Shown here: in pieces, positions 1 through 58,089 of the stretch | How positions within the stretch are numbered: the stretch's first letter is position 1 | How the letters are laid out: each line of letters begins with the position of its first letter | DNA from: a bacterium | GTDB taxonomy: Bacteria > Acidobacteriota > Thermoanaerobaculia > Multivoradales > JAHEKO01 | Direction: 5' to 3' | DNA length: 58,089 nucleotides | NCBI GenBank assembly: GCA_024224155.1 | Contig: JAAENP010000249.1 | Location: 1 to 58,089, forward strand | Translations under genes and position numbers: made by a program | Notes under the pieces: model-generated | The model's database searches: none | Told to the model about the DNA's origin: nothing | What the model saw: the letters and a program-made list of their open reading frames with translations, nothing else

Positions 1-1136
1 AGCCGCTCGATGAGGAAAGCGCGAAGCGTAGCCGGCGGTTCGGTTGTGATCTGGCTGGAGAGTCCGAGAGTCAGGTGGTCTTGGCAGAACGAGAGAGCAT
101 CTTCGGCGGCGCCCGCGTCGCCCCGCTCGAGCCTGTCGAGTAGCTCGGAAATAGCGGTTCTCAAACGGAGGAGATGTCCTCCAAGGCGCTTTTTCCAGAC
201 GGCCGAATGCTGATGACGCCAGGCCGGAGCGATGTTGTCGATGTTCTTGATGAAGATCACATCGGCGTCGATGCGGCCCAGATTGGTGATCAGTGCGCCG
301 TGACCGGCGGGGCGAAACACCAGATGGCCTGCACTCGATCGATACGGCACGCCGTTCGCCGCGAGCGCGAGCGTGTCCGTGGAGGGGTCCTGAATCGAGA
401 ACTCGATCTCGAATCGGGCTCCCGCTGTCCGCCGGGCGGTGGGCTCCGCACGTTCGGTGGCTTCTTGGAACGCGCCCAGGTGCTCGCGGTTGACCGTGAA
501 ATGGAGGGCCAGGAGTTGGTCGCGTCCCTGGGCGTAGCCGGTGGCCTCGTAGAGGTGTTCTTCAAAGGCGCTTCGGGCCCGCGAGTCGTAACTATGAAAG
601 GGGACCAGCCCCTTGGGCAACGACGCCAGGCCCAGACCCTCGGCACCGGCGACCAGCGCCGCGAGACGAAGAGGCCACTCCTTGAGGTCGGCCAGTGTCG
701 TCGAGCGCTCGATGGCCAGGCGCTCCAGCGCCGAGGCGAACGGCATCTCCTCGATCCGCTCGGCGAGCTCGAGAACCTGGCCGGCCGCGGCATCGCCTCG
801 GCCGGCTGCTCGGGCGAGCTCCCGCCGGCTGGGATCGGCCAGAGATTCGGAGGCTTTCTCGAGGAGCGAGAACATCCGGGTCGCAGCACCGGAAGCCGGG
901 ACGAACTTGACGACTCGAAGGTTCTCAACGGCCAGGTCCCAGGCGCGCTCGCGCTCGACCGCCTGCTCCGGAGCCAGAATCGCAATGCCGTCGCCGGGTC
1001 GGCAGGCCCGCCGTAGCGGGATCGGCGGCGGTGGGCTCTCGAGCAGGGCCAGCTGTTGCTCGGCCTCGCGCAGCGTGATGCCGCGGCGCTCGAGATCCTT
1101 CCTGTCGGTACTCGAGAACTGAAGGCCGGGTCGCAT
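1..1136 (-). CDS. DUF4301 family protein, partial (C-terminus beyond window edge)
   Basis: A single open frame runs from an ATG at 1136 off the left edge, giving about 378 visible residues. It carries FVPASGAATRMF (residues about 78-89), LPKGLVPFHSYD near residue 190 and GRIDADVIFIKNIDNI near residue 305, which match the DUF4301 family as I know it. The biochemical function of the family is not established. The GAATRM and PKGLVP segments resemble the glycine-rich loop and PK motif of sugar nucleotidyltransferases, so a nucleotidyltransferase-like fold is an inference only. The gene is divergent from uppP across about 120 bases. The family call is fairly secure, the function is not. Confidence 0.8.
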   Translation of the reverse strand, partial: MRPGLQFSSTDRKDLERRGITLREAEQQLALLESPPPPIPLRRACRPGDGIAILAPEQAVERERAWDLAVENLRVVKFVPASGAATRMFSLLEKASESLADPSRRELARAAGRGDAAAGQVLELAERIEEMPFASALERLAIERSTTLADLKEWPLRLAALVAGAEGLGLASLPKGLVPFHSYDSRARSAFEEHLYEATGYAQGRDQLLALHFTVNREHLGAFQEATERAEPTARRTAGARFEIEFSIQDPSTDTLALAANGVPYRSSAGHLVFRPAGHGALITNLGRIDADVIFIKNIDNIAPAWRHQHSAVWKKRLGGHLLRLRTAISELLDRLERGDAGAAEDALSFCQDHLTLGLSSQITTEPPATLRAFLIER

Positions 1137-1255
1137 GACGTTTCGCGGGCGGCGTGAGTATAGCGTCCCGAGTCGGCGAGCCTTGCGCACGACGACACTG
1201 GTACTCCGATTAGAATGACCTGTGCGCGAGGAATCGAGTTGAGGAGACACTTCCG

Positions 1256-2062
1256 ATGACCGGTCCTCATGCTCTCCTCCTGGGATTGGTTCAAGGCGTC
1301 ACGGAGTTTCTTCCGATCAGCTCCTCGGCCCACTTGATCCTGACTTCGTACTTCCTGGGTTGGGAAGACCAGGGTTTGTACTTCGACATCGCGGTGCACC
1401 TCGGGTCGATGCTGGCGGTGTTCCTCTACCTCAGGAAAGACATCTCCTCGATGGTTCGAGCGGTGGTTTCCCGAGATACGCCCAGAACCGAAAGGCGCAC
1501 CCAGATGACGCTGGTCCAGGCTCTCGCGATCGGTACGGTACCGGTGGCGCTGGCGGGGGCTCTGCTGAGTGGCTTCGTTGCCACGACCGGGCGCGCACCG
1601 GTCCTGATCGCGATGACCTCGATCGTCTTCGGGATCGTCTTGCTGGTCGCAGACCGCAAGAGCGGCCATGAGCGCGAGCTCGAGACGATCACTTGGCGCG
1701 ACGGGCTGTTGATCGGGCTGGGGCAGGCCCTGGCTTTGATTCCCGGAACCTCTCGCGCGGGCATCACGATGACGGTGGCGTTGGCTCTCGGTTACGAGAG
1801 AGCCGCTGCCGCGAGGTTCTCATTTCTGCTTGCGATACCCGTCAGCGTTCTGGTGGCTGCGAAACAGCTGCTGGACGTCGGCAGTGGCGCGACCTTGGAA
1901 ATGAGCGCGATGGCGTTCCTGATGGGTTTCGTCGTCTCGGGCGTAGCGGCCTATTTGGCAATCGACTTTTTGATCAGCTGGGTGAAACAGCAGGACTACT
2001 CGCTCTTCGTGGCCTACAGAGTCGTTCTGGGTCTCGTGATTCTGGTCTCAGTCTGGCGGTGA
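1256..2062 (+). CDS. uppP: Undecaprenyl-diphosphate phosphatase
   Basis: Integral membrane enzyme that dephosphorylates undecaprenyl diphosphate so the lipid carrier can be reused for peptidoglycan and polysaccharide synthesis. The 268-residue length is typical of the BacA/UppP family. It has GVTEFLPISSSAHLIL near the N-terminus and the active-site segment PGTSRAGIT near residue 165. The usual signature is PGxSRSxxT, so the second serine is replaced by alanine here. The ATG at 1256 is preceded by a GAGGAG ribosome binding site. The sigma-factor gene downstream starts 33 bases after the stop. Confidence 0.95.
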   Translation: MTGPHALLLGLVQGVTEFLPISSSAHLILTSYFLGWEDQGLYFDIAVHLGSMLAVFLYLRKDISSMVRAVVSRDTPRTERRTQMTLVQALAIGTVPVALAGALLSGFVATTGRAPVLIAMTSIVFGIVLLVADRKSGHERELETITWRDGLLIGLGQALALIPGTSRAGITMTVALALGYERAAAARFSFLLAIPVSVLVAAKQLLDVGSGATLEMSAMAFLMGFVVSGVAAYLAIDFLISWVKQQDYSLFVAYRVVLGLVILVSVWR

Positions 2063-2095
2063 GGCGGACGTCGTTCTTCAGCGCTTCGACCGAGG

Positions 2096-2698
2096 ATGGC
2101 AAACCATGACAAGCACTGGGTTGAGCGAGCGCTCGCGGGATCGCAAGAGGCGTTTACCCATCTGCTCGAGCTGTACCAGCGGCCGGTTTTCTCGATCGTT
2201 GTCCGCATGGTGAGGGACCCGGCCCTGGCCGAGGATCTGACCCAGGAGACCTTCGTCAAGGCGTTCCGGGCTTTGGCGACCTTTGATCGGAGCCGCAAAT
2301 TCTCGAGCTGGTTGTTCACCATCGCCCACAACACGACCATTGATCACGTTCGGCGCAAGCAGCTGCCGACGGTCTCCTTGGAGGCGGGCGGCGAGAACGA
2401 GGAAGGCGGCGGTCTCGCCTTCCTGGCGGTGGCCACGGATGCTTCGCCCGAAGAAGCGATGACGCATCGCGAGTTGGCGCACGACATGGAGCTCGCTCTA
2501 TCCGGCATGAGGTCCGAGTACGCGGAGGTCCTGGTTCTTCGCTTTCAACAGAACCTGTCCTACGAAGAGATCTCCGAGATCACGGGTCTGGCCCTGGGCA
2601 CGGTCAAGACACATCTCTACCGTGCTCGCAAGGCCCTGGCGGAAGCGCTCGAGAGCCGCGGCTGGGACCCTGGCGTTCACGCCAAGAGTCGACGGTAG
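2096..2698 (+). CDS. ECF-type RNA polymerase sigma factor
   Basis: A 200-residue sigma-70 family protein with region 2 (EDLTQETFVKAFRAL, FSSWLFTIAHNTTIDHVRRK) and a region 4 helix-turn-helix (NLSYEEISEITGLALGTVKTH). It lacks regions 1 and 3, as expected for the extracytoplasmic-function class. It should direct polymerase to stress or envelope promoters. It sits directly upstream of a single-span membrane protein in the usual anti-sigma position and of a bactofilin-like membrane protein, so the three likely form one regulated unit. The target regulon cannot be read from the sequence. Confidence 0.92.
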   Translation: MANHDKHWVERALAGSQEAFTHLLELYQRPVFSIVVRMVRDPALAEDLTQETFVKAFRALATFDRSRKFSSWLFTIAHNTTIDHVRRKQLPTVSLEAGGENEEGGGLAFLAVATDASPEEAMTHRELAHDMELALSGMRSEYAEVLVLRFQQNLSYEEISEITGLALGTVKTHLYRARKALAEALESRGWDPGVHAKSRR

Positions 2699-2776
2699 AT
2701 TAAGGTCAAAGTTGCGAAACACAGTCCATCGAAGGGTCGTAAGGTCCAAGGAAGGCGGCCGACGCCGGGAGTCGAA

Positions 2777-3319
2777 ATGAGTCGTAAGCTGAAAAAAGCA
2801 ACCGAGAGCTGGCTCGACATCGAGCGACGAGGCAGCGATGCGTCCGCCGAACGGGCCCTTTTGCGAGTCTTTCGTGCTCTTCCCGTGCCGGCTCCGAGTC
2901 CGGAGCTCGCCCGCAGGACGCTGGCGCAGCTGGGTCTCGCCCCGCTGACCGCGAGACCGGCCTCGCAATCGGGGCACAAGCCCCACTGGGCGTATCGATG
3001 GGCGGTCGCGACCGCTCTGGCGCTGTCGGGATTGGCGACGGTGCTCTACGCGCCGGCGTTGCTGTCCTCCTTGAGCCTGAAGGGCAGCGCCAATTGGATC
3101 GTCGATGTGGGGGCCGGGTTCCTGGCCGCCGTGTCCCGCCGCCTTGCCGCCGGATACACGCTCTGGGACGTCATCGGACGGGCCGGAGCCACCGCCGCCG
3201 AGGTCGTGGCGACACCACAGGTTTTGGGTTTCATGTTCGCGACTGTGCTGTTTGGATTGGCGACATTCCGGGTCTTGGCCGGTCTGGTTGCCGTTGAGAG
3301 GAGTTCGTATCATGCGTGA
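2777..3319 (+). CDS. Membrane protein in anti-sigma-factor position
   Basis: A 180-residue protein with a charged cytoplasmic-looking N-terminal 75 residues and hydrophobic stretches around residues 76-100 and 145-170. No zinc-binding anti-sigma motif (HxxxCxxC) is visible. The location after an ECF sigma gene and the topology suggest it could hold the sigma factor at the membrane, but this is positional inference. Its TGA stop overlaps the next gene's ATG region by 8 bases, which indicates translational coupling. It may instead be an accessory membrane protein of the downstream bactofilin-like product. Confidence 0.7.
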   Translation: MSRKLKKATESWLDIERRGSDASAERALLRVFRALPVPAPSPELARRTLAQLGLAPLTARPASQSGHKPHWAYRWAVATALALSGLATVLYAPALLSSLSLKGSANWIVDVGAGFLAAVSRRLAAGYTLWDVIGRAGATAAEVVATPQVLGFMFATVLFGLATFRVLAGLVAVERSSYHA

Positions 3320-4889
3320 GGCAAACAAGAACAGGAAGATCGCCGCGGTGCTGGCCGCGTTGGTGCTGGCCGTCATGGCCACCCTCGCCCTGGCTACGAC
3401 CGCGGCCGCCGCGTCGGAAGAGGTCGAAGCGGCGCTTGCGGCGCTCGAAGCGGATTTTCAAGTTCTTCCCGTCGAAGACGGTTGGCTGCTCCAGCCGGTC
3501 GACGAGACATTGGGTGTCAGCACCATCGAGGTCAAGGGCGACAGCCTCGCGATTGACGGGCAGCGGATCTCGGAAGACGAGCTGGAAGCCCGGCTCGGAG
3601 ACCTGGCCGAAACCGTCCTCGAGCTCGGCGAGGCGGCCAGATCGGTCGAGGACGACGAGATGTCCGTCGCCCGCGAGGAGTCCGAGCGAGAGCGTGAACA
3701 GGAGAGGGCCGAGCGCAGCGAGCGCCGGCGGGACCGTGGCCACCGGGATCGGTCGGACTCTCAGGTGGTCGTCGGTAACAGCCTGACCGTAGAAGAGGAT
3801 GACGTTTATCGGGACATCGTGGTCTTCGGTGGGAGCCTGACCATCGATGGGCAGGTCATCGGAGACGCGGTAGCCATTGGTGGCTCGGCCACGGTCAGTG
3901 GCGAGATCACCGGCGACCTGGCGGTTGTGGGTGGCTCGATCGAGCTCGAGGAGGGCGCCCGCGTCATGGGCGACGTGGTGAGCGTGGGCGGCTCGGTCGA
4001 ACAGGACGAGAGCGTCGAGGTTGCCGGGCAGGTGATCGAGGTGCCGTTCGGCCCGGGCTTCAACTTCGGGGACTTCAAGGGCGACTGGGGCGACTGGGGC
4101 GACTGGGGCCGGGATTGGGGCCTGACGGACAGGGCCCACAGATGGGGGCACCGCGCTCGCTGGTTCGGCTTTTTCGAGGCCGGCTGGGAGTTGATCGGGG
4201 TCCTGTTCTGCGCGCTCCTGGCCTGCCTGGTCTATCTCATAGCTCGCAATCCGGTCGAGAGGATCGCCACGAAGGTCGCCGACGAGCCGTGGAAATCGGG
4301 TCTGGTCGGACTGCTGACCCAGATTCTCTGCGTGCCAGTGCTGGTCCTGGTGTGTCTCGTGCTGTTGATCTCGATTATCGGGATCCCGTTGCTGCTGCTG
4401 GTGCCGTTCGCCATTCTGGGCTTCATCCTGGTCGCGTTTCTCGGCTACACGGCGGTGGCCTACTGGCTCGGCAGCTGGTCGGAGAAGCGCTTCGGCTGGG
4501 ATTTCGGAAGTCCCTACTTCTCGCTGCTGCTGGGTGTGGGCCTGATCGAGATCCTGGCGCTGGTGGGCGAATTCCTGGCCTTGGGCCCCGGTCCGATCAA
4601 GTTCTTCGCCGCCATGTTCGTGATCTTCGGCTGCCTGGTGATCTACGTGGCCTGGACCGTGGGCCTGGGCGGCGCGGTGCTGACGCGATTTGGGACCTGG
4701 GGAGACCAGGGCGGTCCGGCTGCGCCGGCCCCTTCCAACGAGCCGCTACCGCCGGCCCCGGACTGGGATGAGCCTTCGGCGCTATCCGCAGACGCGGCGG
4801 GCGCGGCGGGCGCGGCAGGCGATAGTGCTGGCGGGGCCGCCGAGACGTACGAGCCGCCGGGCTCCGACGAGCAGTCCGAGCACCTTTGA
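3312..4889 (+). CDS. Exported bactofilin-like polymer-forming membrane protein
   Basis: About 525 residues from the ATG at 3312. It has an N-terminal hydrophobic signal (residues about 10-33), a charged region rich in Arg/Glu, a repetitive beta segment with DIVVFGGSLTIDGQV, DAVAIGGSATVSGEI and DLAVVGGSIELEEG typical of polymer-forming (bactofilin-type) domains, a Gly-Asp-Trp tandem repeat, and four to five membrane spans in the C-terminal third. The tail is rich in proline and alanine. This resembles acidobacterial polymer-forming membrane proteins found next to ECF sigma factors. It probably builds or anchors an envelope-associated scaffold, which is an inference. Confidence 0.8.
   Translation: MREANKNRKIAAVLAALVLAVMATLALATTAAAASEEVEAALAALEADFQVLPVEDGWLLQPVDETLGVSTIEVKGDSLAIDGQRISEDELEARLGDLAETVLELGEAARSVEDDEMSVAREESEREREQERAERSERRRDRGHRDRSDSQVVVGNSLTVEEDDVYRDIVVFGGSLTIDGQVIGDAVAIGGSATVSGEITGDLAVVGGSIELEEGARVMGDVVSVGGSVEQDESVEVAGQVIEVPFGPGFNFGDFKGDWGDWGDWGRDWGLTDRAHRWGHRARWFGFFEAGWELIGVLFCALLACLVYLIARNPVERIATKVADEPWKSGLVGLLTQILCVPVLVLVCLVLLISIIGIPLLLLVPFAILGFILVAFLGYTAVAYWLGSWSEKRFGWDFGSPYFSLLLGVGLIEILALVGEFLALGPGPIKFFAAMFVIFGCLVIYVAWTVGLGGAVLTRFGTWGDQGGPAAPAPSNEPLPPAPDWDEPSALSADAAGAAGAAGDSAGGAAETYEPPGSDEQSEHL
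4080..4106 (+). repeat. Three tandem copies of a 9-base unit coding Gly-Asp-Trp
   Basis: The unit GGCGACTGG occurs three times without interruption inside the bactofilin-like gene, just before its first C-terminal membrane span. It encodes a GDW repeat and is a possible site of copy-number variation. Confidence 0.9.
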
Positions 4890-4904
4890 CCGCGGGCCGT
4901 CCTG

Positions 4905-7106
4905 CTATGAGGAGCTGATGAACGGGCTCGAGGAGGCGATCTCGGCCGCCAGCGACGTCTGACGCTGTTCTTCCTTCCGCGTCGAGACCGCGATCCTCAG
5001 CGCTCGCATCTGACCCACCAGTACCACCAGCTTGCGCGCTCGCGTGACCGCGGTGTAGATCAGGTTTCTCTGGAGCATCACGAAGTGCTGGGTATGGACC
5101 GGTATGACCACGCAGGGATACTCGCTTCCTTGCGATTTGTGAACCGTGCAGGCATAGGCCAGCACCAACTCCTCCAGAGCCGGCCCCTCGTAGTCGACCC
5201 GACGGCCGTCGTACGCAACCGTGATCCGTGAGCCGTTCGTCGGCGTCGTCAGGACCGTGCCGATATCGCCGTTGAAGACGTCCAGGTCATAGTTGTTGCG
5301 TATCTGCATGACCCGATCCGCCGGGCGGAACCGTGGCCCGACAGCGTCTCGGGCCGGGCTCTGAGCGGGGTTGAGCAGGGCTTGCAGCTCCCGGTTGAGG
5401 TTGTCGGTTCCGAGGAGGCCGCGCCGCATCGGCGTCAGGACCTGGATCGCTCGCTTGGGGTCGAGACCGAACTGTCGCGGGATTCGCTCCGAGACGAGCT
5501 TCTTCAGCGTACGCAGCACCTCTTCGGGTTCGTCGCGCTGGATAAAGAAGAAGTCGGAGTCGGCGCCGACACGCTCGTCGATCGGAGCCAGCCCGCGCCG
5601 AATGCGATGCGCGTTGACCACGATCCTGCTGGCCTCGGCCTGGCGGAAGATCTCCTCGAGCCTGGCCACGGGGAGCTTTTCACTTGCGATGATGTCCTGC
5701 AGGACCTTGCCGGGTCCGACCGAGGGCAGCTGATCGACATCGCCCACCAGAAGAAGTCGCGCTCGATCCGGCACCGCCTGCAACAGAGCGTAGGTGAGGG
5801 GAACGTCGAGCATCGACGCCTCGTCCACGACCACCAGGTCCGCCTTGAGTGGAAGTTGGCGATCCCGGCGGAAACGCATCGTATGCGGGTCGAACTCGAG
5901 CAGCCGATGAACGGTCTTGACGGTGCTGCCGGTCGCCTCGCTGAGCCGGTTGGCCGCTCGTCCGGTCGGAGCCGCCAGGAGGACGCGCTGTTGTTTGCGC
6001 TCGAAGATATCCAGAATGCCCTTGAGCAGGGTCGTCTTGCCCGTGCCGGGGCCGCCGGTCAAGACCATGACCTTCTGGCTCAGCGCCTGGCGCAGAGCCG
6101 ACTCCTGGGCCGGAGCCAGGTCGAGCCCCTGTCGCTTCCGCCACCACTCGAGGGCGCCATCGAGACTCGAGACCACCGCCGGGGAGACAGTGCCATGAAT
6201 TCGTAGGAGCCGTTTGGCGATGGCGGTCTCCGCCCGCGAGAGCTCGGCCAGAGCCACCGTCTCCCGGCTGCGGGCGGTCTTTTGAATCACGGCTCCCCGC
6301 TCGGCCAGAGAGCCGAGGCCTTGCCGCAGTCGTTGCACGTCCAGTTCGAGCATCGCCGCCGCTCGCTCGAGCAGGTCGTCACGCCCGAGATAGGTGTGGC
6401 CGTCGGCCGAGGCCCGGCGCAGAGCGAACAGCAGGCCGGCGGCCGCGCGCTCGACCGTATCGTGACCCAGCCCCAGTTTCTGAGCCAGGCGGTCGGCCAG
6501 GTTGAAGCCGACTCCCGAGACGTCTTCCGCCAGCCGGTAGGGGTTGCTCTTGGCGACGCTGATCGAGGCGTTGCCGTAGTGGCGGACGATCCGAACCGCC
6601 AGCGCAGCGGAGACGTCGTGCTGCTGGAGAAAGATCAGAGCATCGCGTGCGAGACGCTGTTCCTTCCAGGCCTTGGCGATGCGAGCGACCTTGATCTTGC
6701 CGATGCCGTTGATTTCCACCAGGCGCTCGGGTTCGTTGTCGAGAAGCTCGAGAGTCGACTCTCCGAACCGGCGTACGATTCTCTTGGCGGTCGCCGGGCC
6801 CACGCCGGGAAGGCTGCCGCTGCCGAGGAAGCGTTCGAGCCCTTCCAGGGAGGTCGGCTCCAGGCTCGAGTAGGAATCGATCCGGAACTGGCGGCCGTAC
6901 TTCGGATCCCGCTGCCAACGGCCATCGAGCCGCAGGGCTTCACCAACCTGGACTCCGGGCATGCGACCGACCGCTCCAACCGTGCGGCCGTCCTCGGTCT
7001 CGAGCTTGAGAACGGTCCAGCCGCTGTCGGGATTGCGGAAAACGATTCGAGCGACGATGCCGGTCAGACTCGCGAGCGCTTGCGGTTTCGTCGGTGGGAG
7101 AGGCAT
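4905..7106 (-). CDS. recD2: RecD2-type ATP-dependent DNA helicase
   Basis: A 733-residue SF1B helicase without RecBC partners. It shows an N-terminal OB-like segment, tandem helix-hairpin-helix motifs (LPGVGPATAKRIV near residue 99, EINGIGKIK near 131), Walker A GGPGTGKTT near residue 350, Walker B VVDEASMLD, the motif LVGDVDQLPSVG, and C-terminal TVHKSQGSEY and YTAVTRAR. The length fits RecD2 proteins, which unwind DNA 5' to 3' in repair. The ATG at 7106 was chosen because similarity begins there; the frame stays open further upstream only as antisense of the regulator gene. It is divergent from that regulator across 96 bases. Confidence 0.93.
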   Translation of the reverse strand: MPLPPTKPQALASLTGIVARIVFRNPDSGWTVLKLETEDGRTVGAVGRMPGVQVGEALRLDGRWQRDPKYGRQFRIDSYSSLEPTSLEGLERFLGSGSLPGVGPATAKRIVRRFGESTLELLDNEPERLVEINGIGKIKVARIAKAWKEQRLARDALIFLQQHDVSAALAVRIVRHYGNASISVAKSNPYRLAEDVSGVGFNLADRLAQKLGLGHDTVERAAAGLLFALRRASADGHTYLGRDDLLERAAAMLELDVQRLRQGLGSLAERGAVIQKTARSRETVALAELSRAETAIAKRLLRIHGTVSPAVVSSLDGALEWWRKRQGLDLAPAQESALRQALSQKVMVLTGGPGTGKTTLLKGILDIFERKQQRVLLAAPTGRAANRLSEATGSTVKTVHRLLEFDPHTMRFRRDRQLPLKADLVVVDEASMLDVPLTYALLQAVPDRARLLLVGDVDQLPSVGPGKVLQDIIASEKLPVARLEEIFRQAEASRIVVNAHRIRRGLAPIDERVGADSDFFFIQRDEPEEVLRTLKKLVSERIPRQFGLDPKRAIQVLTPMRRGLLGTDNLNRELQALLNPAQSPARDAVGPRFRPADRVMQIRNNYDLDVFNGDIGTVLTTPTNGSRITVAYDGRRVDYEGPALEELVLAYACTVHKSQGSEYPCVVIPVHTQHFVMLQRNLIYTAVTRARKLVVLVGQMRALRIAVSTRKEEQRQTSLAAEIASSSPFISSS

Positions 7107-7202
7107 GGGCTGAGCGGAGATAGAAGTGTATGCGAATCGAGTATGGTACCGGCCGGACCGGGGAGTCGACGGTGTCCGGGCTCTGTGCGACAATTTGGCG
7201 CT

Positions 7203-8591
7203 ATGGCGAAGACTCCCACCGTCGTCGTGATCGACGATGAAACGGGCTCGCGCGAGTCGATGGCGATCGCGCTCGAGAAGGCGGGCTGGTCGGTCAGCAC
7301 CTTCGACGACGCCGCCAAGGCGCTGGCCTTCATCGAGGAGACTCCCAGCGTTACCTTGGCGATTTGCGACTTGCGCATGCCCGGAATGGACGGTCTCGGA
7401 TTCCTCGAAGCGGCGGCCGAGCGGGAGCTGGATCTGCGCGTCATTCTGGTGACCGGGTATGGCTCGATCGAGTCGGCCGTCGAGGCCATGCGCGTCGGAG
7501 CCGACGACTACCTGACAAAGCCCGTGGACCTTTATGAGCTGCGCCAGAGGGTTACCAATCTGCTCGAGAACCGCGAGCTCAGGGAGGAGGTCTCGACCCT
7601 GCGCCAACGTCTCGACAAACGCTTCGGCTTCGAGAGCATCATCGGCAAGGCCGAGCCCATGGAGCGGATGTTCGAGCAGATGCGACTGGTGGCCCCGACC
7701 CGGTCGAGTGTCTTGATCATCGGCGAGAGCGGCACCGGCAAGGAGCTCGTCGCCAACGCCCTCCACCAGGCCAGTCCAAGGCGAGATGAGCGTTTTCTCG
7801 CGATCAACTGCGGTGCGATCCCGCCCGACATTCTCGAGAGCGAGCTGTTCGGCCACGAGAAGGGCTCTTTCACCGGAGCGGTGTCGAGGAAGATCGGCAA
7901 GTTCGAGATGGCCCACAAAGGCACTTTGTTTTTGGATGAGATCAGCGAGCTCTATCCCGAGCTCCAGGTCAAACTGCTGCGAGTTCTCGAAGAGCGCGCC
8001 ATCATGAGAGTGGGCAGCGGAGAGGTTCTCGACGTCGATTTTCGGTTGATCGCGGCGACCAATCGGGATCTCGAGCGGGTGGTGGCCGAGGGCAAGTTCC
8101 GCGAAGATCTGTACTACCGGCTGAAGGTGGTAACGATAGCGGTGCCGCCGTTGCGGTCTCGGCTCGGAGACCTGGCGCTGCTTGCGGAAACTTTTCTCGA
8201 GCGCCTGTGCGCCGAGCACGGTCGATCGCCCAAGCGATTGTCCCAGGGCGCTCTGGAGACGATGGCCGGGTACGCCTGGCCCGGCAACGTTCGTGAGCTA
8301 CGCAATGTGCTCGAGTCGCTCGTGATCTTCCATCAGGGCGAGGAGGTGGGGAGCGAGGACCTGCCCGTCAACGTCCGTCGGGGGCAGCAGGGTGCGAGGT
8401 CGAGCGGAACCATCCAAAGCCTGGTCGGCGCGCCGCTGAAGATGGCCGAGATCGAGCGCCGGGCGATTCTCGAGACCCTCGAGTTGACCGGAGGCAAGCG
8501 CGCCGAGGCGGCCGCGATCCTGGACATCGGGCTCAGGACGCTGCAACGAAAGCTCAAGGAGTACCGCGAGGCGGGAACTTCGGAGATCTAG
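7203..8591 (+). CDS. NtrC-family sigma-54-dependent response regulator
   Basis: A 462-residue regulator. The receiver domain (1-120) has the acidic pair at residues 11-12 and phosphoacceptor Asp56 in AICDLRMPGMDG. The AAA+ domain has Walker A GESGTGKE and a sigma-54 contact loop GSFTGA (the canonical form is GAFTGA). A Fis-type helix-turn-helix (EAAAILDIGLRTLQRKL) ends the protein. It activates sigma-54 promoters after phosphorylation. No histidine kinase is encoded nearby, so it is an orphan within the window. The ATG at 7203 begins the receiver domain; upstream sequence in the same frame is antisense to recD2. Confidence 0.94.
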   Translation: MAKTPTVVVIDDETGSRESMAIALEKAGWSVSTFDDAAKALAFIEETPSVTLAICDLRMPGMDGLGFLEAAAERELDLRVILVTGYGSIESAVEAMRVGADDYLTKPVDLYELRQRVTNLLENRELREEVSTLRQRLDKRFGFESIIGKAEPMERMFEQMRLVAPTRSSVLIIGESGTGKELVANALHQASPRRDERFLAINCGAIPPDILESELFGHEKGSFTGAVSRKIGKFEMAHKGTLFLDEISELYPELQVKLLRVLEERAIMRVGSGEVLDVDFRLIAATNRDLERVVAEGKFREDLYYRLKVVTIAVPPLRSRLGDLALLAETFLERLCAEHGRSPKRLSQGALETMAGYAWPGNVRELRNVLESLVIFHQGEEVGSEDLPVNVRRGQQGARSSGTIQSLVGAPLKMAEIERRAILETLELTGGKRAEAAAILDIGLRTLQRKLKEYREAGTSEI

Positions 8592-8610
8592 GAGTTTAGG
8601 AGACCCACGC

Positions 8611-8826
8611 ATGGAATTACCTTTTGGCGTCCTCATCCACAACGAGATTCTGGGGATCAAGGGCTCCCGGGGCGATCTGCTCAATATCAGTCCGCACGGT
8701 TATTACGAAGTCAACTTGAAGTTCGGTGAGAACACCCATCGCGTGCTGCTGCCGATCGCCAACACGGTGATTATCGGTCAGGAGGCCGAGGTGCCCGCCG
8801 CCGAGCGCATCGAGGTCGAGCGTTAG
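8611..8826 (+). CDS. Small conserved-looking hypothetical protein
   Basis: A 71-residue soluble protein with a well-placed start 19 bases after the upstream regulator and an AGGAG-type ribosome binding site. It is rich in beta-branched residues (EVNLKFGENTHRVLLP, NTVIIGQEAEV) and has no signal, membrane span or cysteine. It is probably cotranscribed with the regulator gene. I do not recognise the family; it may be a small beta-barrel or PilZ-sized module. Confidence 0.7.
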   Translation: MELPFGVLIHNEILGIKGSRGDLLNISPHGYYEVNLKFGENTHRVLLPIANTVIIGQEAEVPAAERIEVER

Positions 8827-8832
8827 CGGCTG

Positions 8833-9555
8833 CTAGCCACGGCTCATCGACGCCAGCATTTCCCCGATCGCCTCTCGCAGGCCGACGAAGACCGCCCTCG
8901 ACACCAGGGCGTGGCCGATGTTGAGCTCCTCGATCTCTTCGATCGCCGCGATGGGGCCGACGTTCCCGGATGTGAGCCCGTGCCCGGCGTAAACAGCCAG
9001 CCCGGTCTGCGCGCCCAGACGGGCGCATTGGGCGATTCGCTCCAGCTCCTCGTCCGCTTCGCCGGGGGCGCACTTGCTGTAGCGGTCGGTATTGATCTCG
9101 AAGCCGTCGACCACTTCGAGGAGGCGCGCGGCGGCTCGGACTTGTTCGGGATCGGGATCCAGGAAGAGGGAGACGGAGATCCCGGCTTCGGTCAAGGTCC
9201 GGGCGGCACGTTCGACCTCGGCGGCTCTGAGCACGAGGTCGAGTCCTCCTTCCGTGGTGACTTCTTCGGGGCGCTCGGGAACCAGCGTGACCTGGTCGGG
9301 CCGGGTCGCCACGGCGAAAACCACCATCTCGGGCTCGACCGACATTTCCAGGTTGAGCTTGCCCCGCACCGAGTTTCGGAGCGCGCCGACGTCGGCGTCC
9401 TGAATGTGCCTCCGGTCGTAGCGCAGGTGGACGGTGATTCCGTGCGCTCCCGCGGCTTCCGCGAGGGCGGCGGCCTCGAGAGGACTCGGATAGTCGGCAC
9501 CCCGAGCCTGGCGCAGGGTGGCGACGTGGTCGACGTTCACGGAGAGTCTGGTCAT
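8833..9555 (-). CDS. pdxJ: Pyridoxine 5'-phosphate synthase
   Basis: Condenses 1-deoxy-D-xylulose 5-phosphate with 3-amino-2-oxopropyl phosphate in the DXP-dependent vitamin B6 pathway. The 240 residues match PdxJ length, and the TIM-barrel starts with LSVNVDHVATLRQARG. HLRYDRRHIQDADV and YAGHGLTSGNV are typical. It overlaps the glmM stop by 4 bases, so it is translationally coupled as the last gene of the cdaA-cdaR-glmM-pdxJ operon. Confidence 0.95.
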   Translation of the reverse strand: MTRLSVNVDHVATLRQARGADYPSPLEAAALAEAAGAHGITVHLRYDRRHIQDADVGALRNSVRGKLNLEMSVEPEMVVFAVATRPDQVTLVPERPEEVTTEGGLDLVLRAAEVERAARTLTEAGISVSLFLDPDPEQVRAAARLLEVVDGFEINTDRYSKCAPGEADEELERIAQCARLGAQTGLAVYAGHGLTSGNVGPIAAIEEIEELNIGHALVSRAVFVGLREAIGEMLASMSRG

Positions 9556-10937
9556 GGGCTCTCTTCGATTCCGTCGATCTCGTGGGAGATCGTAGCCGCG
9601 AGCTTCTCGGCGAGCCCTTCGATTTGCTCTTGGTCCGGGCCTTCGATCATCACTCGCGCCAGCGGCTCCGTACCGCTGTAACGCAGCACGAGCCTGCCCT
9701 GGTTGCCGAGTAGCTCTTCCACCCGCCGAGCCTCGCTCATCACCCGCGGCAGTGATCCGAGCTCCGGCTTGCTGGTCACTCGGATGTTGCGCAGGATCTG
9801 CGGGAAGCGGCGGAAGCCGGCGGTCAGGCTCGACAGCGATTTCCCAGATGAGCTCACGGCCTGGGCGAGCAGGGCGGCCACCAGCAGACCGTCCCCGGTC
9901 GATGAAAGGCCGAGATGGACGATGTGCCCGGCCTGCTCGCCGCCCAGAACCAGACCCTCCGAGCGGAGTGTCTCGACTACTGCCCGGTCCCCGACGTCAC
10001 AGCGCAGGAGGCTGATGCCCTCTCGCCCGAGCGCGGTTTCGAGTCCGAGATTGCTCATGCTCGTCGCCACCAGTCGTGGCGGCTCGAGCCTGCCTTCGTG
10101 CAAGAGCCAGGTGGCGAGGACATAGAGCATGGCGTCGCCGTCGTGCAAGGTGCCGGTCTCGTCGATGGCCACCGCGCGGTCGGCGTCACCATCGAAGGCG
10201 AAGCCGATGTTCGCACGGTGGTTTGCGGTCGCGCGCGCGGCCGACTCGGGATCCGTGGAGCCGCAGGCCTGGTTGATATTGGAACCGTCCGGTCGGTTGC
10301 CGAGCGCTACGACCGTGGCGCCGAGTCTCTCGAAGAAGTCGGTTGCCAGGCCCGTGGCCGCGCCGTGGGCGGTGTCGAGCACGATCGACAAGCCAGCGAG
10401 CGCACCGGGAGGAAACAGCGCGGTGAGCTCCGAGATGTACTGTTGCGCCAGGGCGCTCGAGGGCTCGAGGTCAGCCGCGGGCCCGAGGGTCTCGGACCCC
10501 TCCGACTCACTGCTCTCGGGCTCGAGGGCGAAGCGGCGTTCGAGCTCGGTCTCGCGTTCGCGTGACCATTTGAAGCCCTGGCCGTCCAGGAACTTGACGC
10601 CGTTGTCGGGGAAGGGATTGTGGCTCGCCGAAACCGCGATGCCCACGTCGGCAGCTCGCGCTTTCGCCAAGCGCGAGACCGCCGGCGTCGGCAGGACGCC
10701 GCCGTAAAGCGTGCGACAGCCGCGCTCCTCGAGGCCGCGTGACAGCCAGTAGCTGATTGTCGGCGTCGAGCTGCGGGTATCGCCGGCAATGATCGCGCTG
10801 GGCGAGGACGTCTCGGCGGAGAGCAGACTGCCCAGGGCCCGGCCCAAGCGGAGCAGCGAAGCTCGGTCCAGGGGCGCGGTGCCGGCCGGGCCGCGGATTC
10901 CGTCGGTGCCGAAGAGCCGAGTTGGAGCCCTCAACAA
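9552..10937 (-). CDS. glmM: Phosphoglucosamine mutase
   Basis: Interconverts glucosamine 6-phosphate and glucosamine 1-phosphate on the way to UDP-GlcNAc. The 461-residue alpha-phosphohexomutase has FGTDGIRG at the N-terminus, the phosphoserine loop SASHNPFPDNG, the metal-binding loop FDGDADRAV and the phosphate-binding RYSGTEPLARVMIEG near the end. The start is a TTG 6 bases after the cdaR stop. The arrangement with cdaA and cdaR is the widely conserved c-di-AMP/cell-wall operon, in which GlmM is known in Firmicutes to interact with CdaA. Confidence 0.96.
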   Translation of the reverse strand: MLRAPTRLFGTDGIRGPAGTAPLDRASLLRLGRALGSLLSAETSSPSAIIAGDTRSSTPTISYWLSRGLEERGCRTLYGGVLPTPAVSRLAKARAADVGIAVSASHNPFPDNGVKFLDGQGFKWSRERETELERRFALEPESSESEGSETLGPAADLEPSSALAQQYISELTALFPPGALAGLSIVLDTAHGAATGLATDFFERLGATVVALGNRPDGSNINQACGSTDPESAARATANHRANIGFAFDGDADRAVAIDETGTLHDGDAMLYVLATWLLHEGRLEPPRLVATSMSNLGLETALGREGISLLRCDVGDRAVVETLRSEGLVLGGEQAGHIVHLGLSSTGDGLLVAALLAQAVSSSGKSLSSLTAGFRRFPQILRNIRVTSKPELGSLPRVMSEARRVEELLGNQGRLVLRYSGTEPLARVMIEGPDQEQIEGLAEKLAATISHEIDGIEESP

Positions 10938-10943
10938 CGGTCC

Positions 10944-11624
10944 CTACGAGTCATCTTCCTGGCCGGAGTTCGGTAGCGCCAGGGGCACTCGGACAGTGAC
11001 GACGGTGGGCTGCATCACCTGGACCAGCGGGCTGGGCGACACGACCAGAGCCTGCTCCTCGAAGTCGAGGGCGTGACCGTCCAGCAGTACCGGACGGGTG
11101 ACCAGGCTGTCGACGGTCGCCAGGATCGACTCCGGCCCCTGGACCAGCACCCGCGGCGGGACCACGTCGGGAACACCGGCCACGGCGCCGGCGGCCGGCT
11201 CGCCCGCCAGCCGCACCGACACCGGCCGGAATTCGCTGATCACCCGGTCGACCTCCAGGCTGAGCAGATTCGGCTGGATCGAGAGAACCTCCAGACCCTG
11301 CGGACGAACGACATTGTCCGGCGCCAACGGCACCTCGATCGGTCCTTGCTCGGCATTGCGAAGATCGACCACGACGCTGACCTGAGCGGGGTTGAGAGCG
11401 CTGATCAGATTGGTCTGACCTCGCAGCCTCACCTGAACCCGGAGGACCGGGTCGAGCACGATGAGATCGCTGGAGCCGGGGTTGTTGTACTGCACCGAAG
11501 GCTCGATGGTGGTTTCCGCGGTCTCGGTCTGATCGGCTCGCGACGAGGTCACGAAGGCCCAGGTTCCGACGGCGAGTCCCAGCGCCAAGGCGCGCAGAGC
11601 CCAGAGTGTCTGCTTCTTCGTCAT
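10944..11624 (-). CDS. cdaR: YbbR-domain regulator of diadenylate cyclase
   Basis: A 226-residue membrane-anchored protein with one N-terminal span (residues about 7-25) and tandem YbbR-type beta domains, for example SVVVDLRNAEQGPIEVPL and RPVSVRLAGEPA. In Firmicutes CdaR modulates CdaA activity from outside the membrane. The ATG at 11624 overlaps the cdaA stop by 4 bases, and glmM follows at once. The order cdaA-cdaR-glmM supports the name. Confidence 0.88.
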   Translation of the reverse strand: MTKKQTLWALRALALGLAVGTWAFVTSSRADQTETAETTIEPSVQYNNPGSSDLIVLDPVLRVQVRLRGQTNLISALNPAQVSVVVDLRNAEQGPIEVPLAPDNVVRPQGLEVLSIQPNLLSLEVDRVISEFRPVSVRLAGEPAAGAVAGVPDVVPPRVLVQGPESILATVDSLVTRPVLLDGHALDFEEQALVVSPSPLVQVMQPTVVTVRVPLALPNSGQEDDS

Positions 11625-12406
11625 GCGCTGCTTTCGGCGGCTCCGAGCTCGGTGATCAGGTAGCGGTAGAGGTGGTTTCTGAGCGCCTTGGAGTCGAGAT
11701 TTCGGATCAGCTCGCCGGCGACTCCGAGCGAGATGCCGCCGGTCTCCTCGGAAACCACGACGGCGAGGGCGTCGGTCTCGCTCGAGATGCCGAGAGCCGC
11801 CCGGTGGCGCGTGCCGAACTCGGTCGAGATCTCGGAGTCGAGCTTGACCGGGAGAAAGCAAGAGGCGGCCGCGATGCGATTGTCGTAGACGATAACCGCG
11901 CCGTCGTGCAGGGGGGTCCCGGGTGTGAAGATGTTGACGAGCAGGTCGTACGAGACTCGGGAATCGATACGGATCCCGTTCTCCACGTAATTGCGCAGAC
12001 CCTCGAGTCGCTGCAGAACGATCAGTGCTCCGGTCTTCTTGGTGGCCAGGGCCGAGGCCGCGAGCACCACCTCGTGGATGGTCGTCTCGGTCAGTTGATG
12101 CGAGCCGAAGGCCAGGAGCGGATTGCGTCCGAACGTTGCCAGGCCCCGTCGGATCTCATGCTGAAACAGGACGATGACGGCGAAGGGCAGGACGATCAAG
12201 AGACCGCTCAGGATGGTCTCGAGAGTCGCCAGCTTGGCCAGCCTGGAGGCCCAGTAGACGCCGGCGAAAAAGACCATTCCCAGTAGCACCTGTACCGCGC
12301 GCGTGCCGCGAATCAAGAGGAGAAGGTTGTAGAAGACAACGGCGACGAGAGCGATATCGATGAGATCTCGCCAGGTTACGATCTCTAGCAGTGAAGTCGG
12401 GTCCAT
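11621..12406 (-). CDS. cdaA: Membrane diadenylate cyclase
   Basis: Makes the second messenger c-di-AMP from two ATP. The 261-residue protein has three N-terminal membrane spans (about residues 10-75) followed by a DisA_N/DAC domain. Both catalytic signatures are present: LHDGAVIVYD (DGA) and TEFGTRHRAALG (RHR). It is first in the operon cdaA-cdaR-glmM-pdxJ. About 180 bases separate it from ftsH upstream and probably contain its promoter. Confidence 0.95.
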   Translation of the reverse strand: MDPTSLLEIVTWRDLIDIALVAVVFYNLLLLIRGTRAVQVLLGMVFFAGVYWASRLAKLATLETILSGLLIVLPFAVIVLFQHEIRRGLATFGRNPLLAFGSHQLTETTIHEVVLAASALATKKTGALIVLQRLEGLRNYVENGIRIDSRVSYDLLVNIFTPGTPLHDGAVIVYDNRIAAASCFLPVKLDSEISTEFGTRHRAALGISSETDALAVVVSEETGGISLGVAGELIRNLDSKALRNHLYRYLITELGAAESSA

Positions 12407-12586
12407 CAGAGTGCGACCTCCGGGACCGGCGCCGCCCGGTGCCGGCTCGCGGGCTTTCTGCGGACGGCGCAGAACAAACAGGGCAGATGCAGATTCTTCT
12501 TGTCGACTCTCAACGCCGTCATCAACACCGCAAGCCCGCCCGTTGGCTCGTTAGTCTAGCAGCCCGCGGCAGTCCATCGCTGCCGT

Positions 12587-14542
<1,956 letters not shown>

Positions 14543-14594
14543 CGGACTATTACTCCTGCCTTACTGAAACGGGCGGCGCACAGCGTAAATTCCA

Positions 14595-15131
14595 CTATTC
14601 ACCCTCGCCCAGGGTAAGCCGCGCGAGATACGGCAGATTGCCGAACATCCCGTCGCGCTTGAGCCCGTAGCCGACGAAAATGCCTGGGCGCCTCGGCGTA
14701 AAGACCCGGTAGTCGACGTGAAAATCAGACTTGCGCTCCTCGGGCAGATCGATCAAGGCCACGAAACGCACCTGCCTGGCTCCGAGGCCCACGAACTGAC
14801 TCATCAAGTAGTTCTCGATAACGCCGGTCGCCACTACATCCTTCAGAACGACCAGCGACTGGCCGGTGACGTCGAGGCTGAGGGGGAAGTCGATGTCGAC
14901 CACCTCGTCTTGGCCGGCCGACATCTTGTAGCGAACCTGCACGGCTTCGTAGCGGACCGGTTGCTCGATCGCTCGCAGGAGATCGGCCAGAAAAACCACT
15001 GACCCGCCGACGATCGAGATCAGGACCGGGGTCGAGCCGGCGTGATCGGCTTCCAGCCTGCGCCCCAGGTCGCGCACGTTGGTGGCGATGGTTCCTTCGT
15101 CGTACAGGACCTGTAGTCGCCCTTCACTCAT
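14595..15131 (-). CDS. HPRT-like phosphoribosyltransferase with altered active-site loop
   Basis: A 178-residue type I phosphoribosyltransferase placed, as in many bacteria, between tilS and ftsH, the usual position of hpt. It has the IVGGSVVFLADLLR loop and VGYGLKRDGMFGNLPYL at the end. The PRPP loop reads VVLKDVVATG where hypoxanthine phosphoribosyltransferases normally read V(E/D)DIIDTG, and the usual Asp after VGYGL is Lys. Several Mg/PRPP-binding acids are therefore missing. It may be a divergent HPRT, another phosphoribosyltransferase or a non-catalytic relative. Its start overlaps the tilS stop by 8 bases. Confidence 0.8.
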   Translation of the reverse strand: MSEGRLQVLYDEGTIATNVRDLGRRLEADHAGSTPVLISIVGGSVVFLADLLRAIEQPVRYEAVQVRYKMSAGQDEVVDIDFPLSLDVTGQSLVVLKDVVATGVIENYLMSQFVGLGARQVRFVALIDLPEERKSDFHVDYRVFTPRRPGIFVGYGLKRDGMFGNLPYLARLTLGEGE

Positions 15132-16491
15132 CCGGGATGATCTCCGCTACCCATATCTCTGATCCATTTCGAATTCTCGCCTCGTGGTCGATAGTAACGC
15201 CGGGGACCCACAGAATGCGATCACTATGGCACAGGAGGGGCAGGCGATCGCGCTCATTCTTGGGAATTCCATGGTCGATCAGGAGGTCTTTGAGCTTACG
15301 CGGCGAGGAACTGCCCAATGGTTGGACGCGATCTCCGGGGCGTCGGTTCCTGACGGTCAGCTGCTCCCGGGTTTCAGGTGGTAGAGAGAGGCCGGCTCGA
15401 CGGCGGTCACCCCGGAACATCCAGGGCTCCGCGCGTCCTGTTCTGAGCCGGAGCGAAGAGGAAAGCTCACCGATGTGAACTTCCCCGGGCACTTCCAGAT
15501 TATAAGCGAAGGGCGGAGTGCGCTCGGGAGTTCGAAGCAGAGCCATCTTCTCGGCCCGCGCCTCTTCAAGGCGCCATCCACCTCCGAGGTCGACCCCGAC
15601 CGGCGCCCCCGCGGTCAGAAGCGACTCGAGGTACGCGAGAGCTCGGTGGGAGGGCCTGCGGTGGCTGCCGGCGCATCTGAGCAGGTACACGATCGCGTGG
15701 GGGAGCAGGACCGGGGGCAGCGTCTCGAGAGCTCGTCGCGACACGGTGATGACCGAGCCCTCACGGTCTGGGCCCAGCCGCCGGTCGAGCGCGCGCGACA
15801 GCCGGCGGTTGGCGCCGCGCGCCGCCCGAGCCAGCCGAGCGAGACCGTCCGAGATCCCCGGAGTCTCGGCTTCAAGCGCCGGGAGCAGATGGTGTCGCAA
15901 GCGGTTTCTCGGTGCGGAGAGGTCTCGATTCGTGGGGTCTTCGACCCAGCTCAGGCCGCGCCGGCGGACCAGGTCGAGCAAGTCGATGCGGCTCTGCCCG
16001 AGCAGCGGTCTGACGATGGCGCCGCGAAGGGCCGGGATCGCGCCGAGACCGCTCAAGCCGTGGCCGGCGGCCAGCCGGAGCAGCACCGTTTCGGCCTGGT
16101 CATCGCGGCGGAGAGCGGTCGCGATGTAGCGCGCGCCGACCTCGGTAGCGATCCGCTCGAGCTCTCGATAGCGAATCCTGCGCGCGGCCATCTCCAGACT
16201 CTCGCCGCGTCTCTTCTGGGGCGCGACGTCCTGGCGGCTGATGACCAAGTGGATCCCCAGCGCTGTCGCCGTCTTCTTCGCGGCCTCCGCCCGCTCTCGC
16301 GACCCGGGGTCGAGCCCGTGGTCGACGTGGGCCGCCATGACCCGGATTCCTCGCGGGCCGGCATAGTCGCAGATGGCCGTGAGCAACGCCGTCGAGTCGG
16401 CGCCGCCCGAGAAAGCCACCAGGACGACGTCGCCGCTGGCGAGAGGGGCCCGATCCCGAAAGAAGGTCGCTAGAACTCCGTCAAGGCTCAC
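15124..16491 (-). CDS. tilS: tRNA(Ile)-lysidine synthetase
   Basis: Converts C34 of the CAU anticodon of a minor tRNA-Ile to lysidine, switching its identity from Met to Ile. The 455-residue protein has the PP-loop VAFSGGADSTALL at residues about 27-39, the AAHVDHGLD and RRDDQAETVLLRLAAGHGL segments typical of TilS, and a C-terminal domain ending in RPGDRVQPLG and the RNA-contact region KNERDRLPLL. The start is a GTG at 16491. A CAT-anticodon tRNA gene lies just upstream, and the next gene overlaps by 8 bases. Confidence 0.94.
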   Translation of the reverse strand: MSLDGVLATFFRDRAPLASGDVVLVAFSGGADSTALLTAICDYAGPRGIRVMAAHVDHGLDPGSRERAEAAKKTATALGIHLVISRQDVAPQKRRGESLEMAARRIRYRELERIATEVGARYIATALRRDDQAETVLLRLAAGHGLSGLGAIPALRGAIVRPLLGQSRIDLLDLVRRRGLSWVEDPTNRDLSAPRNRLRHHLLPALEAETPGISDGLARLARAARGANRRLSRALDRRLGPDREGSVITVSRRALETLPPVLLPHAIVYLLRCAGSHRRPSHRALAYLESLLTAGAPVGVDLGGGWRLEEARAEKMALLRTPERTPPFAYNLEVPGEVHIGELSSSLRLRTGRAEPWMFRGDRRRAGLSLPPETREQLTVRNRRPGDRVQPLGSSSPRKLKDLLIDHGIPKNERDRLPLLCHSDRILWVPGVTIDHEARIRNGSEIWVAEIIPDE

Positions 16492-16540
16492 ATAGTAGAC
16501 CCTAACAAGGTCGTTGCGTGAACCGGCCGGAAAGAAAGTG

Positions 16541-16617
16541 TGGTGGCGGTGAAGGGACTTGAACCCCCGACCTAGCGGTTATGAGCCGCTCGCTCTAACC
16601 ACCTGAGCTACACCGCC
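16541..16617 (-). tRNA. tRNA-Met (CAT anticodon)
   Basis: The complement folds as a full cloverleaf with acceptor stem GGCGGTG/CACCGCC, discriminator A and encoded CCA (77 bases). The anticodon stem AGCGG/CCGCT encloses CTCATAA, giving anticodon CAT. The body resembles elongator tRNA-Met more than the minor tRNA-Ile that TilS modifies, but that assignment is a judgement. It is followed directly by tilS. Confidence 0.93.
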
Positions 16618-16656
16618 GTTCGCCCATCACGAGCGCAGCGAAGTATACCCGAGCTG

Positions 16657-17031
16657 CTAGTCGCGGGTCAGCAGGTCCTGGCACTCGTCGAAGTGCACGA
16701 AGAACTTGGCGGCGCTGCGAGCCAGAGCCTCGGCCGAAAGGCGGTAGATCACGTGCTGTCCGCTACGACGATCCGTGACCAGCCGGGCTTCCTTCAGAAC
16801 CGAGAGATGCCGCGAGATGGTCGGCTGCGACAGGCTGAAGTTGCCCACGATCTCGCCTACCGAAAGCTCGCGCCGCTGCAGCAACCGCAGGATGCTGCGC
16901 CGGGTCTGATCGGAGAGAGCCTTGAAGAACTTGTCGAGCTCACGGCCGCCGGTGGTCAGAGCCACTTCGGCGGACGGGGTCATGGGGACGGCGGATAGGA
17001 GCCGGTTGGAGGAAGAGAGTCGATGGTTCAT
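16657..17031 (-). CDS. ArsR/SmtB-family transcriptional regulator
   Basis: A 124-residue winged-helix repressor. The helix-turn-helix reads RELSVGEIVGNFSLSQPTISRHLSVLKEARLV, followed by the wing DRRSGQHVIYRLS. No cysteine-based metal motif (ELCVCDL) is present, so the inducer is unknown and may not be a metal. The ATG at 17031 was chosen because a GAGG lies about 8 bases upstream; a TTG further up and an ATG at 16983 are alternatives. An 8-base palindrome in the AT-rich upstream region could be its own operator. It is a monocistronic gene between sodA and the tRNA-Met. Confidence 0.85.
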   Translation of the reverse strand: MNHRLSSSNRLLSAVPMTPSAEVALTTGGRELDKFFKALSDQTRRSILRLLQRRELSVGEIVGNFSLSQPTISRHLSVLKEARLVTDRRSGQHVIYRLSAEALARSAAKFFVHFDECQDLLTRD

Positions 17032-17085
17032 GCCCTCGGAGAAGGGCAACGGATGTGCCAAAACCGGTCTGAGCGCCGAATGGCC

Positions 17086-17106
17086 TATATAGATATCTGC
17101 ATCTAG
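17086..17106 (-). promoter_or_regulatory. AT-rich palindromic region upstream of the ArsR-type gene
   Basis: A short AT-rich island in GC-rich surroundings contains AGATATCT, a perfect 8-base palindrome, flanked by TAGATG and ATATAG. It lies 55-75 bases upstream of the regulator start, where an autoregulatory operator or promoter would be expected. No spacing-perfect -35/-10 pair was identified. Confidence 0.35.
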
Positions 17107-17170
17107 CGAAGATTCAACGACTTACGCGATTCGAACCGGCGGTCGACGAGACCGTTCGAAAGATCTGAGC

Positions 17171-17200
17171 AAGAAAATGGCGCCTCCGAGGAGGCGCCAT
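17171..17200 (-). terminator. Intrinsic terminator of sodA
   Basis: A perfect 10-base-pair stem (ATGGCGCCTC / GAGGCGCCAT, loop of 4) at 17177-17200 is followed on the minus strand by TTTTCTT. It lies 40 bases after the sodA stop codon. Confidence 0.88.
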
Positions 17201-17240
17201 AGTGCAAAAAAGCGACCTAAAGGCCGAAAAACTGGTGTAT

Positions 17241-17840
17241 CTAGCCGCCGAGGCGCTTGCCGACGGCTTCCCAGTTGACCACGTTCCACCATGCCACCAA
17301 GTAGTCAGGTCGTCGGTTCTGATAGTTCAGGTAATAGGCGTGCTCCCAGACGTCGACTCCGAGAATGGGCTTCAGGCCGTCCATGAGCGGGCTGTCCTGG
17401 TTGGCGCGCTGAACGACCTCGAGCTTGTCACCGTTGACTACCAGCCAGGCCCAGCCCGAGCCGAACAGGGTTGCCGCCGCCGAGGTCATCTTGGCCTGGA
17501 AGGAGTCGAAACCTCCGAAGTCGCGGTTGATGGCGTCGGCGAGGCCTCCGGACGGCTGACCGCCCCCCGAGGGGCTCATGACGTCCCAGAACAGCGAGTG
17601 ATTGGCGTGTCCGCCGCCGTGGTTACGAACCGCGCCGCGGATCCCTTCGGGAACCGAGGCCATGTCGCTGATGAGGTCCTCGACCGATTTCGCGGCCAGG
17701 TCGTCGTGGCCCTCGAGGGCCTTGTTCAGGTTGGTGACATAGGCCGCGTGATGCTTGGTGTGGTGAATCTCCATGGTGCGCGCGTCGATGTGCGGCTCCA
17801 GGGCGTCGTAGCTATAGCCGAGCTGCGGGATTTCGTGCAT
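17241..17840 (-). CDS. sodA: Superoxide dismutase (Fe/Mn family)
   Basis: Dismutates superoxide to peroxide and oxygen, probably in the cytoplasm because no signal peptide is seen. The 199 residues carry the four metal ligands: His in [12 protein letters not shown], His in [10 protein letters not shown], and Asp and His in [27 protein letters not shown] is also typical. The sequence looks closer to Mn-type than Fe-type enzymes but metal choice cannot be settled here. It is a single-gene unit with its own terminator. Confidence 0.95.
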
Positions 17841-17998
17841 AGGGTCTCCTTCTCAGGCACTGATTTCGGCACCGGATCCAGCTTGCGCCGGTGCCGAAGG
17901 TCGGTCGAGGGGCGATTGTTTCATGGAACATTCCGCCCTCGCCAGCCGACCGTTGACTTCCCTCTTGGCGGCTATTAGCATTAACCGCCTCCGGCGAG

Positions 17999-18073
17999 GG
18001 GAGGTTAGCTCAGTGGGAGAGCGTCTGCTTTACACGCAGAGGGTCGGGGGTTCAAATCCCTCACCTCCCACCA
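17999..18073 (+). tRNA. tRNA-Val (TAC anticodon)
   Basis: Cloverleaf of 75 bases with acceptor GGGAGGT/ACCTCCC, TTCAAAT T-loop, discriminator A and encoded CCA. The anticodon stem TCTGC/GCAGA encloses TTTACAC. Confidence 0.96.
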
Positions 18074-18098
18074 ACCCGAATCGGAGGTAGCGACTGCG

Positions 18099-18176
18099 GG
18101 GGTCGTAGTTCAGTTTGGTTAGAACGCCGGCCTGTCACGCCGGAGGTCGCGGGTTCGAGTCCCGTCGACCCCGCCA
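18099..18176 (+). tRNA. tRNA-Asp (GTC anticodon)
   Basis: Cloverleaf of 78 bases with acceptor GGGGTCG/CGACCCC, discriminator G and encoded CCA. The anticodon stem CCGGC/GCCGG encloses CTGTCAC. It lies 25 bases after tRNA-Val and 35 before rpmG, so the three are probably cotranscribed. Confidence 0.96.
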
Positions 18177-18211
18177 TTCACTAGGAATCGAACGAGATCA
18201 CGGAGAACCAG

Positions 18212-18367
18212 ATGCGCGACAAGATCAAACTCGTGTCGAGTGCCGGAACCGGCTACTTCTACACCACGGACAAGAACAAGAGAACCTCGACCGAGAAGCT
18301 CAAGCTCAAGAAGTACGATCCCAAGGTGCGCAAGCACGTGGAGTTCGTCGAAGAGAAGCTCAGGTAG
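18212..18367 (+). CDS. rpmG: 50S ribosomal protein L33
   Basis: A 51-residue protein beginning [19 protein letters not shown], with [19 protein letters not shown] and a lysine-rich end, as in bacterial L33. The zinc-binding cysteines of the C+ form are absent, so this is the C-minus type. It follows tRNA-Val and tRNA-Asp, and a strong terminator follows it. In many genomes secE-nusG come next, but here they do not. Confidence 0.93.
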
Positions 18368-18433
18368 CAGCGCGTTCGCGCCGCCAGTTGGTCAACCCGG
18401 CGGCGGCGTGATACCGTCGCCTTGCCTGCCGTG

Positions 18434-18464
18434 GGTCCAGCGATAGCTGGGCCTTTTCTTTTTT
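18434..18464 (+). terminator. Intrinsic terminator after rpmG
   Basis: An 8-base-pair stem (GGTCCAGC / GCTGGGCC with one G-T pair, GATA loop) at 18434-18453 is followed by TTTTCTTTTTT. It lies 67 bases after the rpmG stop. Confidence 0.9.
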
Positions 18465-18476
18465 GACAGATCGCGC

Positions 18477-18504
18477 CTCCACTCCCTACCAAAAAGGAGT
18501 GGAG
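18477..18504 (+). promoter_or_regulatory. Inverted repeat enclosing the ribosome binding site of the second sigma-factor gene
   Basis: CTCCACTCC (18477-18485) and GGAGTGGAG (18496-18504) are perfect 9-base complements around a 10-base loop. The right arm contains the AGGAG ribosome binding site, and the ATG follows at 18506, so in RNA the site would be hidden in a hairpin. A TTGACA at 18463-18468 could instead be a -35 box, in which case the repeat may be a DNA operator. Confidence 0.6.
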
Positions 18505-18505
18505 C

Positions 18506-19159
18506 ATGGACGACCACAGTGGTTGGCAGATTTTGGAGAGGTGCCTGGACCAGGCCGATGAAGCGGCTTGGAAGGCCTTGATGCAGCGATTCGAGCCGCC
18601 CTTGCGCTGGGGAATTCACCGGGCGCTGCGCGGACTCGGCTTCAACGGCGACCGCTACGACCTGGCCGCCGACTTGTTGCAGGAATGCTACTGCAAGATC
18701 CTGGCTCGTGAGCGCAGGGTCTTGCGGATGTGTCGGGAACGAGACGAGAACGCCCTGAATGCCTTTTTCGCGCGGCTCGGGGAGCGATGCGCGCGCGACG
18801 GCCTTCGCGCTCGTTGGGCGCTGAAGCGGGGTAGCCGGGCCGGCATCGTCGAGCTGGGCGACAGCATCGAGGATCTCGCTGTTGCCAGGACCGAGCCCTC
18901 TCCCGAAGATCGGGCGTTGATGAAAGAGGCTCAGTCACGGCTGCTGGCGACCTGCAGGAGCGCGGCCGGCAGCCGGAAGAGCGAGCGCAACTACAGGGTG
19001 CTGGTGATGGCCTTTTTCGAGGGGCTTTCGAGCCGTGAGATCTCGTCTCGCTTTGCCGGGCAGCTGAGTCTCACCTGTATCGACTCGGTGGTGTACCGGG
19101 CGCGGCGGCGGCTGCTCAAGCAGGGTGTGCGCCTCGGGGAGCGCCGGGCCATGGCGTAG
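18506..19159 (+). CDS. Sigma-70 family (ECF-like) RNA polymerase sigma factor
   Basis: A 217-residue protein with a region-2-like segment (YDLAADLLQECYCKIL and AFFARLGERCARDGL) and a region-4 helix-turn-helix (FFEGLSSREISSRF ... IDSVVYRARRRLLKQG). Region 2 is divergent and fairly cysteine-rich compared with the sigma factor at 2096. No anti-sigma gene follows. The ribosome binding site is inside an inverted repeat, suggesting control of translation or self-regulation. A direct role as a specialised sigma factor is likely but its target is unknown. Confidence 0.82.
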   Translation: MDDHSGWQILERCLDQADEAAWKALMQRFEPPLRWGIHRALRGLGFNGDRYDLAADLLQECYCKILARERRVLRMCRERDENALNAFFARLGERCARDGLRARWALKRGSRAGIVELGDSIEDLAVARTEPSPEDRALMKEAQSRLLATCRSAAGSRKSERNYRVLVMAFFEGLSSREISSRFAGQLSLTCIDSVVYRARRRLLKQGVRLGERRAMA

Positions 19160-19271
19160 GCTGCGCTGTCGAGCCGGTATCGGTCTTGCCGGCGCTTGAA
19201 CCTTTCGGCTCATGCGATCCGACAGGCTGAGTGACGGCGCGGTCCAGACCGGCGTCGGCTAGACTTCGCCC

Positions 19272-20201
19272 GTGGCACACATCTTCACCGGCGCCGACTG
19301 CCTCAAGCACGACGCCGGGTACGGGTTTCCGGAATCTCCGGCGCGCCTCGAACGCATTCTCGCCGGCTTCGATGCGTCGTGGGACGTGCGCGAGGTGTCC
19401 GAGCATGCGGAACTGACGGCCGTACTCGAGACCGTTCACGAGCCGGGGTATCTGGAGGTTCTTCGAAGAGCGGTCGAGCGTGGCGATGGCCTGCTGGGCT
19501 CGAGTGACAATCCGCTCACCCCTGAAACCTGGGTCGCGGCCTCGTCGGCGGCATCGGCGGCGCTGTCGGCGGCCGACTGGATCGCCGGAGACAACGGCGA
19601 GGCCTTTGCGGCGATCCGGCCACCCGGTCATCACGCCGAGTCCAGACTCGCGATGGGGTTCTGCTTCTTCAACAACGTCGCGGCCGCCGTCGAGCACCTG
19701 ATCTCGAATCACGGTCTCGAGCGCATCGCGATCTACGACTTCGACGTCCATCACGGTAACGGCACCCAGGAGATCTTCTACGAGCGCGAGGACGTGCTCT
19801 TCGCGAGCACACATCAGTGGCCCTTCTATCCGGGCACCGGCTCGAGCTCCGAAACCGGGGCCGGGGCGGGCGCTGGCAAGACCGTCAACGTGCCTTTGCC
19901 CGCGGGCACCGGCGACCGCGAGTTTCTCGCCGCGATTCATGGTTCGATCGTGCCCGCCCTGGAGGCGCACCGGCCTGACGCGGTCCTGGTCTCGGCCGGT
20001 TTCGACGCCTGGCGAAACGATCCGATCGGAGGCATGCGCCTGAGCGAGGCGGCCTACTCCGAGATCGGTGCCATGGTGCGCGAGTTGGCCGATCGCCTCT
20101 GCGCCGGCCGCCTCTTGAGTGTTCTCGAGGGCGGCTACGACCTCGCCGCTCTGTCGCGTCTGGTTCGGACCTACTTGCGAGGGCCCGGAGAAAGCGGCTG
20201 A
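19272..20201 (+). CDS. Histone deacetylase-family (acetoin utilization/AcuC-like) deacetylase
   Basis: A 309-residue zinc hydrolase of the class II histone deacetylase-like superfamily, which in bacteria removes acetyl groups from lysines, acetylpolyamines or small amides. It shows RPPGHHAE (catalytic His pair), DFDVHHGNGTQEIFY (zinc Asp and His), THQWPFYPGTG and VLVSAGFDAWRNDPIGGM, LEGGYD. The start is a GTG at 19272. The 3' end overlaps the convergent ctpA-like gene by 31 bases. The substrate cannot be assigned. Confidence 0.92.
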   Translation: MAHIFTGADCLKHDAGYGFPESPARLERILAGFDASWDVREVSEHAELTAVLETVHEPGYLEVLRRAVERGDGLLGSSDNPLTPETWVAASSAASAALSAADWIAGDNGEAFAAIRPPGHHAESRLAMGFCFFNNVAAAVEHLISNHGLERIAIYDFDVHHGNGTQEIFYEREDVLFASTHQWPFYPGTGSSSETGAGAGAGKTVNVPLPAGTGDREFLAAIHGSIVPALEAHRPDAVLVSAGFDAWRNDPIGGMRLSEAAYSEIGAMVRELADRLCAGRLLSVLEGGYDLAALSRLVRTYLRGPGESG

Positions 20202-21856
20202 TCGATTCGGCTGGCCGATAGCGCCGCCGGAGCGACCTCGGGCTCTTCGAGGTTCTCGATCCCTCGTCGCCGCGCCAGCAGGTCGGTTGCCTCGCCGAGC
20301 AGCTCCAGGGCTCGGCCGATCTGCGGATCGCCAGTGGCCAGGACTTCGAAGCGGGCCTCGATGCCGAAGGCGGAGTTGAATATCTCCGCGTGCAGGTAGC
20401 GCGTGATGGTCGCGCTGGTCTCGGGGTCGCCGAGCATCTTGGCGGTTTCTTCTTCGCTCGTCAGCTCCTTGGCTAGAAGCCAGGCGGCGAACTCGTCGAG
20501 TAGCTCGGGCTCGGGTACCCACTGGCGATCCTCGATCGGCTTCGCGGCGGTGTACTCGACCGCATAGTTGAAGAAGGTGTTCTGGCTCAGCAGGTACTGG
20601 ATTTCCGGGCTCAGAAAGAGCGGCTCGACGGTTACGTCGGGAGTGATACCGCCGCCGCCGTAGACTTCCCGGCCCAGGTCGGTGCGGAACACTTGGCGCT
20701 CCTCGGTATCGGTGGCTTCGGTAGCCTCGGTTGCCTCGGACGGGGGCGGCTCGTCGCCACCGATGTTCGCGACCGTCTGGTAGTCGAAGTAGCTCGAATA
20801 GTCGCGCTGGATGAGACGTCCGGAAGGGGTGTAGTACTTGGCCGTGGTGAGAGCGAGTCCCGCTTCGTAGGGCAGCGAGTACACGGTCTGCACCAGGCCC
20901 TTGCCCCAGGTCGGAGTGCCGACGATCAGGCCCATGTCGTGGTCCTGAATCGCGCCGGATACGATCTCGGCCGCGGAAGCGGTCCCGTTTCCGACCAGAA
21001 CCACGATCGGTATGTCGAGCGCGGCCGGTTGACCGGTGGCGAAGAACTTCTGGTGCGAGTTGCGGGTTCGGCCCCGGGTCTCGACGATCTGCGCGCCTTC
21101 GTCCAGAAACTGATCGGAGACGGCGATCGCCTGGTCGAGAAGACCGCCGCCGTTTCCTCGGAGGTCGAGAATCAGGCTTTCCATGCCTTCGCCCCGGAGC
21201 CGTTCGAGATTCTCCGCGACTTCTCCTCCGGTACCCCGGTTGAAATCGGAGAGCTGCAAATAGGCGGTCTCCGGAGTGATCATGTAGGCGTAGCGCACGG
21301 TGTTTTGCGGGATCTCGTCCCGGGTGATGGTGATCTCCAGCAGCTGCTCGAGGCCGGCGCGGACGATCTGAATCGTCACCTGAGTGCCCTTGGGTCCCTT
21401 GAGCAAGCCGACCGCGTCATCCAGGCTCATGGTCTCGGTGGAATCTCCCTCGATGGCGGCAATCACGTCCCCCGCGCGCAGGCCCATGCGAGAAGCCGGC
21501 GTGCCCTCGATCGGCGTGATGACCGTCAGCTGGCCGTTGCGCATGCCGACCAGGATTCCCAATCCGTAGAAGCTCTTCTGCTGGCGCTCACGCATCGACG
21601 AATAGGCTTCGCCGGACAGGAAATTGGAATGCGGATCGAGGGTTCGGATCATTCCCGAGATGGAGGATTCGACGAGCTCCTTGTAGCTGACCTCGCCGCC
21701 GTAGCTGTCGTGCGCGACCTGTAAGACCTCGGTGTAGGCGCGCAGGACACGGCGGGCGTCGTCGGAGAGCGCCAAGACGCGGTTCCCGAAGGCCCCGCCG
21801 GCCAGAATGGCGACCGCCAGAACCGCAACGGAGAGTTTCTTCCAGCCCGATCTCAT
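20171..21856 (-). CDS. Carboxyl-terminal processing protease (S41 family, PDZ domain)
   Basis: A 561-residue periplasmic protease with an N-terminal signal anchor (residues about 8-28), a PDZ domain (GLGILVGMRNGQLTVI ... SRMGLRAGDVIAAIEG) and the S41 catalytic domain. The nucleophile region is GNGTASAAEIVSGA and the lysine of the Ser/Lys dyad is in TWGKGLVQTV. The family cuts C-terminal tails of envelope proteins. A C-terminal extension of about 150 residues follows the protease domain. It ends convergently with and overlaps the deacetylase gene. Confidence 0.93.
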   Translation of the reverse strand: MRSGWKKLSVAVLAVAILAGGAFGNRVLALSDDARRVLRAYTEVLQVAHDSYGGEVSYKELVESSISGMIRTLDPHSNFLSGEAYSSMRERQQKSFYGLGILVGMRNGQLTVITPIEGTPASRMGLRAGDVIAAIEGDSTETMSLDDAVGLLKGPKGTQVTIQIVRAGLEQLLEITITRDEIPQNTVRYAYMITPETAYLQLSDFNRGTGGEVAENLERLRGEGMESLILDLRGNGGGLLDQAIAVSDQFLDEGAQIVETRGRTRNSHQKFFATGQPAALDIPIVVLVGNGTASAAEIVSGAIQDHDMGLIVGTPTWGKGLVQTVYSLPYEAGLALTTAKYYTPSGRLIQRDYSSYFDYQTVANIGGDEPPPSEATEATEATDTEERQVFRTDLGREVYGGGGITPDVTVEPLFLSPEIQYLLSQNTFFNYAVEYTAAKPIEDRQWVPEPELLDEFAAWLLAKELTSEEETAKMLGDPETSATITRYLHAEIFNSAFGIEARFEVLATGDPQIGRALELLGEATDLLARRRGIENLEEPEVAPAALSASRIDQPLSPGPRK

Positions 21857-21939
21857 GGCGGTGACTGTATCAAAGGCCCGCTCAATACTTGACTTTCGGG
21901 GAACCGGGCCCGAGTATCTGTTACGGTTCTCGGAGCGAC

Positions 21940-22254
21940 ATGTTCGGATCTCTTGGTTTCCCCGAAATTCTCTTCATACTCGTCCTGGCGCTGCTCGTGT
22001 TCGGGCCACGCAGGCTGCCCGAGATCGGCCGAACCGTGGGACGGGCGCTGGGCGAGTTTCGCCGTGCCACCGGGGATCTGCAGCGCTCATTCGACCAGGA
22101 GCCCAGCTCGTTCGAACAGGCCGCCAAGCCGGACCCGCCGGCTGCCGTACCTCGCCCGGACGTTTCGACGCAGCAGCCGCAGCCCGATGACAGCGGCGAG
22201 AGCGACGCCGGCCCCGAGGCCGAGGACGATTCAGGGGACCGCGAAGAGTCATGA
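21940..22254 (+). CDS. tatA: Sec-independent (Tat) translocase subunit TatA/B
   Basis: A 104-residue protein with the short N-terminal span [20 protein letters not shown], an amphipathic helix ([20 protein letters not shown]) and a long acidic, proline-rich tail, as in TatA/TatB. The ATG at 21940 has a GGAG nine bases upstream; an open frame further upstream has no support. Its stop overlaps tatC by 4 bases. TatA and TatB cannot be told apart with certainty, and no second copy is present in the window. Confidence 0.92.
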
Positions 22255-23006
22255 ATGAGTCGGCTCCCGGGAAGGAGCCCGAGCTCACCCGGATGACTCT
22301 CATGGAGCACCTCGAGGAGCTTCGGGGTCGCATCGTCAAGTCGCTGATCGCGGTGGTGGTGACCTTCGCCGTCTGCTGGATCTTCGTCGAGTACCTGGCC
22401 GAGTTCTTGGCCCAGCCGATATACGCGGCGGTGCCCGACAAGAAGCTGGCCTTTCTGGGCGTCACCGATCCGTTCATCCTCTACGTGAAGATCGCCGCTC
22501 TGGCGGCCCTCTTTCTCTCCAGTCCGATCGTGCTCTATCAGTTCTTCAGATTCGTGGCGCCCGGCCTCTACCGGCGCGAGCGGCTGTATGCGATTCCCTT
22601 TGTCGTCTTCGGAACCCTGTTCTTCGCCGGCGGGGGCGCGTTTGCCTACTACGTGGCGTTTCCGTTTGCCGTCGACTTTCTGGTCAAGATGGGCGCCGCC
22701 TTCGAGCCGGTGATCACCGTCGACCGCTACTTTCGATTCCTGATGGTCGTGGTCCTGGGGCTGGGGCTGATGTTCGAGCTGCCCCTGGTGATCTTCTTTC
22801 TGGCCCAGATCGGTGTGGTGACGCCTCGTTTCTTGATGCGCCACTTCCGCTGGGCGGTGCTGCTGATCTTTGTCGCCGCGGCACTGATCACGCCCACGCC
22901 GGACGTGGTCAACTTGTGCCTGTTCGCGCTTCCGACGATCGGCCTCTACCTGCTCGGCGTCGGTGCGGCGGCGCTGGTCGGCCGAATGAAGTCCAAAGCG
23001 GCCTAG
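22251..23006 (+). CDS. tatC: Sec-independent (Tat) translocase subunit TatC
   Basis: A 251-residue protein with six membrane spans. It starts with [20 protein letters not shown], and [12 protein letters not shown] and the later [11 protein letters not shown] are TatC landmarks. It receives folded, twin-arginine-signal precursors together with TatA. It is translationally coupled to tatA. Confidence 0.96.
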
Positions 23007-23035
23007 CCGGCCGAGGCAAGCTGCTCCCTTGTAGT

Positions 23036-23055
23036 GGTCGAGCCCTGTCTCGACC
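23036..23055. terminator. Hairpin between the convergent tatC and lpxL genes
   Basis: GGTCGAG and CTCGACC form a perfect 7-base stem with a 6-base loop 30 bases after tatC. There is no clear U-run on either strand, so bidirectional termination is only possible. The rest of the 264-base gap (23007-23270) shows nothing I recognise. Confidence 0.4.
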
Positions 23056-23270
23056 GTCTTATCATCACCGACGGTTTTCAGATCCACACTACCGATAGAG
23101 GCCGCCGGTGTCGCCTCTCCGCGAGCGAAGAAAGGCTCGCTCCGAGGCGCACGCGGCCGGCCCTCAGCCGCGGTTTGCCGGGGTCATTGCAGCAGTCGAC
23201 CTGCGCCTCGAGGACAGGGATTTCTGCGTGTCCCCTTCCGACTGCGAGACGGAGCTCGACCGCGACGGTC

Positions 23271-24206
23271 TCAGCCGCTGCGGCTGCCCTCCGGGTCGCG
23301 CGCCAGAAACTCGGTATCGTCCGGGAGCTGGCGGCGCCACCGGCGATGCATCCAGACCCACTGGTCCGGTCGCCTGCGCACCTGTTCCTCGATCGCGCGA
23401 GTGATCGCAGCGGTCAGCTCCTCGGCACGGTCGTAGCGGGGCAGCCGGGGCCCGAACTCGACTCGATGCGAGCCGTCCTCGAGTCGCTCGCAAAAGCCGG
23501 GCACGACCGGCATCGACCAGCGCAGCGCCATCTGCGCCGGGCCCACCGGCGTGTGCGCAGGACGGCCGAAGAACGGCACGTACACGCTCTGCGCGCGAAT
23601 GTCCTGATCGATGAGCGCCAGGAGGTAGCCACCGCGCTTGCGCAAGGACAGCAGCCGGCTCGCGGAACCGGGTTCTCCGCGCGCGATAACCTCGCTGCCG
23701 AGCCGCCTGCGGAAGCGGTTCATCGCCGCTTCCATCCACTCGTTCTCCATGGAGCGAACCAGCCCGGTGAGCAGCTCATTCTTGCTTCGGAAGACCGGGC
23801 CCATGAGCTCCCAATTGCCACAGTGTCCGGTAGCGATCATCACGACTTGCGCCTGAGCCCGAGCGGCCTCGACGTGCTCCCAGCCCAGAACGTCGAGATG
23901 GGGAACCGCGGCACCGGGGCCGCGATGGGCGAGGTGGAAGTACTCGGCGAAGTTGATACCGATGGCGGTCGTCGCGCGTCGGCCGAGCTCGAATCGCTCA
24001 CTCTCTGAAAGCTCGGGGAAGGCGACCTCGAGGTGAGCCAGAGTCCGTTGGCGATCCCGCTCACCGACTCTCCAGATCAGGCCACCGAGCCGGGCTCCGA
24101 GGCGCTGAGCGGAGCGCCAGGAGAGGGTGCCGGCAACGAGCTTGAAGACGAACGTGAGTGGACGCGCGATCCGGCTTCGCAGCCGGCGCCGGGTTGCGGC
24201 TTTCAT
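23271..24206 (-). CDS. Lysophospholipid acyltransferase of the LpxL/HtrB (lipid A late acyltransferase) family
   Basis: A 311-residue inner-membrane acyltransferase that adds a secondary acyl chain to Kdo2-lipid IVA or a related lipid. The catalytic H-x4-E motif is in ATGHCGNWELMGP, followed by DQDIRAQSVYVPFFGRPAHT and the C-terminal WMHRRW. A hydrophobic segment lies near residues 17-30. It is last in the Kdo operon and overlaps kdsC by 4 bases, so acylation and Kdo supply are coupled. The exact chain and position are not predictable. Confidence 0.9.
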   Translation of the reverse strand: MKAATRRRLRSRIARPLTFVFKLVAGTLSWRSAQRLGARLGGLIWRVGERDRQRTLAHLEVAFPELSESERFELGRRATTAIGINFAEYFHLAHRGPGAAVPHLDVLGWEHVEAARAQAQVVMIATGHCGNWELMGPVFRSKNELLTGLVRSMENEWMEAAMNRFRRRLGSEVIARGEPGSASRLLSLRKRGGYLLALIDQDIRAQSVYVPFFGRPAHTPVGPAQMALRWSMPVVPGFCERLEDGSHRVEFGPRLPRYDRAEELTAAITRAIEEQVRRRPDQWVWMHRRWRRQLPDDTEFLARDPEGSRSG

Positions 24207-24763
24207 CTACTTTCGAAAGTGAACGGCTCCACCGCCTGCTCCCAGTCTCCGCGAGCTTGCAGGATCGCCTCGATCAACTCGCGGACCGCTCCCGACCCTC
24301 CGCGGCGGGTGAGCACGTTGTGGACGACGTCGCGCACTTCGGCGACCCCGTCCACCGGAGCAAAGGACAGGCCGCATCGACCGAGTACTTGCAAATCGGG
24401 AAGATCGTCGCCGGCGTAAGCGACCCGCTTGGGCTCGGTTGCCTGCTGTTCCAGGAATCGCTCGAAGTCCTCGGCCTTGTCCCGGGAGCCGACGATGACG
24501 GCGTCGAATCCGAGCTCGGCCGCTCGCCGCTTGAGCGCCCGCGAGCTGCGACCGGTGAGAACGCCGATCTTAATTCCCGCGCCCTGCGCCAGCTTGATCG
24601 CGAGTCCGTCGCGAACGTCGAACTTCATCAGCACGTGACCCCTGCGATCGTAGTAGAGGCCGCCGTCCGTCAAAACGCCGTCGGCGTCGAGGAGAATCCA
24701 CTCGATCTCGCGTGCGCGGCGCGCGAACTCTTCTTTCGAGAGTCCCGTTTTCGAGTGGATCAA
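24203..24763 (-). CDS. kdsC: 3-deoxy-D-manno-octulosonate 8-phosphate phosphatase
   Basis: HAD-superfamily phosphatase that hydrolyses Kdo 8-phosphate to Kdo. The 186 residues include motif I LLDADGVLTDGGLYY, motif II GVLTGRSS, and AYAGDDLPDL for motif IV. FDVRDGLAIKLAQ is typical of KdsC. The start is a TTG that overlaps the kdsD TGA as TTGA, so translation is coupled. The family resembles KdsC more than other small HAD phosphatases, and the operon confirms it. Confidence 0.94.
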   Translation of the reverse strand: MIHSKTGLSKEEFARRAREIEWILLDADGVLTDGGLYYDRRGHVLMKFDVRDGLAIKLAQGAGIKIGVLTGRSSRALKRRAAELGFDAVIVGSRDKAEDFERFLEQQATEPKRVAYAGDDLPDLQVLGRCGLSFAPVDGVAEVRDVVHNVLTRRGGSGAVRELIEAILQARGDWEQAVEPFTFESR

Positions 24764-25734
24764 AACAGCTGTAGCCGCCAGAGGTCGTGAAGGTGAACGA
24801 TGCCCTCGAGCTTGTCGTCCTCACAGATGAAGAGCGCCGTAATCCGATTGTCTTCCATCAGCTTCAGGGCCGCCGAGGCCAGCTCGTCGGCGGCGATGGT
24901 GCGCGGATTCGCCTTCATGCAGTCACCGGCGCTGCCGGACAGCAGGTCGCTTCCGTTCTCCAGGAGGCGGCGCAGGTCGCCGTCGGTGATGCAGCCCAGA
25001 AGTGTGCCGTCCGGTTCGGTGACCGCGGTAATGCCCATCCCCTTGGCGGACATCTCCCGGACCGCGTCTCGGACCGTCGCGTTCTTGTCGATGCGTGGCA
25101 CCTCGGCTCCGGTGTGCATGAGCTCGCGCAGCTTGACCAGGCCCTTGCCGAGGCTGCCCCCGGGGTGAAGTCGGGCGAAGTCGTCGCTGGTGAAGCCCTT
25201 GGCTTGAAGCAGCGCCATCGCGAGTGCGTCACCCATCGCCAGGGTCGCGGTCGAGGAGGCCGTGGGCGCCAGATTGAGCGGGCAGGCCTCCTGATCGATC
25301 TCCACCGGCAGATGGACCGTGGCGTTGCGAGCCAGCGGGCTGTTCACATTGCCGGTCATGACTATCAAGCCGATTCCGAGCCGGCGCACCAATTCGACGA
25401 GTCGCTGAAGCTCCTGGGTCGTCCCCGAGTACGAGGCCGCGAGGATCAGGTCATCGTCAGTGATCATGCCCAGGTCGCCGTGAATCGCTTCGGCCGGGTG
25501 CAGAAACAGCGAGGGCGTTCCGGTGGACGACAGGGTGGCCGCGATCTTCTTCATCACCAGGCCGCTCTTGCCCATACCGGTGCAGACGATCCGGCCCTTG
25601 CACTCGGCGAGCAAGACGATCGCGCGGTCGAAGCTCTCGTCGAGCTGGTCGAGGAGACTGTGGACCGCCGCCGCCTCGATCTCGAGAACCTCTCGGGCGA
25701 CGTCCCGCGGGCTCGGTGAAGCGAATTTGCTCAT
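24760..25734 (-). CDS. kdsD: D-arabinose 5-phosphate isomerase
   Basis: Converts ribulose 5-phosphate to arabinose 5-phosphate, the first step to Kdo. The 324-residue KpsF/GutQ-type protein has an SIS domain (CTGMGKSGLVMKKIAATLSS, HPAEAIHGDLGMI, ASYSGTTQEL) and two C-terminal CBS domains (about residues 205-324). Start and stop overlap kdsA and kdsC by 4 bases each. Confidence 0.95.
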   Translation of the reverse strand: MSKFASPSPRDVAREVLEIEAAAVHSLLDQLDESFDRAIVLLAECKGRIVCTGMGKSGLVMKKIAATLSSTGTPSLFLHPAEAIHGDLGMITDDDLILAASYSGTTQELQRLVELVRRLGIGLIVMTGNVNSPLARNATVHLPVEIDQEACPLNLAPTASSTATLAMGDALAMALLQAKGFTSDDFARLHPGGSLGKGLVKLRELMHTGAEVPRIDKNATVRDAVREMSAKGMGITAVTEPDGTLLGCITDGDLRRLLENGSDLLSGSAGDCMKANPRTIAADELASAALKLMEDNRITALFICEDDKLEGIVHLHDLWRLQLF

Positions 25735-26567
25735 GCCGACAGCGCCTCGAGAGTGGCCTTGCGCACCGCGATGAGTTGGGCGAGCAGGCGTTCGGCGCGG
25801 TCCGGATCGAGCTGGGTGGCCCGGTCCGATCGCGCTTCATCCGGGTTGGGGTGGACTTCCATGTAGACGCCGTCGGCGCCGGCCGCGACTGCGGCCCGAG
25901 CCAGCGGTTCGGCGAACTCGCGCTGGCCCCCGGTCTCGGTGCCCGCCGCGCTGGGCAACTGGAGGGAGTGGGTAACGTCGAAGAGCACCGGGATGTCGTG
26001 CGCGTGCAGGATCGCGAACGAACGCATGTCGACGATCAGGTTGTGGTACCCGAAAGAGGCTCCGCGCTCGGTCACGGTCACCGACTCGCAGCCGGCGTCA
26101 CGCGCCTTTTCGACCGCGAGCACCATGTCCTCCGGCGCCATGAACTGTCCCTTCTTGATGTTGACCGCGCGCCCGGTCGCCGCGGCGGCGGCGATCAAGT
26201 CGGTCTGTCGGCACAGGAACGCCGGGATCTGCAGAACGTGACAGACCTCGGCCACCGGCGCGCATTGATCCGGCTCGTGGACGTCGGTGAGCACCGGCAG
26301 TCCGGTGGCCTCGCGGACCTCGGCGAGCAGGCGCAGCCCCTCGGTCAGGCCGGGACCGCGGAAGCTCCGCCCCGAGCTTCGGTTGGCCTTGTCGAAGGAG
26401 GCCTTGAAGACCAGCGGCAGATCGAGAGCGCGCGAGAGCTCGGCGACCGCCTGGGCCGAGCGGGTGAGCTGCGCTTCGCTCTCAATCACGCAGGGTCCGG
26501 CGACTGTCGCCAGGGTGGCGCCGCCCACCGAGATACCGGGCGCGAAGTCGAGCGGCTTAGCCTGCAT
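25731..26567 (-). CDS. kdsA: 3-deoxy-8-phosphooctulonate synthase
   Basis: Condenses phosphoenolpyruvate with arabinose 5-phosphate to Kdo 8-phosphate. The 278-residue TIM-barrel has AGPCVIESEAQL, FKASFDKANRSS, FRGPGL, LTDVHEPDQ, NIKKGQFMAPEDM and VTERGASFGYHNLIVDM. CRQTDL contains the cysteine seen in metal-dependent KdsA enzymes in the corresponding loop region, but metal dependence is not settled here. It sits between pyrG and kdsD. Confidence 0.96.
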   Translation of the reverse strand: MQAKPLDFAPGISVGGATLATVAGPCVIESEAQLTRSAQAVAELSRALDLPLVFKASFDKANRSSGRSFRGPGLTEGLRLLAEVREATGLPVLTDVHEPDQCAPVAEVCHVLQIPAFLCRQTDLIAAAAATGRAVNIKKGQFMAPEDMVLAVEKARDAGCESVTVTERGASFGYHNLIVDMRSFAILHAHDIPVLFDVTHSLQLPSAAGTETGGQREFAEPLARAAVAAGADGVYMEVHPNPDEARSDRATQLDPDRAERLLAQLIAVRKATLEALSA

Positions 26568-26590
26568 GTCTCACCTGCCCCCGAGCGACC

Positions 26591-28252
<1,662 letters not shown>

Positions 28253-28267
28253 GCCGTGCGCTCCTTC

Positions 28268-29044
28268 TTATGAAACCCCTCGAGAACTCCCGGTCTCTTG
28301 CCGATCGGCCAGCGGGTCGCCATGCTCCGCCAGATACGCTTCGACCTGTCTCAAGTCGTTGATTGTATCGACTCCGGGCCAGGCCTTCGGCACGGAGAGT
28401 ACGCGAATCGAGAACCCGCTCTCGAGCATGCGCAACTGCTCGAGCGATTCGGCCAGCTCGAGCGGCGTTTGGGGCGTCGCGGCGATCTCGAGGAGGGCCT
28501 TGCGCCGGTAGCCATAGACGCCGATGTGTCGCTGAGGCGATCCGACCTGGCGTCCGTGGGGGTACGGAATGCCGGCGCGACTGAAGTAGAGAGCCTTGCC
28601 GCTCGCATCGCAGACGACCTTGACCACGTCCGGGTCGTCGAGATCGCCCGGCTCTGCCGGAGCCGCCAGGGTCGCGACGGCGTCTTCGGGATTCCCGACC
28701 AGGTGCTCGCTGAGCAGGGTGAGCGCCTCGGGAGAGATCAGGGGCTCATCCCCCTGAACGTTGACGATGACGTCCGTCTTCCAATCGCGCGCGGCCCAGG
28801 CGACGCGGTCCGATCCGCTGGCGAGATCTTCGGGAGTCATCATCGCCCGCCCGCCGAATCCGAGCACGGCCTCGGCGATGCGAGCGTCGTCGGTCAGGAC
28901 GATCGCCTCCGTGATGCCGCGAGCGCCCTCGACTTGACGGTAGACCCGCTCAATCAGGGTTTTGCCCGCGATTTCGAGAAGTGGCTTTCCGGGCAGGCGA
29001 GTCGAGGCGTAACGCGCCGGAATCGCGGCAATGACGTGGTGCAC
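28268..29044 (-). CDS. kdsB: 3-deoxy-manno-octulosonate cytidylyltransferase
   Basis: Activates Kdo as CMP-Kdo. The 258-residue nucleotidyltransferase begins with AAIPARYASTRLPGKPL and has the family segments LASGSDRVAWA, DVIVNVQGDEPLI and RHIGVYGYRR, plus LELAESLEQLRMLE. It is first in the run kdsB-pyrG-kdsA-kdsD-kdsC-lpxL and is separated from the divergent gene upstream by about 110 bases, the likely promoter region. Confidence 0.96.
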   Translation of the reverse strand: MHHVIAAIPARYASTRLPGKPLLEIAGKTLIERVYRQVEGARGITEAIVLTDDARIAEAVLGFGGRAMMTPEDLASGSDRVAWAARDWKTDVIVNVQGDEPLISPEALTLLSEHLVGNPEDAVATLAAPAEPGDLDDPDVVKVVCDASGKALYFSRAGIPYPHGRQVGSPQRHIGVYGYRRKALLEIAATPQTPLELAESLEQLRMLESGFSIRVLSVPKAWPGVDTINDLRQVEAYLAEHGDPLADRQETGSSRGVS

Positions 29045-29153
29045 GACCTAATCTATCGACCCCGATCACGTCCAGTCAACGAGAAGCAACCAGATCTTGG
29101 GCGCCGCCCGGACGAGTGCTAGCCTGAGCGCGCGATTGGACGAGGTGAATCCT

Positions 29154-30281
29154 TTGAAACCCAATATCAGTTGGACCGTCGTGGTCGTGAGCCTGGTTGT
29201 CCTGCTCGGTGGGCTGGGCGTCTACGAGAGCCGGATTCGCTCAGCCGCCCTGGCGCGAGAGCTACCGACCCGAGAGGCGCAGTGGATCTGGGCTTCGGAC
29301 CTGGACGCCGAGGACGGTTGGGTCAACTTCTTCGTCTACCGGGACTTCGTGCTCGAGAGCGGCGTGCCGGATCGTGCCGAGCTAACGATCCAGGCGGACG
29401 AAGGCTACTGGGCGTTCGTCAACCGGCAGGCGGCCGGCTCCGGCGGATTTCGAGACGGCGCGCCGGTGGACTCGTACGACGTCGCGGAGTTTCTTCGTCC
29501 CGGAGCGAACCGGCTCGTAGTCCAGCTGCGCAGCCGGCGCGGAGTGGGTGGGCTCCTGGCGAGACTGGATCTGGGGGAGGCGGGGTCGGTGGTGACCGAC
29601 GGCGGCTGGCGCATGTGCCGGCGCTATGAGAGCGCGCTGCTCGGCAGCGGATTCGTGCCCGAGGACATCGGCACCGTCAAGGTCTGGGGGGTTCCCCCGG
29701 TCGGTAGTTGGCCGGTGCTGCCCGAGGTCGTTCGTCTGCCCGCGCTCGGAGATCAACTGCTCTCGAGCCAGACCACCGACATCTTTCGGTTTCGCGCCCT
29801 GGGTCAGAGCGAATGGGTCAGGCGCTTCCCGCCTCCGGAAAGCCGCCTGCCTCTTGGGCGTTGGGTCATCTTTGACCTGGGGCGAGTGGTTCACGGCTAC
29901 ATGAACGTGGTCTTCGCCGCGCACGGCGGTGCCCAGGGTCTCGTCTACACGAGTCTGGATCGTCCCACCGGACCGGACACCGCCGATCCCGCGACGCGCT
30001 TTCTGTCGCCGGTCGGGCGCGGCTCCTGGACCGATCCGCAGCCGCGCGAGTTTCGCTTTGTCACGGTCGTCGCCCTCGCCGAGATCGCTGGCCTGAGGGT
30101 CTTTGAGACCGCGCCCGAGTGGGTCGCCGAACGGGGCGCCGGCGAGATCAGGCGGCGCCGGGCCTTCGGGTTCCAGCCGCCGCCGTCAGCTGCGACGGTT
30201 GAGCACGAATTCTGGCGCGAACTCAAGCGCGTCACGGGCCTCACTGGCCGGGAAGCCTTCGAGAGCACTCTGGGCGGCTAG
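29154..30281 (+). CDS. Exported/membrane-anchored protein with a jelly-roll carbohydrate-binding-like region
   Basis: About 375 residues. A single N-terminal span (residues about 6-22) precedes a beta-rich region: WIWASDLDAEDGWVNFFVYRDF and EGYWAFVNRQAAGSGG ... LRPGANRLVVQLRSRRGVGGLLARL resemble the galactose-binding-like modules at the N-terminus of rhamnosidase/galactosidase-type proteins. No catalytic domain is evident. The TTG at 29154 was chosen because GAGGTG lies just upstream; a GTG at 29145 is an alternative. The last 96 bases overlap the convergent polyprenyl synthase gene. The function is unknown. Confidence 0.65.
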   Translation: MKPNISWTVVVVSLVVLLGGLGVYESRIRSAALARELPTREAQWIWASDLDAEDGWVNFFVYRDFVLESGVPDRAELTIQADEGYWAFVNRQAAGSGGFRDGAPVDSYDVAEFLRPGANRLVVQLRSRRGVGGLLARLDLGEAGSVVTDGGWRMCRRYESALLGSGFVPEDIGTVKVWGVPPVGSWPVLPEVVRLPALGDQLLSSQTTDIFRFRALGQSEWVRRFPPPESRLPLGRWVIFDLGRVVHGYMNVVFAAHGGAQGLVYTSLDRPTGPDTADPATRFLSPVGRGSWTDPQPREFRFVTVVALAEIAGLRVFETAPEWVAERGAGEIRRRRAFGFQPPPSAATVEHEFWRELKRVTGLTGREAFESTLGG

Positions 30282-31205
30282 GGCGTAGGACTTCGCCATC
30301 TCCCGAACCTCTTCGACAACGCCGGCACTGGACACCAGCTCGAGGATCTGTTCGGGCTCGACGCGCAGAAACTCCCGGTCTTCGAGCACTTTTTCGATCC
30401 ATCGCCGGTGCCTGGCGCTCAGCCGAGGCATGAGTAGGACCAAAGGCAGCGTGAGCTTGCCGCCTTTGAGGTCGGACAGCACCGGTTTGCCGAGCGCGGC
30501 TTCGGTCTCGGTGAAGTCCAGAAGATCGTCGACGAGCTGGAAGCACAGTCCGAGGGAGCGTCCGTACTGCTCCAGGGCGTTCAGGTCGGCTTCGTCGCCG
30601 GCGGCGATGGCCGGAATCGAGCACGCGGACGCAAACAGATACGCCGTCTTGCGGTCGATGATGTCGAAGTACTCGTTGCGGGAAATGTCGCTGGCCCCAA
30701 GGCGTTGAAGCACTAGAAGCTCGCCCTCGGTCATGCGTAGCGTGGCGTCGCAGAGCTTGCGGACCACGTCGAGCCGATCGTGGCTCAGGGCCATCTTCAT
30801 CGAGGTGGTGTAGAGCCAGTCGCCGAGCAGCACCGCCTGGCTGTTGTCCCAGATGTTGTGAACCGTGGTTCGACCCCGGCGGAGCTTGGAGTCGTCGATG
30901 ATGTCGTCGTGCACGAGCGTCGCCGTGTGAATCAACTCGACGACCGCCGCATAGGTGATGTCTTCGGCGCTTTCGCTGCCGAGCATGCGCGAGGACAGCA
31001 GCAGGAGCGCCGGGCGCACGCGCTTGCCGCCGCCGTTGAAGATGTGCTCGCTGGCCTCTTCGATGAAGGAGATCTCGCAAGTGGTCTGCTCCCTCATCAG
31101 CGCTTCAGCGGCCGCGAGCCCCTCCGCGACCAGAGCGAGGAAGTGAGCCCCCCGGGCGGCGGTGACCACCTCGGGAGCTACTGCGAGTGACGGGTTACGG
31201 GGCAA
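30186..31205 (-). CDS. Polyprenyl (long-chain isoprenyl) diphosphate synthase
   Basis: A 339-residue trans-prenyltransferase that elongates farnesyl/geranylgeranyl diphosphate, probably for the quinone side chain. Both aspartate-rich motifs are present: LVHDDIIDDSKLRRG (first DDxxD) and FQLVDDLLDFTE (second). GKRVRPAL and GGKLTLPL are also typical. Chain length cannot be predicted reliably. It ends within the 3' end of the convergent upstream-strand gene. Confidence 0.92.
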   Translation of the reverse strand: MPRNPSLAVAPEVVTAARGAHFLALVAEGLAAAEALMREQTTCEISFIEEASEHIFNGGGKRVRPALLLLSSRMLGSESAEDITYAAVVELIHTATLVHDDIIDDSKLRRGRTTVHNIWDNSQAVLLGDWLYTTSMKMALSHDRLDVVRKLCDATLRMTEGELLVLQRLGASDISRNEYFDIIDRKTAYLFASACSIPAIAAGDEADLNALEQYGRSLGLCFQLVDDLLDFTETEAALGKPVLSDLKGGKLTLPLVLLMPRLSARHRRWIEKVLEDREFLRVEPEQILELVSSAGVVEEVREMAKSYALAAQSALEGFPASEARDALEFAPEFVLNRRS

Positions 31206-31221
31206 CGGGAGCGACCTGGTC

Positions 31222-31890
31222 TCAGGAATCGAATGGTTTTACGGGCTCGAAGTCCTCTACTTCTTCTAATTCTCCGTCCCGAAACCGGTAGACCTTGCCC
31301 ATCTCGAAATACCACCAATCGACAAAGGTGCCGCTCGCCGAGACTCTTTGGCGGACCTTATCCGGTTTTCCGGCCTCGCGGTAGACCTGCTCCTGGGCCT
31401 CGGTCTCGACGCCGGCGCGAAACTCCAGGAACGATTCGAGAAACCAAGTGTCCTCGATCTGGACCGTGGCAACGACCGGGCTGCCGTGCCCGATTCTGGA
31501 ACTGAGATCTTCCCTGTGGAGGGCATGAAAACCCTCGCCGCCGGGCTCGGCCACGGTGACCCCGAACGCCAGGGTGAAGCGATTGAAGCCCTTGTCCCAG
31601 GGCCACTGGATCTCGAAGGCTCCGTCGGCCGAGGTTTTCGTCGAGGTCTCACGAACGACCGGCTTGCGTCGGCGAAAACGCAGGTAGTCGTACGAGTGAC
31701 GGGCTGCTTCGAGAACCACCTCGAGATCGGCTATAGGCTGGTTGTCGAAGTCGGTGACGGTGCCGGTAATGGTAACCAGCTCGCCCCGGTCGTAGCCGCG
31801 ACCTCTCGCCGCCGCGGCCGAATAGAAGCTGCCGGCCGCCAGGGCCAGGAGTACGGTCGCTCCGAGAGGGAGAAGGGAACTGCGTGTCAT
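31222..31890 (-). CDS. Exported protein with carboxypeptidase-regulatory-like domain
   Basis: A 222-residue protein with an N-terminal signal (residues about 7-28). The segment LVTITGTVTDFDNQPIADL resembles a carboxypeptidase regulatory-like (transthyretin-fold) domain. The C-terminal YREAGKPDKVRQRVSASGTFV... part resembles the compact SmpA/BamE-like fold that carries WWYF and GKVYRF. It is located between a lolA-like gene and the polyprenyl synthase. The role is unknown; a periplasmic envelope-assembly or scaffolding function is a guess. Confidence 0.65.
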   Translation of the reverse strand: MTRSSLLPLGATVLLALAAGSFYSAAAARGRGYDRGELVTITGTVTDFDNQPIADLEVVLEAARHSYDYLRFRRRKPVVRETSTKTSADGAFEIQWPWDKGFNRFTLAFGVTVAEPGGEGFHALHREDLSSRIGHGSPVVATVQIEDTWFLESFLEFRAGVETEAQEQVYREAGKPDKVRQRVSASGTFVDWWYFEMGKVYRFRDGELEEVEDFEPVKPFDS

Positions 31891-31958
31891 GTGGAATCAG
31901 ATCCGCCGGAGCGCGAACTGCGACCTCATTATACGGAAGGCTCCGGTCGGGTCTCGGA

Positions 31959-32645
31959 TCAGTCTTCCAGCCAATCGATCGCCGGAGGCGCGAAATCCGT
32001 CTTGTCCTCGAGTTCCTCGTAGTTGGTCATCTCGAATCGAGTCTGGTTGCCGCTGGCGTCGTCATAGGCGAGGGCGAGGAGGCGGGCGGCCCCGGAATGA
32101 TCGGCAGACGGGTCGCCCGCCTCGCCGTGGCCGACCTCGATCGTGGCCTCGCGAAGGTCCGAGGTTTCGTTCTTCGGGATCAGCCGGATGATGGTTCGGT
32201 CGTTTTCGGGGGCGCCGAGCTCGGCTCGGTATCGGGCGCGTAGCGCGTCGACCTCGAGCCGGAGAAGATCGAGGCCTTCGGCTTCACTGTCGTTGACCAG
32301 AAAGCGGCGGCCGCTCGACTCGCCGGGATTCCAGGTGTAGACCCAGTCACCGCAGAGAAGGAAATCCTTGGGGAAGGGCTCGAGGTACTCGAAGCGCAGG
32401 CACCGCGGCAGGTCGACATAGAGAGCCCCCGACTCGGTGTCGCCGGTGGAGAACCCGCCGGGCACGAAGGTCTGGATGAAACGGGTCTCGAGCGGCGAGG
32501 CATCGCGCAGCTGGTCGCGGACTCCCGCGAGGACCTGCCAAGGATCGGTGCCGGTTGAGGAATCAGCGCTGAGTGCACCGGCGCCGGTGGCGAGGCCGGC
32601 CGCGGCGGCGAGCCCCCAAGACAGCAACAGCAGGAACACCCTCAA
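31959..32645 (-). CDS. LolA-like outer-membrane lipoprotein carrier
   Basis: A 228-residue periplasmic protein with a signal peptide and a LolA/LolB-type half-barrel: [44 protein letters not shown]. LolA shuttles outer-membrane lipoproteins across the periplasm. The start is a TTG at 32645 overlapping the purH TGA as TTGA; a GTG six bases later is an alternative. Sequence divergence leaves open another LolA-fold carrier, such as a glycolipid-binding one. Confidence 0.8.
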
Positions 32646-34192
32646 TGCCGGAAATGCCTCGTCTGGGTCATGAGCATCGCGACGCCGTGCTCGTCGGCCG
32701 CCGCAATGACCTCCTCGTCGCGCTTGCTTCCTCCGGGCTGAACGATGGCCTTGATGCCGGCCTCGGCCAGGAAGTCGAGACCGTCCCTGAAGGGAAAGAA
32801 CGCGTCGGAGGCGGCTACGCAACCTCCGAGGGGCAACTCCGCCTTGCCGATTGCGAGCCGGCAGGAGTCGACCCGGCTCATCTGGCCGGCTCCGATGCCG
32901 ACGGTCTGGACCCGATTGGTCACCACGATGGCGTTCGAGCGCACGTGGCGAACAATGCGCCAGGCGAAGTCGAGCCCGTCGAGCTCTTCGGGGGTCGGTT
33001 GGCGCCGTGTGGGACAGCTCCAGGTGCCGGGGTAATCGGACCAGAGGTCGGCGTCCTGAATCAGGAAACCGCCGTCGATACCTCGATACTCGCGGCGATC
33101 CGAGGGTTCGATCAGCGGACACCGGATCAGTCGAAGATTCGACTTGGGTGAGAGCCGGGTCAGGGCTTCGTCGGTGAAGGCCGGCGCCAGCACGACCTCG
33201 ACGAACTGGGGCGCGAGGGCCTCGGCGAGCTTCAGGTCCGCGGCGCGGTTGACCGCGACCACCGAGCCGAAAGCAGACATGGGATCACAGGCCAGAGCGC
33301 GTTCGTAGGCTTGGGCGCAATCTTCGCCGCGGGCGGCTCCCGAGGGGTTGTTGTGCTTGACCACCACGGCGGCGGGCTCGTCGAGAGCGCTGACCATTCG
33401 GCGGGCGGCGTCGGCGTCGAGGAGGTTGTTGAACGAGAGCTCCTTTCCCTGGAGCTTCTCGAAACCGCCGAAGACCCCGGACTCGCCGTGGACGCGATAG
33501 AGCGCGGCCTTCTGATGCGGGTTTTCCCCGTAGCGCAGACGGCTCTCCCGCTTGAGGTCGAGCAGCAGGTGATGGGGCAGCTTCGCCGAGCCCTCCGAGC
33601 CCAGTCCCTCGAGCCAATGGGCGATGGCTGCATCGTAGGACTGAGTGTGGCGGAAAGCCTTGATCGCCAGGTTCCTGCGCAGAGAGTCGGGGACGGTGCC
33701 GCCTCCCTCCTCGAGCGCCGCCAGAACCTGAGGGTAGTCGTCGGGGTCGACCACGGCGATCACGCCGCGATGGTTCTTGGCCGCGCCCCGGATCATCGCC
33801 GGCCCGCCGATGTCGACCATCTCGATGATCTCCTCGAACGGCGCTCCGGACGCGGCCACCTTTTGAAACGGATAGAGATTGACCACGACCAGATCGATCG
33901 CCGTGATGCCGTGCTCGCCGAGCTGAGTCAGGTGGGACGCCCGTTCACGGTCGGCCAGGATGCCGCCGTGGATCTGGGGGTGCAGCGTCTTGACGCGGCC
34001 GTCGAGAATCTCCGGAAAGCCGGTTACGTCCGACACCCGGATCAGCTCCAGGCCGGCGCCGCTCAGGCTCTGGTGGGTGCCGCCGGTCGAGAGGATCTCG
34101 ATACCGAGGTGGCTCAAGCCCTTGGCGAACTCGACGACGTCGCGCTTGTCGTAGACCGAGATCAGCGCTCGGCGCGCTTTGAGCATCGTCAT
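32642..34192 (-). CDS. purH: Bifunctional AICAR transformylase/IMP cyclohydrolase
   Basis: Catalyses the last two steps of IMP synthesis. The 516 residues comprise an N-terminal MGS-like cyclohydrolase domain ([43 protein letters not shown]) and a C-terminal AICAR transformylase domain ([45 protein letters not shown]). It overlaps the upstream gene by 4 bases and the lolA-like gene downstream by 4 bases. Confidence 0.96.
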
Positions 34193-34974
34193 CGTCCCCG
34201 CGCTCCGGTCCGGGGGGGCGGCGCTTCGGCCGTCTCCGACAGGGCGGTCGGCAGGGTGATCGGCAGCTCGCGTCGATCCGCGCCGCCGGCGCTCAGCCAG
34301 ACGTAGCGGTAGATTGCCGCGAGATCGCTCACCGCATGACTGAAGGCGATCGATCCGACGCCGAAGGCCGTCGACTTGTCGTCGAACTGGCCGATGCCGT
34401 CGATCGCGCCGATTCTTCGATACTCAAGGCCGATCAGAGGGTAGAGCTCCGAGCCCCGACGGCCGGTCTCCGAGAGCAGGTGGTCGAGTGCCGTCTCGGT
34501 TCTGACGTCGCGGCCCTGGCCGTAGAAGATCACCGCGAAGCGCGGGAACGCGCTCGCCGCATAGGTCTCGTAGTCCATCCGATACCGCTCCTCCTGTGGA
34601 TCGTCGGAGGAGTGCTTGAGCGGATTGTTGGCCTCGGCGGCGTAGACCGTCAGCCGGCCGAGCTCGTGGACGATCTCTCGGAAGGGCCGGTGGGCTTCGA
34701 TGGCGCCGATGATCGCCTCGGAACCGCTCTCCAGTCGCGACAGCAGAGCCGCGCCGCTGTCGGAGTGACCGCGGCCGCCGATCGAGGCCGACAGACCTGC
34801 CGCGAAGGCCTTTTCGTGGCGCTTGATCTGCCGAAACAGGTCCGGTGGCGCAATCGTCGCCGCCTGCCGCGCGATCTCGGCATGCATCTCCGGAGTCCAG
34901 GCGCTTGCGGGTGCCAGGGTCACGAAGCCCAGCAGGATCGTGAGAGCCGACGGAATCATGCGGGTGGGACTCAT
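34189..34974 (-). CDS. Exported zinc phospholipase C / P1 nuclease-like protein
   Basis: A 261-residue protein. The signal peptide appears to be cut after ASA, so the mature protein would start with Trp1 and have His6 (WTPEMH). P1-nuclease and bacillary phospholipase C families use exactly an N-terminal Trp and a nearby His as zinc ligands. A later HxxxD (SHAVSD) is also reminiscent. The middle ligands are not obvious, so the assignment is tentative. The gene is cotranscribed with purH and overlaps it by 4 bases. Confidence 0.55.
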   Translation of the reverse strand: MSPTRMIPSALTILLGFVTLAPASAWTPEMHAEIARQAATIAPPDLFRQIKRHEKAFAAGLSASIGGRGHSDSGAALLSRLESGSEAIIGAIEAHRPFREIVHELGRLTVYAAEANNPLKHSSDDPQEERYRMDYETYAASAFPRFAVIFYGQGRDVRTETALDHLLSETGRRGSELYPLIGLEYRRIGAIDGIGQFDDKSTAFGVGSIAFSHAVSDLAAIYRYVWLSAGGADRRELPITLPTALSETAEAPPPRTGARGR

Positions 34975-35110
34975 GGGCAGTGGCTCTTGCTCCGGATTCT
35001 AGTCGAATCGGGTAGCTGCAAGACCCGAGCCCGGCGAACCGCACCGCGCCTCGGCTTGACTCACCGCCGCCCTGAGGCTATAAAGCGCTGGGGCTTTTTC
35101 CGGGCCCCGT

Positions 35111-35186
35111 GCCCAGGTAGCTCAGTCGGTAGAGCACCTGACTGAAAATCAGGGTGTCGGTGGTTCGATTCCGCCCCTGGGCACCA
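35111..35186 (+). tRNA. tRNA-Phe (GAA anticodon)
   Basis: Full cloverleaf of 76 bases with acceptor GCCCAGG/CCTGGGC, discriminator A and encoded CCA. The anticodon stem CCTGA/TCAGG encloses CTGAAAA. Its 3' 48 bases are repeated exactly at 43686-43733, marking it as the integration site of the element to its right. Confidence 0.97.
35139..35186 (+). repeat. Left attachment repeat (attL), within tRNA-Phe
   Basis: 48 bases from the T of the anticodon stem to CCA, identical over the full length to 43686-43733. The copy to the left completes a functional tRNA, as is normal for site-specific integration into a tRNA gene. Confidence 0.9.
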
Positions 35187-35496
35187 GTTGAGTCTCTTAC
35201 TCTCAACAGTTTGCAGCTCGCACCGAGCAGACCTTGTTCATCCTCGAAAGAGGGTGAGCAAACAATGAGCAAACACTCTGTGTTGTGGTCCGTCGCAGCA
35301 TGTCGTAGATCGCTCGCTCGAAAGCGACCAGCATCGGAAGAGGAGCGGGGCCGAACGCCCTGCGGCCACGCGAGTCAGCGACCCGAGCCACGCACCGCTG
35401 AGGCCCTCCGCTCCCGAGGGCCGTCTGCAGCTGGTCAGCAGCTTCAACGATCCTAGTCGGTAAGATGCAGCGTCACCTGCGAAAGCGTGCCTTCCG
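35187..35496. other. Gene-free left flank of the element
   Basis: This 310-base stretch follows the tRNA. It contains GAGCAAACAATGAGCAAACA, two copies of GAGCAAAC within 20 bases, and otherwise nothing I can assign. No integrase gene is here. Confidence 0.6.
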
Positions 35497-35865
35497 ATGA
35501 TCGGTACCACTGTCTCCCACTACAAGATCCTCGAGAAGCTCGGGGGTGGTGGCATGGGCGTCGTCTGCCGGGCCGAGGATCTGATCCTGGGTCGGCACGT
35601 GGCGCTGAAGTTCCTGCCGGACGCGCTGGCCGAAGACCCGGAGGCCCTGGCGCGATTCCGGCGCGAGGCGCGGGCGGCCTCGGCCTTGAACCATCCCCAC
35701 ATCTGCACGATCCACGAGCTGGGGGAAGACGAAGGCCGCCCGTTCATCGTCATGGAGTTGATGGACGATCAGACCTTGAAGTACCGCATCAGCGGCCAGC
35801 TGTATCGGCTCAAGAAGCGCCGGAAGTCTCCGTCGGCGTTGGCTAGCCTCACCGTTGAACCTTGA
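35497..35865 (+). pseudogene. Truncated Ser/Thr protein kinase (N-lobe only)
   Basis: The frame starts with [20 protein letters not shown], whose glycine-rich loop is typical of acidobacterial-style kinases, then [10 protein letters not shown] (ATP-binding Lys), a conserved helix Glu and [20 protein letters not shown]. Homology stops around residue 97 (about base 35790) and the tail is unrelated. The HRD and DFG catalytic motifs are missing, so it cannot be an active kinase. Confidence 0.85.
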
Positions 35866-36068
35866 TTGTCGGCCCACGAGGTGGCAGTAAACAGGTGTAT
35901 CGCGTCCTTGACCCGAAACTTGATGCCGTAGTCTCGCGTGGCCAGGGTAACCAGTACTACAGCGTGTTCACCGGCTTTCGCGGGAGTGGGAATGACTTCG
36001 ATCTCTCCAGAAGCGATGAGTCCCATGATGGCGGCCGTTGATCGTTCGACCCAAGCCTGATTGAACAC
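35769..36068 (-). pseudogene. PIN-domain (VapC-like) fragment
   Basis: The frame contains GIKFRVKDAIHLFTATSWAD and later DGDFRRFL, resembling the central and C-terminal parts of PIN-domain nucleases (DAIHLATA ... D.DF). The last residues are antisense to the kinase fragment and probably not native, so the junction lies near 35800. The N-terminal Asp motif is not evident. A truncated toxin remnant is the likely reading, with modest confidence. Confidence 0.55.
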
Positions 36069-36102
36069 CGCCGGTTCCCTGCGCAGGCGACCGCGTGGAC
36101 CC

Positions 36103-36696
36103 CTAATACCTCACTAGAGAGCTACCACGCGCCCAACGCAGCCCGCTTCGCCGCCAGCGGCCTCCACCCCAGAAAACCGAATTCCTACTCCGCTTGTCCT
36201 GTCGCTTCGCTCGAATACCGCATACGACGTCGCAGTCCTCCAGTTGGTCGAGGAGGCGCGGAATATCGTCGGGGTCGTTTTGAAGGTTGGCGTCGAGTGT
36301 GATCACGACCGGCGCGCGGATTCGCTCAAAAGCCGTGGCAAGCGCAGCGGATTGTCCCAGATTCCGCTCGTGTCGGATGACCCGGACGTAGTCGTTGGCG
36401 GCGGCGAGCCGGTCCATGACGCCTGGTGAGGCGTCCGTCGAGGCGTCGTCGACGAGCAGAATCTCGTAGGTCAAAGATGCCGGTGAGAGCGCCTTGCGTA
36501 TCTCGGAAACGAGAATCGGAAGGTTCTCGGCTTCGTTGTAGGCCGGCACCACGATCGAGACCGGTCCGACACCAGAATCCGAACATCCGTCGCCTCCGAT
36601 CCTAGAAGATTTAGACGGGCGTAGGAATGGCCCCTCCCTGGTCGATCCCGTTGGGTCCGAGGCTAACACTCCGCCACGCCGGCTACGGGTCGGCAA
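36103..36696 (-). pseudogene. Truncated family-2 glycosyltransferase
   Basis: VSIVVPAYNEAENLPILVSE, LVDDASTDASP and ITLDANLQNDPDDIP are the N-terminal hallmarks of dolichol-phosphate-mannose-synthase-like GT2 enzymes. Similarity ends after CDVVCGIRAKRQDK and the remaining 27 residues are unrelated, so the acceptor half and membrane anchors are gone. The reported start is a TTG; no better start is clear. Confidence 0.85.
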
Positions 36697-36886
36697 CCCC
36701 GATCGCCGTTACCGGCCGGACGGCCTCCGGGGCGCGGGCCTCTAGCGGGAGCTCTGAATCCCCGGCGTCATGACCGTCAGGCCGAGCGTCGCGGTGCAGG
36801 GGCTTGGGCTCTTGGTCCGGGAGCGTGATCTGCTCTCCCGCGGATGACTCAGGCTTCTGTGCATGTACCATGCGCTCTCGAAGACG

Positions 36887-39800
36887 ATGAAGTTCCCGCA
36901 CCTCACGACGTTCGCCCTCTGTGGGGCTTACCTGGCACTCGCCGGCTGCACCTGCGGCAAAGAGCAGCAGGCTTCCGAGCGCTCCGGCTCCGAAGCCCCC
37001 CGGGCAGCTGGATCCAGCCAACCGCCCACCATCTCCGCTCTTCCCGCGCTACAGTCGCCGGATCTCGACGCCGAGCGGGCTCTCGAGCTCTTCCAATCGA
37101 TCGGCACTGATGAACCGCCGCTCGAGATCCCACCGCCGATCGAGGATCTCTCGGGCGCCATCGTAGAGGTCGAGCCGAACGATAGTAAGAAAGACGCCAC
37201 CCCGATGGGAACCGCCCGGCTGGCCCGAGGAACTACCGAGAAGAACTACGACTACTTTCAGTTCGAGGTCGAGGGTACGGCGCAGCGCTGGTTGATCGAA
37301 GTTCGTGGCCCAAGCGTTAGTCGCGCCGAGTACAGTGACTCGGGCGGCAACAAGCACCGCCTCGGCACGGTCAAGGGGGAAGAGGGAGTCCAGGTCACGG
37401 CGAACTTGGTGCTCCAGCCCGGCGCGCATTACCTGTACGTCTATGGCGGCGAAGGCGGCGACTACACGATTCGCCTTTTCGAGATCGGCAGCGCCGCCGA
37501 AAGCGATGATCGTGAGCCAAACAACGATGCAACCCGCGCGGCGCCGCTTCGAGCGGAAACTTCTGCCTCGGGCATCCTCTATCCCACCGGCGACATCGAC
37601 TTCTACCGCTTCTCGACCTTCGCCGAGACGACGGTTCGGATCCACGTTCAGACGCCGCCCGACCTCAAGATATCCCTCGATCTTTCCGACGCCTACGGCA
37701 CCGGCTCGACTCGGTTGGTCAGGTGGTATGCCACTGAGCCGGGCCAGGACTTCGAAGATACCCGCTTGCTCTTGCCCGGTGATTATCTCCTTGCTCTCCG
37801 GGGGTCGGGCGTATCGAGCCGGTCACCCTACTCGGTTCGTTATGAAGTGCTCGACCAGACCGAGACGGCGCGTCGAATCGTGGACCTCGAACCCAATGAC
37901 GATGTCCATGGCGCCGGTCGGTTGCCCAACGACCGAGTCCTGGTCGGGACATTGGCCGGAAGCGATGACTATTACCACCTGCCCCGAGTAGCCGTTGACA
38001 CGAAGCTCGTCATCTCGGGCCCGGTTGAAGACTCACCGACTGCCCCAATCGCTCCTACCGCCGATGACGCCAAGCCCGACCCACCCTCGAGAAGAGTCCC
38101 GAAAGACATCCGGCTCTATCCGCAGGCGGGCGAAAAGCAGAACGTGAGGCCTAAGCTGAGCGCGGAAACCGGCCGTCTCGAGGTCGACCTCCCGGCGAGC
38201 TCCGTCCCGATCCTGCAGCTACGAGGGAGTGGCGCCTACCACCTAGAGCTCGATTTCGATCCGCCGCTCGAGGGTCTGAAAGCCGCCGAAGTCTCCTCGG
38301 TCGACATCCGGCTCTCCGCCGCGAATCGCCGGTTTGCCGCGTTCATCGACCGCTTTCAGAAGACTCAATTGCAGGCGGCTCTGGCCAATCGCGGCGAACG
38401 GCGGATCGACGTTGAGTTGGCAGTTACCTCCGATCACTACGCCTGGGTCCCTGACCTGGATGCCACGAGCCTCAGTCTTGCACCGGGCGAGACCCGGGTC
38501 GTCGAGGGCACGCTCGAAGTCGCGCCCGACGCCTGGTCGACGCAGCCTGCCAGATTGAGCCTCGAGGCGGAGATCGGCGACGAATCTCTCGGCCGCCACT
38601 CTGTGCGCGTCTTTGCGGAGTGCGGTGCGCCACCTGTCGGCTCTTCCGACAAGGGCCTCCTGCCGCCCGCTCTCGCCGGCGGCTTCAACGCGGCGGTCCA
38701 GACCTTCGGCGGACGCGTTCTGGTCGAAGATGAGCGCGCTCGACGTCAGGTCGCCGCCATCAACGACGGCTTTACCTACATCGACGGGGGTCCGTTCTTT
38801 CCGATCAAGGATGGAATCGGAACGTTGATTGTCGAGCTTGCCGGCTCGGAGCCGGTGCCGGTCGCCGGTGTTCTTTTGAACCCTCTGAGCAAGCGTCAAG
38901 GTTTCGAGTGGATCCGAGACTTCGACCTTCTCCTGTCCGAAGACGGTGTGCTCTTCACCGAGGCGGTGTCGGGGACGTTGGCTCGCTTGCCCATCGAGCA
39001 AGCCTTCCCGCTCACCTCTCCAGTACCGGCCCGCTTCGCTCAGCTGCGCGTGCGTTCGACCCACGGCAAGGCCACCCGGGCCACTCTCGGCGAGCTCAAG
39101 ATCGTCGCCGCACCCGAGTGGGACCCAGCGGACGGAGCCGCCTTGAATCTCTCCGACCCGGAGCTCGGCGGCCACATCGTGCGTTGGAACTGGCTCGTCC
39201 ACTACAACTATGTCAGCGGGATGCTGACCGAAGAACCCGACGCCAACAAAGTTCGGGTGGATCCGGACCTTCCGACCGAGTGGGTCGTCGGTTTCCATCA
39301 CAACCGGGCAGCTCAAATCGAGCGGCTCGAATGGGTCGAGAAGAAGACGCCTCTGTATCGGGCCTTCGACCGCGTGCTGGTCGCGGTGAGCACCGAGAGT
39401 CCACTGGGACCCTGGCAGGCGATCGGCAGCTGGGACCTCACGGACGATCGGGCGACGCCACGAGCCTGGGAACTCGACCAGCCGGTCTGGGCGCGGTTCG
39501 TCAAGTTTTCGAGCCCCGACGCGCAGAAGGCCGAGACCTGGGATCTGCCCGAGAGCATTCGCATCTGGGAGCGCCCGAGCAGCGCCGACTACCGGTCGAT
39601 TCTCACCGAATGGGGCCACTACTCGGCCAGCGCTTTCTACGAGACGACGCTCGAGAGGCCCTCTCCAGTCGTCGTCGGCGACGACGACAACGACACGCGC
39701 GAATCGGCCGACCGGCTGCCGATCGATCAAACCGTCGGCGGTGTCGTGACCCTCGGTGAGGATGAGGATTGGTATCGCATCGAGATTTCTCGAGATGCCA

Positions 39801-41329
39801 ACACCCTCGACCTCGAGATCGCGGGTGACCCGCGCCTCAAGGCCGTAGTCGAGTTCACCGACGAAGGCGGCAATTCGCTGAGTTGGGACGAAGAGACAGT
39901 GCTCGCCGATTCGGCGCGGATGTCGGCGATCCTCGGTCCCGACCGGACGATCTACGCCCGCGTCTTCGAGCCACCCCGGTCGATTGCCTTTGCCTGGGAC
40001 AACAGTGGCAGCGTCGGCCCCTACCGCAACACCATCTACCAGGCGATGGCGCGGTTTTCGAGTCAAGTGAAGCCGCGGCTCGAGTTCGCCAATCTCCACC
40101 CCTTCGGCGGAACTCTGCTCCTCGACGACTGGAGCGACCGATCGGACGAGCTCCAGTACGCGGCTCAAAACTACGATCGGCGCGACAGCTCGAGCTCGGC
40201 CGAACCGGCACTGGCTCTCGTGTCGGACGAGCTCGCGGAGCGCCAGGGGACGCGGGCCGTCGTCTTTCTGACCGATGCCGTGTCTCCGACCAGCGTAGTC
40301 AATGCCGAGCTGTGGTCGAGCCTGGAGCGGTCAAAGCCCCACGTCTTCACGCTGCATCTTCACACGGCCGGCAGCGACGCCCCCTATAACCAGGACCGCA
40401 TGCAGGACTGGGCGGTTGCCAATGGCGGGCGCTACGAATACTTCCGAACGCAGGGCGAACTCGACGCCGGTTTCCAGCGCGCCGCCTGTCACCTTCGGCG
40501 GCCGGCCCGCTATCAGATCACTGCCCGCACCCGCTTCGAAGAGCCCCCCGGACCTGGGTTCGTGGCCGTCGAGGCGCCTCAAGCGCGGGCCGACCACGCG
40601 GTCGAGCTGGTCCTGGACGCCTCGGGCAGCATGCTAAAGCGGATCGCCGGCAAGACCCGCATCGCGATTGCCCGAGACGTCTTGACCTCCCTCGTCAACG
40701 AGACGATTCCCGAGGGAACACCTCTCGCACTCCGCGTCTTCGGGCACCGGAAACCGGAAGCCTGCGATACCGAATTGGTGGCACCCTTGGCGCCGCTCGA
40801 GCGCGATCGAATCGTCGGCATCGTCCGGCGCACCGAGGCCAAGAACCTCGCCAAGACACCGATCGGTGCATCGCTAGCGTTGGTCGCCCAAGACCTCGCC
40901 GGCGCCGACGGCCCGAAGCTCGTCATCTTGATCACCGATGGGGAAGAGACCTGCGGCGGGGATCCGGCAGGAGCCATCAGAGAGCTAAAGCAGGCCGGCA
41001 TCGAAGCTCGTCTCAGTGTCGTCGGATTCGCTATCGACGACGCGGCACTAAAAGCCGAGTTCGAGTCCTGGGCCCGCGTGGGCGGTGGTCTTTACTTCGA
41101 CACCGCGGACGAGAACGAGCTACGCGAAGCTCTGGACGCTGCGATGAAGCCGAAGTTCCAGGTTCTGGATTCGGCCGGCGAGATCGTCGCCGAGGGTACC
41201 GCCGGCGGCGATCCGGTCGAAGTTCCGATGGGGCTCTATCGAGTGAAGGTCCTGACCAGCCCGGCGCGGGTCGTCGACGACGTCCGGGTCGAGGCGGAGA
41301 AGACGGTGACGGTGATGCCGGCTCAGTGA
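36887..41329 (+). CDS. Large lipoprotein with PPC-like domains and two VWA domains
   Basis: About 1,480 residues from the ATG at 36887 (another in-frame ATG lies at 36863). A lipoprotein signal ends in LALAGC (Cys21). Next come three PPC-like repeats starting VEVEPNDSKKD, REPNNDA and DLEPNDD, a long beta-rich middle with discoidin-like segments, a fourth PPC-like unit (DDNDTRESADRLPI), then two VWA domains with MIDAS motifs DNSGS (about residue 1038) and DASGS (about 1244). LVILITDGEETCGGDP fits the second. It is probably anchored in the envelope facing out or into the periplasm. The next gene starts 27 bases later, so the two likely form a cargo operon. Function unknown. Confidence 0.85.
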   Translation: MKFPHLTTFALCGAYLALAGCTCGKEQQASERSGSEAPRAAGSSQPPTISALPALQSPDLDAERALELFQSIGTDEPPLEIPPPIEDLSGAIVEVEPNDSKKDATPMGTARLARGTTEKNYDYFQFEVEGTAQRWLIEVRGPSVSRAEYSDSGGNKHRLGTVKGEEGVQVTANLVLQPGAHYLYVYGGEGGDYTIRLFEIGSAAESDDREPNNDATRAAPLRAETSASGILYPTGDIDFYRFSTFAETTVRIHVQTPPDLKISLDLSDAYGTGSTRLVRWYATEPGQDFEDTRLLLPGDYLLALRGSGVSSRSPYSVRYEVLDQTETARRIVDLEPNDDVHGAGRLPNDRVLVGTLAGSDDYYHLPRVAVDTKLVISGPVEDSPTAPIAPTADDAKPDPPSRRVPKDIRLYPQAGEKQNVRPKLSAETGRLEVDLPASSVPILQLRGSGAYHLELDFDPPLEGLKAAEVSSVDIRLSAANRRFAAFIDRFQKTQLQAALANRGERRIDVELAVTSDHYAWVPDLDATSLSLAPGETRVVEGTLEVAPDAWSTQPARLSLEAEIGDESLGRHSVRVFAECGAPPVGSSDKGLLPPALAGGFNAAVQTFGGRVLVEDERARRQVAAINDGFTYIDGGPFFPIKDGIGTLIVELAGSEPVPVAGVLLNPLSKRQGFEWIRDFDLLLSEDGVLFTEAVSGTLARLPIEQAFPLTSPVPARFAQLRVRSTHGKATRATLGELKIVAAPEWDPADGAALNLSDPELGGHIVRWNWLVHYNYVSGMLTEEPDANKVRVDPDLPTEWVVGFHHNRAAQIERLEWVEKKTPLYRAFDRVLVAVSTESPLGPWQAIGSWDLTDDRATPRAWELDQPVWARFVKFSSPDAQKAETWDLPESIRIWERPSSADYRSILTEWGHYSASAFYETTLERPSPVVVGDDDNDTRESADRLPIDQTVGGVVTLGEDEDWYRIEISRDANTLDLEIAGDPRLKAVVEFTDEGGNSLSWDEETVLADSARMSAILGPDRTIYARVFEPPRSIAFAWDNSGSVGPYRNTIYQAMARFSSQVKPRLEFANLHPFGGTLLLDDWSDRSDELQYAAQNYDRRDSSSSAEPALALVSDELAERQGTRAVVFLTDAVSPTSVVNAELWSSLERSKPHVFTLHLHTAGSDAPYNQDRMQDWAVANGGRYEYFRTQGELDAGFQRAACHLRRPARYQITARTRFEEPPGPGFVAVEAPQARADHAVELVLDASGSMLKRIAGKTRIAIARDVLTSLVNETIPEGTPLALRVFGHRKPEACDTELVAPLAPLERDRIVGIVRRTEAKNLAKTPIGASLALVAQDLAGADGPKLVILITDGEETCGGDPAGAIRELKQAGIEARLSVVGFAIDDAALKAEFESWARVGGGLYFDTADENELREALDAAMKPKFQVLDSAGEIVAEGTAGGDPVEVPMGLYRVKVLTSPARVVDDVRVEAEKTVTVMPAQ

Positions 41330-41356
41330 CCGGGAAAGCGAACCAGTGGAGGAAAC

Positions 41357-42751
41357 ATGAATTCTCGAGTGCTCTTCAGCTTGATCGTAGTGACGGCTCT
41401 TGCCGCACCTTCCTACAGCGAAGCCTCTTGCAGCAGTATCCGACTCTTGAAAGGCGGTATGGACCGTGTGGAGCTCGATCTATTGAAGATCTTCGATCTG
41501 GTCGACCCGGGGCCGAACCAGCAGAAGATCGTCGCCGACGCCATGGGCTATTTCGCGCCGCTCCATTGTCATGCGGTGACTCGGATCGCGTTTCAGGACC
41601 TAGATGGTTCGGAGGGACAGACGATGGCCTGGGTGGGATCGGCCAAGCCAGACCTGCTCAACATCGTGGCAACCAGCTCCAAGGCGAGTGAGAAGAACCT
41701 TAGCTTGAGAAGAGAGGGACCAGCGTACCGCGCGGGCGCCGTCAGTTCGATCACCCACGAGGCGTCACACGCCGCACACCATCTACTGAAATTCGTTGCT
41801 CCGCGAGCCGAGTGGAAACTCGGGGAAAGAGCGCTTATGAGACAGGATTGGTCTCCTGAGGCACTTGCGTACGCCGAAGATCTCGTCGAGAAGAATGTCC
41901 TCGACAGAGGGTTGCTGCCCGAATGGCAGGACCTGCACCAGCGTGCCGTCGACCTCGGTGAGAACAACGATTACCACGGTAGCGGAGATCCGAAAATGAC
42001 CCCGGATCAGATCATCAAGATGGGAGTAGCATCGCCTTACGGGGGCGACGATGCGGCCGAGGACATCGCCGAGATGTCGTCGGGAATCATGGCGGTACGG
42101 GCGTGGTCCAATTACGGAGCAACGATTCCCACGCCGGCGGAAGACCTCATCTGCGAGCGGATGAGGGCCGCTCAAGGTCCTGGCGTCCCGAAGGAGCTGG
42201 CCCTCATCTACGCCAAGGTCGGGTTCCTTCACTCGGTGGGACTCATCGGCGACCTCGAGTACGACCACTGCGTCGGCGATCTCAAGGTTCGCGCGCCTGG
42301 GAACGGCTTCTTTTCACTCAAGAACGGGCAGCAGGTCAACGCATACACCTCGAACGTCGGGGGGACGATTGGTAAGCGCGAAGACGACGGCATGTGGGTC
42401 TTCCAGATGGAAGCCAAGGGGCAGTTTGGCACTGAGGGAAAGACAAAGCCGGGCCGGATCGAGTTGATCATCCCGCTCGCTCCTTCGGGTGAGCCCAGGC
42501 CGAGCTTCCCGCGCGGTCTCTATGGCGTCGGCGGCGGCGGTAGAGCGAGAACCACCGTTTACTACACGGACGAGGGGCAAGAGAAGGTCGGCGTGAGTGT
42601 CGAGAGCGGGTTGGTTCTGGTCTCCCGCGCCAGCACCCAGCTCGTCGAGGGGTCGATCTTCGTCTTTCGGCTCGTCAACTGGACGGAGCTCTTTCCGCTT
42701 CCGATACCTCCGAAGGAAGACACGATCTTCACGTTTCGCAAGAGGAAATGA
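41357..42751 (+). CDS. Exported protein with HExxH motif (putative zinc metallopeptidase)
   Basis: A 464-residue protein with a signal peptide (about residues 1-23) and a strong GGAGG ribosome binding site. SITHEASHAAHH holds an HExxH motif (134-138), and AAEDIAEMSS about 100 residues later provides a plausible third ligand (Glu in EDIAE), as in several zincin families. No known family was recognised, and the C-terminal half (residues about 300-464) is beta-rich. It is placed directly after the VWA lipoprotein, suggesting a partnership. Catalytic activity is inferred only. Confidence 0.7.
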   Translation: MNSRVLFSLIVVTALAAPSYSEASCSSIRLLKGGMDRVELDLLKIFDLVDPGPNQQKIVADAMGYFAPLHCHAVTRIAFQDLDGSEGQTMAWVGSAKPDLLNIVATSSKASEKNLSLRREGPAYRAGAVSSITHEASHAAHHLLKFVAPRAEWKLGERALMRQDWSPEALAYAEDLVEKNVLDRGLLPEWQDLHQRAVDLGENNDYHGSGDPKMTPDQIIKMGVASPYGGDDAAEDIAEMSSGIMAVRAWSNYGATIPTPAEDLICERMRAAQGPGVPKELALIYAKVGFLHSVGLIGDLEYDHCVGDLKVRAPGNGFFSLKNGQQVNAYTSNVGGTIGKREDDGMWVFQMEAKGQFGTEGKTKPGRIELIIPLAPSGEPRPSFPRGLYGVGGGGRARTTVYYTDEGQEKVGVSVESGLVLVSRASTQLVEGSIFVFRLVNWTELFPLPIPPKEDTIFTFRKRK

Positions 42752-42769
42752 GGCAACGGGAAGACCAAC

Positions 42770-43150
42770 TTAAACCGGGATCTGCCCGGCCAGGTCACCG
42801 CTCCGCAGGACGACCCAGCCGATCGCAAGTAGCCACAGGCTGTTGAGGTGAAACACCGGTGCGTAGTACTCGAGGTCGTCGGGTAGGGCCATGGTCATGG
42901 CGATCGCCGCGAGCCCCACGACCGCGCTGGTGATGGCGATCCGCGGCGGCAAGCCACCTCCGAGGCCACAGCCCGACAGCCAGTGCGATCTGGCCGAAGC
43001 CGAAGAAGACACGCCCGAAGCGTGTCAAGCAGGTCACGTATTCCGTGGTCACTTGCAGAGACTCGACGAATTCTCGGACCTGGTCGTCGGACTTCTCGGC
43101 CCTGTCGATCGCGCCCCAAATGCCGAAGTGGAGTAGAAGGCCTCCGCCAG
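42770..43150 (-). pseudogene. Frameshifted small membrane protein
   Basis: Two adjacent reading frames form one hydrophobic protein. The first reads VREFVESLQVTTEYVTCL ... VFFGFGQIALAVGLWP, and a shift near 42960 moves to GLPPRIAITSAVVGLAAIAM ... LWLLAIGWVVLRSGDLAGQ, ending at TAA. Three to four spans are implied. The N-terminus is lost at the junction with the RepA fragment. I do not recognise the family. Confidence 0.6.
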
Positions 43151-43158
43151 GGCGGCGA

Positions 43159-43452
43159 GAGTAGCCGTGGATAGCGGCCGTAGGGGAGTCCAAGAAGAGG
43201 GTGAGCGGTTACCGAGAGAATGAGGCGACCGTTCTGACGGAGAAAGGTGTCGGTGGTCGGCCGCGAGTGGGGGAGCGTCGTTTGCACGAGGACGCGAGCC
43301 ATAAAGCCGAGGGCACCTGCCCGTTGGGCCTCCTCAGCTTCGATCGCGAGGGACTCGCGGACGCGGCTGGACCGGGAGCACGTCGAAGCGCCAGCCCCGG
43401 TTACACTGGCGCCTGCGGCGCCGAAATCCGAAGGTCGAAGATCCCCGATCAC
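43159..43452 (-). pseudogene. Truncated plasmid-type RepA replication protein
   Basis: The frame contains ESLAIEAEEAQRAGALGFMA, RVLVQTTLPHSRPTTDTFL and GLPYGRYPRLL. This order (EAEEA-AGALGFMAR-LVQ-TLPH-GLPYG-PRLL) matches the N-terminal part of the RepA family of plasmid replication proteins as I know it. Similarity stops at PRLL near 43159, where the membrane-protein remnant begins, so most of the protein is missing. It is 230 bases from the right attachment repeat and supports a plasmid-like origin. Confidence 0.8.
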
Positions 43453-43616
43453 GACTCGCGAGTGGCCTCCATGCTGTTACTGAGCCGACCGCTTTCAAGC
43501 ACATGAACCGCAGCTCTGCTCTGGACGCCGTTTGCTGAGATCGAGCCCAAAGGCAAGGTCTCAGCGTTGGCGCGCCGGCTCCGGAACATCTCTGGAGCTC
43601 GACGCAAGTCAGGTGC

Positions 43617-43640
43617 GCTGGTACCTATTTGGTACCTAGC
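43617..43640. repeat. Imperfect palindrome near the right attachment repeat
   Basis: Two GGTACC copies separated by TATTT, flanked by GCT and TAGC, form an imperfect inverted repeat in an AT-rich patch (43620-43680) unlike its GC-rich surroundings. Such patches beside an att core often bind recombinase, but no protein or consensus supports this here. Confidence 0.5.
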
Positions 43641-43685
43641 AGAATTTAAGTTATTGGATAAGAAGGGGTTAGTGTCTTCTGAGGA

Positions 43686-43733
43686 TGACTGAAAATCAGG
43701 GTGTCGGTGGTTCGATTCCGCCCCTGGGCACCA
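43686..43733 (+). repeat. Right attachment repeat (attR), tRNA-Phe 3' end
   Basis: Exact 48-base copy of the 3' end of the tRNA-Phe gene at 35139-35186. The 5' half is absent, so it encodes no tRNA. Confidence 0.9.
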
Positions 43734-43798
43734 TTCAGAATCAAACAGATCCGAAGATCTGCACCTATCGCTCGGCTCGGGCAGCCTGCAGCGAGCCG

Positions 43799-43835
43799 GG
43801 GCCGCTCTTCACCCAGGGAAGGGAAAGAGCGGCCC
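43799..43835. other. Strong hairpin between attR and the next gene
   Basis: GGGCCGCTCTT and AAGAGCGGCCC form a perfect 11-base stem with a 15-base loop. It lies 38 bases beyond the stop of the minus-strand gene that follows. No U-run is visible, so termination is uncertain. Confidence 0.6.
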
Positions 43836-43872
43836 GAGCTGTGTGGAACGACTCGCGTCGGTCCGAATCGTC

Positions 43873-44436
43873 CTAGTTGTCCGAGTCGTCCGAGTCGTCT
43901 AGGTCGATGACGAAAATGCAGTTGAACTCTACGGTGTTCGGATAGTCACCCATACCTACGATGCCGGAGAGACGGACGTTTCCTGTGGCACGGCGAAACC
44001 TCCGGGTTCCTCCCGATTCGATGTTAGAGGTCTGGTCATCGACATCCCCCACGACATGGGTGTAGACAGGCGACGAGTCACCAAAGATCGGCACGACGGT
44101 CGTCAAACCCCTGGCCACCAACCTCCCTTGAGGGAAGTTGAAGATCGTCGTTCGATCGACTGAGAATTCAGCTGCTGGAGAGGAATCGACAATATTGAGA
44201 CAGTCGATTCCTGTGCCGATCACCCGGTTGGCCCTAGCGTCATAGAGGTCGGTTTTGAAGCAACCACCATTGTTGGGGCTTACGTAACTTGGTGTGGGCA
44301 CTGGGGTTCCGGTTCCACGCAGTATGACGATGATGTCGGGATCGGCTCTTCGGGCTTCAACCGCCGATCCGGCAAGTAGGAGCAGCACCCCTGCAAGAGT
44401 GCCTACTCTCCAGAGACTTCTTCCAGTTTTCCTCAT
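43873..44436 (-). CDS. Small exported beta-barrel-like protein
   Basis: A 187-residue protein with a signal peptide (about residues 10-28). FPQGRLVARGLTTVVPIFG and GGTRRFRRATGNVRLSGIVG resemble the repeated strands of dirigent/allene-oxide-cyclase-type barrels. The tail is acidic (LDDSDDSDN). I do not know the family well and no function can be given. Confidence 0.6.
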   Translation of the reverse strand: MRKTGRSLWRVGTLAGVLLLLAGSAVEARRADPDIIVILRGTGTPVPTPSYVSPNNGGCFKTDLYDARANRVIGTGIDCLNIVDSSPAAEFSVDRTTIFNFPQGRLVARGLTTVVPIFGDSSPVYTHVVGDVDDQTSNIESGGTRRFRRATGNVRLSGIVGMGDYPNTVEFNCIFVIDLDDSDDSDN

Positions 44437-44806
44437 TCCTCTGTCCCCCTTGAAAGTGAGCCGAGGTCGTTCCCGGCTCTGCGGCGCGCTCTCGGTAGCC
44501 CGGCTGTCTTGCCCCCCGACTCGACCCCAGAGGGCAGTCAGGACGGAGGCGAGGACCCGTGGCGTTGCGTCCCTGGCTTTAGCCAGGTTTGCTTTTTGTG
44601 GCGGTCAAAAACAGATTACCACAGAGACCCTACCCAAACGGGTGGGGCGCGCCGGCCCCGCCCCGGCCGTTCGAGACCCTGAGAGGGCGTAGCCGTTTTG
44701 TTCGGAGCGACCCCAGCGCACTCAGGCTGGAAGGAGAGGCCGGTAGGCTCAGGGCGAGCGAGCCTGACTTGCTCTGATGCTAGTGTTTTGGCAGATCCTT
44801 GGAACG
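44437..44806. other. Non-coding gap of 370 bases
   Basis: It holds a short stem (CCTGGC / GCCAGG, TTTA loop) at 44572-44587 followed by TTTGCTTTTT on the plus strand, terminator-like but with no plus-strand gene just upstream. The promoter of the minus-strand gene ending at 43873 should lie here. I see nothing else. Confidence 0.6.
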
Positions 44807-45295
44807 CTAGGGGTCCGTCTCCGGTAGACGGTCCGTGGGGCAGGGTCGCGGGGGGCAGATCTGGTTTCCCTTGTCGAGGACGATCTTCCAGACCCCGGGC
44901 GCTTCCTGTCTCCAGATGGAAGTGAAGTTCGAAATCAACATGCCGCCGGGGTTATACACGGGGCCTGTGGTGAGCGCCAACGTGCCTGAATCGAGCACCT
45001 CGACCATCTCCGGCTCCCAGGAGAACGGAGCTTCCGGTCCAATGAAGAAGGCCCTCCAATGATCGGCCACCTGCTGCTTGCCTCGGAGCGCCTTCGGGCT
45101 GGAGACGAAGATGGTCTCCTCCGACAGGAACGTGGTGAACGCCTCATGGTCTCGATCCGCCATCGTTTTGGCGAACGCTCGCTCGGCGGCCTCGACCTGA
45201 TCACGGAGTTCCGCCTTGTCGGGCACGGCGAAGGCAGCCGGACTGGCGACCAGAAGGGCTACGAAGACAATTGCGCGAAACATTGGGGTCTGCAT
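44807..45295 (-). CDS. Exported SnoaL/DUF4440-like (NTF2-fold) protein
   Basis: A 162-residue protein with a signal peptide ending near residue 23. RDQVEAAERAFAKTMADRDH, FLSEETIFVSSPKALRGKQQV, HWRAFF and SIWRQEAPGVWKIVLDKGNQ are typical of DUF4440/SnoaL-like NTF2 folds. The pocket usually binds a small ligand, and no catalytic residue can be named. The upstream region is the long gap that also faces the PATAN-ATPase gene. Confidence 0.82.
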   Translation of the reverse strand: MQTPMFRAIVFVALLVASPAAFAVPDKAELRDQVEAAERAFAKTMADRDHEAFTTFLSEETIFVSSPKALRGKQQVADHWRAFFIGPEAPFSWEPEMVEVLDSGTLALTTGPVYNPGGMLISNFTSIWRQEAPGVWKIVLDKGNQICPPRPCPTDRLPETDP

Positions 45296-45775
45296 AGGTT
45301 TCCTCCAGGAGAAGTATCAACAACACCTCCGGCAACCAAGACACCGCAGTTGGCGGCAGGGCGCTCAAGTATGCCACGGGGTTACCGCCACTGATGCCCC
45401 TGACATTCCCCTGACGCTCCAGCGGTAGCTTGAAAAGAGCTCTTGGCAGCTTTCTCGCACAGGAGGTAGAGCATCGACCCATACGCATTAATGCACAAAC
45501 TGGTCTGGCCAGGAAGACGAGAACCTCGTGGTTGAAGATCCCAGATGCGCTTCTCCCGCGGTGGCGCGTCATCTTTGGGAATCGTGCTCCGCGGTATCGC
45601 ATGGGCGCTGGTTCTGGATCTGCTGGACCGGGCAGTGAAGAGCGGCCTCCAAGCCGCCCACTCGACCCCTCCACCGGTCATCGCCGAAATGTGACTCGGA
45701 TAAGATCCGGCAGCATGTCTTTGGTATCGGCCCCGGAGAGTCAGGAACCCGCTAGCATCGATTCGCTTACCGATA
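45296..45775. other. Intergenic region of 480 bases between divergent genes
   Basis: It separates the NTF2-like gene (minus) from the PATAN-ExeA gene (plus), so both promoters should be here. Apart from the sigma-54-like site near 45450 I see no gene, tRNA or strong repeat; an open frame crossing it reads like non-coding sequence. Confidence 0.6.
45444..45459 (+). promoter_or_regulatory. Candidate sigma-54 promoter
   Basis: TGGCAGCTTTCTCGCA matches the -24/-12 pattern (TGGCA at -24, GC at -12 with correct spacing). It lies 316 bases upstream of the PATAN-ExeA gene. Such short matches arise by chance, so support is modest; an NtrC-type activator does exist elsewhere in the window. Confidence 0.3.
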
Positions 45776-47443
45776 ATGAAGTACCTCGAAGCACGTCTCG
45801 GCAGCAGGCTGTTGATCGCTCCGATCCGGTCGATCTACCTCGGGCGACAGACCGGGATTCTCGAAATCTTCGGACCCAAACTGAAGAAGCGTCTCTACTT
45901 CGTCGCAGGCGAGTTGCACCTTCGTCGGTCCGAGCTACCGGCAACGGCACGGATCGCCGCCTATGTCGAGCACCACGACAACGCCAGGCAGGGCGTCGAA
46001 CTGGCCTCACGAGAAGAAGACAACGGCGCAAGAACTGCGTGTATGGACGATGGCCTCCACGTGCTCACCAAGATGATCGCCGAACACTGGATGGTTTGGA
46101 ACGCGACCTGCTTTCGATTCATTGGACAGGTGGGGGCTGCAGCAGACGACTTGGTGGGGCCGCTACCGACGGCAAGTCTCCTGCTCGAGGCGGCCGCGGC
46201 TGCCAGTCCAGAGGATCTGATTCTGCAGGAGCTGGGAGGACTGGAGGCGTTAGTTCGTGCGGTGCCCGACGACCGGAAACGGGTCGGCGCAGCGGTATCG
46301 GGCCCCGAGCGGGCTCTTCTCATGGATCTTTGCAAGAAGCCTGTTCGCCTGCGCGAAGTGCTCGAGAGGGCCGGTGGTCCGCCGCCGACTACCCTCAAGG
46401 CCCTTTCATTGCTCTGGGCGGTCGGCCTCATCCGACCGACGAACGAAGAAGATCTTCTGCGCGTGTCTCTCCAGGAACGACGTCCGGATCGGAAACCCGA
46501 AGAAGCTCCTATGGGAGGTGTCTCTCACTCCCAGACCCGGGAGATCTGGTTGCAGCACTTTCGTCTCACTGGGGATCCCTTCTCCCTCACACCTGATCCT
46601 GCGTTCCTGTACTTGAGCAAAGGGCACACCGAGGCGCTCGCTGCCCTTCAGGTCGGCGTCCTCGAGAGGCGCGGTCTTAATGTCTTGATCGGGGAAGTCG
46701 GCACCGGCAAGACGACCCTCCTCTACTCACTCCTCAGTGGACTTGGCTCGGACGTCGAAACGGCGTACGTGGCGAACACCACCCTTTCTTTCGACGAGAT
46801 CCTCCGGGCTGCCCTCAGGGACTTCGGCGTAGAGACAGCCAGCCACCAGAGAATGGACCTCATAGAGGCGTTGAACGACTACCTACTTAGGTGTAGGCAG
46901 GTGGGAAAGACGGTCGTCCTGGTCGTCGACGAGTCGCAGGCTTTGTCGGCCGAGGCCTTCGAAGGCTTGCGCCAACTCTTGAATTTTGAAACCTGCGACC
47001 AGAAGCTCCTGCAAGTCTTCCTCGTGGGCCAGCCGGAGCTCGGATCCAGGTTGAGAGAGCAGAATCTTCGGCAGGTCGCCGATCGGATCGCCCTTCGCTG
47101 CCACCTCGGGCCTCTACGACCCACCGAGGCCAGGAAGTACATTCAGCACCGACTAGATGCCGTTGGCGCGTCCTCGAGAGTCTTCACGCGCTCGGCACTT
47201 TCGCTTGTCGTCCGCAAATCGCGATGCGTACCTCGGTCCATCAACGTGCTCTGCCACAATGCAATGCTCTCTGCCTTCGCAAGAGGGGTGACCACGGTGG
47301 ATCGTTCTCTGGTCAGGGAGGCGGTCCGAGAGAGGGCGGGGCGCGGGGAACCCCGCGTTTCGTTCTGGCGGATGTTTCTCGGTTGGCGCAGAGCAAACCG
47401 AGTCCCCGAGAGAGGGCATGACGGAAGTGGCTTCGCTCTCTAG
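45776..47443 (+). CDS. PATAN-domain plus ExeA/GspA-type AAA ATPase
   Basis: A 555-residue protein. The N-terminal part (residues about 10-220) resembles the PATAN/DUF4388 domain (GRQTGILEIFGPKLKKRLYF, AGELHLRRSELPATARIAAY). From about 255 it is an ExeA-like ATPase: FRLTGDPFSLTPDPAFLYLS, Walker A GEVGTGKTT, Walker B VVLVVDESQALS, sensor FLVGQPELGSRL. Proteins of this type serve secretion or exosortase-linked polysaccharide systems. It faces PilZ proteins and an exopolysaccharide locus, fitting envelope-export control. No strong ribosome binding site is seen at the ATG. Confidence 0.88.
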   Translation: MKYLEARLGSRLLIAPIRSIYLGRQTGILEIFGPKLKKRLYFVAGELHLRRSELPATARIAAYVEHHDNARQGVELASREEDNGARTACMDDGLHVLTKMIAEHWMVWNATCFRFIGQVGAAADDLVGPLPTASLLLEAAAAASPEDLILQELGGLEALVRAVPDDRKRVGAAVSGPERALLMDLCKKPVRLREVLERAGGPPPTTLKALSLLWAVGLIRPTNEEDLLRVSLQERRPDRKPEEAPMGGVSHSQTREIWLQHFRLTGDPFSLTPDPAFLYLSKGHTEALAALQVGVLERRGLNVLIGEVGTGKTTLLYSLLSGLGSDVETAYVANTTLSFDEILRAALRDFGVETASHQRMDLIEALNDYLLRCRQVGKTVVLVVDESQALSAEAFEGLRQLLNFETCDQKLLQVFLVGQPELGSRLREQNLRQVADRIALRCHLGPLRPTEARKYIQHRLDAVGASSRVFTRSALSLVVRKSRCVPRSINVLCHNAMLSAFARGVTTVDRSLVREAVRERAGRGEPRVSFWRMFLGWRRANRVPERGHDGSGFAL

Positions 47444-47507
47444 CGCCCAAGACGAGACCGCCGTTTCCGAAGCGAACCAACCAGACGGACAAGCTGGTGT
47501 CGCTGGA

Positions 47508-48767
47508 CTATGGCGGCGGCGGAACTAGTTGAAGATCGGGATCGATCGCGATTCTCAGTTGACCATCCATTGCGACCGACGTGCCGTTTCCGAGTGAGAC
47601 TCTCTTGCCGGCGCGGAGGGTCAGATTCCCGCCGCCTGCCACGGCGAAGTTGGGACCGACCAGGATGCGCTGACAGTTTTCCTCGGTCACGATGCCCATG
47701 ACCGTATCGTCACTCAGCGCAAGATCGGGACAGGGGATGAACTCGTAAGAGCCGATATCGCACGCATTTACTCTCGCCGCACCGCGTTGATCGTTGGGCG
47801 GACAGGCCGGCGCCGAGCCAACATCGATTGCGTTGCTGCCGTCGAGCAGCGCATGAGTCATCGTCGGACCACCGTTGTCGGAGAGACTCGGGTTGAGGCC
47901 GGTGAGGTTGCTTGGGATCGAGCCACAGGTCGTATCGTCGGCCAAGTTGCCGCCGTTGTCGGTCACCAGACCGGCGCAGTTGCTGCCACTGAGGCTCTGG
48001 CCGATGAGGCTATTGGTGAGCGTCGCGGCGGAACCGGCATAGAGGCCGCCACCGAAGCCAGCCGAGTTGCGCGCCAAGGTACTGTTTGTCAGGGTGGTAG
48101 TCGTACCGACGAAGCTGAACAAGCCGCCGCCGCCAAAGCCGGCTGCGTTCCGCGAGAGCGTGCTGTTGGTCACGTTAAGGGTCCCGTCGCCCGAGTTGTA
48201 GACGCCGCCACCGAAGCCGGCCGTGTTGCCCGATAGGGTAGTGTCGGTCAGGGTAACCGTGCCGCCACCTGAGTTGTAGATGCCGCCTCCGAGTACCGAG
48301 AGGTTGTCCGATAGGGTGCTGTTTGTCAGCAGCAATGTGCCGCCGTAGCTGTAGACGCCGCCGCCCTTGAGAACGCCGTCGGCAACACCGTTGCTCACAG
48401 TGGTCGTATCCAGGGCCAGGCTACCGCCTGCCGTGAGGTGGAAGATACGGAAGGGTGGTGCTCCTGCACTCCGCGCGATGAGGTGCCCGTTTCCCTGAAC
48501 CGTGACGTCGGAAGCGATCGACGGCAGACCGTTGGCCCCGCTGGTCGTGTTGTCGATGGCAGTGAGAGTTACGTCCTGCGTAAGGCTCAGAATGTCCGCC
48601 CCGACATCCCCCGACGGGCAAGAGCCGGTAGCGGCGTCGGTGTTGGCCGCCGTGATTGCGTCCACCAGAGTGCAGCTGCCGTCAACGATGATGATCGCTG
48701 GGGCGAGAGGCCGCGGCACCATGAGAAGTGTCGCCAGGACGACGCGGCCCGCCAGGGTAGACTTCAT
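47508..48767 (-). CDS. Exported parallel beta-helix protein with choice-of-anchor and C-terminal tail
   Basis: A 419-residue protein with a signal peptide, a weak CSLREA-like segment (SCTLVDAITAANTDA), a glycine/serine-rich beta-helix (residues about 135-250) in which NSTLS.N.AGFGGG-type rungs repeat, and a LLDGSNAIDVGSAP...GSYEF segment typical of choice-of-anchor Q proteins (about 308-343). The last 40 residues share the tail LRAGKRVSLGNG ... DG ... IDPDL with the exported protein ending at 50314. Such proteins are usually surface-attached or matrix components. Confidence 0.85.
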   Translation of the reverse strand: MKSTLAGRVVLATLLMVPRPLAPAIIIVDGSCTLVDAITAANTDAATGSCPSGDVGADILSLTQDVTLTAIDNTTSGANGLPSIASDVTVQGNGHLIARSAGAPPFRIFHLTAGGSLALDTTTVSNGVADGVLKGGGVYSYGGTLLLTNSTLSDNLSVLGGGIYNSGGGTVTLTDTTLSGNTAGFGGGVYNSGDGTLNVTNSTLSRNAAGFGGGGLFSFVGTTTTLTNSTLARNSAGFGGGLYAGSAATLTNSLIGQSLSGSNCAGLVTDNGGNLADDTTCGSIPSNLTGLNPSLSDNGGPTMTHALLDGSNAIDVGSAPACPPNDQRGAARVNACDIGSYEFIPCPDLALSDDTVMGIVTEENCQRILVGPNFAVAGGGNLTLRAGKRVSLGNGTSVAMDGQLRIAIDPDLQLVPPPP

Positions 48768-48869
48768 ACTGGACTCGTACCTCCCCAGAGCCTTTCCGAA
48801 GGTCTGTGCAAACGGCAGTCTATAGGTTCTTCGAACCTCTATCGGCAGGCCGACGGGCTCACAACGTGC

Positions 48870-49562
48870 CTAGTGCTGCTGCGCCTGGAGAAAACCGTCG
48901 AGCCGCGAGCCGCCGTCGCCGTCCAAACCGAAAAACCGCACGCCCATTCCAGAAACGGCCTCGGTTGCCTCGTCGGTGTGACGGACGACTTCACCCCTGC
49001 CGTAGATTGGAGTCTCATCGTCCGGAAGCCGAAGAGTGAACGGTAGGACGGAGCCCACGGGCAGAAATCGGTTCGTACGCAGCAGCATGCCTGACTGTGA
49101 GACGTTTTCAATCTGACAGACGCGGTGGAACCGCACGGAGTCGACGATCATCTCCGCTTCAGCGAACAAATGGACGGACGACCGATCTCTGAGCTTGAGC
49201 GTGTCGGTCACGACCCTGAGTGCCTGGGACAGATTCGTGCAGATCGTGACGAGCCGGAGAAGGCTCGGTGAGATGTACGTGAGATTGCGTTCGTAGCCTT
49301 CCTGAACCAGGAACAAGAGGGGGGAATTCACCGACGCAGACTCCTTGCTGCGGAGAGTCCGCAGGCAATTGGCCGGTTCCAGACCCGAGAAGGGCAGTTC
49401 AGCGACCAGGAGATCGAACGCGCGACGCCAAGCGTACGCTTGGAAAGCCAGGCCGTTCGCTACCGGTTCGAACTTGACGTCGACCGGCGTCTGCAGTGCT
49501 TCCAACCTTGCCAGGACCGTGGGCCTGGCGATGGCGGCGAGAGCTCTCTTGGTGTCGTCCAT
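48870..49562 (-). CDS. PilZ-domain protein with N-terminal receiver-like domain
   Basis: A 230-residue protein. The first 115 residues look like a degenerate response-regulator receiver (DLLVAELPFSGLEPANCLRT), lacking an obvious acidic pair. The C-terminal half is PilZ: FHRVCQIENVSQSGMLLRTN, VGSVLPFTLRLPDD, GRGEVVRHTD and GMGVRFFGL. The NxSxxG motif is present but the RxxxR part is incomplete, so c-di-GMP binding is uncertain. It is divergent from the PilZ gene at 49708. Confidence 0.8.
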   Translation of the reverse strand: MDDTKRALAAIARPTVLARLEALQTPVDVKFEPVANGLAFQAYAWRRAFDLLVAELPFSGLEPANCLRTLRSKESASVNSPLLFLVQEGYERNLTYISPSLLRLVTICTNLSQALRVVTDTLKLRDRSSVHLFAEAEMIVDSVRFHRVCQIENVSQSGMLLRTNRFLPVGSVLPFTLRLPDDETPIYGRGEVVRHTDEATEAVSGMGVRFFGLDGDGGSRLDGFLQAQQH

Positions 49563-49707
49563 CTGGGCCGATCCACTAGTATACAGAGCTTTTGCGAGGC
49601 TCGACGCTCGTGGCTACGCAGAGTTGTGTGCCGCCGCTTGGCGGTGGCAACGCGCCGGGCGCTCTGCGTGGCGTGGCCAAGAGGGAGATTGGCGATACTG
49701 TAGGAGC

Positions 49708-50202
49708 GTGAAAAGGCTGAGATTCAACAGAGAGCGGCTCGAGAAGCGCCGACTGAGTCGCTTCATGGTCGTCGACTTCCATGCCACCTCCTCTGTCGTT
49801 GATGTGGTGCTGAGAGATCTGAACGCTCAGGGTATGTCGATTGAAACCCGTCGGCCGTTACGGGTTGGCGCGAGCTATCCATTCAAGATTCGTAATGGTC
49901 GAGAGTCCGTGGCGCTTACCGGGGCAGTCAAGTGGTGCAAGCTCCTGCGCATGATCGACATCGGCGGTGGGGAGTCCCAAGCCGTCTATCGGGCCGGCAT
50001 CGCCTTTTCTGGGTCCGTTGACGATTTCCTACCTCCGGTCGAGTCGGTCGGCCCACGGTCGAGAGCCGAGTCGGGATCTCCAGCGGGCGGTGTCAATCCT
50101 CGACGCATGAGGGGACCCTCACGCGAGTGTCCCGACTGCAGGGTCCCGGCGGTCGTCGGTCAACAAAGGTGCAGGATATGCGGCGCGCTGCTTCCGCAGT
50201 GA
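49708..50202 (+). CDS. PilZ-domain protein with C-terminal zinc ribbon
   Basis: About 164 residues. The N-terminal PilZ motifs are RRLSR (residues 14-18) and LRDLNAQGMSIET (D-x-N-x-x-G), with AGIAFSG at the end of the domain. The tail has CPDC ... CRIC, a zinc-ribbon spacing (Cys-x2-Cys pairs). The GTG at 49708 is used because AGGAG is adjacent, but the spacing is short and the true start may lie further upstream. It should bind c-di-GMP and pass the signal through the ribbon. Confidence 0.75.
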   Translation: MKRLRFNRERLEKRRLSRFMVVDFHATSSVVDVVLRDLNAQGMSIETRRPLRVGASYPFKIRNGRESVALTGAVKWCKLLRMIDIGGGESQAVYRAGIAFSGSVDDFLPPVESVGPRSRAESGSPAGGVNPRRMRGPSRECPDCRVPAVVGQQRCRICGALLPQ

Positions 50203-50313
50203 CGGCGCTTCTGTCAAGAATATGAGCCAAGTCGCAATCGGCCTTTCGCCGGTCGCCTAAGTCCAGGCTTTCGGCCGAAGCGAGGGGTGACCTTCGCTCG
50301 GAGAAGGCCTGTC

Positions 50314-51942
50314 TCAGGGAACCAGGGTTGGGTCGATGCCGGCAGAGAAGCTGCCGTCCGAAGCCACGACAAACCCGTCCCCGAGAGAGATCACTTCGCC
50401 GGCGCTCAAGGCCAGATTGCCCGAGCTCAGGACGGTGAGAACCGCCGCCGTAATTGACAGGCCGGCATCGTGAGTCTCCTGGCCGTCGACGCTTACGTTG
50501 CTGAGAACCAGGTGGTTGGGGCGAACCCTGACACTCACCGAAGCTGTCCCTACGCCGCCCGCTGTGTCGGTCGCCGAGGCGGTGATCACATGGTTGCCTT
50601 TCGACAAGACCGCCGAGATCGCGCCTCCGGTCCCCAGTGCACCGTCCTTGCTGGAGGTCCAGGCGATACTTGCGGTGATGTCGCCTCCGGCCGAGTCCAT
50701 GGCTGTTGCAGCGAAGGCGACCTGGCTGTCTTCCGCGAAGGTCGAGCCGCCGTTGGGCGAGAGAATCGTGACGATCGGCGAAGATCCTGCAAAGCTCGCC
50801 GTGCAGGTGATGTCGGCATCGAGGGTGACGGTGCCGTCGGCGCAGTCGGCGTCTCCGCTCCAGCCGCCGAAAGCCGAGCCAGCGGCGGGGGTCGCGGTTA
50901 GCGCCACTACCGTGCCAAAGGCATAGGCCTCGGAGCAGTCGGTGCCGCAGTCGATACCGGCGGGACTCGAGGCGACGTGGCCGCTGCCTTCAACGCTAAC
51001 GGTCAGAGTCAGCTGCTCCTCGCTGTCGAAGGTCGCTGTGCACGTCGTGTCTTTCTTGAGCGTCATCCGTCCGTCCGCACAGTCAGAATCTCCACTCCAA
51101 CCAGCGAAGGTGGAGCCGGCGGTGGGGGTGGCTATCAGGTCGATGACTGCTTTGTGAGGGTAGCTCGCGGCACAGTCGGCGCCGCAGTCGATGCCGGCGG
51201 GCGCGCTGGTTACCGTGCCGCTCCCGCTGCCGGCCAGGTTGACCGTGAGGGTCCTCTGGTTTGGATCAAAGCTCGCCGTACAGGAGGTGTCGGCATCGAG
51301 GGTGACGGTGCCGTCAGTGCAGTCGGCATCGCCGCTCCAGCCGGCGAAGGTGGAGCTGGTGTCGGCAGTCGCGGTAAGCGTGACGACCGCGCCGAGATCG
51401 TAGGCTTCGGCACAGTCGGCGCCGCAGTCGATGCCGGCGGGCGCGCTGGTCACCGTGCCGGAGCCCGACCCCACTTTTGACACTGTCAAGAGGGGGCCCT
51501 CGACCGAGCATTCGATCCTCAGGGCGTAGATCGTGGCGTCGTGCGTGATTACGAGGACATCCGAGGACGAGAACTCGGAGCCGCAGAGATGAATCGCGCC
51601 ATCGGGATGTGTCGCTCCATCAATCGTTACCGGTGTGGAGAGTTCTGGCAGGGTTGCGGAGGGCGTGATGGTCTGATCACCGGAGCCGAGCAAAGCGAAG
51701 TCGATCAAGTCGTTATCTTGTATCGCGTTAGCCGCGATGATCGCTTCACGGAAGCTACAGTGGATCGCGTCACAACTTCCGTCGTCGAGGTCGTCGGTAG
51801 TGTTGACGGAGAAGGTGGCCGCCAAGCTTCTAGCGGGAACGAAGCTCAACAGGATCAAAAACAAGAAGGCTATGGGTTGCTGCTTTATCACCGGTTTCTT
51901 CGCTCGCCGTTTGGCGGGAGCGTCGTCGGCTCTCTGTGGCAT
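50314..51942 (-). CDS. Exported protein with CSLREA domain and three InlB-type repeats
   Basis: A 542-residue protein. A signal (about residues 22-42) is followed by a CSLREA-type domain (SCDAIHCSFREAIIAANAI), three tandem repeats of about 75 residues (152-226, 232-306, 312-384) with the landmarks GIDCG(A/T)DC and FAGWSGD, an Ig/cadherin-like segment (about 390-475), and a C-terminal tail (LALSAGEVISLGDGF ... GSFSAGIDP). Each repeat has paired cysteines. This looks like a secreted or surface-attached adhesin-like matrix protein. Confidence 0.85.
   Translation of the reverse strand: MPQRADDAPAKRRAKKPVIKQQPIAFLFLILLSFVPARSLAATFSVNTTDDLDDGSCDAIHCSFREAIIAANAIQDNDLIDFALLGSGDQTITPSATLPELSTPVTIDGATHPDGAIHLCGSEFSSSDVLVITHDATIYALRIECSVEGPLLTVSKVGSGSGTVTSAPAGIDCGADCAEAYDLGAVVTLTATADTSSTFAGWSGDADCTDGTVTLDADTSCTASFDPNQRTLTVNLAGSGSGTVTSAPAGIDCGADCAASYPHKAVIDLIATPTAGSTFAGWSGDSDCADGRMTLKKDTTCTATFDSEEQLTLTVSVEGSGHVASSPAGIDCGTDCSEAYAFGTVVALTATPAAGSAFGGWSGDADCADGTVTLDADITCTASFAGSSPIVTILSPNGGSTFAEDSQVAFAATAMDSAGGDITASIAWTSSKDGALGTGGAISAVLSKGNHVITASATDTAGGVGTASVSVRVRPNHLVLSNVSVDGQETHDAGLSITAAVLTVLSSGNLALSAGEVISLGDGFVVASDGSFSAGIDPTLVP
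50791..51489 (-). repeat. Three tandem gene-internal repeats of about 225 bases
   Basis: Copies at 51265-51489, 51025-51249 and 50791-51009 encode InlB-B-type repeats. Parts are nearly identical at DNA level, for example around CAGTCGGCGCCGCAGTCGAT at 51172 and 51412. Copy number may vary between strains. Confidence 0.85.
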
Positions 51943-52133
51943 GGTTCACAGTTGCTTGCATAATCGGCTTCGAGAATGCAGCTGTCCACAGGTTGTTAGT
52001 GGAGGACTTCACACCGTGGCGAGGAGGACCGCTGCAACCGCAATTGTTGCGGACTCGCCCGGGCTCGGACCATTCGCCGCGGTGCCCAGCGCGTGGTCGG
52101 CGCACCAAGGAGGAGGGCTGAAGCAGCTATTCT

Positions 52134-53378
52134 CTAGCCGCCAGCCGGGGATGAATTCTCGAGCGTTCGCAAGTAGTGTCTGAGGATCCTCAGATGCTCG
52201 GACGAGATCTCGATCGTGCGGGTCGCGATCTCGTACCTCCCTCCGACCATTTGCTCGCCGCCCGCAATCCAGCCCATACTTGGCGGCCGCACCATGTCGG
52301 ATTTGACGACTCGAACAGCCATCTCTATGTTGGGCTCCGACCCAGGAATCTCCAGACGAACGTCGACCAACGCGCCCGGTGGCAGATTCTCAGAGCTCGA
52401 GAATTTGAGTCCGGCCAGACTGAGGTTGAGCGTCTTCAGCCGATGGCCGGAGGTTGTCCAAGTGCTGAAGCTGCCGCCCAGGACAACTTCGAAGCGGCGG
52501 TTGGATCGCCTATCCTCGCCGATCAAGTGGACCTGATTGCGGCCGCCGGCTTTCGCCGAAAACGCGGCGCGCTGTGCCTGGCGAAGCAGCTCAGCTGCGT
52601 TCCTCGCGTCGCCGGGGAAGGTCGCAACCCCTACGCGAACCGTAAGCTTGCCGCCCGGCTGATGGTCTTCCCCAGGGAAGTACTGCAGCTCCACCTGCTC
52701 CCTGATTCGTTCGGCGACTTGCGCGGCAGCCACCTTCGGTGTCGCCGGCAAGGTCAAAGCGAACTCCTTACCACCCAACCGGGTCTTGCCGTCGTCGACC
52801 CGGAGTGATTCGCCGAGGATACGGCCGATCGTCGCGAGAGCTCTGTCGCCCGACTCGCGCCCGTTGCACTCGTTGTAATGCTCGAAGTTGTCGATATCGA
52901 TCATCAATAGAGACACCGGCCGGTTGAAGCGTTCGCCTCTGTGCAGTTCTCTTCCCAGGCTTTCTGAGAAGGACTCGGAGTTGGCCAGGCCCGTCAACTC
53001 GTCCCGGTCTGAGTGGTCACGCCTTGGCTCGCCTAGATGAATCTCGATGTCGATAGGCTTGCCGAGCTTGCGCTGTGCTTCGATGGAATAGCTGACGAGA
53101 GCTACACGTGGATCGAAGGCCGCAATCCGGTTCGTCTCCACGGCGGTCCAGTGTCTGAGGACTGCGCGCCAGCGATCTTTCGCCCTTGTCGGAGCGACCC
53201 GAACGCCCCCGAGAAGGTACAGCCATTCGCAATAGACGGCAGGACCGTGGCTGCGCTCTATGGCTTCGAGCTCCGTCTCCAGGTCCCGGATCTTCGGCTG
53301 GGCACGGTCGAGTAGATCCTGGAGCCTTTCTGCCAGCGACTGTGCTGTCTTACTCCGCCCTTTCTTTTTCTTTTCCAA
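52134..53378 (-). CDS. Degenerate GGDEF plus PilZ protein
   Basis: A 414-residue protein. A lysine-rich N-terminus and coiled-coil-like segment (residues 15-45) precede a GGDEF-family domain (DELTGLANSESF at 126-137, DIDNFEHYNE at 161-170). The signature reads GGKEF (202-206) instead of GG(D/E)EF, so cyclase activity is doubtful. The inhibitory site RVDD (193-196) is intact at the correct distance, five residues upstream. A PilZ domain follows (DRRSNRRFEVV, LKTLNLSLAGLKF). It likely reads c-di-GMP rather than making it. Confidence 0.88.
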   Translation of the reverse strand: MEKKKKGRSKTAQSLAERLQDLLDRAQPKIRDLETELEAIERSHGPAVYCEWLYLLGGVRVAPTRAKDRWRAVLRHWTAVETNRIAAFDPRVALVSYSIEAQRKLGKPIDIEIHLGEPRRDHSDRDELTGLANSESFSESLGRELHRGERFNRPVSLLMIDIDNFEHYNECNGRESGDRALATIGRILGESLRVDDGKTRLGGKEFALTLPATPKVAAAQVAERIREQVELQYFPGEDHQPGGKLTVRVGVATFPGDARNAAELLRQAQRAAFSAKAGGRNQVHLIGEDRRSNRRFEVVLGGSFSTWTTSGHRLKTLNLSLAGLKFSSSENLPPGALVDVRLEIPGSEPNIEMAVRVVKSDMVRPPSMGWIAGGEQMVGGRYEIATRTIEISSEHLRILRHYLRTLENSSPAGG

Positions 53379-53503
53379 GCCTTGTCTCTCCCCAAATCGA
53401 GAAGGCTCATCGATTATCTCCCTTTTTTCACTCGCCCGCGGAGCTGGTGGACTGCGGTAGCATCCGTTGCAGTGCGTAACCGTTCGGATTCAAGAGGTTG
53501 GAG

Positions 53504-54823
53504 ATGGGCGAGCTAGAGGTTCTTGAACAAAGGATAGAGGCCGGCACCTGCCTCGTCGGCGTGATCGGTCTCGGCTACGTCGGTTTGCCGCTCGCTTTGG
53601 CATTCGCCGAGCAAGGGATTCGAGTTCTCGGCTTCGACGTCGACGAGGACAAGATCGCGGCCCTTGCGAGCCACCAGACCTACATTGACTACATCTCCGC
53701 GGAGCGAATTGCCGGGGCCTCGGACGACGGACTCCTGGCCGCGACCAGCGACTTCGGGCGGTTGGCCGAGCCGGATGCCCTGCTCATCTGTGTCCCGACG
53801 CCACTGACTCAGCACCAGGCTCCCGATCTTTCCTACGTCCTCAAGACCGCGGAGGCAATCCGCCAGGCGATCCGACCCGGCCAGATCGTGATTCTGGAGT
53901 CGACGACCTACCCGGGCACGACCGACGTCGAGTTACGTGGCGTTCTGGAGCAAAGCGGTCTACGCTGTGACGAGGATTTCTTGCTGGCCTTCTCGCCCGA
54001 GCGCGAGGACCCCGGCAACCCGGACTACAGCACGCCGAAGATCCCGAAAGTGGTGGGAGGTGTCGGCGAGCGCTCCGGTCGGGTGGCAGCAAAGCTCTAC
54101 GCCAAGATCGTGCCCGAGCCCATCGTGGTGTCGTCGTCCCGGGTCGCCGAGGCGACCAAGCTGACCGAAAACATCTTCCGGGCGGTCAACATCGCGCTCG
54201 TCAACGAGCTCAAGGTGCTCTTCGGGGCCATGGAGATCGATGTTCGCGAGGTACTCGACGCCGCTGCCACGAAGCCCTTCGGCTTCATGCGCTTTGATCC
54301 CGGCCCTGGCTGGGGCGGGCACTGCATTCCCGTGGATCCCTACTACCTCGCCTGGAAGGCGCGCGAGTACGGCCTGTCGGCGCGGTTTATCGAGCTCGCC
54401 GGGACGGTCAACGTTGAGATGCCTCGCTGGGTCGTGGACAAGCTGCAACGCGCTCTAAACGATCGTGGTCGTTCCGTGCGCGGTAGCCGTATCCTGGTTC
54501 TGGGCCTGGCGTACAAGCCCAACGTGGCCGACCCTCGCGAAAGCCCCGCTTTCGAGATCCTCAGCCAGCTGCACGAACTCGGTGCCGACTACAGCTATCA
54601 CGACCCGTTGATTCCGGTGGCGCCGCCGATGCGCTCGTGGCCGGAGCTGCCGGCACTCGAGTCGAGTCCATTGACCGCCGAGATCCTGGCTTCTCAGGAC
54701 GCGGTGGTCCTGGTGACCGACCACGCCGCGGTCGACTACGATCTCGTGCTCGAGCACGGCCCGCTCGTCGTCGACACGCGCGGTGTGTATCGGCAGGCCC
54801 ACGAGAAAGTGATCAAGGCATAG
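53504..54823 (+). CDS. UDP-N-acetylglucosamine 6-dehydrogenase-like nucleotide sugar dehydrogenase
   Basis: A 439-residue UDP-sugar dehydrogenase that oxidises a C6 hydroxyl to a uronic acid. VGVIGLGYVGLPLALAFAEQ is the NAD-binding motif, FSPEREDPGN and EATKLTENIFRAVNIAL are conserved, and the catalytic Cys is in GHCIPVDPYYLAW. The VLGLAYKPNVADPRESP C-terminal motif fits WbpA/TviB-type enzymes better than Ugd, but the exact sugar is unsure. ATG at 53504 has GAGG six bases before it; a TTG at 53498 is less likely. Confidence 0.93.
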   Translation: MGELEVLEQRIEAGTCLVGVIGLGYVGLPLALAFAEQGIRVLGFDVDEDKIAALASHQTYIDYISAERIAGASDDGLLAATSDFGRLAEPDALLICVPTPLTQHQAPDLSYVLKTAEAIRQAIRPGQIVILESTTYPGTTDVELRGVLEQSGLRCDEDFLLAFSPEREDPGNPDYSTPKIPKVVGGVGERSGRVAAKLYAKIVPEPIVVSSSRVAEATKLTENIFRAVNIALVNELKVLFGAMEIDVREVLDAAATKPFGFMRFDPGPGWGGHCIPVDPYYLAWKAREYGLSARFIELAGTVNVEMPRWVVDKLQRALNDRGRSVRGSRILVLGLAYKPNVADPRESPAFEILSQLHELGADYSYHDPLIPVAPPMRSWPELPALESSPLTAEILASQDAVVLVTDHAAVDYDLVLEHGPLVVDTRGVYRQAHEKVIKA

Positions 54824-54878
54824 CGGGCGCTTCGGCGCGCACCGATTTCCGGCGCCTTCGATTGGCCTCGTCGAGACT

Positions 54879-55841
54879 TCAAAGGGGGCGGCGTGTGCAC
54901 CCGGAGAGCTTCTCAGAAGCCATGAGATCGAGCTGCCGCCCAATCGGAACCACGTTGAATTTCTCCGTGAGAATCGCCAGGTATCGGCTCGCCTGATCGA
55001 GCTTCCAGCGACTCTCTCGTTGCATCGCCGGGAAGAACGAGAGAGCTTCGGTGTCGTCGCAGCCGAGGAAGTCCAGAGGATGTAGGACGATCGATGGGGG
55101 AACGGCCCTCAACCTGCAGAGCCAGAGCGCCAGCTCGAAGTAGTAAACACCCAACCGTGGTGCGACGGCTTGAAGATAGTGCAGGTAGGTGAAGTGGATC
55201 GGCGTGCGAAACAGAGGCATAGTCGTAACCGGGACCTCGATGAGGGCTCCTCCTTCGCCGAGGCGCCAGCGGTATGGCCGGAGCGGTCGAAGGCCATCGT
55301 TCAGCTTGCCGAACAGGCGTGCGCGACGGTGCCGCTGCTCAGCGCTGAGCCTGGTGGAGCGGAAGTAGAAAGCTCGCGACAGTGGTCCGAGAAATGTCGG
55401 AAGGGTGCTGGCATCGTAACGATAGCCAAGGGCGGTCAATGCTCCGAGAGTCTCGTACGAGAGGCTGTAACCGGGCCCACGGAATCCTCGCGGTCGCTCT
55501 CCCGTGGCTTCCTCGATTGCCTTGTGGGCGAGTTCGATCTCGGTTGCTATCTCTTCTCTCGAGTAGAGATGCAGCCAAGGCTCGTGGCGATGGGAATGAT
55601 TGCCGATCTCGTGCCCAGCCGCCGCGAGGGCAGAGAGCAAGCGATGATTCTGAGGTCGCTCGGCGTCCTTGCCGACGACGAAGATGGTGATCTTCAGGTC
55701 TCTTTCGGCGAGGAAGTCGAGCAGGCGCGCGACGAAGAACTCCAGGTAGGAGGGCCATTGTCGCCACCCGGGATCGCCGTGGATCCGGAGATAGGTCCAT
55801 TGGTCGTCGAGATCGAGCGAAAGACTGGCGGTCGGTCTCAT
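54879..55841 (-). CDS. NodB-type polysaccharide deacetylase
   Basis: A 320-residue carbohydrate esterase-4 protein. Catalytic Asp lies in SLDLDDQW, the metal-binding HSHRH in GNHSHRHEPW, and FRGPGYSLSYETL is the arginine-containing third motif. It resembles deacetylases of exosortase-associated polysaccharide loci, which trim N-acetyl groups from polymer chains. No signal peptide is evident, so it may act in the cytoplasm or by another route. ATG at 55841 overlaps the upstream stop as ATGA. Confidence 0.88.
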   Translation of the reverse strand: MRPTASLSLDLDDQWTYLRIHGDPGWRQWPSYLEFFVARLLDFLAERDLKITIFVVGKDAERPQNHRLLSALAAAGHEIGNHSHRHEPWLHLYSREEIATEIELAHKAIEEATGERPRGFRGPGYSLSYETLGALTALGYRYDASTLPTFLGPLSRAFYFRSTRLSAEQRHRRARLFGKLNDGLRPLRPYRWRLGEGGALIEVPVTTMPLFRTPIHFTYLHYLQAVAPRLGVYYFELALWLCRLRAVPPSIVLHPLDFLGCDDTEALSFFPAMQRESRWKLDQASRYLAILTEKFNVVPIGRQLDLMASEKLSGCTRRPL

Positions 55842-57160
55842 GCCTTGTCGTCCAGAAGGGTTCGGAGTCCCGATTCGGCAAGTTCGATCGTCTCGTTCAC
55901 GTTCAGGGTCCCGTTGGCGATCTGAGCCGAGTTCACCAGATAGAGGTGGGGGATCGATGTCTTCATGGTCGGCAGTGTGGCGGAGTAGTCGAGCGTCGAA
56001 AGGGCAAGAACATGACGCACCCTGGAAACTCGAAATGCGGCCACTTGCCCGCGGTCGAAGCCAGGATGCATCCCCGTGAGCGCGGACAAAAAGGACTCCT
56101 CGACCTCTTCGTCGCTGAGCGAAAAGAACGGATCGTCTGATGCGAGGTACCTCGGAAGATAGATGAGGGACCTCCCGCCGAACTGCGAGCGGTCCACCAG
56201 CGCGGACATCTCGATTACTCCGGTAAATGGCATTCCATCGTCGAGGATGTTGGTGACATAGTAGCCGGCAAGCGGTCGATCCAACAGCACGGATGCGCAC
56301 ACGATCCCGAGGTAGCGCACAGCCTCCAATTTGGCTCGCTCATTTGGCGTGAGCGTTGGGCACATGGACACGGCCAGGGGCGGTGGAACGGTGAGGACCA
56401 CGCGGTCGAACCTCTGGATCGAGCCGTCGTCGAGCTTCAAATCGATTCCGCCATCTTCGTAGTCGACGTTCTCTACTCGCTGCCCGCTGCGGATCTCCAC
56501 GCCGGCTTCCTTCAATGCCCTCGCCAATCGATCGAGAACCCGAGCATAACCTCCGGGCACGTAGCCGAAGACCTCTTGCTTGCGTCCAGCTCGCCGGGCC
56601 GCATTGAGGCGAGCTATGGTAGCCCATATGAATGCGGCCGAGGTCTCCCGGTAGCTCTCTCCGAGCTTGGATCGGAGCAGAGGCAGCCAAAAGCGCTCGA
56701 ATGCGCGTCGGCCCGACCAGCGAACAAGCCACTCCGCGACCTTGACCTTTTCCAGGCGGCGGCCGTCCCGGATCGTGGAGGCGTAGGCCAGGGTGGCAGC
56801 TACTCTGAGCTTGTCGACCAGGCCCAGGTACGGGAACCGCAGAAACTCGACCGCGTCGGAAACGGAGTACAGACGCCCGCCGGCATAGCATGCGGTCCGC
56901 GTTTGCTTCCACTCGAGTTCTTCTTCCAGGCCGAGCTCGCCCAACAGTCCTCGCAAGTGGGCGTCCGACTTCAGGGTCACGTGGTAGTGGCGGTCCCACA
57001 GCACATCGCCCAGAGGCCAGCAGCTCGCCAGTCCGCCGAGGTTCTTGGCCGCCTCGAAGAGTGTGACTCGCTGGCCGTTCTGGGACAGACGCAGGGCCAG
57101 GGTGACTCCCAGAATGCCACCCCCGACAATCCCCCAGCTGGAGCTCCGTTCAGCGGTCAC
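55838..57160 (-). CDS. FAD-dependent oxidoreductase (amine oxidase / protoporphyrinogen oxidase-like)
   Basis: A 440-residue flavoprotein. The dinucleotide-binding motif GIVGGGILGVTLALRLSQNG is followed by LFEAAKNLGGLASC. VLTVPPPLAVSM and LVNSAQIANGTLNVNETIE near the end are typical of the family. The start is a GTG. It is translationally coupled to the deacetylase, so it probably acts on a carbohydrate or lipid-linked intermediate in the same pathway. The substrate is unknown. Confidence 0.85.
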   Translation of the reverse strand: MTAERSSSWGIVGGGILGVTLALRLSQNGQRVTLFEAAKNLGGLASCWPLGDVLWDRHYHVTLKSDAHLRGLLGELGLEEELEWKQTRTACYAGGRLYSVSDAVEFLRFPYLGLVDKLRVAATLAYASTIRDGRRLEKVKVAEWLVRWSGRRAFERFWLPLLRSKLGESYRETSAAFIWATIARLNAARRAGRKQEVFGYVPGGYARVLDRLARALKEAGVEIRSGQRVENVDYEDGGIDLKLDDGSIQRFDRVVLTVPPPLAVSMCPTLTPNERAKLEAVRYLGIVCASVLLDRPLAGYYVTNILDDGMPFTGVIEMSALVDRSQFGGRSLIYLPRYLASDDPFFSLSDEEVEESFLSALTGMHPGFDRGQVAAFRVSRVRHVLALSTLDYSATLPTMKTSIPHLYLVNSAQIANGTLNVNETIELAESGLRTLLDDKA

Positions 57161-57166
57161 GGATCC

Positions 57167-58042
57167 TCAAGATGGGACGCTCGGTTTCTGTTTGTAGAGG
57201 AACCACCTGGCGTCGTCTAGAGGATATGGAAGGTCTGCCTTGTCGGGGACGAGCCTCGAGAAGCCTTCGAAAGCTCTGCCTGCCCGGCCTCGCCCCAGCT
57301 TGTAGGAGAGCAGTGAACGAGCATGCCTCCAGCTCAGCCGTTTTCGCGGTCTCCCGGTCGCGACGCGTTCCAGCTGGTGTTGATCCATCAATAGGTCCAA
57401 GCTCTGCGGGCAGAACCAGTGGAGAACACTGGGTGGGCTGTATTGATGCCAGCGGGCGCCCAGGCCTCTAGCTGTCCAGCTCTGCCAGTTCCAGGTTTCG
57501 ATGAGAACCAGACCGTGTGCTGCAAGGCAGTTCTTCATGTTCCGTATGGCCAGTTGCAGATCGACCAGATGAGATATCACCTGGAGCAAACAGATCAAGT
57601 CGAAGTCTGCCTCCTCACTGAATTTCTCGATAGTACCCTGGCGCACGTCGAGCCCGAGCTCTTCACGCGCATAGAGGGCCATCCGTCGATTGGGCTCGAT
57701 GCCCACCCCTTGCCAACCCGATTCCACAAAGGACTTGAGCGAAAAACCTGCAGCAGCGCCAACATCCAAAACCCGGCCCGGAGAACCAAGGTAGGACTCA
57801 GCCAGGTTTGCATACCGTGCCCCTCGGGCCCTAAGGAGAGGCTCTTCCTCGAGATAGCCGGGATACCCGGCGCGCCCGTCCTGGAAGTAGTCGTCTCCGT
57901 ATGTCTCTTCGACATGCTTGGCTGAGTCCGGCGGCCGGGTCATTCGGTGCTGACAGCCGTCGCACTCGTAGATTTGATGGTGCTCGATAGCGAAGATCGG
58001 ACGCACCGGTTGATCGCAGATGCAGCAGCTCTTGATGGGCAT
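57167..58042 (-). CDS. SAM-dependent methyltransferase with N-terminal zinc ribbon
   Basis: A 291-residue class I methyltransferase. CCICDQPV ... YECDGCQH looks like a small zinc ribbon (CxxC pairs) at residues about 6-32, then motif I VLDVGAAAGFSLKSF, motif region GVGIEPNRRMALYARE and ICLLQVISHLVD. This layout is common in polysaccharide clusters that methylate sugars. It is separated by 6 bases from the FAD gene. Substrate unknown. Confidence 0.85.
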   Translation of the reverse strand: MPIKSCCICDQPVRPIFAIEHHQIYECDGCQHRMTRPPDSAKHVEETYGDDYFQDGRAGYPGYLEEEPLLRARGARYANLAESYLGSPGRVLDVGAAAGFSLKSFVESGWQGVGIEPNRRMALYAREELGLDVRQGTIEKFSEEADFDLICLLQVISHLVDLQLAIRNMKNCLAAHGLVLIETWNWQSWTARGLGARWHQYSPPSVLHWFCPQSLDLLMDQHQLERVATGRPRKRLSWRHARSLLSYKLGRGRAGRAFEGFSRLVPDKADLPYPLDDARWFLYKQKPSVPS

Positions 58043-58089
58043 ACGACCTTAGCGGACTGTCCGAACCGGCGTTTCCGTGTTTCCCTCCG

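Follow-up and report, generated by a model that had tools for sequence, protein, structure and literature searches.

Known systems that bear on the locus described here are the islands at tRNA genes that carry P4-type (Arm-DNA-bind_3) integrases, the mussel byssus protein PTMP1 (PDB 4cn8, 4cn9), and Peptidase_Mx1 (PF15890), PDB 4l7a and TIGR04549, the last of which is the substrate import-associated zinc metallohydrolase lipoprotein. Another, first delimited in this analysis, is a gene neighbourhood in which a VWA protein adjoins a transglutaminase-like protein; a literature search at the level of titles and abstracts returned no description of it, nor of the gene pair reported below. The window analysed here (the whole stretch of DNA, 58,089 nucleotides) resembles each of these in part. 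We consider it likely that it harbours a degraded tRNA-Phe island whose cargo, a VWA surface lipoprotein (gene 1) and a gluzincin-like peptidase (gene 2), forms one transcription unit as a one-off pairing. The boundaries of the element are as follows.

35111..35186, + strand: tRNA-Phe (gaa), the integration target (ARAGORN)
35139-35186, + strand: left boundary repeat, the 3' 48 bases of tRNA-Phe (direct repeat)
35257..35275, + strand: paired AGCAAACA repeats, arm-site-like, some 70 bp inward of the left boundary
43686..43733, + strand: right boundary, where the last 48 bases of tRNA-Phe recur without mismatch (direct repeat)

The two repeats are identical at 48 of 48 bases and lie 8,547 bp apart, so that the element is flanked by a tRNA gene and by a direct repeat of that gene's 3' end, as in a tRNA-site island. 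The element thus measures about 8.5 kb, and genes 1 and 2 take up 69% of the interval between the repeats. About 70 bp inward of the left boundary stands AGCAAACAATGAGCAAACA. The same paired motif, with identical spacing, accompanies 13 of the 21 tRNA-Phe 3'-end copies examined in the host and its relatives (the window copy counted), and it may represent integrase arm sites. The tRNA-Phe site is a repeated site of integration in relatives, and tyrosine integrases with a P4-type arm-binding domain are encoded on some of the relatives' contigs that bear such copies. A tblastn search of 35187-43685 with the integrases of three relatives gave no match, and we therefore class the element as an island remnant rather than a mobile island. 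It would have inserted into tRNA-Phe, presumably by means of a P4/arm-binding tyrosine integrase that has since been lost.

The alternative that the second tRNA-Phe copy arose by local duplication, and that the genes are ordinary chromosomal ones, draws on the missing integrase and on the chromosomal-type contents of the element. However, the perfection of the 48-bp repeat 8.5 kb away, the recurrence of the core together with the arm-like motif at numerous sites elsewhere in relatives, in some cases next to an integrase, and two same-genus genomes that possess neither gene 2 nor a full-length gene 1 make this reading very improbable. The element is real and degraded, and the kind of vehicle is ordinary.

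Copies of the tRNA-Phe 3' end outside tRNA genes were also seen several times per genome in the relatives and the host, including two that lie 3 kb apart on one host contig (G000:C186). These copies are often followed some 70 bp further on by AGCAAACA-N3-AGCAAACA and appear to mark the junctions of integrated elements, some of which are arranged in tandem. Elsewhere in the window, imperfect repeats about 78 bp apart occur at 48040-48365, inside a minus-strand ORF (47508-48767).

Loci noted with tRNA-Phe 3'-end copies: window 35139-35300; L098, L099, L100, L101, L104, L106, L108, L109, L122

Apart from the two cargo genes, the element holds only damaged ones.

35497..35865, + strand: truncated N-terminus of a Ser/Thr kinase, 122 aa (Pfam Pkinase, E 9e-12, 91/263 positions)
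36103..36696, - strand: glycosyltransferase family 2 fragment, C-terminal part missing (Pfam PF00535, E 1e-29)
42773..43130, - strand: frameshifted remnant of a 225-aa protein, by comparison with an intact relative

The kinase relatives are 495-902 aa long, against 122 aa in the window, and the gene at 42773-43130 is split across two frames relative to the intact 225-aa protein. The initial annotation had placed genes 1 and 2 inside an element as its only intact genes; both statements are borne out by these boundaries and by the kinase piece, the glycosyltransferase piece and the frameshifted gene. The decay of the neighbours may reflect selection on the pair, and a recent arrival would give the same picture; no close homologue usable for dN/dS was found for either gene.

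Gene 1 encodes a very large predicted lipoprotein.

36887..41329, + strand: gene 1, predicted lipoprotein, 1,480 aa, with PPC-like repeats, an Ig-like part, a discoidin-like part and two VWA domains
39998..40012, + strand: DNSGS, MIDAS motif of VWA 1, residues 1038-1042 (D, S and S invariant in 14 sequences)
40616..40630, + strand: DASGS, MIDAS motif of VWA 2, residues 1244-1248 (conserved together with T1324 and D1351)

Its ATG lies at 36887, with a longer start possible at 36863, and its N-terminus reads as a signal sequence ending in the lipobox LAGC. PPC-like EPND...DxDxY repeats begin near residues 94, 208 and 333, and a fourth DxDWY occurs near residue 959. The Pfam VWA model matches significantly at residues 1241-1415 (E 3e-11). 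DNSGS and DASGS are kept in 12-14 relatives; in VWA 1 the DNSGS and TDA motifs are conserved with Ser at the Thr position, while conservation of DASGS, T1324 and D1351 in VWA 2 was counted among the sequences covering that region. An AlphaFold model of residues 441-1480, built with 13 relatives, reached a pLDDT of 82, and in this model VWA 2 superimposes on solved VWA domains with Z about 22 and 1.9-2.5 Å over about 175 residues. Thus, both the fold and the metal-coordinating residues (DxSxS, T and D) expected of a MIDAS-type VWA domain are present. Foldseek matched the model to factor V/VIII and CBM32 (discoidin-type) proteins, in agreement with a Pfam F5/8C match (E 1.6e-9) in the host paralogue of gene 1. 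The best reading of these sequence and model data is that gene 1 encodes an adhesin-like surface lipoprotein, in which the VWA domains would bind a ligand in a metal-dependent manner and the discoidin-like domains would bind glycans or surfaces. Two other readings were rejected: PADLOC gave no match for either cargo protein as part of a defence system, and as to a phage origin, neither a significant PHROG family nor a viral homologue of the lipoprotein turned up.

The gene 1 family extends well outside the window. The host carries a second full-length copy on a separate contig (43% identical), full or contig-cut copies occur in three relatives (G012, G026 and G102), and a scan of GTDB contigs yielded 13 loci in MAGs or isolates, two of which (L034 and L032) coincide with the contigs G026:C188 and G102:C250. 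These 13 are labelled Chloroflexi, Thermoanaerobaculia, Alpha- and Gammaproteobacteria, Nitrospirota, Rhodothermales and Trueperaceae, labels that are mostly MAG-based and may include binning errors. A tblastn search of plasmids added one locus from Indioceanicola. In a tree built with a quick method, the window copy fell beside Thermoanaerobaculia copies with moderate support (88).

In 13 of the 16 other loci, a transglutaminase-like protein adjoins the gene 1 homologue (10 of the 13 GTDB-contig loci, the second host copy, G012 and the Indioceanicola plasmid), although the gene order varies: the transglutaminase-like gene mostly precedes the gene 1 homologue, follows it in L034, L035, L036 and L043, and is divergent in L040. 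Among the carriers of this neighbourhood are the cultured Mesorhizobium and Indioceanicola. Three loci in which no such gene was seen (L038, L041 and L042) lie on contigs that end near the gene 1 homologue.

VWA/transglutaminase-like loci: L022:7156-15910, L024, L031-L037, L039, L040, L043, L125:4234-12113

In 11 aligned partners, the place expected for the catalytic Cys, located by visual comparison with the usual GxC motif, is taken by Ser or Ala (motif GN[SA]), so that the transglutaminase-like protein, to judge from its sequence, probably lacks transglutaminase activity. Matches of these partners to Pfam Transglut_core are sub-threshold (E 0.004-0.015), and none of the curated families scanned names either the VWA lipoprotein or the transglutaminase-like protein as a whole. 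In the 58-kb window itself, a transglutaminase-like gene or remnant was sought by tblastn, and no match appeared.

The second cargo gene encodes an exported protein with a candidate zinc site.

41357..42751, + strand: gene 2, exported HExxH protein, 464 aa
41756..41770, + strand: HEASH, residues 134-138 (H134, E135 and H138 invariant in six relatives)
42059..42073, + strand: EDIAE, residues 235-239, holding a candidate third zinc ligand (E235 and D236 invariant)

Its N-terminus reads as a Sec-type signal sequence with no lipobox. HExxH, YG and the following ED are invariant across the six proteins of the family, as expected of a gluzincin-type zinc site, in which HExxH is joined by a downstream Glu ligand, here presumably E235. 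The similarity to the profiles of Peptidase_Mx1, TIGR04549 and PDB 4l7a falls in the EDIAE stretch. For gene 2, all Pfam and NCBIfam models stay below their cut-offs: Peptidase_Mx1 scores 11.9 bits against a curated cut-off of 25.6, and the best relative scores 20.9 and 19.4 bits against cut-offs of 25.6 and 75 for Peptidase_Mx1 and TIGR04549, respectively. A profile of the gene 2 family matches PDB 4l7a weakly (E 0.01), and a single-sequence model of gene 2 has a pLDDT of 33. We regard gene 2 as encoding a putative secreted gluzincin-like zinc peptidase, the proposed zinc site resting on conservation.

Gene 2 had looked like an orphan until a phylum-wide search found relatives. The family is present in six of 396 sampled phylum genomes, the host included; the relatives in the five other genomes share 21-30% identity with gene 2, and a search with their profile added none. 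Three of these relatives weakly resemble Peptidase_Mx1 or TIGR04549, none above cut-off. No relative was found in 149 class genomes, in plasmids, phages or IMG/VR viral contigs, or, with peptide patterns, in GTDB contigs, and a second phylum search, with a different genome at its centre, covered essentially the same sample and gave no further relatives. One of the phylum genomes, G220, has two HExxH-family genes. The first (L068:9043-13591) is preceded on its strand by the gene of a secreted double-VWA protein, and a 145-aa ORF separates the two; the second (L126:2-9699) is beside opposite-strand genes whose sequences suggest a secretion adaptor and a peptidase-containing ABC exporter.

A question raised by these findings is whether genes 1 and 2 form a unit. 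They share a strand and are separated by 27 bases, and gene 2 has a GGAGG just ahead of its ATG; a simple scan detected no promoter. The two genes are probably co-transcribed, most likely as a single transcription unit. The initial annotation described the locus accurately: the 27-base spacing, the signal sequences of both proteins, the lipoprotein nature of gene 1 with its PPC-like repeats and two MIDAS VWA domains at 1038 and 1244, and the HEASH at 134 and EDIAE at 235 of gene 2, invariant in its relatives, all stand at exact positions. Its further proposal, a candidate two-gene system, found no support as a unit that recurs, an outcome that the annotation itself had named as counting against it. 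Within the 149 class and 396 phylum genomes the pair occurs nowhere else, no gene 2 family member lies in the 19 gene 1-family loci searched, and no gene 1 family member lies in the five loci of gene 2 relatives examined, in samples sparse enough for both families that a rare co-occurrence could be missed. Nor did the pair recur at tRNA sites in relatives, as the annotation had suggested checking, though the tRNA-Phe site itself does recur there as a site of integration.

These distributions bear on how the pair came to be. A two-component surface system, in which the peptidase processes the VWA lipoprotein or the substrates it captures and the operon moves between genomes together, would account for the 27-bp spacing with a ribosome-binding site, the shared strand, the export of both proteins and their intactness amid decayed genes; the HExxH relative in G220, which has a secreted double-VWA protein of another kind encoded on its strand some 1.4 kb upstream, points the same way. 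However, that VWA protein is not of the gene 1 family, and VWA genes matching the gene 1 protein occur in 28 of 59 relatives, so we give the G220 proximity little weight. Together with the want of a second pair in the genomes named above or at any VWA-family locus, this leaves such a system rather unlikely, and joint action of the two proteins is possible but unsupported. Successive capture of unrelated cargo genes, adjacent by chance and intact through recent arrival rather than selection, would fit the separate and patchy distribution of the two families with their different neighbours, as well as their modest difference in GC3 (0.78 and 0.74). We hold this to be a serious, if somewhat doubtful, contender; the tight spacing and common orientation speak against it, as does a 1,480-codon frame still open next to fragments. 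The gene 1 family is normally beside the pseudo-transglutaminase, which the window does not have, and the pairing with gene 2 therefore looks one-off.

Within the preferred reading, that of a degraded island with a one-off gene pair as cargo, the lipoprotein would be anchored at the surface, and the secreted peptidase may trim the gene 1 protein or its ligand. A bolder version, in which an undescribed cross-phylum module has been re-wired so that the giant lipoprotein, whose usual partner is a dead transglutaminase-like protein, is here combined with a secreted gluzincin of a new zincin family, processing either the lipoprotein or the ligand it has captured, seems to us unlikely. The VWA/pseudo-transglutaminase module is the better lead when set against the gene 1/gene 2 pair. 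Two protein families that no curated model names came to light through the locus: that of the very large VWA surface lipoprotein and a sparse exported HExxH family. The lipoprotein, whose transglutaminase-like neighbour in several phyla has Ser or Ala for the catalytic Cys, amounts with it to a testable two-component surface system, and the island suggests that the binding component, the lipoprotein, can travel without its transglutaminase-like partner.

Compared with the known systems, the window shares with islands bearing P4-type integrases the tRNA 3'-end target, the perfect repeat and the arm-like repeats, but the integrase is absent from the window copy. With Peptidase_Mx1, TIGR04549 and PDB 4l7a, gene 2 and several of its relatives have a weak profile likeness near the HExxH and EDxAE-type motifs, whereas gene 2 stays below the cut-offs, has no lipobox and possesses an extra C-terminal beta-rich part. 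PTMP1 likewise has tandem VWA domains with MIDAS motifs, and it spans both VWA domains of the gene 1 model with Z about 20; the rmsd of 25 Å over the pair means that the relative placement differs and that only the individual domains agree. Furthermore, PTMP1 is a eukaryotic matrix protein, and the chain that matched does not extend beyond the VWA part. In the VWA/transglutaminase-like neighbourhood, the homologue has the domain order of gene 1 and is about 34-47% identical to it, but the window copy stands without the transglutaminase-like neighbour and has the HExxH gene.
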